Below are positions 1 to 39,071 of a stretch of DNA of 39,071 nt, in pieces. The DNA comes from Flavobacteriales bacterium. GTDB taxonomy: Bacteria; Bacteroidota; Bacteroidia; Flavobacteriales_C; GCA-002722245. A program made the translations under genes and the position numbers. The notes under the pieces were generated by a model. It saw only the letters and a list, made by a program, of their open reading frames with translations. It was not told the DNA's origin and ran no database searches. Position 1 is the first letter of the stretch. Every line of letters starts with the position of its first letter. The stretch spans positions 1-39,071 of the forward strand of contig CANFBW010000029.1 in NCBI GenBank assembly GCA_947444925.1. Direction: 5' to 3'.

Positions 1-1236
1 AAACCTATTGTTGTGGAGCGCGGCAAAAATGTGCGCGACAGAAGGCGTGATTTGGCAGCGATTAGTAAGTTGCACATTGTCAATCCAGAGTCGAACTACT
101 GCTTTGGCGAAGGTGGAGCAGGTACTTTTTCTGATGGTAAATTGTACACGCGATCGAACAAGCGTGGCGATGTGAATCAGGTTTTAGAAACTCTGGTGCG
201 TTTTGGTGCTTCTGAAGATATTTTGCTCGATGCCCATCCGCACATAGGAACCAATAAATTGCCCGTCATCATTCAGGCAATGCGAGAATACATTATTGCC
301 TGTGGCGGTGAAGTTCATTTTGATTCAAAACTCACCGATATTTTTGTAGAGAACAATGCGGTTAAAGGAATACAGATCAACAATGACAAAACATTGTCAA
401 CTGATCATTTAATATTGGCTACCGGACATTCGGCGCGCGATATTTTTAAATTGCTGCACTTTCGTGGAATTGCCATTGAAGCCAAACCTTTTGCCTTGGG
501 GGTGCGCATTGAACACCCGCAAATGCTGATTGACAGGGTGCAGTACCATTGCGAGCAACGCAATGCTTTTTTGCCGCCGGCTTCGTATAGTTTGGTACAT
601 CAAAGTACTGTAAAACCTGTTTATTCATTTTGCATGTGTCCGGGTGGAATCATTGCGCCCTGTGCTACTGAACAAAATCAAGTAGTAACCAATGGCTGGT
701 CGCCTTCAAAGCGCAACAATGAATACGCCAATTCAGGTATTGTAGTGGCTTTGGAAGTGGCTGATTTTGATACGAAGGCATACGGTCCGCTTGCTGGAAT
801 GTACTATCAGCAAGCAATTGAAGAGCGCGCTCATTTGTTGGGTGGAGGCACGCAAGCTGCGCCTGCGCAACGGATGGTGGATTTTGTGCACAATAAAGTG
901 TCGTCCACATTGCCTGCTACCTCTTATCATCCGGGTATCACTTCTGTAGATTTACGCGAAGTATTGCCGCCTGTGATTGCGAAATCATTGCAGGAAGGCT
1001 TGAAGGCCTTTGGTACAAAGATGAAAGGCTATCTCACCAATGACGCTGTTTTGCACGCTTTAGAGTCGCGCACATCATCTCCGGTTCGTATTCCGCGCAA
1101 CAAAGAAACTTTTGAGCACACTGAAGTGCGTGGTCTTTATCCCTGCGCTGAAGGTGCCGGATATGCGGGAGGTATTATGTCGGCCGCTATTGATGGACAA
1201 AAATGTGCTGAAGCCATTCACAAAAAAATAGGCTGA
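1..1236 (+). CDS. FAD-dependent dehydrogenase (COG2509-like), 5' truncated
   Basis: The gene is cut by the left edge. The frame is open from base 1 (KPIVVERGK...), so the GTG at 13 is an internal valine and not a start. Missing upstream is the N-terminal FAD-binding Rossmann glycine motif; the visible VVERG is the end of the second beta strand. The GEGGAGTFSDGK stretch near the visible N-terminus and the C-terminal YPCAEGAGYAGGIMSAA segment, which closes the flavin site, are typical of the uncharacterised FAD-dependent dehydrogenases of COG2509. In that family the substrate is unknown; a soluble cytoplasmic flavoprotein is expected. The next gene starts 171 bp downstream and has its own promoter-like box, so the two are probably separate transcripts. 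Family assignment is good; the reaction is not known. Confidence 0.85.
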   Translation, partial: KPIVVERGKNVRDRRRDLAAISKLHIVNPESNYCFGEGGAGTFSDGKLYTRSNKRGDVNQVLETLVRFGASEDILLDAHPHIGTNKLPVIIQAMREYIIACGGEVHFDSKLTDIFVENNAVKGIQINNDKTLSTDHLILATGHSARDIFKLLHFRGIAIEAKPFALGVRIEHPQMLIDRVQYHCEQRNAFLPPASYSLVHQSTVKPVYSFCMCPGGIIAPCATEQNQVVTNGWSPSKRNNEYANSGIVVALEVADFDTKAYGPLAGMYYQQAIEERAHLLGGGTQAAPAQRMVDFVHNKVSSTLPATSYHPGITSVDLREVLPPVIAKSLQEGLKAFGTKMKGYLTNDAVLHALESRTSSPVRIPRNKETFEHTEVRGLYPCAEGAGYAGGIMSAAIDGQKCAEAIHKKIG

Positions 1237-1313
1237 TGTTTTGTTTTTAAGCGGCTCTTGTTGCTGTACTTAAAATAAAACATTCGTATTCCCTTCTCCT
1301 TCTATATAATTTT

Positions 1314-1321
1314 TATATTTG
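1314..1321 (+). promoter_or_regulatory. Candidate -7 promoter box (TATATTTG) for isocitrate dehydrogenase
   Basis: An exact match to the Bacteroidetes -7 consensus TAnnTTTG lies 86 bp before the isocitrate dehydrogenase start. No clear TTTG -33 box is seen 19-21 bp upstream, so support is only the -7 match and its position. The 5' leader it would give contains a GC-rich patch with a direct repeat GCACCGC (1367-1373 and 1386-1392) of unknown meaning. Confidence 0.4.
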
Positions 1322-1401
1322 CGAAACTACTAACAATCGTTATTTATAAATAAGTTCACGGCTGCCGCACCGCAAGAGCGTTGATGCACCGCTAAAGTTG
1401 A

Positions 1402-3642
<2,241 letters not shown>

Positions 3643-3658
3643 ATTTAAATTGAAATGC

Positions 3659-3698
3659 AAATAAAAAATCCATTCCTAATCGGGTGGATTTTTTATTT
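3659..3698 (+). terminator. Intrinsic terminator after isocitrate dehydrogenase
   Basis: A perfect 14-bp inverted repeat (3659-3672 and 3685-3698) flanks a 12-nt loop. The right arm carries a run of six Ts. It sits directly after the icd stop codon. A GTG at 3684 in the right arm opens the reading frame of the next gene, which argues that the true start of that gene is downstream. Confidence 0.8.
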
Positions 3699-3731
3699 AA
3701 TACCATTCGAATACTGCGTTTTTCATGTATT

Positions 3732-4214
3732 ATGAGTTCAACTGACTTTACAGCAATAGATTTTGAAACGGCCACCGGCAGTCGCTCCAGTATTTGTCAG
3801 ATTGGCTTAGTGCGTGTGGAGAACAACGTTGTGGTAAAAACCTTCAATCAGCTCATTTGTCCACCCAGTAATTTTTATTCTTATTGGAACGTAAAGGTGC
3901 ATGGAATTACACCTGAGCGAACCATAAATGCTCCAAAGTTTGAAGATGTGTGGGGACAAATTAAAGTTTATTTTGAAAATCAAACGGTAGTAGCGCACAA
4001 TGGTGCTTTTGATTTTTCTTGTTTGAAACAAGTGCTTCAATTTTACGATTTAGCAGAAGTGAAATTCGAGAAGCAGTGTACGTATAAGATTTTTAAAAAA
4101 GGCTTGGCGGTGCTGTGCAGTGAGCATTCTATCGCCTTGAATCACCATGATGCACTGAGCGACGCCATGGCATGCGCGCGTTTGTACCAAATGCACATGC
4201 AACAGAAACAATAG
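3732..4214 (+). CDS. DEDDh-family 3'-5' exonuclease (DNA polymerase III epsilon-like)
   Basis: A small (160-residue) exonuclease domain protein that would hydrolyse single-stranded or mismatched 3' ends with two metal ions. All DEDDh motifs are visible: ExoI AIDFETA (D and E), ExoII AHNGAFDFSCL (the central D), and ExoIII HHDALSDA (the H and final D). There is no PHP, polymerase or GIY-YIG domain, so it is a stand-alone exonuclease and not necessarily the replicative proofreading subunit; an RNase T or oligoribonuclease-like role is also possible. I chose the ATG at 3732 because the longer frame begins with a GTG inside the preceding terminator hairpin and its extra 16 residues match nothing in the fold. 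It is followed by 250 bp without a gene. Confidence 0.85.
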   Translation: MSSTDFTAIDFETATGSRSSICQIGLVRVENNVVVKTFNQLICPPSNFYSYWNVKVHGITPERTINAPKFEDVWGQIKVYFENQTVVAHNGAFDFSCLKQVLQFYDLAEVKFEKQCTYKIFKKGLAVLCSEHSIALNHHDALSDAMACARLYQMHMQQKQ

Positions 4215-4382
4215 TTTGTATTTTAATTGATTGAGATATTGTTATTCGTACTAATAATACTGCGATATCTGCTTGTGAGTGCCGTTAGCGTGCGCTCGAG
4301 TTTAATTTGTAGCAATAATTTTCGATTTTTTTTCTTTTTCCTGATAAAGTCAAAATACCTGTTGTTGCTTCTGTTGTCGCGT

Positions 4383-4428
4383 CATTGCTATTATTGATAG
4401 AGCCTTTCTAAATGCTTTTTTAGCAATG
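4383..4428. other. Inverted repeat upstream of the DUF1016 nuclease
   Basis: Perfect 8-bp arms CATTGCTA (4383-4390) and TAGCAATG (4421-4428) are separated by 30 bp and followed by a T-rich stretch. This could be an operator for the downstream nuclease gene or a weak terminator for the exonuclease gene. The sequence alone does not decide. The rest of 4215-4464 shows nothing recognisable. Confidence 0.3.
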
Positions 4429-4464
4429 GAATGATTTTTTTCTTGATGCTGAAAATAGTACGAC

Positions 4465-5613
4465 ATGGGAAAAAATATTGCTAAAAATTATACGAGTGTT
4501 TTGAATACACTTAAATGTTCAATTAAAGAGGCGAGAAATCGTTCGCTGCTCAACGTGAATACACAAATGCTGCAATTGTACTGGCAAATCGGCGCAGTAA
4601 TTTTAGCGCAACGAAAAAACGAGGGGTGGGGAGCAAAAGTTGTTGCTAGATTAGCGATTGATTTGAAACGTGAGTTTCCTGATATGAATGGGTTGTCTCA
4701 AAGAAATTTGGTGTATATGCAAACCTTTGCGGCGGCATATCCGCATTTTTCAATTACGCAAGTGCCACTTGCGCAAATGGGAAAAATCTCAAAAAAAAGT
4801 AAGAACGCAATTGCGCAAGTGCCGCTTGCGCAATTGCCGTGGTATCATCACATTACCTTGCTAGATAAGGTAAAGCAAATTGATGCACGCATTTTTTATA
4901 TTCAAAAATCAATAGAAAACGGTTGGTCTAGAAATGTTTTGGTACATCAAATAGAAAGTAAATTGCATTTGCGCCAAGGAAAGACAATCAATAATTTTAA
5001 AAGTACTATTCCTGCTGCTCAAAATGATTTAATCAATGAAACATTTAAAAGTCCATATCTACTTGATTTTTTAAGTTTAGGGGAAAAACTGAGAGAAGTT
5101 GATTTAGAGAAGGCGATGCTGAATAATGTGAAGAAATTGGTTTTGGAAATGGGAAAGGGTTTTGCTTTCGTCGGCAATCAATACCACATAAAGGTGGGTG
5201 AAACCGATCGTGTACTTGATTTGCTGTTTTATAATTTTCATTTATATCGCTTTGTAGTTGTTGAAATTAAAATAGGTGAATTTTTACCGGAGTATGCCGG
5301 GAAATTAAATTTTTACATCAATGCTGTTGATGAACTTGTAAAGGGAAAAGGCGATAAAGCAACGATTGGATTGTTGTTGTGCAGAGCACCTGATCATACT
5401 TGCGTTAAATTTGCTTTGCATGGCATAAAATCTCCAATTGGGGTGTCTGATTACAAGCTTATGGAGGAGTTGCCAAAGGAATTTAAAGCGGAATTTCCAA
5501 GTGTGCAGCAAATAGAAGAAGGGTTGGCGACAGAGGTAAAAGCACCATTGTCAAAAAGGAAGAAAATAAAAGTTAAAAAGTTGGTGCGCAAACGTTTGAA
5601 TTCCCGCAAATGA
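4465..5613 (+). CDS. YhcG/DUF1016 family PD-(D/E)XK nuclease
   Basis: Two-domain protein of 382 residues. The N-terminal DUF1016 helical domain (about residues 10-150) includes the YWQIG and LSQRNLVYMQTFAAAYP stretches. The C-terminal PD-(D/E)XK nuclease domain (about 185-345) has its active site visible as D252 (VLDLLFYN) and E267-I-K269 (VVVEIKIG). Family members are predicted DNA nucleases, often found near restriction-modification or defence genes; here no methyltransferase or specificity gene is adjacent, so it is an orphan. Unusually, the linker carries a duplicated QVPLAQ motif (residues 97-105 and 116-124), encoded by two palindromic DNA segments. The C-terminus is strongly basic (KKRKKIKVKK-like), suggesting nucleic-acid contact. 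Start ATG 4465 gives the usual family N-terminus. Function in vivo is uncertain. Confidence 0.88.
   Translation: MGKNIAKNYTSVLNTLKCSIKEARNRSLLNVNTQMLQLYWQIGAVILAQRKNEGWGAKVVARLAIDLKREFPDMNGLSQRNLVYMQTFAAAYPHFSITQVPLAQMGKISKKSKNAIAQVPLAQLPWYHHITLLDKVKQIDARIFYIQKSIENGWSRNVLVHQIESKLHLRQGKTINNFKSTIPAAQNDLINETFKSPYLLDFLSLGEKLREVDLEKAMLNNVKKLVLEMGKGFAFVGNQYHIKVGETDRVLDLLFYNFHLYRFVVVEIKIGEFLPEYAGKLNFYINAVDELVKGKGDKATIGLLLCRAPDHTCVKFALHGIKSPIGVSDYKLMEELPKEFKAEFPSVQQIEEGLATEVKAPLSKRKKIKVKKLVRKRLNSRK
4754..4776. repeat. Palindromic element, copy 1, inside the DUF1016 gene
   Basis: A 23-bp inverted repeat with core GCAAGTGCCACTTGC and outer arms pairing with one mismatch. It encodes TQVPLAQ. A second, more perfect copy lies 57 bp downstream in the same frame. 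Confidence 0.75.
4807..4837. repeat. Palindromic element, copy 2, inside the DUF1016 gene
   Basis: A perfect 13-bp inverted repeat (4807-4819 and 4825-4837) with a 5-nt loop TGCCG. The core is nearly the same as copy 1 and is translated in the same frame as AQVPLAQL. Two copies 57 bp (19 codons) apart keep the reading frame open, so this looks like a palindromic insertion or duplication tolerated in a variable interdomain linker. Confidence 0.8.
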
Positions 5614-5652
5614 TTTTATTTTTTTGATTTGTATTGCTAGTATCAATTTTGC

Positions 5653-6954
5653 TCAGTCTAGGAGTGTGCACTTCATAATAGCATCTCTGTCTATGTCTGT
5701 AAGCGTCACGTTTACAATTTGATTTGCCAATGCCTCATCGTATGGCGTTTTTACCTTGACATAGTTGTCCGTAAAACCATACATCATTTCGCCATCGCGC
5801 TCAGTCTCAAACAAAACGGTGCTTTGTTTGCCAATGTTCTGTTCGTAAAAAGCCCTTCTTTTTTTATCAGAAAGTATATGTAGCATTTTGCTGCGTTTTG
5901 CGCGTTCGGCAGTGTTTACAATGCCTTGCAATTCAATGGCGTGTGTGTTGTCTCTTTCAGAGTATGTAAATACGTGAAGGTAAGAAATATCGAGTTCTTG
6001 TAAGAAATGATAGGTTTCCATAAAATGATCATCTGTTTCTCCGGGGAAACCAACGATGACATCAACACCAATGCAACAATGCGGCATTGCTGCTTTTATT
6101 TTTTCAACTCTATCTGTATAAATTTCTCTTTTGTAGCGTCTTCGCATGGCTTTGAGTATGTCGGGAGAGCCCGATTGCAAAGGTACATGGAAGTGTGGTA
6201 CGAATTTTTTTGATTGCGCCACAAAAGTAATAATATCAGGAGTGAGCAAGTTGGGTTCTATAGAAGAGATACGGATGCGCTCTATGCCTTGTAGGAGGTC
6301 AAGTTCGTGAACAAGACCAAGAAAATCTTCGCCATTATTTTTGCCAAAATCACCAATATTTACTCCCGTTAGCACAATTTCTAAAGCATCACTTTCAGCC
6401 ACTTCTTTTGCCACTTTCATGGTTTTAGCAATGCTGTTGCTTCTGCTTTTTCCACGTGCCAAAGGAATTGTACAAAAGGAGCAGGAGTAATCGCAGCCGT
6501 CTTGTACTTTCAGGAAAGTGCGGGTTCTATCTCCGTAGGAAAAAGAGGGATGAAAATCAGAAACTTGGTCAATTTCTCCTTCGAATATTTTAGTGGAAGT
6601 ATCTCTGTCTATATTTTCAACGTGTTCTAGGATGTTGAACTTTTCGTTGGCTCCAAGCACAAGGCTCACTCCTTCAATTGCAGCGATTTCTTTTGGTTTT
6701 AGTTGCGCGTAACAGCCGATGATGGCAACGAAGGCGTTGGGATTTTGTTTGCGTGCTTTTTTTACTATTTGTTTGCACTTTTTGTCAGCGTTGTCAGTGA
6801 CCGAGCACGTATTAATGATGTATATGTCAGCATGTTCGTCGAACTCCACTTTGGCGTAACCGCCTTTCTCAAAACCACGAGAAATGGTAGATGTTTCAGA
6901 GAAATTCAATTTGCATCCGAGGGTGTAAAAGGCGACTTTTTTGTATTGATTCAC
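5653..6954 (-). CDS. mtaB: tRNA t6A37 methylthiotransferase MtaB
   Basis: Radical SAM enzyme that adds a methylthio group to C2 of N6-threonylcarbamoyladenosine at position 37 of tRNAs reading ANN codons. The N-terminal UPF0004 domain supplies the cysteines of the auxiliary iron-sulfur cluster (C14 in TLGCK, C50 in NTCSV, C81 in GCYAQ). The radical SAM motif CxxxCxxC is C154, C158, C161 (GCDYSCSFC), and the end fits a TRAM tRNA-binding domain. The 433-residue length is normal. The start codon is GTG at 6954-6952; no ATG precedes the first cysteine motif, and a near-consensus -7 box (TATATTCG on this strand, 6966-6959) lies only a few bases upstream, so the mRNA may be nearly leaderless. Divergent from mutL; convergent with the DUF1016 gene. 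Confidence 0.95.
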   Translation of the reverse strand: MNQYKKVAFYTLGCKLNFSETSTISRGFEKGGYAKVEFDEHADIYIINTCSVTDNADKKCKQIVKKARKQNPNAFVAIIGCYAQLKPKEIAAIEGVSLVLGANEKFNILEHVENIDRDTSTKIFEGEIDQVSDFHPSFSYGDRTRTFLKVQDGCDYSCSFCTIPLARGKSRSNSIAKTMKVAKEVAESDALEIVLTGVNIGDFGKNNGEDFLGLVHELDLLQGIERIRISSIEPNLLTPDIITFVAQSKKFVPHFHVPLQSGSPDILKAMRRRYKREIYTDRVEKIKAAMPHCCIGVDVIVGFPGETDDHFMETYHFLQELDISYLHVFTYSERDNTHAIELQGIVNTAERAKRSKMLHILSDKKRRAFYEQNIGKQSTVLFETERDGEMMYGFTDNYVKVKTPYDEALANQIVNVTLTDIDRDAIMKCTLLD

Positions 6955-7119
6955 GCTGCGAATATAAGGAATAGTGAGTAGCGAAAGGGTGATCCTCTTA
7001 AAAATGATGAAAAAGCATTAACTTTTTTTTTATTTGCAGAGGTATAATCGTTCAGCGATAATGTTCCATAAATCCCTTCTATATATTGGCATATCCGCAT
7101 AAATTGGTATTTTAGCAGC

Positions 7120-8910
7120 ATGTCTGACATCATTAAATTACTGCCCGATTCTGTAGCGAATCAGATTGCCGCTGGTGAGGTGGTTCAGCGCCCTGCCTCT
7201 GTAGTGAAAGAGCTCTTGGAGAATGCCATTGACAGCGGAGCCACAGTGATTCAAATGATTGTAAAAGATGCGGGTAAAACGCTGATTCAAGTCATCGACA
7301 ATGGCAAGGGAATGAGTGACACCGATGCAAGAATGAGTTTTGCGCGTCATGCCACTTCAAAAATCAGCAAAGCCGATGATTTGTTTTGTATTCTTACAAA
7401 GGGTTTTAGGGGGGAAGCTTTGGCGTCTATTGCTGCGATTGCACATGTTGATTTGAAGTCGAAGCAAGTGCAAAATGAATTGGGTACGCACATCCGTATG
7501 GAGGGGTCAACATTTGTTGATCAACTTGTGTGTGCCATGGCTGATGGCACGAGCATGAGTGTAAAGAATTTGTTTTACAATGTGCCGGCGCGTCGCAAAT
7601 TTTTAAAATCAGATTCAGTGGAGATTCGTCATATCATTGATGAATTTCAGCGTGTTGCTTTGGTTCATCCTGAAATTGCTTTCAGCTATCACAACAACGA
7701 AGACGAAATTTACCACTTAGAAAAAGGATCTTTTCGCCAGCGCATTGTTGCGCTTTTTGGCGCATCCTATAACCAACGTTTGGTGCCGGTGGAGGAAGAC
7801 AACAATACCATTGTTAAAGTATCGGGATATATTGGAAAACCTGAATTTGCAAAGAAAACACGTGGCGAACAATTCTTTTTTGTCAATGGTCGCTTCATTA
7901 AAAACAACTATTTGAATCACGCTGTTAGCAATGCTTATGATGAGCTTTTGGGGCGAGATTCATTTGCTTCGTACTTCATTGTACTTGAGGTAGATCCGTC
8001 GAGTATCGATATCAATATTCATCCTACTAAAACAGAAATAAAGTTTGAAGATGAGAAGTCGGTGTATGCCATTGTGCGTGCATCGGTGAAGCAAGCATTG
8101 AGCAAATACAGTGTGGCGCCATCTTTGGATTTTGAGCGCGAAACATTGTTTGACAATGCTTTGGAGCCCAACCGCGGTGACTTTATTCCGGCGCCTACGA
8201 TCAAAGTTGATCCAAATTACAATCCGTTTAGAGAAGCAGGGCGCCCTGCAGTTCGTGAAAATCAAACGCAATGGGCAGAGATGTATCAAAAGGAAGTGCC
8301 GCAGCAGTTTGTTCCGGAGCCTGCAAAACTTTTTGAAACAGCGACCAGTGACTCGGGGTTTTACCATCAATTCAGAAAAAAATACATTATAAGTTCCTTT
8401 GATGATGGTCTTTTGGTTATTGATCAGCACCGCGCCCACAAAAGAATATTGTATGAGTATTTTGTTGATCTGTTGAAAAACAACAAAGGTGCATCGCAGC
8501 AAATTTTGTTTCCTGAGTCTATAGAGTTGCATCCAGCCGACTTTCAGTTGATGAAGGAATTGGAGGCTGATTTTATTAAAATTGGTTTCGATATCAGTGA
8601 GTTTGGGAAAAACACTTTTGTTGTCAATGGCTTGCCCGCTGATATTGCCGATGTGAGTCCCAAAGTTTTACTCGAAGGCTTGCTCGAGGAATTTAAGCAG
8701 CAAAAAACACAAAAAATTGACCAACGCGATCAACTCGCTAAATCCATGGCGAATCAAACGTGCATTAAGTCGGGACAAACACTTTCTCGTGAAGAGATGC
8801 AAACACTCGTGAGCGAATTGTTTTTGTGTGAAAAACCAACGGTTGATCCAAATGGGAATGCGACGCTTTGGAACATAGATGCGTACGAACTATCAGAAAA
8901 ATTTAAATAA
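7120..8910 (+). CDS. mutL: DNA mismatch repair protein MutL
   Basis: Couples MutS mismatch recognition to strand removal. The N-terminal GHKL ATPase has all motifs: ENAIDSGAT (E for hydrolysis), DNGKGM, ATSK and GFRGEALASI. The C-terminal dimerisation domain contains FRKKYI and DQHRAHKRILYE (D435-E446). In endonuclease-type MutL the last motif reads DQHA-xx-E-xxxx-E; here the first glutamate is lysine (K441), and the usual cysteine-rich CPHGRP-like motif near the end is degenerate (LFLCEKPTVDPNG), so nicking activity is doubtful. Length (596) is normal. First gene of a tight operon: the next start is 1 bp after this stop. The ATG at 7120 gives the standard MSDIIKLLPDSVANQIAAGEV N-terminus. 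Confidence 0.97.
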   Translation: MSDIIKLLPDSVANQIAAGEVVQRPASVVKELLENAIDSGATVIQMIVKDAGKTLIQVIDNGKGMSDTDARMSFARHATSKISKADDLFCILTKGFRGEALASIAAIAHVDLKSKQVQNELGTHIRMEGSTFVDQLVCAMADGTSMSVKNLFYNVPARRKFLKSDSVEIRHIIDEFQRVALVHPEIAFSYHNNEDEIYHLEKGSFRQRIVALFGASYNQRLVPVEEDNNTIVKVSGYIGKPEFAKKTRGEQFFFVNGRFIKNNYLNHAVSNAYDELLGRDSFASYFIVLEVDPSSIDINIHPTKTEIKFEDEKSVYAIVRASVKQALSKYSVAPSLDFERETLFDNALEPNRGDFIPAPTIKVDPNYNPFREAGRPAVRENQTQWAEMYQKEVPQQFVPEPAKLFETATSDSGFYHQFRKKYIISSFDDGLLVIDQHRAHKRILYEYFVDLLKNNKGASQQILFPESIELHPADFQLMKELEADFIKIGFDISEFGKNTFVVNGLPADIADVSPKVLLEGLLEEFKQQKTQKIDQRDQLAKSMANQTCIKSGQTLSREEMQTLVSELFLCEKPTVDPNGNATLWNIDAYELSEKFK

Positions 8911-8911
8911 T

Positions 8912-9556
8912 ATGCTGCAAAGACCTTTGCCTCCCATTACCAAAAACTTACTTATCCTCAATGTTTTGATGTTTGTGTTGACCTTTATGGTTTTTGATGA
9001 GCACGACATGACACAACAATTTGGCTTGCATTATTTCGGCTTCTCTACATTCAAGCCTTTGCAACTTTTTACGTACATGTTTATGCATGGGGGGTTAATG
9101 CATATCTTTTTCAACATGATGGGCGTTTATATGTTTGCTGCTGCTTTGGAAGATAGACTTGGGCCACAACGTTTTTTGATTCTTTATCTTGTGGCTGGGT
9201 TTGGTGCTGCTATTTTGCAGCTGGCCATCACGCACTACGAATTGAAGCCATTCATTGATACCTACGGTTTGTATGAAGTGCAAGCCCAAATGGACGTGCC
9301 AATGGTGGGGGCGTCAGGCTCTCTTTTTGGTTTGTTGGCGGGATTCGGCATGCTCTTTCCAAACGTCGAATTGCTGATGTTGTTTTTGCCGATTCCCATT
9401 AAAGCCAAATATTTTGTAATGATTTATGGGGCTATCGAATTATTCAGTGGTATTGCAGGCCGAGCAGGTGATAATGTAGCGCATTTCGCTCATGTTGGTG
9501 GCGCAATCTTTGGTTTCTTGTTGATTAAATATTGGAAAAGTAAAACTATCTTGTAG
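8912..9556 (+). CDS. Rhomboid-family intramembrane serine protease (first of two)
   Basis: Predicted integral inner-membrane protease of 214 residues with about six membrane segments, cleaving transmembrane segments of substrate proteins. The catalytic serine is S135 in VGASGSLFG and the catalytic histidine is H194 in FAHVGG. The oxyanion-side motif HIFFNMMG (H and N) is also present. The ATG at 8912 lies 1 bp after the mutL stop and gives MLQRPLPPITKNLL, the usual short cytosolic N-terminus before the first membrane helix; a start at 8879 inside mutL is less likely. Co-transcribed with mutL and a second, divergent rhomboid. Substrates are unknown. Confidence 0.92.
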   Translation: MLQRPLPPITKNLLILNVLMFVLTFMVFDEHDMTQQFGLHYFGFSTFKPLQLFTYMFMHGGLMHIFFNMMGVYMFAAALEDRLGPQRFLILYLVAGFGAAILQLAITHYELKPFIDTYGLYEVQAQMDVPMVGASGSLFGLLAGFGMLFPNVELLMLFLPIPIKAKYFVMIYGAIELFSGIAGRAGDNVAHFAHVGGAIFGFLLIKYWKSKTIL

Positions 9557-9557
9557 C

Positions 9558-10466
9558 ATGAGCGGATTTGTAGAAGATATCCAACGCAATTTTAAAGACG
9601 GCAGCATGGTTGTTAAGCTCATTTATTTGAATGTAGCGGTGTTTGTCGTCTTGCTTATTTTAGGGCTTGTGGGCGGTTTGTTTACCCCAAGGGCAGTGCA
9701 TCCGGGATTGGCGGCGAGCATGTCTGAATGGGCTGAGTGGCTAATGATGCACTCTAAATTGTCCGAACTTGTGTTCAAGCCTTGGACACTTATTACGCAC
9801 ATGTTCACGCATGTGGATGTTTTTCATTTGCTTTTCAATATGTTGATGTTGTACTTTTCGGGGCAATTGTTTGTGCGATTTTTCGGAGAAAAAAAATTAT
9901 TGTCTATTTATTTGATGGGAGGCTTGGCAGGTGCCGCAGCTTTGATTATTGCCTCTGCTTTCTTGCCATATTTTGAAGGTGGAAGTAGCATGGCATTAGG
10001 TGCGTCTGCTGCCGTGATGTCTATTTTTATTGCTTGTTGTGTATATGCACCAAAAATGATTGTCAATTTGTTTGGTATATTTCCACTAGAGTTACGCTAT
10101 TTGGGTTTGATTATTTTTGGACTCGACTTGGTGAAATTCTACGATGGCAACACTGGTGGGCACATTGCCCACATTGCCGGATCTGCTTTTGGTTTTTTTA
10201 TGGCAAAGCAATATATTCAAGGCAAAGATATTACGCGTGGTTTTGCACGTGCGTTGGAAACAATGTCTTCGTGGTTCAAGAAAAAAGACAACAGCCTTTA
10301 TGTTTCGCACAGCAAAGTGCGCAAAATGAAAGACGAAGATTATAATTTCAGCAAAACAAAAATGCAAGAAAAAGTAGACCAAATTTTAGATAAAATCGGA
10401 CGATCGGGTTACGAAAGTCTCAGTAAAGAAGAAAAGGAATTTTTAAATAAATCGAGTCGCCAATAG
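9558..10466 (+). CDS. Rhomboid-family intramembrane serine protease (second of two)
   Basis: A second rhomboid (302 residues), separated by one base from the first and clearly diverged from it. The active site is S150 (LGASAAVMS, with alanine in place of the usual second glycine) and H205 (HIAHIAGSAFG), with HLLFNMLML supplying the conserved H/N pair. After the last membrane helix there is a soluble, charged cytoplasmic tail of about 75 residues (KVRKMKDEDYNF... KIGRSGYESLSKEEKEFL), a small helical C-terminal domain seen on many Bacteroidetes rhomboids. Insertion in a tight mutL-rhomboid-rhomboid-EEP operon is probably for co-expression; a functional tie to mismatch repair is not implied by the sequence. 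Confidence 0.92.
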   Translation: MSGFVEDIQRNFKDGSMVVKLIYLNVAVFVVLLILGLVGGLFTPRAVHPGLAASMSEWAEWLMMHSKLSELVFKPWTLITHMFTHVDVFHLLFNMLMLYFSGQLFVRFFGEKKLLSIYLMGGLAGAAALIIASAFLPYFEGGSSMALGASAAVMSIFIACCVYAPKMIVNLFGIFPLELRYLGLIIFGLDLVKFYDGNTGGHIAHIAGSAFGFFMAKQYIQGKDITRGFARALETMSSWFKKKDNSLYVSHSKVRKMKDEDYNFSKTKMQEKVDQILDKIGRSGYESLSKEEKEFLNKSSRQ

Positions 10467-11552
10467 TTGAAAACCTTTATTAAAATAGTATTTGTTGTAC
10501 TGAATGTTTTGGCCGCTGCCGCATTTTTACTCGCTTTATTGGCCACCAATGTATCGCCCGAAACATCGTGGATGATTGCTGCTTGTGGACTTCTTTTTCC
10601 GGTATTGGTGATTGTGAATTTGGTGTTTGTTCTGATTTGGTTTTTTGCCAAAAGCTATTGGATATTGCCATCGGCTTGTTTGATGATTGTTGCTGTACCA
10701 ACCTTGATTCACGCCATTCAATTCAATTTTTCAAAGGACGAAGAAAAAAAAGGACTTAAAGTAATGTCATTCAACTCCCGCTTGTTTGATTATTATGAAG
10801 CAATTGCGAAGCGTGGTGTTGTGCGCGATAGTATTTTTGAAATGCTCAATCGCGAGCAACCCGATATTGTTTGTTTTCAAGAATTTTACAGTCGTGAGTC
10901 TAAAAAATGGAATGTGATTGGCCCTTTGTCGAATGGCTTGCGAAAGCACGTGTATCTCAATGAAATGGGAGATTTTTACAACGACACCAAATGGGGGTTG
11001 TTCACTATTTCGGCATATCCCATCGTGAACAAGAAGTCGTTTTATTTTGATCCTGCTTACCCTTTTGCAACATATTGCGACATTAACATTAATAGTGACA
11101 CAGTTCGGGTTTTCAACGTGCACTTGCATTCTTTTCGCTTTAGTGAAAAGGAAAGAGTGGCCTTAGGGGAAATTATTGAAAACAATGCTATCCCTTCAAC
11201 AGAAGCTTCAAAAGGAATTTTGAAACGATTTGAATATGCATACATCGCAAAAGCAAAGCAAGTTGATACGGTTGCTACACTTATTAAATCATCGCCATAC
11301 CGCGTGATTGTGTGTGGTGATTTGAATGATCCACCGTCGTCTTATGCTTACCATGAATTCACGCAAAAGCTGGATGATTCTTTTGTGGAAAGTGGTTCAG
11401 GCTTTGGTAAGACTTATGCCGGTAAATTGCCATTGTTGCGCATCGACTATATCTTACACGACGAAAAAATTAGCTCGTCCAATTATAAAACGTTAAGTCA
11501 CCATTTGTCGGATCACTATCCGATCACATGTACTATGGAATTGACGAAGTAA
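10467..11552 (+). CDS. Membrane-anchored endonuclease/exonuclease/phosphatase family protein
   Basis: Three N-terminal hydrophobic segments (within residues 1-85) anchor a C-terminal endonuclease/exonuclease/phosphatase (EEP, DNase I-like) domain. Metal- and phosphate-binding motifs are visible: VMSFNSR (Asn), DIVCFQEFY (Glu), CGDLNDPP (Asp, Asn) and the terminal SDHYPI (Asp-His). EEP proteins hydrolyse phosphodiesters or phosphomonoesters in nucleic acids or lipids; the substrate here is unknown. The start is a TTG at 10467, directly abutting the TAG of the upstream rhomboid; the first ATG (10569) would remove the first membrane segment, so I prefer TTG. Last gene of the mutL operon. Its stop is 5 bp from the stop of the convergent GH3 gene, with no strong terminator between them. 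Confidence 0.87.
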   Translation: MKTFIKIVFVVLNVLAAAAFLLALLATNVSPETSWMIAACGLLFPVLVIVNLVFVLIWFFAKSYWILPSACLMIVAVPTLIHAIQFNFSKDEEKKGLKVMSFNSRLFDYYEAIAKRGVVRDSIFEMLNREQPDIVCFQEFYSRESKKWNVIGPLSNGLRKHVYLNEMGDFYNDTKWGLFTISAYPIVNKKSFYFDPAYPFATYCDININSDTVRVFNVHLHSFRFSEKERVALGEIIENNAIPSTEASKGILKRFEYAYIAKAKQVDTVATLIKSSPYRVIVCGDLNDPPSSYAYHEFTQKLDDSFVESGSGFGKTYAGKLPLLRIDYILHDEKISSSNYKTLSHHLSDHYPITCTMELTK

Positions 11553-11557
11553 TATTA

Positions 11558-14515
11558 TTAAAATACTTTTTCCTCAATGCTTTTGTAAATCACGTCTTGA
11601 ATGCGCGTTCTAATATTCATTTTTGTGAGCTTGGTGTTGTTGGCATCGGGATAGGTTCTGTTCGATAAAAATATGTACACAATTTCTTTGTCGGGATCGG
11701 CCCAAGCAAAGGTGCCAGTGAAGCCCGAGTGTCCAAAGCTTGATGAACTAATGCCCATGCAAGTAGGTCCGTTGTTGTCGCCCGATGGTTTATCAAAGCC
11801 AGCACCCCGTCTATTGTTTTGGTCGCAAAATTGACAACGCGTATAATCGGCGAGCACCGTTGAGTCAATGTATTGAATGCCTCCATAGCGGCCGTTGTTT
11901 AAGTACATTTGAAACATTTTGGCTAAATCATTCGCGTTGGAGAATAAGCCGGCATGACCAGCAACGCCACCCATCATCGCGGCGCCTGGGTCGTTCACGA
12001 TGCCGTGAATGACTTGTTTTCTGTACACTGAATCGATTTCAGAAGGAACGATGGTTGATAGTGGAAATTTTTCAAGCGGACGGTAAGTGAGGGTTGTGGC
12101 GCCCAATGACTGATAAAACACGCTGTCGGCGAAATGATCCAAAGTTGTTTTTGAATATTTTTCTACAATGTCTTTTAAGAAATAGTAGCCCAGATCACTG
12201 TATTTGTAGTGTTTTTCTTTTGCGAGTGGAGTCATCACCAAATGAAGGCGCATACTGTCTAAATATTCTTTGCGCATGTACAAATTGTTGGCTACAAAAA
12301 TAGGGAAGGAGTCAGAAATACTTGCGCGGTATATGTTGGTGTCGGGTGTTCCGTTAACCATTGTATTTCTGAAGAATGGAATCCATGAAATCAATTTAGC
12401 TTGATGCGCAAGCATCTCGCGCAGGTTGATGTTGATGCAATCACTGCTGTCAACGTACTGCAAATAATCGCACAGATTCATTTCTAAATTCACGGAGTCC
12501 ATCTCGTCCAATCGCATGAAAGAGGGAAGAGTGGCGGTGACTTTTGTAACCGACGCAAGGTCGTAAATATCTGTTCTGTTTAAATTGCTTTTGGCGTTGT
12601 ATGTTTGCTTCCCGTAGGCCTTCCATAACACAACATTGTTGTTGCGTGCCACCAGTATTTCGCAGCCAGGGAAGGCCTTGTTGTTGATTCCCTCGTAGGC
12701 AATGGAGTCGATTTTACGCAAATACTCTGAATTCATTCCTTCGTCTTCGGGAATGGAATACTTAAGGCGTTTTTTTTTTGTGGATAAACCACTGCCTGAA
12801 GGATAAGAAAAAGAACCGCTGACGGGCAGTTTTCCCGACACGCCAATTCCGCCAAACATCAGTTGAGCCGTGTAATCGCGAGTAAGCTTATTGTCTTCGT
12901 AGCTGATGACAATTGCTTCAGGTGTCATTTTTCCTTCAAAACTTTCAAGGCAATAGGGATTGGCAAATAGCGCCAACACTACTTTCTGAGTTTTTGATAT
13001 TTCGGCAATGAGGTCAATGGTTTCAGCGGTAATGCCAAAATTTTTGCTTGGACTGTTGTTGGTGCCGTGCACGCCAATAAAAATGACGTCGAAATTTTTT
13101 AATGACTGCAATAGTGTTTTTTTTGCAGTATCGGTAGGGGTTTTAGCGATGTCGAAGTGTTCTACTTTAGCGTAGTTTTTTAAGGTTTCGCTAAACTCGT
13201 TGCGTTTCATTCCGTCGCTGATTGATACGCTGGCAAAGCGCTGTTTGTCAACGCGAGCGATAGGAAGCAGGTCATTGTTGTTTTTAATGAGCGTTATGGC
13301 TGCTTCTGTCAATTTTCGGTTCAACAAGTCGGCATAAGGCGAGTTGATGCGTTCATATAAACTATCGGTTCTGATAGGGGTGTAATGGTCGAGTCCCACC
13401 CATTTTTTAAGCGCCAACACTTTTCTCACTCTTCTATTGATTTCGCCAACACTGATTTGTTTTTTGTCGATGGCCAATTTTATTTGCGTGATGGCTTTAC
13501 CAACGTCTTGCGAAAATAGCAAGATGTCATTTCCAGCCAACAGCGCTTTGGCATCCACCTCACCGGGTTGATAGTATTGACTAACGCCCTTCATATTCAA
13601 GGCATCGGTGAAAGTAACGCCTTGAAAATGCAGGTCGGTTTTCAGTAATTTCTGTACAACGTGAGGTGATAGGGTTGACGCTAAATTTTTGGTTTTATCG
13701 TAGGCTGGTATGTACAAGTGTGCTACCATAATACTGCCAACACCACTGTCGATTAGGGCTTTGAAGGGGTAGAGTTCAATAGAATCCAATCGCGCTTTGT
13801 CGTGTTTGATGACGGGTAGGCCAACGTGTGAGTCGGTATCGGTGTCACCATGTCCTGGAAAGTGTTTGGCTGAAGCCAATACTTTAACGTTCTGCAATCC
13901 GCGCATGTAGGCCACTCCTTTTTGAGCGACATTAACTTTGTTCTCGCCAAAAGAACGGTTGTTGATCACCGGGTTTTTAGGGTTTACATTGACATCAATC
14001 ACTGGTGCAAAATCAACGTGAATGTTGAGTTCTTTGCAGTGGCGGCCAATTTCGCGGCCCATTTCATAAATCAAATGGTTGTCTTGAATGGCGCCCAACA
14101 TCATTTCACGTGGAAAGGAGGGCGTGCTGTCGAGGCGCATCGATAAGCCCCACTCGCCGTCGATAGAAGTAAGGATGGGTACTTTGCTGATTCCTTGCAG
14201 GTAGTTGTCGTAGTTGGCTTGGCGCACTGGACCGCCTTGCATGTAGATAATGCCACCAATGCCATATTGCTTCACAAGTTTGGCGATGTCGTTGCGGTGG
14301 TTGGTGTCTTTTTTAGTGTACACAGGGTACATTATTAGTTGCGCAATTTTTTGGTCAAGGGTCAATGTTTTAAAAATAGAGTCCACCCATAGCGCATTGG
14401 TATCGGTCAAAAATGGCGGAGGATTGTTCAGTATTTTATCGGTATTTTTTTTTCCTGTGAATGAAAAAAGCAGCACTACTGAGGAAAAGAAGAGAATGAT
14501 GAATGTTTTTTGCAT
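11558..14515 (-). CDS. GH3 beta-N-acetylglucosaminidase fused to a beta-lactamase-family serine hydrolase
   Basis: A 985-residue two-enzyme fusion. An N-terminal signal peptide (FIILFFSSVVLLFSF) directs it to the periplasm. Residues about 40-375 are a glycoside hydrolase 3 domain of the NagZ kind: KHFPGHGDT at 217-225, the Asp-x-His acid/base dyad DSH at 228-230, and nucleophile D304 in FTDALNMKG. A GH3 C-terminal-like domain follows (about 400-570). Residues about 590-980 are a class C beta-lactamase/penicillin-binding fold with S655-VT-K658, Y772-SD and HSGFTGT at 929-935. It probably trims peptidoglycan sugars while the second domain acts on peptide or ester bonds of the same material; the actual substrates are inferred. 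It is transcribed alone, from a promoter-like box about 20 bp upstream. Confidence 0.92.
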   Translation of the reverse strand: MQKTFIILFFSSVVLLFSFTGKKNTDKILNNPPPFLTDTNALWVDSIFKTLTLDQKIAQLIMYPVYTKKDTNHRNDIAKLVKQYGIGGIIYMQGGPVRQANYDNYLQGISKVPILTSIDGEWGLSMRLDSTPSFPREMMLGAIQDNHLIYEMGREIGRHCKELNIHVDFAPVIDVNVNPKNPVINNRSFGENKVNVAQKGVAYMRGLQNVKVLASAKHFPGHGDTDTDSHVGLPVIKHDKARLDSIELYPFKALIDSGVGSIMVAHLYIPAYDKTKNLASTLSPHVVQKLLKTDLHFQGVTFTDALNMKGVSQYYQPGEVDAKALLAGNDILLFSQDVGKAITQIKLAIDKKQISVGEINRRVRKVLALKKWVGLDHYTPIRTDSLYERINSPYADLLNRKLTEAAITLIKNNNDLLPIARVDKQRFASVSISDGMKRNEFSETLKNYAKVEHFDIAKTPTDTAKKTLLQSLKNFDVIFIGVHGTNNSPSKNFGITAETIDLIAEISKTQKVVLALFANPYCLESFEGKMTPEAIVISYEDNKLTRDYTAQLMFGGIGVSGKLPVSGSFSYPSGSGLSTKKKRLKYSIPEDEGMNSEYLRKIDSIAYEGINNKAFPGCEILVARNNNVVLWKAYGKQTYNAKSNLNRTDIYDLASVTKVTATLPSFMRLDEMDSVNLEMNLCDYLQYVDSSDCININLREMLAHQAKLISWIPFFRNTMVNGTPDTNIYRASISDSFPIFVANNLYMRKEYLDSMRLHLVMTPLAKEKHYKYSDLGYYFLKDIVEKYSKTTLDHFADSVFYQSLGATTLTYRPLEKFPLSTIVPSEIDSVYRKQVIHGIVNDPGAAMMGGVAGHAGLFSNANDLAKMFQMYLNNGRYGGIQYIDSTVLADYTRCQFCDQNNRRGAGFDKPSGDNNGPTCMGISSSSFGHSGFTGTFAWADPDKEIVYIFLSNRTYPDANNTKLTKMNIRTRIQDVIYKSIEEKVF

Positions 14516-14534
14516 GGGTATTTTTCTTTACGTT

Positions 14535-14542
14535 CAAAGTTA
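14535..14542 (-). promoter_or_regulatory. Candidate -7 promoter box (TAACTTTG) for the GH3 fusion gene
   Basis: Exact TAnnTTTG match on the minus strand, 20 bp from the ATG of the GH3/serine hydrolase gene. No -33 TTTG at the ideal distance; the nearest one gives a 14-bp spacer. Confidence 0.4.
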
Positions 14543-14668
14543 GCTTTGATTGCCTGCAAAAGCGGGTCCATTTTTTTTAGTTCTCAACAAAGCATCGTTA
14601 AAAGGACCTTTGTACTGGTGTTTTCGTTGCTGTTGGACACAATTGTGCAGACTAAAATCAGTACTTAT

Positions 14669-14699
14669 TTTGAACCTTACGCATAAATGAATATATTCG
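14669..14699 (+). promoter_or_regulatory. Promoter of tRNA-Arg (TTTG-N19-TATATTCG)
   Basis: A TTTG -33 box (14669-14672) and a TATATTCG -7 box (14692-14699) are separated by exactly 19 bp, the spacing known for the Bacteroidetes primary sigma factor. The mature tRNA begins 15 bp after the -7 box. One mismatch (C for T) to the -7 consensus. Confidence 0.7.
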
Positions 14700-14713
14700 C
14701 ACTCTCAAAAAAT

Positions 14714-14787
14714 GATTCCGTAGCTCAGCTGGATAGAGCAACTGCCTTCTAAGCAGTAGGTCACGCGTTCGAATCGCGTCGGGATCA
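14714..14787 (+). tRNA. tRNA-Arg, anticodon UCU
   Basis: A complete 74-nt cloverleaf. The acceptor stem is 14714-14720 with 14780-14786 (one G-T pair). The D stem GCTC/GAGC is at 14723-14739. The anticodon stem ACTGC/GCAGT is at 14741-14757, with loop CTTCTAA and anticodon TCT at 14748-14750. The T stem ACGCG/CGCGT with loop TTCGAAT is at 14763-14779. Discriminator A14787. The 3' CCA is not encoded and must be added after transcription. It reads AGA and AGG codons. It has its own promoter and a terminator 10 bp downstream. Confidence 0.97.
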
Positions 14788-14797
14788 CAAATACAGC

Positions 14798-14834
14798 AAG
14801 GGATTTAAACAGGTGATGTTTAAATCCCTTTTTT
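14798..14834 (+). terminator. Intrinsic terminator of tRNA-Arg
   Basis: Perfect 13-bp inverted repeat (14798-14810 and 14818-14830) with a 7-nt loop, followed by TTTT. It directly follows the tRNA. Confidence 0.88.
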
Positions 14835-14896
14835 ATTTGCATACAATTTGCAATTATTAAAAAATGCTAAACTAAAATATAGCAATAAAGTGGTTG

Positions 14897-14927
14897 ATTG
14901 CCTTGCTTCTAAATTTAGTTAGTTTTG
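14897..14927 (+). promoter_or_regulatory. Promoter candidate for the GNAT gene (ATTG-N19-TAGTTTTG)
   Basis: An exact TAnnTTTG box (14920-14927) has ATTG at 14897-14900, 19 bp upstream, the preferred spacing. The acetyltransferase ATG is 52 bp downstream. Confidence 0.55.
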
Positions 14928-14979
14928 ACGAAAGTTGATGAGTCAGCTCACCAGTTAGAATCTATTCAATATTTTTACG

Positions 14980-15405
14980 ATGATTACATTTTCAATAATT
15001 TCGGCCGAAAGTATTTTTTCAATTGTGCCCTTACTTCAACAATTAAATTCATCGATTTCAGAAGAAACTATGAAGTTGAGACTTAATGAAATGATCTCGC
15101 AAGGATATGAATGCGTTGGTGTTTTTAAAAAAGAAACGTTAATTGGTATTTCGGGTTTATGGATTCGCACACAGTACTACGTTGGAAAGCACATTGAGCC
15201 TGACAATATAGTGCTTCATCCAGATTATAGAGATCAAAAAATAGGAAGGCAGTTGATGCAGTGGATTTACAATTACGGAGTGTCAAAGGGTTGCGTTGCT
15301 TCAGAGCTGAATTGTTATGTTCAAAATGAAAGAGGAAATGGTTTTTGGAAAAGTGAAGGTTATGAAATCATAGGTCACCACTATCAAAAAAAGTTTAAAG
15401 ATTAA
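14980..15405 (+). CDS. GNAT-family N-acetyltransferase
   Basis: A 141-residue single-domain acetyltransferase that would move an acetyl group from acetyl-CoA to an amine. The pyrophosphate-binding motif A is seen as VLHPDYRDQKIGRQLMQWI (R/Q-x-x-G-x-G/A type, with arginine in the last position), followed by a motif B-like NGFWKSEGYEIIGHHYQKKF end (a tyrosine-containing C-terminus as in the family). The acceptor is not predictable. It lies alone between the tRNA terminator and an intergenic repeat region, with its own promoter candidate. Many GNATs of this size act on small molecules or protein N-termini. Confidence 0.85.
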   Translation: MITFSIISAESIFSIVPLLQQLNSSISEETMKLRLNEMISQGYECVGVFKKETLIGISGLWIRTQYYVGKHIEPDNIVLHPDYRDQKIGRQLMQWIYNYGVSKGCVASELNCYVQNERGNGFWKSEGYEIIGHHYQKKFKD

Positions 15406-15484
15406 GCAGGATATTTTATTTTTTTTCAGCATCACGTCTGTTTTAGGATTGCTCGTGAGGATAGCAGGAGTAGTGCTGAAAATA

Positions 15485-15622
15485 GGGATAGGTTCTTCAA
15501 AGACCGAAACTTCATTTCTCCCCTTAGTCTCAAATCTCAGGATGACAGGCTACACTTCTAAAGCATGTGAGGAAAATTGGTCGCATTTGTCGTCCTGAGG
15601 TACTCCGAAGAATCTATCGTCC
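15485..15622. repeat. Imperfect inverted dispersed-repeat-like element
   Basis: The gene-free stretch 15406-15765 contains two opposed copies of one motif. The right copy starts TGTCGTCCTGAG (15588-15599) and ends GAAGAATCTATCGTCC (15607-15622). The left copy, read on the minus strand, starts TGTCATCCTGAG (15547-15536) and ends GAAGAACCTATCCC (15498-15485), with extra sequence between its halves. This resembles the TCCTGAG...CGAAG...ATCT repeats scattered between genes of many Bacteroidetes genomes; that resemblance is from memory and unverified. No coding capacity seen. Confidence 0.55.
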
Positions 15623-15708
15623 CAAACATAAAGCTCCCTGTACGATTGCGGACAATCATTATTTCATTTAGAATCCCTGCTTTCTTTATCAAATAACTTT
15701 TGTGTTTT

Positions 15709-15751
15709 AATCAATAAAAAAGCCACTGTTTCAGCGGCTTTTTTATTGATT
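15709..15751. terminator. Bidirectional terminator
   Basis: A perfect 16-bp inverted repeat (15709-15724 and 15736-15751) with A and T tracts on either side of a GCC/GGC core. It lies between the plus-strand GNAT gene and the minus-strand gliding-motility-associated gene, 15 bp past the stop of the latter, and can stop transcripts from both sides. Confidence 0.85.
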
Positions 15752-15765
15752 CCTCTAGTTTTACT

Positions 15766-18618
15766 TTACAGCAATTGTATGTAACCTGTTTTTTCATCTT
15801 CTTGATTTGAAGTGTCTGTCCAGCGCACCACGTAGTAATACACGCCTGGTGCTACTTGGTCTCCGTTGTATTTTCCATCCCAAGTTGGAATGTCAATGAT
15901 GGCAGGGTTTTCGTACATTTTGATGCCCCATCTGTCGTAGACGATAAAATAGATTTTCTTCAATTTTTGTTTCGTTGTTTCGTTCACGAAAAAAGGAATG
16001 AATTTGTCGTTTTTGCCGTCCCCATTGGGTGTTATTACATTAGGGAAATCCCAAATCAATGGCGTGCAATATTCTGTAATTTGTACAGTGTCACTTTTGC
16101 TGCACGTGCCGTTGGAAACTGTAACAGAAATGCTTTGCGCACTGTTGATTTCAATATTTGTGGCGCTGCTATTGTTCATCCACAGCACTGAGCTGAACGT
16201 ATCGGAAACAGCGCTTTTGTAAAGTGCTCCTTCCGCAAAACAAAGTGCGCTGTCTTTGCCCAAAGTAAATTCGGGAGCTGCAGCAGCTTTGATATTCACG
16301 CTGGCACTGCCTTTGCAATTTCTGGCGTCGGTGACTGCAAGTTGATGCAGCGCAGGAGTAATAATGTTGTGGCTTGCGCCTCCTGCATTGTTGTCCCATA
16401 AGTACGTCAATGGCGCTGCTTGCACTCCGCTTACAGTAGCGGTTAAGTCAAGTGATGCGCCTGCACATAAGTCACCAGGTGTGTTTAGGGATACGTTCAA
16501 CGGAAGACCTGCATTGACTTGCATAAATAACGTGTCTTTGCAATGGTTGTTGCCTTCTACTATAACCCAGTGCTTTCCGGTGGTGCTCAAAGTGGCGCTG
16601 CTGTTGCTTGTTGCGTTGTCCCATTTGTAAGATAACCATTGACCTGCGCTGATGCTGATACTGCCTCCTGCGCATACAGAGCTGTCGGCGATACTGCCAA
16701 CAGGAAGTGCTATTGCACTCACACTTATCGTGTCAATGCTCAAACAATCATTGGCGATAGAAGTTTTGCTAACGGCATATTTACCAACTGTTTTTACCTT
16801 AATACTGCTGCTTGTGGCTCCCCCTGGATTCCAAAGATAGGTATAGTTGGCGTCTCCAGCGGATAGGTTTGTTGAATCCCCTGCGCACAAGTTTACATTT
16901 AAAATTGCGGGAGGGGTAGGTGCGGCCTTGACCACAATGTTTTCAATCGTAGTGTCTTTGCAACCAGCGTTTTGATTGTTGAGTTTGAAGCTGACTTTGT
17001 AAGTACCCGGATCGGTTTTAAGGTTGGTTTTAAACCAAGGAGAAGCGATGGTAGCTGTTTTGACACCAACTGGTTTTTGAAAGATAGTCCAGGTGCCAAC
17101 ACCGTCGGTAATCATTGCACTCAAGTCGATAGAGTCTTTCGGACAGATAGATCCAGCGGGTGGATTGGTGCCAATTATTTTGCAGCAATTGATTACAACG
17201 ATGGAGGTAGAGTCTTCTTTTACGCAGGGCTCCATTCCAAAAAATATTTTCACAACTGTAGTGTCTTGTGCATTAACACTTGGGTCAAATACACCGTGCG
17301 AATTAACAAACCCTGCCGGTTCCGATCTCCAGTTTCCGGCGACAGCAGGTGTTACAAATAAACCTAGGCAGCTTGCAGCAGCGCTTGAGCACAGGGTGTC
17401 GGCAAGCGTTCGTGTTACGTCAACTTGAACAGGACCATTGTTTAAAAATTCAGGAGTAAAGTACATTTGTGGCAGGCCTGGACCAACGCCTGTGCCTGTG
17501 CTGTGCGCATTGGCAGAATAATTCCATGTGGCGGCCGATGTGCCGTTGGGATTAGCGATTTCGGCCAAGCCAACACTTACTCCTTGGTTAGCGCCATTGT
17601 AAGGGCAATAAATTTTTCCATTTGGAGCGCTTACCAATTCACCAAAGTAGCTTGCCGATAAATCAACGGTTTGAATGGCGTTTGTACAAATGTTGTATTG
17701 GTACATTGCTCCATTAATGTACTGAGTGAAATATATTTTTTGGCCGTCGGGAGAGAATTCAGTGCCATAGTAAGGTAATTGTCCGTCAACTTCTACAGCG
17801 CTGCTTACTTTTCCGCTTTGTTTGTTAAAGTCGAAAAGATGCAAACCAAAGCCACTGGCCATTGCTAGTCGATCACCTTGTGGTGAAAAAGAAATGGTGC
17901 CTCGTGCCCAGTCCCAATTAACAGAAGATAGTGTTGGTCCGAGGCTCGATATTACCGGTGTTGTATTGATGCCTGCCGAAGTAATGGCAAAGGCATAAAA
18001 GGTATTGTTGTTGGCTCCGTGTGCAATTGCCCAAATGGTATCGCAGCTGCCTGCAATTGCTGCCAGCATTTCCGCCATGGGTGTGGTGATGCCATCGATG
18101 AGTAATTGGTTTTTTGCAGTGACGGCGCCGTAGGGATTGCCCGGAGCGCCATTTCCTTGTGCTGACATATCAACTTCATGGTAGCGTAAGCCGTTGTTGG
18201 TGCCACCCCATTGCTGTAATTGTTCTACTGCGCCGGTAGTGATTAAGTAATATTTATTGCTGTTTCCGGGCGCGTTGATAGCGACGACACCTTGCGCTCC
18301 GCTTCCTTCAGCTCCGCCAGGTTCAGCACTGCCCATCAAGCTAGAGCCATTACTCATGATGGCGTGCGACTGATCATAGACAGTAGTTCCGTTGCTGTAA
18401 AATAAAGGATTTCCAGCTCCGTCAGAAACGGTAGTGGCACTTTCGTAATAAAAAATAGTGGATTCGTTGTCTCTTGTGTTTATGGAAGCTCCATTGAAGT
18501 ATACGCCTTCGCCTTTGCCTGGCCAGCCTCCAAAGTACCATAGTTCATTTTGTGCAAATGCGTCTAGTTGACACAGCACGGCAATGCTGAGCATTGCTTT
18601 TGCTAGTAGTTTTTTCAT
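15766..18618 (-). CDS. Secreted protein with gliding motility-associated C-terminal (CHU_C, T9SS type B) domain
   Basis: A 950-residue exported protein. The signal peptide is residues 1-22 (cleavage after DAFA). Residues about 25-390 resemble a beta-propeller, with FSPQGDRLAMAS and FSPDGQKIYFTQY as blade-like repeats. Then follow several Ig-like/PKD-like beta-sandwich modules rich in Cys and Ser/Thr (about 400-850). The C-terminal about 90 residues are the CHU_C type B sorting domain (NVITPNGDGKNDKF, YDRWGIKMYEN, WDGKYNGDQVAPGVYYYVV), recognised by the type IX secretion machinery, which lies elsewhere in the genome. The role is probably surface-attached binding or adhesion; no catalytic motif seen. 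It is downstream of the T9SS peptidase gene on the same strand, with a 72-bp gap. Confidence 0.92.
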   Translation of the reverse strand: MKKLLAKAMLSIAVLCQLDAFAQNELWYFGGWPGKGEGVYFNGASINTRDNESTIFYYESATTVSDGAGNPLFYSNGTTVYDQSHAIMSNGSSLMGSAEPGGAEGSGAQGVVAINAPGNSNKYYLITTGAVEQLQQWGGTNNGLRYHEVDMSAQGNGAPGNPYGAVTAKNQLLIDGITTPMAEMLAAIAGSCDTIWAIAHGANNNTFYAFAITSAGINTTPVISSLGPTLSSVNWDWARGTISFSPQGDRLAMASGFGLHLFDFNKQSGKVSSAVEVDGQLPYYGTEFSPDGQKIYFTQYINGAMYQYNICTNAIQTVDLSASYFGELVSAPNGKIYCPYNGANQGVSVGLAEIANPNGTSAATWNYSANAHSTGTGVGPGLPQMYFTPEFLNNGPVQVDVTRTLADTLCSSAAASCLGLFVTPAVAGNWRSEPAGFVNSHGVFDPSVNAQDTTVVKIFFGMEPCVKEDSTSIVVINCCKIIGTNPPAGSICPKDSIDLSAMITDGVGTWTIFQKPVGVKTATIASPWFKTNLKTDPGTYKVSFKLNNQNAGCKDTTIENIVVKAAPTPPAILNVNLCAGDSTNLSAGDANYTYLWNPGGATSSSIKVKTVGKYAVSKTSIANDCLSIDTISVSAIALPVGSIADSSVCAGGSISISAGQWLSYKWDNATSNSSATLSTTGKHWVIVEGNNHCKDTLFMQVNAGLPLNVSLNTPGDLCAGASLDLTATVSGVQAAPLTYLWDNNAGGASHNIITPALHQLAVTDARNCKGSASVNIKAAAAPEFTLGKDSALCFAEGALYKSAVSDTFSSVLWMNNSSATNIEINSAQSISVTVSNGTCSKSDTVQITEYCTPLIWDFPNVITPNGDGKNDKFIPFFVNETTKQKLKKIYFIVYDRWGIKMYENPAIIDIPTWDGKYNGDQVAPGVYYYVVRWTDTSNQEDEKTGYIQLL

Positions 18619-18690
18619 TGCAATAAGTTATACCCCCTCAGGTAATTAACCGCAAGGTAATAAAATAAGTGAAACAAGAAAACACAAGAA

Positions 18691-20481
18691 TCAATAGCGC
18701 AACAGCCTAAGGCTTAATTGTTTTGTTGGGGTGCTTATTTTCAGGATGTAAACACCGCTGCTCAGATCTTCAACGCCGTATTCAGTATGGGATATGAGGG
18801 TGTACGATCGTGAGTCAATGAGACGGCCGGTTAAGTCGAAAAGTTCAAAGGTAGCAGCTGTTGCTTTGTTGAAAGCGGCGGTAATTGACTGATTGTGCAC
18901 AAAGGCGTAGGTATTGAAAACAGCGATGTCCTGGTCGGTGAGTAGTGTATGGGTGCTGTCGTCAAAAAATCCTCGTTCGCTCATTCGCTTGTAAATGGCT
19001 AAATGGTATTTTCCATTGAATAAAGCACTGTCGGCGTCGATGATGTTTTGTGCCGCTTGTACCATACTTGTATTGGGTGCCTGTGCATAAATGGCTTGAA
19101 AAACAAGGCTGTCGGTGATGTTGGCGCCAATGTCAATTTGCACTTGCATCAACACAGAAGACCACAATTCGCCATTTTTGTGGATGTTTCCAGTTAAATC
19201 GATTTTGTAATTTTTGGTGGAAGCAGCACTTCTTCCGGACCAAAATTCATTGTGGCCGTCCCAATCGAAAATATTTTCCCAATTGTAGTTGGATATGGAA
19301 CGCGAATAGGAAGCCGCAACGTAGTCGCCAAAACCTTCGTCAATGGCTTCTCGTTGTGATCCAATTTTTGAAAACGGCGCGGCAGAAGCGGAGAGCGCAT
19401 GAGCGTATTCGTGCACAATAACATCAGCGTCTTCGGCATCATCAACACCGCCATCGCCAAAGAGAAGGCTCACAGGGCTTGTGAATTCATTGAACAGTGA
19501 TTGATCGTCGGTGCTGGCATGGGCATCAATGTCCAAAGGAAAATTGGTTAAGTTGCCGAAACCCAAATCAATTAAATGCTGACGGTAGACGCTGACATGG
19601 TAAAAACTATTGACTTCTTCGAATTCATATTGCGAGCGATTGAAGGAGAAGGAATCAATTTTAGAAAAGGAAATGGTATGGAAGGGGGCATCAAGATCGG
19701 CTATTTTGTAATAATCGTTTTCGAGTTTGAAGGTGTCGTTTTCAAACTTAAGCAGAATTTTTTTTTGCTGAATTTGCTGATTTAAAGCAAAGTTGTCAGC
19801 ATCATCGTTGTCAATGTAAGGTATGCCGTATAAGGATTGAGCAGATGTAATTGGACTGGGATTAAATATATTGATCACGGCGGTACTGTCTTTTTTGCCA
19901 GCATAACTTTGCAAGTTGCGCTGGGCTACAATACTGTCATCGCAGCGCAAAATATAGTGGTTGCTGCGGTGGTTGGCATTTTCGATGTAAATTAAAAAGG
20001 CTGAAATCAAACTTCCTTCATAAAAGTAGTAGATTTTGCTGATGCGCTGAGCGAAAACATCAGTTTGTGCTGCTAAGAAGCTTAGTGCGGCAGCAGTGTC
20101 ACTGCAGTTTTCAGCACTGCAAAGCGAGGGTGAAAATGCTGTAGAAAGCACTTCTGCGTTTTGTTTATTTTTTAAAACATTTACTTTTATTTGTGCGCGG
20201 TAAACTTCTTTTCCGTCTATTTTTTCTTGAAAACAATAGTGTTTTCCTCCCATGCTTTCTTTGGTATTAAGCAAGTGCAGTGTGACGCGGGGAGAGCTGA
20301 GGGCTGCGATGTGGGTTTTTAAATAGATTGCTATTTCTTCGCTTTTTGCTGGAAAGGTGATCGCAGGGAAGTGCTGTGTGCTGCAAATGTACTCGTCAAT
20401 TGGCGCGTCGTGCTGCCTCGGCTCTGACGACTGCGCCAGCGCTATGTTGCAGAGAAGTACGAAAGCGACAATTCGAATCAT
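18691..20481 (-). CDS. Secreted zinc metallopeptidase (M36/thermolysin-like) with T9SS type A sorting domain
   Basis: Predicted extracellular protease. A signal peptide covers residues 1-16 (FVLLCNIALA), then a propeptide-like region (about 40-200). The catalytic part carries the gluzincin motif HEYAH at 357-361 with the third zinc ligand glutamate at 382 (AIDEGFGDYVAAS), the arrangement of fungalysin (M36) and related peptidases. The last about 70 residues form a type A sorting domain (ATFELFDLTGRLIDS, LSSGVYILKI) that ends KQLSLRLLRY and would be removed after outer-membrane passage by T9SS. The start overlaps the yigZ stop by 4 bp (ATGA at 20478-20481), indicating translational coupling, an odd pairing for a secreted protease. 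Substrate unknown. Confidence 0.9.
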   Translation of the reverse strand: MIRIVAFVLLCNIALAQSSEPRQHDAPIDEYICSTQHFPAITFPAKSEEIAIYLKTHIAALSSPRVTLHLLNTKESMGGKHYCFQEKIDGKEVYRAQIKVNVLKNKQNAEVLSTAFSPSLCSAENCSDTAAALSFLAAQTDVFAQRISKIYYFYEGSLISAFLIYIENANHRSNHYILRCDDSIVAQRNLQSYAGKKDSTAVINIFNPSPITSAQSLYGIPYIDNDDADNFALNQQIQQKKILLKFENDTFKLENDYYKIADLDAPFHTISFSKIDSFSFNRSQYEFEEVNSFYHVSVYRQHLIDLGFGNLTNFPLDIDAHASTDDQSLFNEFTSPVSLLFGDGGVDDAEDADVIVHEYAHALSASAAPFSKIGSQREAIDEGFGDYVAASYSRSISNYNWENIFDWDGHNEFWSGRSAASTKNYKIDLTGNIHKNGELWSSVLMQVQIDIGANITDSLVFQAIYAQAPNTSMVQAAQNIIDADSALFNGKYHLAIYKRMSERGFFDDSTHTLLTDQDIAVFNTYAFVHNQSITAAFNKATAATFELFDLTGRLIDSRSYTLISHTEYGVEDLSSGVYILKISTPTKQLSLRLLRY

Positions 20482-21089
20482 TTGTTAATTTCTGTTAGCA
20501 AGACGCTTGGAATACTATTTAGTTGTTTGGAAAGCATGTCAATTTCGTTTTTCTTTATGGTAATCTGCATCGCGCAATGTAGGTCGAAAGCTTCGCTGTG
20601 ATAAGGAATATGCTGTTCTTTCAATACTTGCATAACTTTGTTTAATGCATCAAAGTTGAAAGATAAGGAAAAGGATTCTTTTACGAAATCGATTACTATT
20701 TCACTGTTTGACAGGGCGTCTTCAGCTGCCGATTTGTAAGCGTGAATGAGTCCGGGCACACCAAGCTTACTGCCTCCAAAATAGCGCACAACAACCAATA
20801 GCACATAGGTAATTTGTTTTGAAAGCAGTATGTTGTAAATGGGTTTTCCGGCAGTGCCCGACGGCTCTCCGGCATCGAAACTTCGAAATTGATCACCTTC
20901 ACATCCCAGTCGCCAGGCAAAGCAGATGTGTCGCGCAGAAGGGTGTTCCTTTTTTATATTGGGGAGAATAAGTTTGATTTCGCTTTCGTCATGCAGCGGA
21001 AAAATGAAACTTAAAAAAGTGCTGCCTTTTTCCTTGTAACAGCCTTCGGCTGCTTTGGCAATACTTTGGTATTGAAAGGGCTTATTCAC
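20478..21089 (-). CDS. YigZ/IMPACT family protein
   Basis: A cytoplasmic protein of 203 residues. The N-terminal UPF0029/IMPACT domain shows the family signatures KGSTFLSF, PSARHICFAW, GEPSGTAGKPI and VVRYFGGSKLGVPGL; the C-terminal part (from about residue 135) fits the EF-G domain V-like module of YigZ. The molecular role of the family is not settled; its eukaryotic relative IMPACT acts in translational control through GCN1/GCN2. The start is GTG at 21089-21087, directly adjacent to the stop of the upstream DMT permease (zero spacing), and its own stop overlaps the next start, so the three genes form one operon. Confidence 0.93.
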   Translation of the reverse strand: MNKPFQYQSIAKAAEGCYKEKGSTFLSFIFPLHDESEIKLILPNIKKEHPSARHICFAWRLGCEGDQFRSFDAGEPSGTAGKPIYNILLSKQITYVLLVVVRYFGGSKLGVPGLIHAYKSAAEDALSNSEIVIDFVKESFSLSFNFDALNKVMQVLKEQHIPYHSEAFDLHCAMQITIKKNEIDMLSKQLNSIPSVLLTEINK

Positions 21090-21950
21090 TTAAATAAAAA
21101 CGATGAGTAGAATGGATACAATGGCTAGTGCTATGCCGATGTAGTTGAATAAGCGCAGTTTTTCTTTGAACAGCAGCAGACCAATCAAGGTGTTGATCAA
21201 TATAACGCTGAGGTTGAAAGCTGGAAAGATTTGAGCATTGTCCATAATGCCAAAATCTAATGAATGCAGAAAAAAATAGATGGATAAAAAATTGGGAATT
21301 CCTAACAGAAATCCAGCAATAACGTCATTTTTTTGCGGTGTTTTTCTTGATTTTATACTTGTGAAAATCAGAATAAAAACACCTATTAATGCAGCCATTC
21401 CGAAAATGCTTCCGGTGAAAGAAAGTGTATCACTTTTTTCAACGTAATTGGCCTGTGCTAAACTCAGTAGGGTGTCGAGCGCGACTCCACCGCAGAAAAG
21501 CAAAATGGGTAAAAGAAATTTTTTGTCACCTTCTTTTTTGTCAGCGCTAAATGAAGTGAGTACTACGGATACAATTGCAATAAAAACGCCTACTGTTTGC
21601 AAAATCGAAAAATTTTCGCGCAAAATAAAAACGCCAAAAAGGATGGGGCCAATGAAGGACATTTTATTGGCAACTGCAGTTATAGCAACTCCTGCTTCTT
21701 GCGATGATCGCGCCATGACATTGAATAGGGCAATGAAAATGAAGCCCAATAAAATACTTATTCCTTTCCATTCAGCATTTTTAAATACTAAAAAAATTTC
21801 GCCTTTGCTGATGATGGCGGCCATTGTGAAAGCAGTGATGTAGTTAAATACAATGGCGTTAAAAGTATTGATTTTGTAGCGGTCGAAAAGTTTAAATGCC
21901 ACAAAGAGCAAGGCCGAACAAAGGATACTGGTGATGAGGAAAAAGTACAT
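21090..21950 (-). CDS. EamA/DMT-superfamily transporter
   Basis: Inner-membrane protein of 286 residues with about ten predicted helices and two EamA-type halves, each of about five helices. Conserved features include the helix pair around GVAITAVANKMSFIGPILFGVFILRENF (first half) and AFNLSVILINTLIGLLLFKEKL (second half), the latter with the glutamate and lysine that end EamA repeats. It exports or imports a small metabolite of unknown identity. First gene of the DMT-yigZ-peptidase operon; the ATG is at 21950, with a near-consensus box TACCTTCG (minus strand, 21962-21955) just upstream, which would make the leader very short. Confidence 0.88.
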   Translation of the reverse strand: MYFFLITSILCSALLFVAFKLFDRYKINTFNAIVFNYITAFTMAAIISKGEIFLVFKNAEWKGISILLGFIFIALFNVMARSSQEAGVAITAVANKMSFIGPILFGVFILRENFSILQTVGVFIAIVSVVLTSFSADKKEGDKKFLLPILLFCGGVALDTLLSLAQANYVEKSDTLSFTGSIFGMAALIGVFILIFTSIKSRKTPQKNDVIAGFLLGIPNFLSIYFFLHSLDFGIMDNAQIFPAFNLSVILINTLIGLLLFKEKLRLFNYIGIALAIVSILLIVFI

Positions 21951-22113
21951 TGGGCGAAGGTAGCTAATTTGTCAATGTGCTAATCGAATGAATTGCTAAT
22001 TTGATTATTTTTAAAAGGAAGATTGCATAAGAATCTATTGGCTGTTTTTGATTTTCTAGCAATATTCAGACAAGCATTGCGTAAAAGTTTAAATCGGTTC
22101 AAGCGAATCAAAT

Positions 22114-22233
22114 CACGCCATCATCAAATGATCCCATCACCCAACGGTCAAATGATCCCATTGTCAAATCACTAAATCATCTCACCACTAAATTATTACA
22201 TCATCCCATCATCAAATTACCAAATCATCCCAT
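22114..22233. repeat. Five-unit, 24-bp tandem repeat
   Basis: Five degenerate 24-bp units begin at 22114, 22138, 22162, 22186 and 22210. Each ends in ATCCCAT or a close variant (third unit ATCTCAC), with the anchor exactly every 24 bp, and contains TCAAAT or CTAAAT. The array fills the second half of the 309-bp gap between the DMT permease and truA and ends 26 bp before the truA start. No other feature is seen in 21951-22113. Confidence 0.85.
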
Positions 22234-22259
22234 ACTGCATAAAATGTTTACTTTTACCC

Positions 22260-22994
22260 ATGCGTTATTTTATACATTTAAGTTATTGTGGAACAAAATA
22301 CCATGGCTGGCAGAGGCAGCTCAATGGCATAACAGTGCAAGAGGAATTGGAGCGCTGCATGGGTGTTATGTTGCGGCGGGAAATAGAAGTGTTGGGTTGT
22401 GGTAGAACGGATGCGGGGGTACATGCGAAAGATTTTTACGCCCATTTTGATATTGATGAATTGCCTTATGATGCTGAGGATTTTGTGCACAAACTCAATC
22501 GTTTTTTGCCATCTGAAATTGCGGTGCACCGTATTTTTCAAGTTGCAGAAACGCTGCATGCGCGATTTGATGCGCAGTATCGAGAGTATGAGTATTTAAT
22601 TTCTTTTAGAAAAGATCCCTTTGCTATCGAGAGGGCTTATTCTTATTCGCTTCCTTTGAACGTAGAAAAAATGAAGGAGGCTGCCGCGTTGTTGCCTTCT
22701 TTTCAAAATTTCGAATGTTTTTCGAAGGTAAACACAGACGTTGCTCATTTTTTATGTGAGGTTCACTTGGCGGTATTTGAAGAAAGTGAAAATGGATTGG
22801 TGTTCAGGATACGGGCCAATCGATTTTTGCGAAACATGGTGCGGGCCATTGTTGGAACGCTGATGGAAGTAGGTAAAGGCAATGTTTCAATGGAAGAGTT
22901 TAAAAATATAATTGACTCTCGCGACAGAGGGAGAGCAGGAATTTCAGTGCCAGCACACGCTCTGTATCTTTCAAAAGTGAAGTATAATTTTTAA
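22260..22994 (+). CDS. truA: tRNA pseudouridine synthase A
   Basis: Converts uridines 38-40 in the anticodon stem of tRNAs to pseudouridine. The catalytic aspartate is D51 in GCGRTDAGVHA. Other signatures are YHGWQRQ near the N-terminus, FDAQYREYEY in the middle, and FRIRANRFLRNMVRAIVGTL before the C-terminus. Length (244) is usual. The ATG at 22260 gives MRYFIHLSYCGTKYHGWQ, the standard start. A tandem repeat array ends 26 bp upstream, so it overlaps the region where the promoter should be. The following lipoprotein gene starts 10 bp after the stop and is probably co-transcribed. Confidence 0.97.
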   Translation: MRYFIHLSYCGTKYHGWQRQLNGITVQEELERCMGVMLRREIEVLGCGRTDAGVHAKDFYAHFDIDELPYDAEDFVHKLNRFLPSEIAVHRIFQVAETLHARFDAQYREYEYLISFRKDPFAIERAYSYSLPLNVEKMKEAAALLPSFQNFECFSKVNTDVAHFLCEVHLAVFEESENGLVFRIRANRFLRNMVRAIVGTLMEVGKGNVSMEEFKNIIDSRDRGRAGISVPAHALYLSKVKYNF

Positions 22995-23004
22995 GTTTAG
23001 AACT

Positions 23005-23820
23005 ATGAAAAACACAAACTATATTTTTCCGCTGTCACATTTTTGTGGCTTACTTGTATTGTTTTTTGCTTTGAATGCATGTTCGTCGCAGCCTTCGAAT
23101 GCTTTAGAAGAAGACGTTACTACGGTTTCATTTCAGTTGGCGGCAGATTCTTGTGAATGTAAAGGATGGAACAGAGTGAAGTCGGATCCAACCCAAGTTA
23201 CTTGTGAAGACGAGTGCTATCAGTTACTTCCTGCCAACGACAGCGTGCGTTTGAATATGGACAGTTTGAAAGGTTTGTGTATTGATTTTACGGGAAATCT
23301 ATACAAGGAGAAACAGCCGTTTGGTGATGATGGAGAGCTGCACAAAACTTTTTTATATACTTCTTATAAAGTGATTTCTGGGGCAGCTGCAAGTGTTGAT
23401 GATGAAGAGGCATCGCTAGCGGTATTGCCATTTGAAAAAATAGACACAAACAATTTTTTTCGAACTTTTGTGGCCTATGTTCAAAACGGAAATATTTACG
23501 ACATGTTGTTTTTTTACGATTCGGCGTACGTGAATCGCCATTGTGTGAATGCGCTTGGAAACGATACAGCGCGCTGTATGAATGAGCAGTACTGCGGTGC
23601 TGTGCTGAAAGGTATTGAGAAAAGCGAAGCAAATGCTTGTATTGATTTTACAGAAATTGAAAAAATTGAGTTTTTGAAAACGGGCGTTGAAAGTGGCAAT
23701 AGAATCGCCTACTTTAAAATTGCAGCCTTTGATGGTCGAGTTATTGAAGCGGCTTGGCGTTTTGTTGTTTCTCGAAAAAATAAAAAGGTGCTGTTTGGAT
23801 TTGTGGGCGAAGAAGATTAG
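23005..23820 (+). CDS. Hypothetical lipoprotein
   Basis: Not recognised beyond its export signal. A lipoprotein signal peptide ends in the lipobox LNAC with the lipidated cysteine at residue 26 (followed by SSQP), giving a mature protein of about 246 residues. The start of the mature part has a Cys cluster (DSCECKGW, CEDECYQLL), and further cysteines occur near CMNEQYCGAVL and NACIDF, so disulfides are likely in the periplasm or at the cell surface. No catalytic motif or repeat was seen. Probably in an operon with truA (10 bp gap); its stop is 11 bp from the stop of the convergent next gene. Confidence 0.8.
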   Translation: MKNTNYIFPLSHFCGLLVLFFALNACSSQPSNALEEDVTTVSFQLAADSCECKGWNRVKSDPTQVTCEDECYQLLPANDSVRLNMDSLKGLCIDFTGNLYKEKQPFGDDGELHKTFLYTSYKVISGAAASVDDEEASLAVLPFEKIDTNNFFRTFVAYVQNGNIYDMLFFYDSAYVNRHCVNALGNDTARCMNEQYCGAVLKGIEKSEANACIDFTEIEKIEFLKTGVESGNRIAYFKIAAFDGRVIEAAWRFVVSRKNKKVLFGFVGEED

Positions 23821-23831
23821 CAGCTGCGATA

Positions 23832-24500
23832 TCAGTCAATTATTGGCAAGTCGGTGACGTCTTCAGTTGGATAGCATCCTTTATCTAAAAAGTAAGCATA
23901 ACGCTGCAGGTCAAGTTTCGCATCGCCATTTAAGTAGTCAATGTAGCGCAAGTTTTGACCATTGTTGTTGCGCTCAAAGTCAATGCTCCGGAGCGTATCA
24001 ATCAATTTTTTTTTGTTTTTCCACCATGATCTTATGTGCGCCAAATTCCAGTGTTCATTGCCATTGATAGCGTAGCTTCCAAAAGGGTCGTGCAATGCGG
24101 CACTCAGTACATTTGACAATTCTTTTGTGCTGCGCGGCTGCATAAAAACACATTCGTGTCCCTCATCGTCGCATAGAATGTTGTTTGGCGCTTCAATTTG
24201 ACCGGTTTTACTATTTTCAATTTCTAAGGTATAGAAAGGGCCTGGGAAACTAACTGGATTTCTTTTACTGAATTCAATCTGGTAAGAAGCAGTGCTGTCA
24301 AGATCACGCAAATAGAGCGCTGATTCAAATTTTTTGAAGAACAGTAGATTGAAGTTTTTGTTGAAAATTATTTTTCTTGCATCACTGCCGTATACTTCTT
24401 GCAAGTTTTCAATGCGCTGTTCCCATTGGTTTTTACATGTGACAAGACTTCTGTCGGCGCTGCGTTTTTTGTTTTTTTTGAAGAAACTTAGCAATCTCAT
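23832..24500 (-). CDS. Hypothetical cytoplasmic protein
   Basis: I do not recognise this 222-residue protein. It has no signal peptide or membrane segment and starts with a basic stretch (MRLLSFFKKNKKRS). Its codon use looks like its neighbours and there are no frame breaks, which supports a real gene. The middle contains a DDEGHECVF stretch and NEHWNLAHIRSWWKNKK; the C-terminus is acidic (CYPTEDVTDLPIID). It is convergent with the lipoprotein gene and divergent from the helicase gene. No function is proposed. Confidence 0.7.
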   Translation of the reverse strand: MRLLSFFKKNKKRSADRSLVTCKNQWEQRIENLQEVYGSDARKIIFNKNFNLLFFKKFESALYLRDLDSTASYQIEFSKRNPVSFPGPFYTLEIENSKTGQIEAPNNILCDDEGHECVFMQPRSTKELSNVLSAALHDPFGSYAINGNEHWNLAHIRSWWKNKKKLIDTLRSIDFERNNNGQNLRYIDYLNGDAKLDLQRYAYFLDKGCYPTEDVTDLPIID

Positions 24501-24585
24501 GGATGGGGTATAGTTATTCTAAAGTAAGTTATTTTCTCGTTTTGTTGGCAAAACTTTTATACTATATATTAACAATAAGAAGCAT

Positions 24586-24593
24586 TATCTTTG
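24586..24593 (+). promoter_or_regulatory. Candidate -7 promoter box (TATCTTTG) for the DEAD-box helicase
   Basis: Exact TAnnTTTG match ending 23 bp before the TTG start. No -33 box at the ideal distance. An initiation site a few bases downstream would leave a leader of roughly 15-20 nt, consistent with the chosen start. Confidence 0.45.
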
Positions 24594-24616
24594 TCACTTA
24601 TTAATACATTTCAATT

Positions 24617-25729
24617 TTGACAAATTTCGCAGACTTAGGTATTTCGGCTTCTTTAATAAAAGGATTAACCGAAATGAACATCAATACACCCACGGAAATT
24701 CAGGAAAAGACCATTCCATTCTTGATGGAAAAAGGTACTGATTTTATTGGTCAAGCTCAAACTGGAACTGGAAAAACCGCTGCTTTTGGATTGCCTTTGT
24801 TGATGAAAGTGAATCCGAAAAAAGACAAGGTGCAAGCCTTGATTTTGTCGCCCACTAGAGAGTTGGGGCAGCAAATTGCCAAACAACTTTTTAAGTTTAC
24901 TAAATACAGCGACAAGATTTTTGTGGAAGCAGTTTACGGCGGTGAGAAAATAGACATACAAATTGCGCGTTTGAATCGCCCCACCCATATTGTTGTTGCT
25001 ACTCCAGGTAGATTGATTGATTTGTTGGAGCGCAAAGCGATTGATCTTGCGGATGTCAAAACAATTGTTTTGGACGAAGCCGACGAAATGCTAAGCATGG
25101 GATTTAAAAAGGAGTTGGACATGGTGTTGACGCATACCAAAGGAAATCGACACACGTGGTTGTTTTCAGCTACCATGCCAAAAGAAATTAAGGACATTAT
25201 TGGCAAGTATATGGCTCCCGATGCGTTTAAGGTTGAGATAGACAAAGACCACGTGGTGAATCGTCAAATTGACCATCAATACGTGAGTTGTGAGCAATCG
25301 GAAAAGTTCAATGTGTTGATTCGTTTTTTGAAAGTGCAAGGCGACAACCGTGGGGTTATTTTTTGCAAAACAAAGGCAAATGCTCAATATTTAGCAAAAC
25401 AACTCATCGCTAAAAATATTTTGGCAGAAGCTATTGAAGGCGATATGTATCAAAAAGACAGAGATAGAGTAATGCGTGCATTCAAAAGCGAAAAACTGCA
25501 AATTTTAGTAGCTACCGATTTAGCAGCGCGTGGCATCGACGTGGAGGGATTGTCCTACGTAGTACATTATCAATTGCCTGATCAAGTGGAGTACTACACG
25601 CATAGAAGCGGTAGAACTGCCCGTGCCGGAAAAAATGGTTTGTCATTGAGCCTGGTGACCAAAGACGAAATGAAAAACATGCGCTTTATCGAGAAGAATT
25701 TAGGGATTTCAATATTGGAGGCGAAGTAA
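24617..25729 (+). CDS. DEAD/DEAH-box RNA helicase, minimal form
   Basis: ATP-dependent RNA-unwinding protein of 370 residues with both RecA domains and almost nothing else. Motifs in order: Q motif (F plus PTEIQEKTIP), I (AQTGTGKT), Ia (PTRELGQQ), Ib (TPGRL), II (DEAD), III (SAT), V (ATDLAARGID) and VI as HRSGRTARAG (in place of the usual HRIGRTGRAG). It ends 15-20 residues after motif VI, without the RNA-binding or basic tail found on DeaD/DbpA-like proteins. The start is TTG at 24617: the first in-frame ATG (24674) would remove the Q-motif phenylalanine, and an in-frame stop lies just upstream. Cold-shock or ribosome assembly roles are inferred from the family only. Confidence 0.93.
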   Translation: MTNFADLGISASLIKGLTEMNINTPTEIQEKTIPFLMEKGTDFIGQAQTGTGKTAAFGLPLLMKVNPKKDKVQALILSPTRELGQQIAKQLFKFTKYSDKIFVEAVYGGEKIDIQIARLNRPTHIVVATPGRLIDLLERKAIDLADVKTIVLDEADEMLSMGFKKELDMVLTHTKGNRHTWLFSATMPKEIKDIIGKYMAPDAFKVEIDKDHVVNRQIDHQYVSCEQSEKFNVLIRFLKVQGDNRGVIFCKTKANAQYLAKQLIAKNILAEAIEGDMYQKDRDRVMRAFKSEKLQILVATDLAARGIDVEGLSYVVHYQLPDQVEYYTHRSGRTARAGKNGLSLSLVTKDEMKNMRFIEKNLGISILEAK

Positions 25730-25730
25730 T

Positions 25731-27302
25731 TTATTTTATATACTTAGCGGCATTTCCATTGTATCCTTCTGGAAATAAATACAAAGGTTCATGTGTTACT
25801 CCTTCCGATATATAGATTTCATTTGGTTTCAAAGCAGGGTTGATTTTTTGTTTAAATTCAATATGTCTCGGGTTTAAATGAAAGTTGAAAATCAAGGCCA
25901 TCCATGGTGTTCCAATTTCGATGATTTTGTTTTCAGGATAATTTAATTTTGTTAATATGAGTTGTGTTTTTGTATTCATTTTTGCCAATTCATTTCTATC
26001 AATACTTATACTGTCGAATGTTGCAAGGTGGCTAAATTTTAATACAAGAGCATTGCACAAAAATATTAAGCCAATTGAAACAAGTGTATTTCGTACGATC
26101 TTTTTTTTCGATAAATGAAACAGAGTAAAGTAACCGTAAGATAAAAGAAGGGTAAAATAGGGTACTGCCATTATTCCATACTTTAATGCATAAGAAATTG
26201 TGTGGCCTGAACTGTATGCCATAAAAATAGCCATAAACGGAAAGATCAAACATAACATGATCAAAAGTAAGGTTTGATTTTTCCAGATATTGGAGTTAAA
26301 TGCAGAAAGAATTATTCCTGAAAGAAAAAGTAGAGGTATACATAACAAGATAACAACGTAGCGCATTCGGCCTCCTTCACTAAAGTATCTCCAATATTGA
26401 TAATTGTAAGACCAAGTAGAATATGTATCTAAACCGAATTGAATTGTGTTTTTTAATGAAGTAGGCTGAATAAAAGTGAGGGTTTTATTCTGTTTATGAG
26501 CGTATTCCTTGTGAAAAGAATTGGATGCTTGAATTCCTTTATAACCTTCTATTCCTCCTCCTATTAGCCAAGATCCAATAATTATTGTAACAGTGGTAAA
26601 TATGAATATTGAAGAGGTAAGGTACTTTTTGTTGTGTTTAATGATTGATGGAAAAAGAAAAAGAAAGTGAATGAATACAACGAATGCAGAAAAATAATGG
26701 GTTAATATTGAGGCACTTGCGAATAAAGCGTAAAAGGCAGCATTTTTTGTAATTTTCCTTCCTGCTTCTTGTTTTGTTAATTCATTCTTCCAAGTTAAAA
26801 AAAAGTAGGTGCTAAGTAAAGTAAGAAAGGTTGCCATCATGTAGCATCGTGTATTTATTCCGTAATGCATAACTATAGGATTAATGCCAAAAAGAATACT
26901 ACTTGATATAGCAATTGCTTTATCCTCAAATAACTTGATCCCCAGAATAAATAATAGAATTATTGATCCTAGGTAGAATATTAATGAGAAAATTCTAGTT
27001 CCTACAATGGATTTTCCAGTCAGTAACATCCAATAATGAAGGGTGCTTGAAAAAAATATGCAATTGCCTCCTTCTGCTAACAATGTAGCATCGTAGGCTC
27101 CTAATAGGTTGTCTTTTTTGAAAAAAAAATTTTGATTGAATGTTTTGTCGTTGAGGGAATTTATATCGGTTACCAAGAAGCCGCTGCCGACCATTATGGA
27201 GCCAAATTCATCCACATCTCTAGATTTGTCTGTAATATGATGCAGTTGATATGCAGACACTAAGGCTAGGTACAGAAAAAGAAATAATTTGTATTTATGC
27301 AA
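25731..27302 (-). CDS. GT-C fold membrane glycosyltransferase (GT39/PMT-like)
   Basis: A 523-residue polytopic inner-membrane protein with about eleven to thirteen hydrophobic segments. Its first periplasmic loop carries the acidic pair D31-E32 (RDVDEFGS), as in GT-C enzymes such as ArnT and protein mannosyltransferases, which use lipid-linked sugars (polyprenyl-phosphate sugar) as donors. The segment GINPIVMHYGINTRCYMMATFLTLLS is the typical second conserved loop. The acceptor is unknown: a lipid, glycan or protein on the outer leaflet. It is divergent from the SDR/GT2 gene pair and convergent with the helicase gene (1-bp gap between stops). The region is visibly more AT-rich than its flanks. 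Confidence 0.87.
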   Translation of the reverse strand: MHKYKLFLFLYLALVSAYQLHHITDKSRDVDEFGSIMVGSGFLVTDINSLNDKTFNQNFFFKKDNLLGAYDATLLAEGGNCIFFSSTLHYWMLLTGKSIVGTRIFSLIFYLGSIILLFILGIKLFEDKAIAISSSILFGINPIVMHYGINTRCYMMATFLTLLSTYFFLTWKNELTKQEAGRKITKNAAFYALFASASILTHYFSAFVVFIHFLFLFPSIIKHNKKYLTSSIFIFTTVTIIIGSWLIGGGIEGYKGIQASNSFHKEYAHKQNKTLTFIQPTSLKNTIQFGLDTYSTWSYNYQYWRYFSEGGRMRYVVILLCIPLLFLSGIILSAFNSNIWKNQTLLLIMLCLIFPFMAIFMAYSSGHTISYALKYGIMAVPYFTLLLSYGYFTLFHLSKKKIVRNTLVSIGLIFLCNALVLKFSHLATFDSISIDRNELAKMNTKTQLILTKLNYPENKIIEIGTPWMALIFNFHLNPRHIEFKQKINPALKPNEIYISEGVTHEPLYLFPEGYNGNAAKYIK

Positions 27303-27409
27303 TGAATAATTAATTTAGATAAATGTTTTATCAATGATTTTAGTGTATAAAGGAACAAAAAAATAATTGTTTTCACCAAAAAATTTATTTTCACATTTAA
27401 AATATATTC

Positions 27410-28387
27410 ATGAGGATTATTATCACAGGCGTTGCAGGTTTTATTGGGTCTAATTTAGCTGCGAAGCTTTTGAAAGATGGACATGAAGTGATTGGGTTAG
27501 ATAATTTCAGCTACGGTTTAGAACGAAATATTTCATCGTTGATAACGCATCCTTCATTTACTTTTGTGAATGGAGACGTACTTAATCCTTTTAATCTAAA
27601 AGACATTAAGGGAGATGTATTGCTGCATCTTGCTTCTCAAAAAATTCCTAGATACTCTTCTGCTTATCGCACTTTAGAAGAAAATAATTTAATGTTGAAG
27701 GTGGTTGTAGAGAAATGTTTGAGAGACAAAATTAAACTTGTATTTGCTTCTACTTCAGATGTTTACGGAAAAAATACAAAGTTGCCTTTTAAGGAAGATT
27801 CTGATTTGGTTTTGGGAAACACGAAGGTAAAGAGATGGGCTTATGCATTATCTAAGATATATGGAGAGCAATACGTGATCGCCAATAATGAGGAATTTGG
27901 ACTAAATTATACGATAGTAAGATTTTTTGGTTCTTATGGTCCAAATCACAATTTGACCTGGTGGGGTGGACCGCAATCGGGATTTATCACAAAAGCAATG
28001 AATAATGAGGAAATTGAGTTGCATGGTGATGGTTTGCAAACGCGTACTTTTACTTTTATAGAGGATACCGTTGAAGCGCTGTCACATTGTGTGCTGAATG
28101 AAAAGGCAAATGGCGAAATATTTAATATAGCGAGTGATCCATCTGAAGAAATTACAATTAAAGGATTAGCAGAGATTATTTGGGAGTTGGTGAATGGGAA
28201 AGATGCCCAGCCGAAATTGAAATGTATTCCTTATTCGAGTTTTGGCAACTACGAGGATGTTATGAGAAGAGTGCCAAATATTGACAAATTGCAACAATAC
28301 TTCAATTACAAACCAAAATATACCTTAAGAGAGGGTTTGAAAAAAACATTAGTGTGGCAAAGTGAACTATTAAATAAATCGGAATGA
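27410..28387 (+). CDS. NAD-dependent epimerase/dehydratase (extended SDR)
   Basis: Sugar-nucleotide modifying enzyme of 325 residues, cytoplasmic. The NAD-binding GxxGFIG motif is at residues 7-13, with DNFSYG at 31-36 ending the second strand. The catalytic pair is Y145-xxx-K149 (YALSKIYGEQ), preceded by STSDVYG (114-120), where serine/threonine supports the tyrosine. It resembles UDP-glucose 4-epimerase and dTDP-sugar dehydratase-like members; which sugar is used cannot be told. Its stop overlaps the GT2 start by 4 bp (ATGA at 28384-28387), so the two are translationally coupled and probably make and then use a sugar or sugar donor. Confidence 0.93.
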   Translation: MRIIITGVAGFIGSNLAAKLLKDGHEVIGLDNFSYGLERNISSLITHPSFTFVNGDVLNPFNLKDIKGDVLLHLASQKIPRYSSAYRTLEENNLMLKVVVEKCLRDKIKLVFASTSDVYGKNTKLPFKEDSDLVLGNTKVKRWAYALSKIYGEQYVIANNEEFGLNYTIVRFFGSYGPNHNLTWWGGPQSGFITKAMNNEEIELHGDGLQTRTFTFIEDTVEALSHCVLNEKANGEIFNIASDPSEEITIKGLAEIIWELVNGKDAQPKLKCIPYSSFGNYEDVMRRVPNIDKLQQYFNYKPKYTLREGLKKTLVWQSELLNKSE

Positions 28388-29124
28388 CCGTTTACTATTT
28401 GATTCCAATGTTTAATGAGCAAGACAATCTTGTTAGTTTGCAGAAAAAATTGTTATCATCTCTACCCGATCTTAATAAGTTTTTTGTTTTTTCTGACGAT
28501 TGTTCTACGGATAATTCCGTTTCATTGGTGAAGAAATTGTTTCCAGCGGAGCGTTTACATGTTGTTGAAAAAGATAAAAATGCTGGTCCTGGTCATTCCT
28601 TTAATTTAGGATTTGAATGGATATTGAATCACTCACAAAGCGATGAAGATATTGTTGTTACTATGGAAGCTGATGGCACATCGGATATTAGTATATTACA
28701 TGACATGATTTCTGTCTCTAATATGGGTTATGATTTAGTGTTAGCGTCGGTGTATGCTCAAGGCGGTGGATTCTCGCAGACTTCATTTATTCGAAAATCA
28801 TTGTCGTTTGTCGCCAATATGATGTTTAGAATGATATTTGATATTAAGGTTTTGACCTTGAGTTCGTTTTATAGAGTGTATCATGTTTCTTTGCTTAAAA
28901 ACATTAAAGCTAATTACATTGTCGTTATTAATGAGCCCGGATTTATTTGCATGTTGGAGGTATTAATGAAATCCATAAATAGCAATGCAAAAGTTGTTGA
29001 AATTCCTATGGTTTTAGATACAAATGCACGAGTTGGAAAATCAAAAATGAAAATTTTAAAAACAACTGGAACGTATGTTCGTTTTTTGCTGTCGTTCAAA
29101 AAACATAAGGCTAAACCGTTTTAA
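28384..29124 (+). CDS. Glycosyltransferase family 2 (dolichol-phosphate mannosyltransferase-like)
   Basis: A 246-residue GT-A fold enzyme without a membrane anchor. The nucleotide-sugar binding start is YYLIPMFNEQDNL, with SDDCSTDNS at 38-45; the metal-binding DxD equivalent is MEADGTSD (E95/D97). The arrangement is that of polyprenyl-phosphate sugar synthases, which would supply the lipid-linked donor used by a GT-C enzyme like the divergent neighbour. That pathway link is inference. Basic C-terminus (SFKKHKAKPF) may contact the membrane. Coupled to the SDR gene by a 4-bp overlap. Confidence 0.92.
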   Translation: MTVYYLIPMFNEQDNLVSLQKKLLSSLPDLNKFFVFSDDCSTDNSVSLVKKLFPAERLHVVEKDKNAGPGHSFNLGFEWILNHSQSDEDIVVTMEADGTSDISILHDMISVSNMGYDLVLASVYAQGGGFSQTSFIRKSLSFVANMMFRMIFDIKVLTLSSFYRVYHVSLLKNIKANYIVVINEPGFICMLEVLMKSINSNAKVVEIPMVLDTNARVGKSKMKILKTTGTYVRFLLSFKKHKAKPF

Positions 29125-29587
29125 AAAATAAAGGCATTTGGTTGTGGTAGTGAGAAACCGGAAAGAACCATTCACTATCTGTTTCGCTCACATATTTTTT
29201 CAGTATCTTTTTTCTTTTTTGCTAAAGATTATTTGTAATTCGGAGAGCTTTACTTTGATTCATCAATAATTTGAACTTATCCGATAAATTCTGCCGCGTC
29301 ATTAAAACTTTTTCAACACAAGATTTAATAAAGCTCTTACATTAGCTAATTTGTCGTGGTTAAGATTTTTGTTCTGCAGCATAGTTTAATGGTTTTGAGA
29401 TCCATTGATAATTGTTTATTGGCAATTACAAATGGTTAGAGAAGGGTTTGCTGTGGTCGAATTACCAAGTGTGCAGATGCAATACTAATACTTACCCTAT
29501 AATCGCTTTTCAATTTTTGGGCCATAATTTTAATTCATTTATAAGCTTGCTTTTTTTATATAGATTTAGCACGCTTAAAATATTTAA
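29125..29587. other. Gene-free, AT-rich intergenic stretch
   Basis: 463 bp with no open frame above about 50 codons that looks coding, and no tRNA or recognisable RNA. A weak inverted repeat (GGTAGTGA near 29145 with TCACTATC near 29175) follows the GT2 gene and lacks a T tract. It could be decayed sequence at the edge of the glycan block. I see no clear promoter for rlmF. Confidence 0.4.
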
Positions 29588-30556
29588 ATGATTCAAAAAC
29601 AATCGCTTTCCGAAAAAGAAGAGTTACATCCGCGCAACAAGCACCGCGCTCGTTACAATTTTAAGCATTTGCTGAAAAGTTGTAACGAATTGAATGAATT
29701 TGTGATGCTCAATTCGCAAAATGAGGAAACTATCGATTTTAGTAATGCAGCAGCGGTTAAAATGCTCAATAGAGCTTTGCTCAAGCATTATTATGAAATT
29801 GAAAATTGGGATATTCCAGCAACATATTTGTGTCCGCCTATTCCAGGTAGAGCGGATTATCTGCATTATATGGCCGATTTGCTGGCTTCTTGCAATGAAG
29901 GAGTGATACCGACAGGAAAGCATATTAACTGCTTGGATATTGGCGTTGGAGCAAATTGTGTGTATCCACTTATTGGAAATAAAGAATACGGATGGAGTTT
30001 TGTAGGTTCGGATATTGATCAGGTTTCAATTCAATCTGCAAAAAAAATAATAAAGTCGAATGGTGCTTTGAAAGATGTTGTTGATTGTAGGTTGCAGTCT
30101 TCGAAATCACGAATATATCGAGGAGTGGTGAGGCCTGGAGAGTGGTTTGATCTCTCTATTTGCAATCCGCCTTTTCACGCATCACTCGCTGACGCGCAAG
30201 AAGGTGCGAAGCGGAAATGGAAAAATTTAAATCCCAAAAAAGAAGATAAAACCACCCTTAATTTTGGCGGACAGAATACCGAATTGTGGTGTGAAGGCGG
30301 AGAAGAGGCCTTTGTACAAAAGATGATAGAACAGTCGGCAAGTATTCCCACAACATGTTTTTGGTTTTCTACAGTGTTGTCAAAAAAGAGTAGTTTGCCT
30401 ATCGTATACAAAACATTGAAGACTTTTAAAGCGTTAGAAGTTCAAACGATTCAAATGTCTCAAGGGCAAAAAGTGAGTCGTATTGTTGCTTGGACTTTTC
30501 TTACGAAGGAGCAGCAGGCAGAATGGCGCAGGAAAAGGTGGACTGTTAAAAAATAG
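29588..30556 (+). CDS. rlmF: 23S rRNA (adenine(1618)-N(6))-methyltransferase RlmF
   Basis: Methylates N6 of A1618 in 23S rRNA using S-adenosylmethionine. SAM-binding motif I is LDIGVGANC (116-124), with SDID (141-144) as motif II. The catalytic N6-adenine motif NPPF is at 193-196 (ICNPPFHAS). The N-terminal LHPRNKHRARYNF (about 13-25) is conserved in RlmF. Length 322 fits the family. It is monocistronic, with a bidirectional terminator directly after the stop and a gene-poor region before it. Start ATG 29588. Confidence 0.95.
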   Translation: MIQKQSLSEKEELHPRNKHRARYNFKHLLKSCNELNEFVMLNSQNEETIDFSNAAAVKMLNRALLKHYYEIENWDIPATYLCPPIPGRADYLHYMADLLASCNEGVIPTGKHINCLDIGVGANCVYPLIGNKEYGWSFVGSDIDQVSIQSAKKIIKSNGALKDVVDCRLQSSKSRIYRGVVRPGEWFDLSICNPPFHASLADAQEGAKRKWKNLNPKKEDKTTLNFGGQNTELWCEGGEEAFVQKMIEQSASIPTTCFWFSTVLSKKSSLPIVYKTLKTFKALEVQTIQMSQGQKVSRIVAWTFLTKEQQAEWRRKRWTVKK

Positions 30557-30592
30557 CAAAAAAAAACTTTCGAATTTCGAAAGATTTTTTTT
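30557..30592. terminator. Bidirectional terminator after rlmF
   Basis: A 7-bp stem CTTTCGA/TCGAAAG (30567-30573, 30577-30583) with loop ATT is flanked by nine As on the left and eight Ts on the right, which extend the stem. It serves rlmF (plus) and the convergent lipoprotein gene (minus). Confidence 0.82.
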
Positions 30593-30610
30593 GATGAATA
30601 ATATTGGCTT

Positions 30611-31489
30611 TTAAAATGCGGGTTGCTCTGCTTTCAATTTCATATTGAGGTATTCTTTTACTGCAGGATCAGTGATCATTTTATCTATAGTGATTTGTAT
30701 TGCTTTGTCGGTGCCATTAGGTTGGGAACGCAAGGCAGTATCGGTCACTAATGCCGTTTCAGCATGGAAGTTGATGTAGCTTTGTAAAAAGTTTCTATAG
30801 CTTTTTAATTCTAAATCAATGGCTTTGTTTGGATTTATATCTTTCGTTAAGGCAAGAATTTTGTCAATATTGACGATGGTGTCGTTAGTCATTAGTTTGT
30901 GGTAATACTTGAAATCGAGTAATAATGCAGCTTTTTCATATTTTAAAGCTTCTTCTTCTTTTGTAATTAGTACTTTATTGATGTTGGTGTCGGTTTTGAT
31001 GTTATTAAAGGGAGCTGTTATGGCGTTAAACAATACTTCTGCATTGATTAAAAAAGTATCAGTTGATTCATAATATAAAGAATCAAATTGCTCAGTCATT
31101 ATTTTGTCCGTGTTCCTTTGTTTTTCAATTAGGTACTTATTGAAGGCTGAAGATTTACCTGAGTAAGCAATACTTTGAATGATTTTTGTGGCATCGAAAG
31201 AAGCAGACAAAGTGTCTGCTGGAGCCAAACATATGTATGATCTGGATTTCCCATTCACTATTTCATAGCAACCCGCCTCACTTAAAGTCACTTTTAATTC
31301 AAATTCACCTTTATCATTTAAGGTGTCGATGACGATTTTTTCGCTTTTATAATTTTCTAGCCAAACCGTGTTGCCTTCTGGATTGCTTATTACTCCGGTG
31401 ATAACGGTTTTCGGAGCAACGGGAGTTGCGGGTTCGCCGCATGAAGCAACGAATGCGCTGGCAATGAATACAATGAAAATGTTTTTCAT
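30611..31489 (-). CDS. Lipoprotein with DUF4369-like N-terminal domain, no thioredoxin domain
   Basis: A 292-residue lipoprotein: lipobox VASC with C17, then a beta-rich region (ITGVISNPEGNTVWLENY, KIVIDTLNDKGEFEL) resembling the DUF4369 domain that precedes TlpA/AhpC-like thioredoxin domains in Bacteroidetes. A helical middle part (about 110-270) follows. In those proteins a conserved linker leads into the thioredoxin fold; here the protein stops at KAEQPAF, where the G-x-x-APDF start of that fold would be expected, and no CxxC is present. Downstream is a terminator, so no lost exon-like remainder exists on this strand. It may be a natural short form or a truncation. Function unknown. Confidence 0.78.
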   Translation of the reverse strand: MKNIFIVFIASAFVASCGEPATPVAPKTVITGVISNPEGNTVWLENYKSEKIVIDTLNDKGEFELKVTLSEAGCYEIVNGKSRSYICLAPADTLSASFDATKIIQSIAYSGKSSAFNKYLIEKQRNTDKIMTEQFDSLYYESTDTFLINAEVLFNAITAPFNNIKTDTNINKVLITKEEEALKYEKAALLLDFKYYHKLMTNDTIVNIDKILALTKDINPNKAIDLELKSYRNFLQSYINFHAETALVTDTALRSQPNGTDKAIQITIDKMITDPAVKEYLNMKLKAEQPAF

Positions 31490-31582
31490 AAAAATAATTT
31501 TACAGGTGGCAAATTAGTTAAATATACCTTGTCGCGCAAAGATTATTTTGCGTCGTAGATTGAATGGATACTGCGAAACAGT

Positions 31583-32971
31583 TTAGTAGCCTAAGATTTT
31601 CATCATTGACTTAGCGCTTTGTTCCTTTGAAAAAAGTTTAGTGGTGTAGTCGTCATCGTCGTCTTCCTTGCTGATGATGATGTGTTTCGGACTAGGAATT
31701 AAGCAATGCTTCAATCCACCTACACCGCTAAGTGTTTCTTGATAAGCACCAGTATAGAAGAAGCCGAGGTGAAGCGGTTCTTTCGTTTGAAGTTTTGGTA
31801 AAAATATTTTGTTGTTGTGTTTTTCAGCGTTGTAAAAATCTTCGCTGTCGCAGGTAAGTCCTCCTAAGAAAACCCGTTGACACTCTTTGTCCCAATGATT
31901 GATGGCGAGCATAGGGTAGCGCTGGTCAATGGCCCATACGTCGGGCAAAGTTGTCATGAAAGAATTGTTGATCATGTACCACAACTCTCTGTCGTTTTGT
32001 TGTTTTTGATTCAAGATAGAGTAGAGCATCATGCCGCTTTCGCCAACAGTGAATGTACCAAATTCAGTAAATAAATTGGGATGATCAATATCTTCTTCGT
32101 CGCACGCTTTTTTTATGGTTTCTACAATTCCTTCTGCGGTATAATCGTAATCCCATTCAAATTGAAGAGACGATTTGATAGGGAAGCCGCCGCCAATGTT
32201 AAGGGAATCCAATTCTGGACAGATTTTTTTGAGTTGCACATATATCTGCAAACATTTGCTCAACTCGTTCCAGTAGTAATCGTTGTCCTGAACTCCTGTA
32301 TTGATAAAAAAGTGAAGCATTTTCAGCTTCGCCATTTTGTTTGGTTTTATTTTTTCTTTGTAGAAATCAACAATCATGTTTGGGTTAATTCCCAAGCGAG
32401 AGGTGTAAAAATCAAAGTTAGGTTGTTCCTCAGTTGCAATCCGAATACCAACATTGAAAGGTCTTTTCACTTTTTCGTAGGCCTTAATTTCATGCATATC
32501 GTCCAAAACCGGTATGATGTTAAAGCCTTCGTTGATCAATTTTACAATTCCCTGCGTATATGCAGGTCGTTTAAATCCATTGGAAATGATGAATGTGTCC
32601 TTGGTCAGTTTTTTTCTTTGGTATAGATTCTTGATAATGTGCAAGTCGAATGCAGATGATGTTTCAATATGGATATCGTTCTTAAGCGCTTCTTCCATTA
32701 CAAATGAAAAATGAGAACTTTTTGTGCAATAGCAGTAAGTGTAGCTCCCTTTGTAGTTTTGACGTGCAATGGCGACCTTGAAAAAGGTTTTAGCGCGCTG
32801 TATTTGTTTGCTGATATTGGGCAAATAGGTAATTCGAAGTGGCGTACCATACTTCTTAATTACATCCATCAAAGGAATTTTGTGAAAATGTAATTCATTA
32901 TCAATAACTTCGAATTCAGGATTGTTTTCCTCGAGAATTTCTTCGTGTAGTTCGTGATAGGTTGATTGCAT
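31583..32971 (-). CDS. Arginine decarboxylase, PLP-dependent fold-III type
   Basis: Decarboxylates L-arginine to agmatine, the first step towards putrescine and spermidine in the cytoplasm. The alanine racemase-like barrel carries the PLP lysine K84 in YCYCTKSSHF; the glycine-rich phosphate loop is LNIGGGFPIKSS, and the C-terminal barrel shows LGGLTCDSEDF and FFYTGAYQETLSGVGG (substrate-side Cys-Asp and Tyr). The 462-residue length is shorter than E. coli SpeA (658) but normal for the Bacteroidetes type. Diaminopimelate or carboxynorspermidine decarboxylase are the nearest alternatives; adjacency to an arginase supports arginine as substrate. It is divergent from that gene across 86 bp. The ATG at 32971 is the likely start. 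Confidence 0.87.
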   Translation of the reverse strand: MQSTYHELHEEILEENNPEFEVIDNELHFHKIPLMDVIKKYGTPLRITYLPNISKQIQRAKTFFKVAIARQNYKGSYTYCYCTKSSHFSFVMEEALKNDIHIETSSAFDLHIIKNLYQRKKLTKDTFIISNGFKRPAYTQGIVKLINEGFNIIPVLDDMHEIKAYEKVKRPFNVGIRIATEEQPNFDFYTSRLGINPNMIVDFYKEKIKPNKMAKLKMLHFFINTGVQDNDYYWNELSKCLQIYVQLKKICPELDSLNIGGGFPIKSSLQFEWDYDYTAEGIVETIKKACDEEDIDHPNLFTEFGTFTVGESGMMLYSILNQKQQNDRELWYMINNSFMTTLPDVWAIDQRYPMLAINHWDKECQRVFLGGLTCDSEDFYNAEKHNNKIFLPKLQTKEPLHLGFFYTGAYQETLSGVGGLKHCLIPSPKHIIISKEDDDDDYTTKLFSKEQSAKSMMKILGY

Positions 32972-33016
32972 GTTAACTGAGTTACTTTAATGTGTAGTGA
33001 TCCAATCCAAGTTAAT

Positions 33017-33024
33017 TACATTTG
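33017..33024 (+). promoter_or_regulatory. Candidate -7 promoter box (TACATTTG) for arginase
   Basis: Exact TAnnTTTG on the plus strand, 33 bp before the arginase ATG. No strong -33 box is seen 19-21 bp upstream. Confidence 0.45.
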
Positions 33025-33035
33025 TAAATTCGCGT

Positions 33036-33043
33036 CAAAGATA
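33036..33043 (-). promoter_or_regulatory. Candidate -7 promoter box (TATCTTTG) for arginine decarboxylase
   Basis: Exact TAnnTTTG on the minus strand, 64 bp from the decarboxylase ATG. It faces the arginase -7 box with only 11 bp between them, so both start sites would fall close to 33030 and the two polymerase footprints would overlap. Confidence 0.45.
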
Positions 33044-33057
33044 AGTAATATTAGGAT

Positions 33058-34023
33058 ATGGAGTCAGTAATTTTAATAGAAAATAAATCAGAAATCGGAG
33101 CTGCCAAATGGGGCGCTGGAATGGGCATAGATGCCTTGAAGACGGTAGCTAAAACCCTACAGGATCAGTTCTTTTCTCAATATCCATCGGTAAAAATACA
33201 AGACGAAAACGATACTATATTTGAAGAAACACCGCACCGGTATGCGCGGAGGATAGATAAGATACTTACTATTTGCGAACGCTTGTCTTCTGAAGTGGAA
33301 GTGCAGTTGAAAGATGCTAAAAAGTTCCCTGTTGTGATCTCAGGAGACCATTCTCCAGCAGCAGGAACTATCGCTGGAATTAGAAAAGCATTTCCAGACA
33401 AGCGAATCGGAGTGATTTGGATTGATGCTCACGCCGACATACATACGCCTTACACCACACCTTCGGGAAATATGCATGGAATGCCACTTTGCGTCTCGTT
33501 GGGCATTGACCACAAAGAACATCAGTTGCACGAACCTAAAAAAGAAACGATTGAATTGTGGGAGAAATTTAAAAAATTAGGAGGTGATGGTCCTGATGTT
33601 TCACCTAGAGATCTTGTTTATATTGGTGTTAGAGATACTGAGCCTGCTGAAGATGAGTTGATGGAAATTCACCATATGAAAAATTATACTGTTGATAATT
33701 TTCGCCAATTGGGCGTAGAGAAAATGGGTAAAGAGATTGAAGAGTATCTGAGCGCCTGCGATATCGTATATGTTTCGTTTGATGTGGATTGTTTGGACTC
33801 GTCTATTTCCGTGGGAACAGGAACTCCAGTTCCGGGAGGTTTTTGGGCGCACGAGGCGGAAAAAATAGTGAAGGAAGTCTTAAAAAACCCTAAAGTGATT
33901 TGCTTTGAAATGGTTGAAATCAACCCGGCATTAGACAATAAAGGCAATAAAATGGCGGAGATGGCTTTCGATATTCTGAAAATCGCGGTGCATCAAATCA
34001 AAAGAACAAAGGGCATCGCTTAG
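33058..34023 (+). CDS. Arginase (ureohydrolase family)
   Basis: Hydrolyses L-arginine to ornithine and urea with a dinuclear manganese centre. The ligands are all visible: H98 (SGDHS), D123, H125, D127 (IDAHADIHT) and D242, D244 (SFDVDCLD). The active-site H140 (GNMHGMP) and the PSGN loop favour arginase over agmatinase. The usual DxxDP motif is DCLDSS here, a mild change. The 321-residue length is normal. Start ATG 33058 gives the only plausible N-terminus. It is divergent from the arginine decarboxylase gene, so the two main arginine-consuming reactions start from one intergenic region. Agmatinase activity cannot be excluded from sequence alone. Confidence 0.88.
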   Translation: MESVILIENKSEIGAAKWGAGMGIDALKTVAKTLQDQFFSQYPSVKIQDENDTIFEETPHRYARRIDKILTICERLSSEVEVQLKDAKKFPVVISGDHSPAAGTIAGIRKAFPDKRIGVIWIDAHADIHTPYTTPSGNMHGMPLCVSLGIDHKEHQLHEPKKETIELWEKFKKLGGDGPDVSPRDLVYIGVRDTEPAEDELMEIHHMKNYTVDNFRQLGVEKMGKEIEEYLSACDIVYVSFDVDCLDSSISVGTGTPVPGGFWAHEAEKIVKEVLKNPKVICFEMVEINPALDNKGNKMAEMAFDILKIAVHQIKRTKGIA

Positions 34024-34065
34024 TAAAGCATTGTTGATTTCTTACATACCTTCTAAATAAAGTCG

Positions 34066-34073
34066 TATTTTTG
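34066..34073 (+). promoter_or_regulatory. Candidate -7 promoter box (TATTTTTG) for the AAA+/TPR operon
   Basis: Exact TAnnTTTG ending 18 bp before the ATG at 34092. Together with that spacing it supports the ATG rather than the TTG at 34071, which lies inside the box. Confidence 0.45.
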
Positions 34074-34091
34074 CCGACTAATCTATGTGCT

Positions 34092-35414
34092 ATGGCGAAT
34101 GATGCGATCAATAAACTGAGAGAAGCTTTAAAAGTTTCTCCTGACAATATACCGCTGAAGCTGCATTTGGGAGAGATGCTGCTCGATGAAAAGGAATACC
34201 AGCAGGCAATTGACGAGTTCAATGCTATATTGAAACAAGATCCAAGCAATGAAGATGCAAAATTAATGCTTGCAGAAGCGTTTTTGTTGCAAGGAAATTT
34301 TTCGGCAACGATCGTTATTGCGGAAGAAGATCAATTCAAGAACAATCCGGAAGCACTGTTGTTGCTAGCAAAAGCGCATTTAAGAGACAAGTCAATAGCG
34401 GAAGCAATTGATGTTTACAAGCGCGTGCTCAAACTGGATCCTCATTTTACCGATCCTGAATTAGACAGTCAGTTGCGCAACCAAGGAAGCTACAACGACA
34501 GCGATGAGTTTGATGAAGATGAATTTGATGAAGACGCTACTTTTAGAATCGTTGAAAATCCGGGTATTGATTTTAGTGATGTGGGAGGCATGGATAAGGT
34601 AAAGCGCGAGATTGATTTAAAGATCATTCAACCCCTGAAAAATCCAGAAATATACAAAGCATATGGCAAAAAAACAGGTGGCGGAATTTTACTGTATGGA
34701 CCTCCGGGTTGTGGAAAAACCCATTTAGCGAGGGCTACGGCCGGTCAGGTGAAAGCTAAATTCATCAATATTGGTATCAACGATGTGTTGGATATGTGGA
34801 TCGGAAATAGCGAAAAAAATCTGCACGAAATATTTGAATTCGCCCGTAAAAACAAACCTTGTGTTTTGTTTTTCGACGAAATAGATGCACTCGGGGCAAG
34901 TCGCTCGGATATGAAGCAATCTTCGGGCAGACACTTAATCAATCAGTTTTTATCAGAACTTGATGGCGTGGATGGTGACAATGAAGGTATATTGGTACTG
35001 GGTGCCACGAATGCTCCCTGGCATTTGGATCCTGCTTTTCGCCGTCCTGGCCGCTTTGATCGCATCATTTTTGTTGCGCCACCAGATGACGAGAGTCGAG
35101 AAACTATCTTACAACTGCAGTTGAAAGACAAACCGACTAAGGATTTGGATTATGCGTTAATCGCTAAGAAGACGCCCGATTATTCGGGTGCCGATTTGAA
35201 TGCAGTGATCGATATTGCTATTGAGTCAAAATTGGAAGAAGCTATTAAATCCGGTATTCCGCAACCACTCAGCAACAAAGATATTTTGGATGCGGTGAAA
35301 AAACACCGTCCATCAACAAAAGATTGGTTTAATTCGGCGAAAAATTATGCTTTATACGCCAATGATTCCGGACTGTATGACGATATTCTCACCTATTTAA
35401 ATATTAAAAAATAA
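34092..35414 (+). CDS. TPR-containing AAA+ ATPase
   Basis: A 440-residue cytoplasmic ATPase. The N-terminal about 120 residues form three TPR-like helical pairs (LKLHLGEMLLDEKEYQQAIDEF; AEAFLLQGNF; AKAHLRDKSIAEAIDVY), then an acidic linker (133-149, rich in Asp and Glu). The AAA+ domain (about 155-410) has Walker A GPPGCGKT (203-210), Walker B VLFFDE (D262, E263), sensor 1 N307 (ATNAPW) and arginines in RRPGRFDR (317-324), as in Vps4, FtsH and proteasomal ATPases. There is no protease domain, so it probably remodels or unfolds partners bound by the TPR region. The start is ATG 34092, not the upstream TTG. The stop overlaps the next start by 1 bp, which couples it to a TPR membrane protein. 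Function not established. Confidence 0.9.
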   Translation: MANDAINKLREALKVSPDNIPLKLHLGEMLLDEKEYQQAIDEFNAILKQDPSNEDAKLMLAEAFLLQGNFSATIVIAEEDQFKNNPEALLLLAKAHLRDKSIAEAIDVYKRVLKLDPHFTDPELDSQLRNQGSYNDSDEFDEDEFDEDATFRIVENPGIDFSDVGGMDKVKREIDLKIIQPLKNPEIYKAYGKKTGGGILLYGPPGCGKTHLARATAGQVKAKFINIGINDVLDMWIGNSEKNLHEIFEFARKNKPCVLFFDEIDALGASRSDMKQSSGRHLINQFLSELDGVDGDNEGILVLGATNAPWHLDPAFRRPGRFDRIIFVAPPDDESRETILQLQLKDKPTKDLDYALIAKKTPDYSGADLNAVIDIAIESKLEEAIKSGIPQPLSNKDILDAVKKHRPSTKDWFNSAKNYALYANDSGLYDDILTYLNIKK

Positions 35415-36658
35415 TGTCGCAGTTTTTGTCGCGTGCTGAAATTTTATTGGAACAAGGTAGGGTGGCTGATGCTGAGCTAGAGCTTAAAAAGCATTTGTCT
35501 GATTTTCCGGAACACGCTTATGCGGTAGGCTTATTGGCGCGAATTTATTTGCAGTTGGGACGAAGTGAGGAGGCCATGCGCACCATTGACGACGCTTTGC
35601 GCTTAGATGCTTCTGAAGGTTATTTTTATTATATCAAAGCCGCAGTATTGCTGCAAATAAAAAATGATATTCAAGCGGAAATGTTTGTTGGTTTCGCAGT
35701 CAACGCTGATCCTACCAATGCTGAGTATTTTGGGACGTGGGCAGATATTAAAATGATTCAGAAGAAATACGTTGAAGCTTTAGCTAAGGCGGATGAAGGT
35801 TTGCGCAGAGATCCGACAAACATACATTGCTTGAATACAAAAGCAAAAGCACAGGTAAAGTTAAATATGAAGGAAGGTGCCTATCAAACTATTGAGGGCG
35901 CATTAAATGAAGAGCCCGATAATCCGCACACTCATGCCAACTACGGTTGGGGTTTGTTGGAAAAGGGAGAGCACCAAAAGGCTTTGATTCACTTTAGAGA
36001 AGCCTTGCGTTTGGATCCCGGAATGGATTACGCAAGGGCTGGAATGGTGGAAGCGATGAAGGCAAAATACATTGTGTATCGTTGGTTTTTGAATTATCAA
36101 TTTTGGATGTCGAAGCAGTCGAAGCGCATGCAGTGGGGCATTATTATTGGAATTTTTGTGTTGTCTGAGATCCTGCAAGGATTGGCCGATAGCTATCCTG
36201 AAATGGAAGTGTATTTGTTTCCATTGATTGTGCTGATTGCATTACTCGCATTTTCAACATGGGTGATCGGACCATTGTCTGATTTGTTTTTACGCCTCAA
36301 TAAATATGGTCGTTACGCGCTTAGCGAGCGGGAAGTGAAGGTGTCTAATTTGGTTGGAATTGCTGCCGCAATGTTTGCTTTGGGGGTGATTTTGTTTATT
36401 CCCACTTTCAATAATCTTTTTTTAGGTTTAGCGGTTTATGGTTTTACCATGATGGTGCCTTTGAGTAATGTATATTCTTCCTCTGTCAATGCAGTGAAGC
36501 TGAATCGCTATGCGCTCGCTTTGGCTGTATTGGGAATATTTGGGTTGATTGAGATTTTGCTCACAGCAAAAATGGAAGGAATGTTTGTGATGATTTATCT
36601 TATGGGTTTCATTGGTTATCAATGGGCTGCAAATTTTTGGAATCAAGGAAAGTACTGA
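35414..36658 (+). CDS. TPR-repeat membrane protein
   Basis: A 414-residue protein. The N-terminal about 210 residues are five to six TPR units (for example EILLEQGRVADAELELKKHL, AVGLLARIYLQLGRSEEAMRTIDDALRL, ANYGWGLLEKGEHQKALIHFREALRLDP). The C-terminal half has about five or six hydrophobic segments between 236 and 410 (IIIGIFVLSEIL; LFPLIVLIALLAF; NLVGIAAAMFALGVILFI; GLAVYGFTMMVPL; YALALAVLGIFGLIEILL; FVMIYLMGFIGYQW). The TPR part is probably cytoplasmic and could dock onto the AAA+ protein encoded just upstream (ATG overlaps its TAA by one base). It has no known enzymatic motif. Terminator lies about 190 bp after the stop, before the convergent rhlE. Confidence 0.85.
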   Translation: MSQFLSRAEILLEQGRVADAELELKKHLSDFPEHAYAVGLLARIYLQLGRSEEAMRTIDDALRLDASEGYFYYIKAAVLLQIKNDIQAEMFVGFAVNADPTNAEYFGTWADIKMIQKKYVEALAKADEGLRRDPTNIHCLNTKAKAQVKLNMKEGAYQTIEGALNEEPDNPHTHANYGWGLLEKGEHQKALIHFREALRLDPGMDYARAGMVEAMKAKYIVYRWFLNYQFWMSKQSKRMQWGIIIGIFVLSEILQGLADSYPEMEVYLFPLIVLIALLAFSTWVIGPLSDLFLRLNKYGRYALSEREVKVSNLVGIAAAMFALGVILFIPTFNNLFLGLAVYGFTMMVPLSNVYSSSVNAVKLNRYALALAVLGIFGLIEILLTAKMEGMFVMIYLMGFIGYQWAANFWNQGKY

Positions 36659-36850
36659 CTTTTTTGTTGACGGAGGCATTGCTTTGTAGCCTGCCATTGG
36701 TGTTATTGGCTTTTGAAGGTACAGTGGGTTTTCACGCACTGCTTTATTTTTCTTTTTAAGAAGGATTGCACTTCACTTGTTTACGGCGTTTCTTGCTTTA
36801 ATAGTTTTAGGTTGATCGCTGCTTGGAATGTAGTTGCTGAAATTGTAATA

Positions 36851-36885
36851 AAAAAAGAGCTTTGAAATTTTCAAAGCTCTTTTTT
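36851..36885. terminator. Bidirectional terminator
   Basis: A perfect 16-bp inverted repeat (36851-36866 and 36870-36885) with loop ATT, poly-A on the left and poly-T on the right, core GAGCTTTGAA. It lies 8 bp beyond the rhlE stop and also serves the plus-strand TPR gene. The 190 bp between the TPR gene stop and this hairpin show nothing else. Confidence 0.88.
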
Positions 36886-36892
36886 GTTTAAT

Positions 36893-38128
36893 CTACCTTC
36901 TGGTTTGCCAAGGTTTTCTGCCGCCTTGACCGTTGCCTTGCGGTCTTCCGCCACGGCCTTGTTGTTTTTTTTCTGCTGGTGGAGCTACTTCAATCAAAGC
37001 CGGAAAAGGATTTTCTTCCATGAGTGGAATGGACATTCCGATCAGTTTGTTGATGTCTTTCAAATACGGCCGTTCTTCAGCGTCGCAAAATGAGTAGGCA
37101 ACACCACTTAATCCGGCTCTTCCCGTTCTACCGATACGATGCACATAGGTTTCTGGAACGTTGGGTAATTCGTAATTGACAACATGCGACAATTCGTCGA
37201 TGTCAATGCCGCGCGCTGCAATATCGGTAGCAACCAAAACCCTGATGCTGCCGTCTTTGAAATTGCTGAGGGCGCGTTGACGGGCGTTTTGAGATTTATT
37301 GCCGTGTATGGCTTCGGCTTTCACTCCGGCGCTATTCAGGTCTTTTACCACTTTGTCGGCGCCATGTTTGGTGCGGGTAAATACCAAAGCAGAAAGAATT
37401 GCTTGGTCTTTCAAGATGTGCATTAGCAAATGTTTCTTTTGCGGCTTGTCTACATAATATAGGCCCTGTGTGATTTTTTCAGCGGTGGAAGAAACGGGTG
37501 TCACTTCTACTTTTGTTGGATTTACCAAAATGGTATTGGCCAAGCGCTGAATTTCAGGAGGCATTGTAGCCGAGAAAAATAGGGTTTGTCTTTTTTCAGG
37601 AATCTTGGCGATTACTTTTTTGACGTCGTTGATAAAACCCATGTCGAGCATGCGGTCGGCTTCGTCCAAAACAAATAATTTGATGTTTTCCAAACGCACA
37701 AAACCTTGGCTCATCAAGTCGAGTAAGCGACCTGGTGTAGCGATAAGGATGTCAACGCCTGAGCGCAGGGCATTCACTTGGCTGCTTTGCGACACACCAC
37801 CAAAAATGACGATTTGTTTCAAGTTGAGGTTTTTACCATAAGCTGCAAAACTGTCGCTAATTTGTATGGCCAATTCACGTGTTGGCGTGAGAACCAATGC
37901 ACGAATTTTTCTTTGTCCACTGCTTTGTGGCTCTTCATTTAATAATTGTAATACAGGAATGGCAAAAGCTGCTGTTTTTCCCGTGCCCGTTTGTGCACAA
38001 CCGAGTAAATCTTTCTTTTCTAATATAAGAGGTATTGATTTCGCTTGAATGGGTGTTGGTGAGGTGTAGCCCTCTGATTGCAATGCTTGTAAAATAGGCT
38101 CAATGAGCTTTAGATTTTCGAATGACAT
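36893..38128 (-). CDS. rhlE: DEAD-box RNA helicase RhlE-type
   Basis: RNA-dependent ATPase and unwinding protein of 411 residues with the full motif set: Q motif (F plus SPTPIQAKSIP), AQTGTGKT, PTRELAIQ, TPGRLLDL, DEADRMLDMGF, SATMP, ATDIAARGIDIDELSHVVNYELP and HRIGRTGRAG. The tail (about 380-411) is rich in Gly, Gln, Arg and Lys, a flexible RNA-binding tail. Its closest relatives are the RhlE group, which act in ribosome assembly and RNA decay. Distinct from the helicase at 24617, which has no tail. Transcribed from a promoter-like box about 70 bp upstream, divergent from typA. Confidence 0.95.
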   Translation of the reverse strand: MSFENLKLIEPILQALQSEGYTSPTPIQAKSIPLILEKKDLLGCAQTGTGKTAAFAIPVLQLLNEEPQSSGQRKIRALVLTPTRELAIQISDSFAAYGKNLNLKQIVIFGGVSQSSQVNALRSGVDILIATPGRLLDLMSQGFVRLENIKLFVLDEADRMLDMGFINDVKKVIAKIPEKRQTLFFSATMPPEIQRLANTILVNPTKVEVTPVSSTAEKITQGLYYVDKPQKKHLLMHILKDQAILSALVFTRTKHGADKVVKDLNSAGVKAEAIHGNKSQNARQRALSNFKDGSIRVLVATDIAARGIDIDELSHVVNYELPNVPETYVHRIGRTGRAGLSGVAYSFCDAEERPYLKDINKLIGMSIPLMEENPFPALIEVAPPAEKKQQGRGGRPQGNGQGGRKPWQTRR

Positions 38129-38200
38129 AAATTGATTTAATGTGAATATATAACGAATCGACTTGGGATGTGGAGAAGACTATCCCGGAAGTATTCGAGG

Positions 38201-38208
38201 CAAAGGTA
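38201..38208 (-). promoter_or_regulatory. Candidate -7 promoter box (TACCTTTG) for rhlE
   Basis: Exact TAnnTTTG on the minus strand, 72 bp from the rhlE ATG, in the 166-bp gap to typA. No clear -33 box. Confidence 0.42.
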
Positions 38209-38238
38209 AGAAAGGTTTCGATAACTTTTTGGAATATG

Positions 38239-38268
38239 CTTGAACCTTAAAGTCTTTTCTTATCTTCG
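38239..38268 (+). promoter_or_regulatory. Promoter candidate for typA (CTTG-N18-TATCTTCG)
   Basis: A TATCTTCG box (38261-38268; one mismatch to TAnnTTTG) has CTTG at 38239-38242, 18 bp upstream. The typA ATG is 26 bp beyond the -7 box. Confidence 0.45.
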
Positions 38269-38294
38269 CACCTTAAAAGCTCAAAAGCCTAAAT

Positions 38295-39071
38295 ATGAAG
38301 ATTAGAAACATCGCAATTATTGCACACGTTGACCACGGTAAAACTACATTGGTTGACAAAATTTTGGAAGCAAGTAAACTCTTGGCAGATCACAAAGAGA
38401 CTGGTGATTTGATCATGGATAGCAACGAATTGGAGAGAGAAAGAGGTATCACTATTCGTGCGAAAAACTGTTCTGTAAACTACAAAGGATACAAAATTAA
38501 TATTATCGATACTCCTGGTCACAGTGACTTTGGTGGTGAGGTAGAACGCGTTTTGAAAATGACCGACGGCGTTTTGTTGTTGGTGGATGCTTTTGAAGGC
38601 CCAATGCCTCAAACGCGTTTCGTTTTGCAAAAGGCTTTGCAATTGGGTTTGAAACCTATCGTTGTTGTCAACAAGGTGGATAAGGAGAATTGTGATCCTG
38701 AAGCGGTAAATGAAAAAGTATTCGATTTGATGTTTGATTTGGAAGCAAATGAAGATCAATTGGATTACCAAGTTGTATACGGCGCTGCGAAAAACGGCTG
38801 GATGAGCGACGATTGGAAAGTTAAAACTGACAACATCAATGCGTTGTTGGATAAAATTGTAGAATATATTCCTGCTCCTCGTGTTGAGGAGGGTCCGACG
38901 CAGTTGCAAATCACTTCTTTGGATTTCTCTGCATACGTTGGAAGAATTGCAATTGGTAGATTGTTCAGAGGTTCGCTTTCAGTGAATCAAACCATCATGT
39001 TGATGAAGAGAGATGGAACAATGATCAAGCAAAAAGTGAAAGAGTTGATGGTTTTTGAAGGCCTTGGAAAA
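38295..39071 (+). CDS. typA: Ribosome-associated GTPase TypA/BipA, 3' truncated
   Basis: A translational GTPase that binds the ribosome near the EF-G site and is needed for assembly or growth under stress. The first 259 codons are present and the frame is open to the last base. The GTP-binding motifs are AHVDHGKT (G1, 10-17), RGIT (G2, 50-53), DTPGHSDFGGEVERVL (G3, 72-87) and NKVDK (G4, 126-130). The G3 histidine and the following FGGEVERVL identify TypA rather than EF-G or LepA. Domain II begins at about residue 200 (TSLDFSAYVGRIAIGRLFRG); the C-terminal domains lie beyond the window. ATG 38295 gives MKIRNIAIIAHVDHGKTTLV, the standard start. Confidence 0.95.
   Translation, partial: MKIRNIAIIAHVDHGKTTLVDKILEASKLLADHKETGDLIMDSNELERERGITIRAKNCSVNYKGYKINIIDTPGHSDFGGEVERVLKMTDGVLLLVDAFEGPMPQTRFVLQKALQLGLKPIVVVNKVDKENCDPEAVNEKVFDLMFDLEANEDQLDYQVVYGAAKNGWMSDDWKVKTDNINALLDKIVEYIPAPRVEEGPTQLQITSLDFSAYVGRIAIGRLFRGSLSVNQTIMLMKRDGTMIKQKVKELMVFEGLGK

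Follow-up and report, generated by a model that had tools for sequence, protein, structure and literature searches.

The gap between the divergent genes for an arginine-decarboxylase-like enzyme (ADC) and an arginase in the window (the whole stretch of DNA analysed, 39,071 nucleotides) probably serves as a paired operator, at which an unlinked DNA-binding regulator would repress arginine decarboxylase. The gap contains a conserved palindromic motif, which is paired with a second copy in helical phase, is linked to the ADC gene and in relatives overlaps the ADC -7 box. From these features we infer the binding of a protein, the repression, the signal behind it and any effect on arginase. Taken as a whole, the palindrome evidence suggests that a DNA-binding protein exerts control here, with ADC at its centre. 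The positions of the genes, boxes and predicted sites are collected in Table 1.

Table 1 Features of the ADC–arginase gap and its flanking genes in the window.
Feature	Position	Strand	Details
Divergent gap	32972..33057	.	86 bp
Arginine-decarboxylase-like enzyme (ADC), 462 aa	31583..32971	-	Orn_Arg_deC_N above Pfam cut-off
Arginase (RocF type), 321 aa	33058..34023	+	TIGR01229 above its cut-off
Main palindromic operator (predicted), AATCCAAGTTAATTACATT	33004..33022	.	centre 33013; 18.7 bits, best PWM site of the window
Weak second operator copy (predicted), ATGTTAACTGAGTTACTTT	32970..32988	.	centre 32979, 34 bp from main; 5.6 bits; overlaps ADC start codon
Candidate arginase -7 box, TACATTTG	33017..33024	+	start about 33029; 33017-33022 within right arm of main operator
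Probable ADC -7 promoter box, TATCTTTG	33036..33043	-	start about 33031; TAnnTTTG here in 5/5 genus members

A sequence-only reading of the window had described the gene pair as arginine decarboxylase and arginase, divergent across 86 bp. Both the divergent arrangement and the extent of the gap are confirmed. The arginase scores 234.8 bits against TIGR01229 (cut-off 227.6) and its best solved relatives are arginases; by sequence comparison, this assignment is firm. The best solved relatives of the ADC are arginine decarboxylases. The protein is a short form, below the length of the NCBIfam SpeA proteins, and it falls below the SpeA cut-offs (174.3 vs 369 bits and 161 vs 624.1 bits). Arginine is therefore only its presumed substrate, and the first half of the earlier description is narrowed to an arginine-decarboxylase-like enzyme.

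Several further features were observed. In the window, the arginase gene is followed by a gene for a TPR-AAA ATPase. A family of about 595 aa is present in 15 of 27 neighbourhoods and immediately follows arginase, in the same orientation, in L103 (4666-6444), L104 (7023-8819), L105 (7891-9678) and L106 (10558-12342); the L103 member is an arginyl-tRNA synthetase by Pfam. Another contig of the window's genome (L003, 1466-1587 of G000:C15) matches the C-terminal residues 292-320 of the arginase with 69% identity over 29 residues. Between positions 30000 and 36000, the window holds 12 terminator-like sites, compared with 4.7 in shuffles, and one of them is a hairpin readable on both strands at 30567-30583, between two convergent genes.

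The divergent arrangement is widespread in the class. Among the 149 genomes of the class draw, ADC is found in 132 and arginase in 117, and by their coordinates the two lie side by side and divergent in 76 of these 132 ADC-bearing genomes, with a longest gap of 528 bp. The pairing is thus old and no quirk of the window's genome. The ends of 44 gaps were taken from the ends of tblastn matches, so that these gaps may include a few codons, and two genomes with the genes 3-5 kb apart (G090 and G063) were counted as unlinked. One contig labelled Chryseobacterium gleum (L045) shares about 85-89% protein identity with the window's genus (MAGs), and its label is doubtful.

Placed side by side, the gaps of relatives show a repeated mirror sequence. 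An unsupervised palindrome search of 32 gaps yielded the consensus AATGTAAGTnACTTACATT, which is 19 bp long with a single central base; five duplicate loci (L004, L034, L035, L036 and L045) had been dropped before the motif was learned. Compared with dinucleotide shuffles, a site at p<0.01 is present in 29 of the 32 gaps, the exceptions being L009, L026 and L027. The next best PWM site of the 39-kb window after the main palindrome scores 11.1 bits and lies inside the arginase gene. With a site called at a PWM score of at least 10 bits, the palindrome is found in 17 of 20 training genomes (shuffles 2/1200) and in 33 of 57 further divergent gaps (shuffles 10/3420), while 24 of these 57 are without it; the shuffle rate in divergent gaps is 0.2-0.3%. 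Because families are common to both, the training set and the 57 further gaps cannot be regarded as strictly independent. Of the 57, thirteen were read from loci fetched for motif matches, which leaves the count unbiased, since the 57 and the training genomes together make up all divergent genomes of the draw.

The distribution of the palindrome follows the relatedness of ADC. The site is present in 59 of 67 genomes in which ADC is at least 59% identical to that of the window, and in 1 of 61 below this value. The lone positive below it, G056, reaches 12.1 bits and is without a good second copy. Eight genomes with a close ADC are without the site (G110, G035, G106, G076, G108, G073, G055 and G043). 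This split leaves out G004, which is outside the class draw, and G064 and G034, which gave partial matches.

The palindrome is accompanied by a second copy at a fixed distance. The spacing between the best site and the best second site is 33 or 34 bp in 54 of 62 positives, and these two offsets account for 43 of the 46 second sites that score at least 5. A distance of 33-34 bp is about three turns of DNA, and both copies therefore face the same side. Two 19-bp inverted repeats with their centres so spaced would seat two protein dimers on the same face of the DNA, where the dimers probably hold each other in place through cooperation. The second copies of the other four members of the window's genus score -1.0, -1.0 (at -34), 2.0 and 5.2 (at -33). 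At +34, over the ADC box, the score is -23.8, and a third phased copy there was rejected. The points against an operator in the window itself are its second copy, which is weak (5.6 bits) and placed over the start codon, and its ADC box, which is located outside the operator arms.

Genomes in which the two genes are apart indicate which of them the palindrome serves. The site is found at 12 of 54 unlinked ADCs (shuffles 13/3240) and at 0 of 32 unlinked arginases (shuffles 12/1920), a difference with a Fisher p=0.003 when kinship is ignored. The ADC count covers 54 of 56 unlinked genes, leaving out G005 and G047, which have no intact ADC start. The arginase count covers 32 of 41, with G128, G075, G079, G105, G019, G137, G104, G068 and G135 outside it. 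Seven of the 32 site-less arginases belong to genomes that do carry the site at ADC (G012, G094, G126, G058, G050, G032 and G090).

The palindrome is in addition closely associated with the ADC promoter box. In 30 of 62 positives, an ADC-ward TAnnTTTG falls exactly in an operator arm, with the box start 11 bp from a centre; it lies elsewhere in 12, and none is present within the stretch examined in 20. In the column profile, GCAAATGTAAGT stands on the ADC side, and a comparable extension is absent on the arginase side. An arginase-ward box is located in the operator arm in 3 of the 62 positives, the window among them. In many relatives the operator arm would double as the ADC -7 element, and a bound protein would thus keep RNA polymerase off. 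In the window's genus, the ADC -7 box stands beside the main site, which would cover about +10 to +28 of the ADC transcript, an early transcribed region still close enough for a bound protein to hinder polymerase. The likely outcome would be repression of ADC in response to the level of arginine, agmatine or polyamines.

The sequence-only reading had placed the weight of the gap on its promoter boxes. It reported an exact TAnnTTTG box on each strand, facing each other with 11 bp between them, and both starts near 33030. The two boxes, TACATTTG and TATCTTTG, are present as described, and both match the -7 element of flavobacterial and Bacteroides sigma-A promoters (TTTG / TAnnTTTG). In passages of PMC9723704 and PMC6847099, the -7 element of this promoter class spans -12 to -5, with T at -12 and G at -5, and those of PMC6847099 give its form as TAHHTTTG. 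This register puts the starts at 33029 (+) and 33031 (-), in agreement with the position claimed. Unlike these sigma-A promoters, neither window promoter has a -33 TTTG (no TTTG or TTG is found near 32996 on the plus strand or near 33064 on the minus strand), and one of the two boxes falls mostly within a palindrome arm. Of the eight bases of TACATTTG, six belong to the right arm of the palindrome, and the arm TTACATT together with the following TG yields the exact plus-strand box.

Across the 77 divergent gaps, TAnnTTTG is found arginase-ward in 32 and ADC-ward in 43, compared with about 10 each in shuffles; such gaps therefore hold promoters. The earlier proposal built on this arrangement a switch, in which two sigma-A promoters face each other with starts within 3 bp and a polymerase on one blocks access to the other, so that ADC and arginase would be expressed alternately, free of any regulator. 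The polymerase footprints would indeed overlap, each box is exact and agrees with TAHHTTTG as given in PMC6847099, and a facing pair separated by 0-20 bp is present in 8 of the 77 real gaps (three of them in the window's genus), compared with 0.19 on average when the 77 are shuffled. However, the exact 11-bp geometry is found in 1 of the 77 gaps, that of the window, and the expected conservation of this spacing in relatives fails. Within the genus, conservation holds for the ADC-ward box, whereas the arginase-ward box is exact at the same place in 1 of 5 members, again the window; it lies 8 bp further on in G002 and G004, and G001 and G003 have none. The coincidence of the plus box with an operator arm and the lack of a -33 TTTG at either promoter also speak against the switch, as does the arginase-ward TAnnTTTG itself, which is present in only 13 of 50 motif-bearing gaps. 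We therefore set the mutually exclusive promoters aside as an unlikely account of the gap, in which the conserved object is the paired palindrome. Polymerases may still exclude one another in individual genomes, but such exclusion is not what has been conserved.

The arginase-ward box is rarer in motif-bearing gaps (13 of 50) than in motif-free gaps (19 of 27; p=0.0002), which is a lead for a role of the palindrome in arginase control, although kinship confounds the comparison. Separately, 6 of 6 loci that carry arginase alone (L049-L053 and L056; labelled as four Chitinophagaceae and two Flavipsychrobacter) have TATCTTTG a few bases upstream of the arginase match. It is likely a short-leader promoter there, and the palindrome is present in none of the six.

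The palindrome might alternatively be a part of the ADC promoter, an extended -7 plus spacer element that is read by sigma with no separate regulator. The fusion of the -7 box with the operator arm in 30 of the 62 positives is what such an element would give. Its symmetry, its two phased copies and its separation from the -7 box in the window's genus are at odds with this reading, as is the location of near-exact copies elsewhere, almost all of which lie inside reading frames, and we regard a sigma-read element as distinctly improbable. Less probable still are RNA hairpins in the ADC leader that control translation: both window copies do lie within the predicted leader, but over 95 sites the arms pair as expected for independent arms or less, with no notable excess at any of nine positions (largest excess 79 vs 78.5 expected), the predicted leader shows no folding advantage over shuffles (z 0.94), and many relatives have an operator that overlaps the -7 box and is thus partly upstream of the start. 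The lack of covariation between the arms argues against an RNA stem, and the palindrome behaves like a pair of independent half-sites recognised by a protein dimer.

The preferred reading, a paired operator bound by a protein, resembles several known systems. NrdR boxes are paired palindromes about three turns apart, for which our literature search found nothing. Like the ADC gap, they have a pair of inverted repeats spaced by about three turns, close to or overlapping a promoter; their sequence and target differ from those of the ADC-gap palindrome. An NrdR gene is above the cut-off in 0 of 149 class genomes, and an NrdR regulon was rejected on this count. The ARG boxes of ArgR/AhrC are likewise paired palindromes at arginine genes, but differ from the ADC-gap palindrome in centre and spacing. 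ArgR is above the cut-off in only 7 of 149 genomes, none of which is a genome with the motif found (four have no ADC match, two were examined and are without the motif, and one has an ADC start that was unexamined), and an ArgR regulon was rejected because ArgR is absent from the motif-found genomes. The operators of Lrp/AsnC, phased on one face, are similar in having palindromes at about three-turn phase at amino-acid genes; an Lrp/AsnC regulon was rejected, with PF01037 unmatched in three of six motif bearers tested (G142, G030 and G105).

Three other families were rejected in the same manner among 14 motif-positive genomes. GntR is above the cut-off in 0 of the 14, with one weak match in G030; PadR has no match in 5, the window's own genome included; and HxlR has no match in 9. 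The sole HxlR-type match of the window's genome, L258 (G000:C10:61281-61541), has a stop codon counted in its open stretch. Draft genomes can miss genes, and single absences are therefore weak while the combined absences are strong.

The neighbourhood of the gap does not supply a candidate either. A regulator is absent among the 13 families that recur in at least 3 of 27 neighbourhoods, all from motif-bearing genomes. Besides ADC and arginase, these families are arginyl-tRNA synthetase, a DUF4412-type protein, FtsK, a LolA-type protein, SRP54 and a folate dehydrogenase, together with CHU_C, Kelch, a secretion-tail family, a DEAD helicase and a glycosyltransferase, each named from one member. 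Near-exact motif matches in the 149 genomes, fetched at 44 places, fall at ADC in 22 cases, inside reading frames in 20 and between frames in 2. Of the latter, one lies past the ends of two convergent frames (L072) and the other before a TPR protein (L082); the genes holding the 20 in-frame matches have Pfam names for part only. In the window's own genome, one further match is found at 3 mismatches, compared with two matches to the reversed control pattern. Among the fetched motif matches, neither a further target nor a regulator gene under its own control came to light, which is unusual for a repressor.

A wider proposal would combine these results. The regulator would lie outside ArgR, NrdR, Lrp, GntR, PadR and HxlR, would have this single locus as its target, and would both repress ADC through the -7 box and activate or free arginase. 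As a whole we consider this proposal speculative and rather unlikely. If it is true, a single-locus regulator acting on paired palindromes would decide the fate of arginine.

Nothing on such an operator or on ADC control in Bacteroidota was evident in the literature within reach of our search, which is weak evidence of novelty with most subscription journals outside its coverage. As far as that literature extends, the control of ADC in Bacteroidota seems little studied. The operator pair is precise and kept over deep divergence, and would be a ready bait for the regulator. In addition, our analysis highlights that a promoter-like box in the AT-rich gaps of these genomes can be the arm of an operator.
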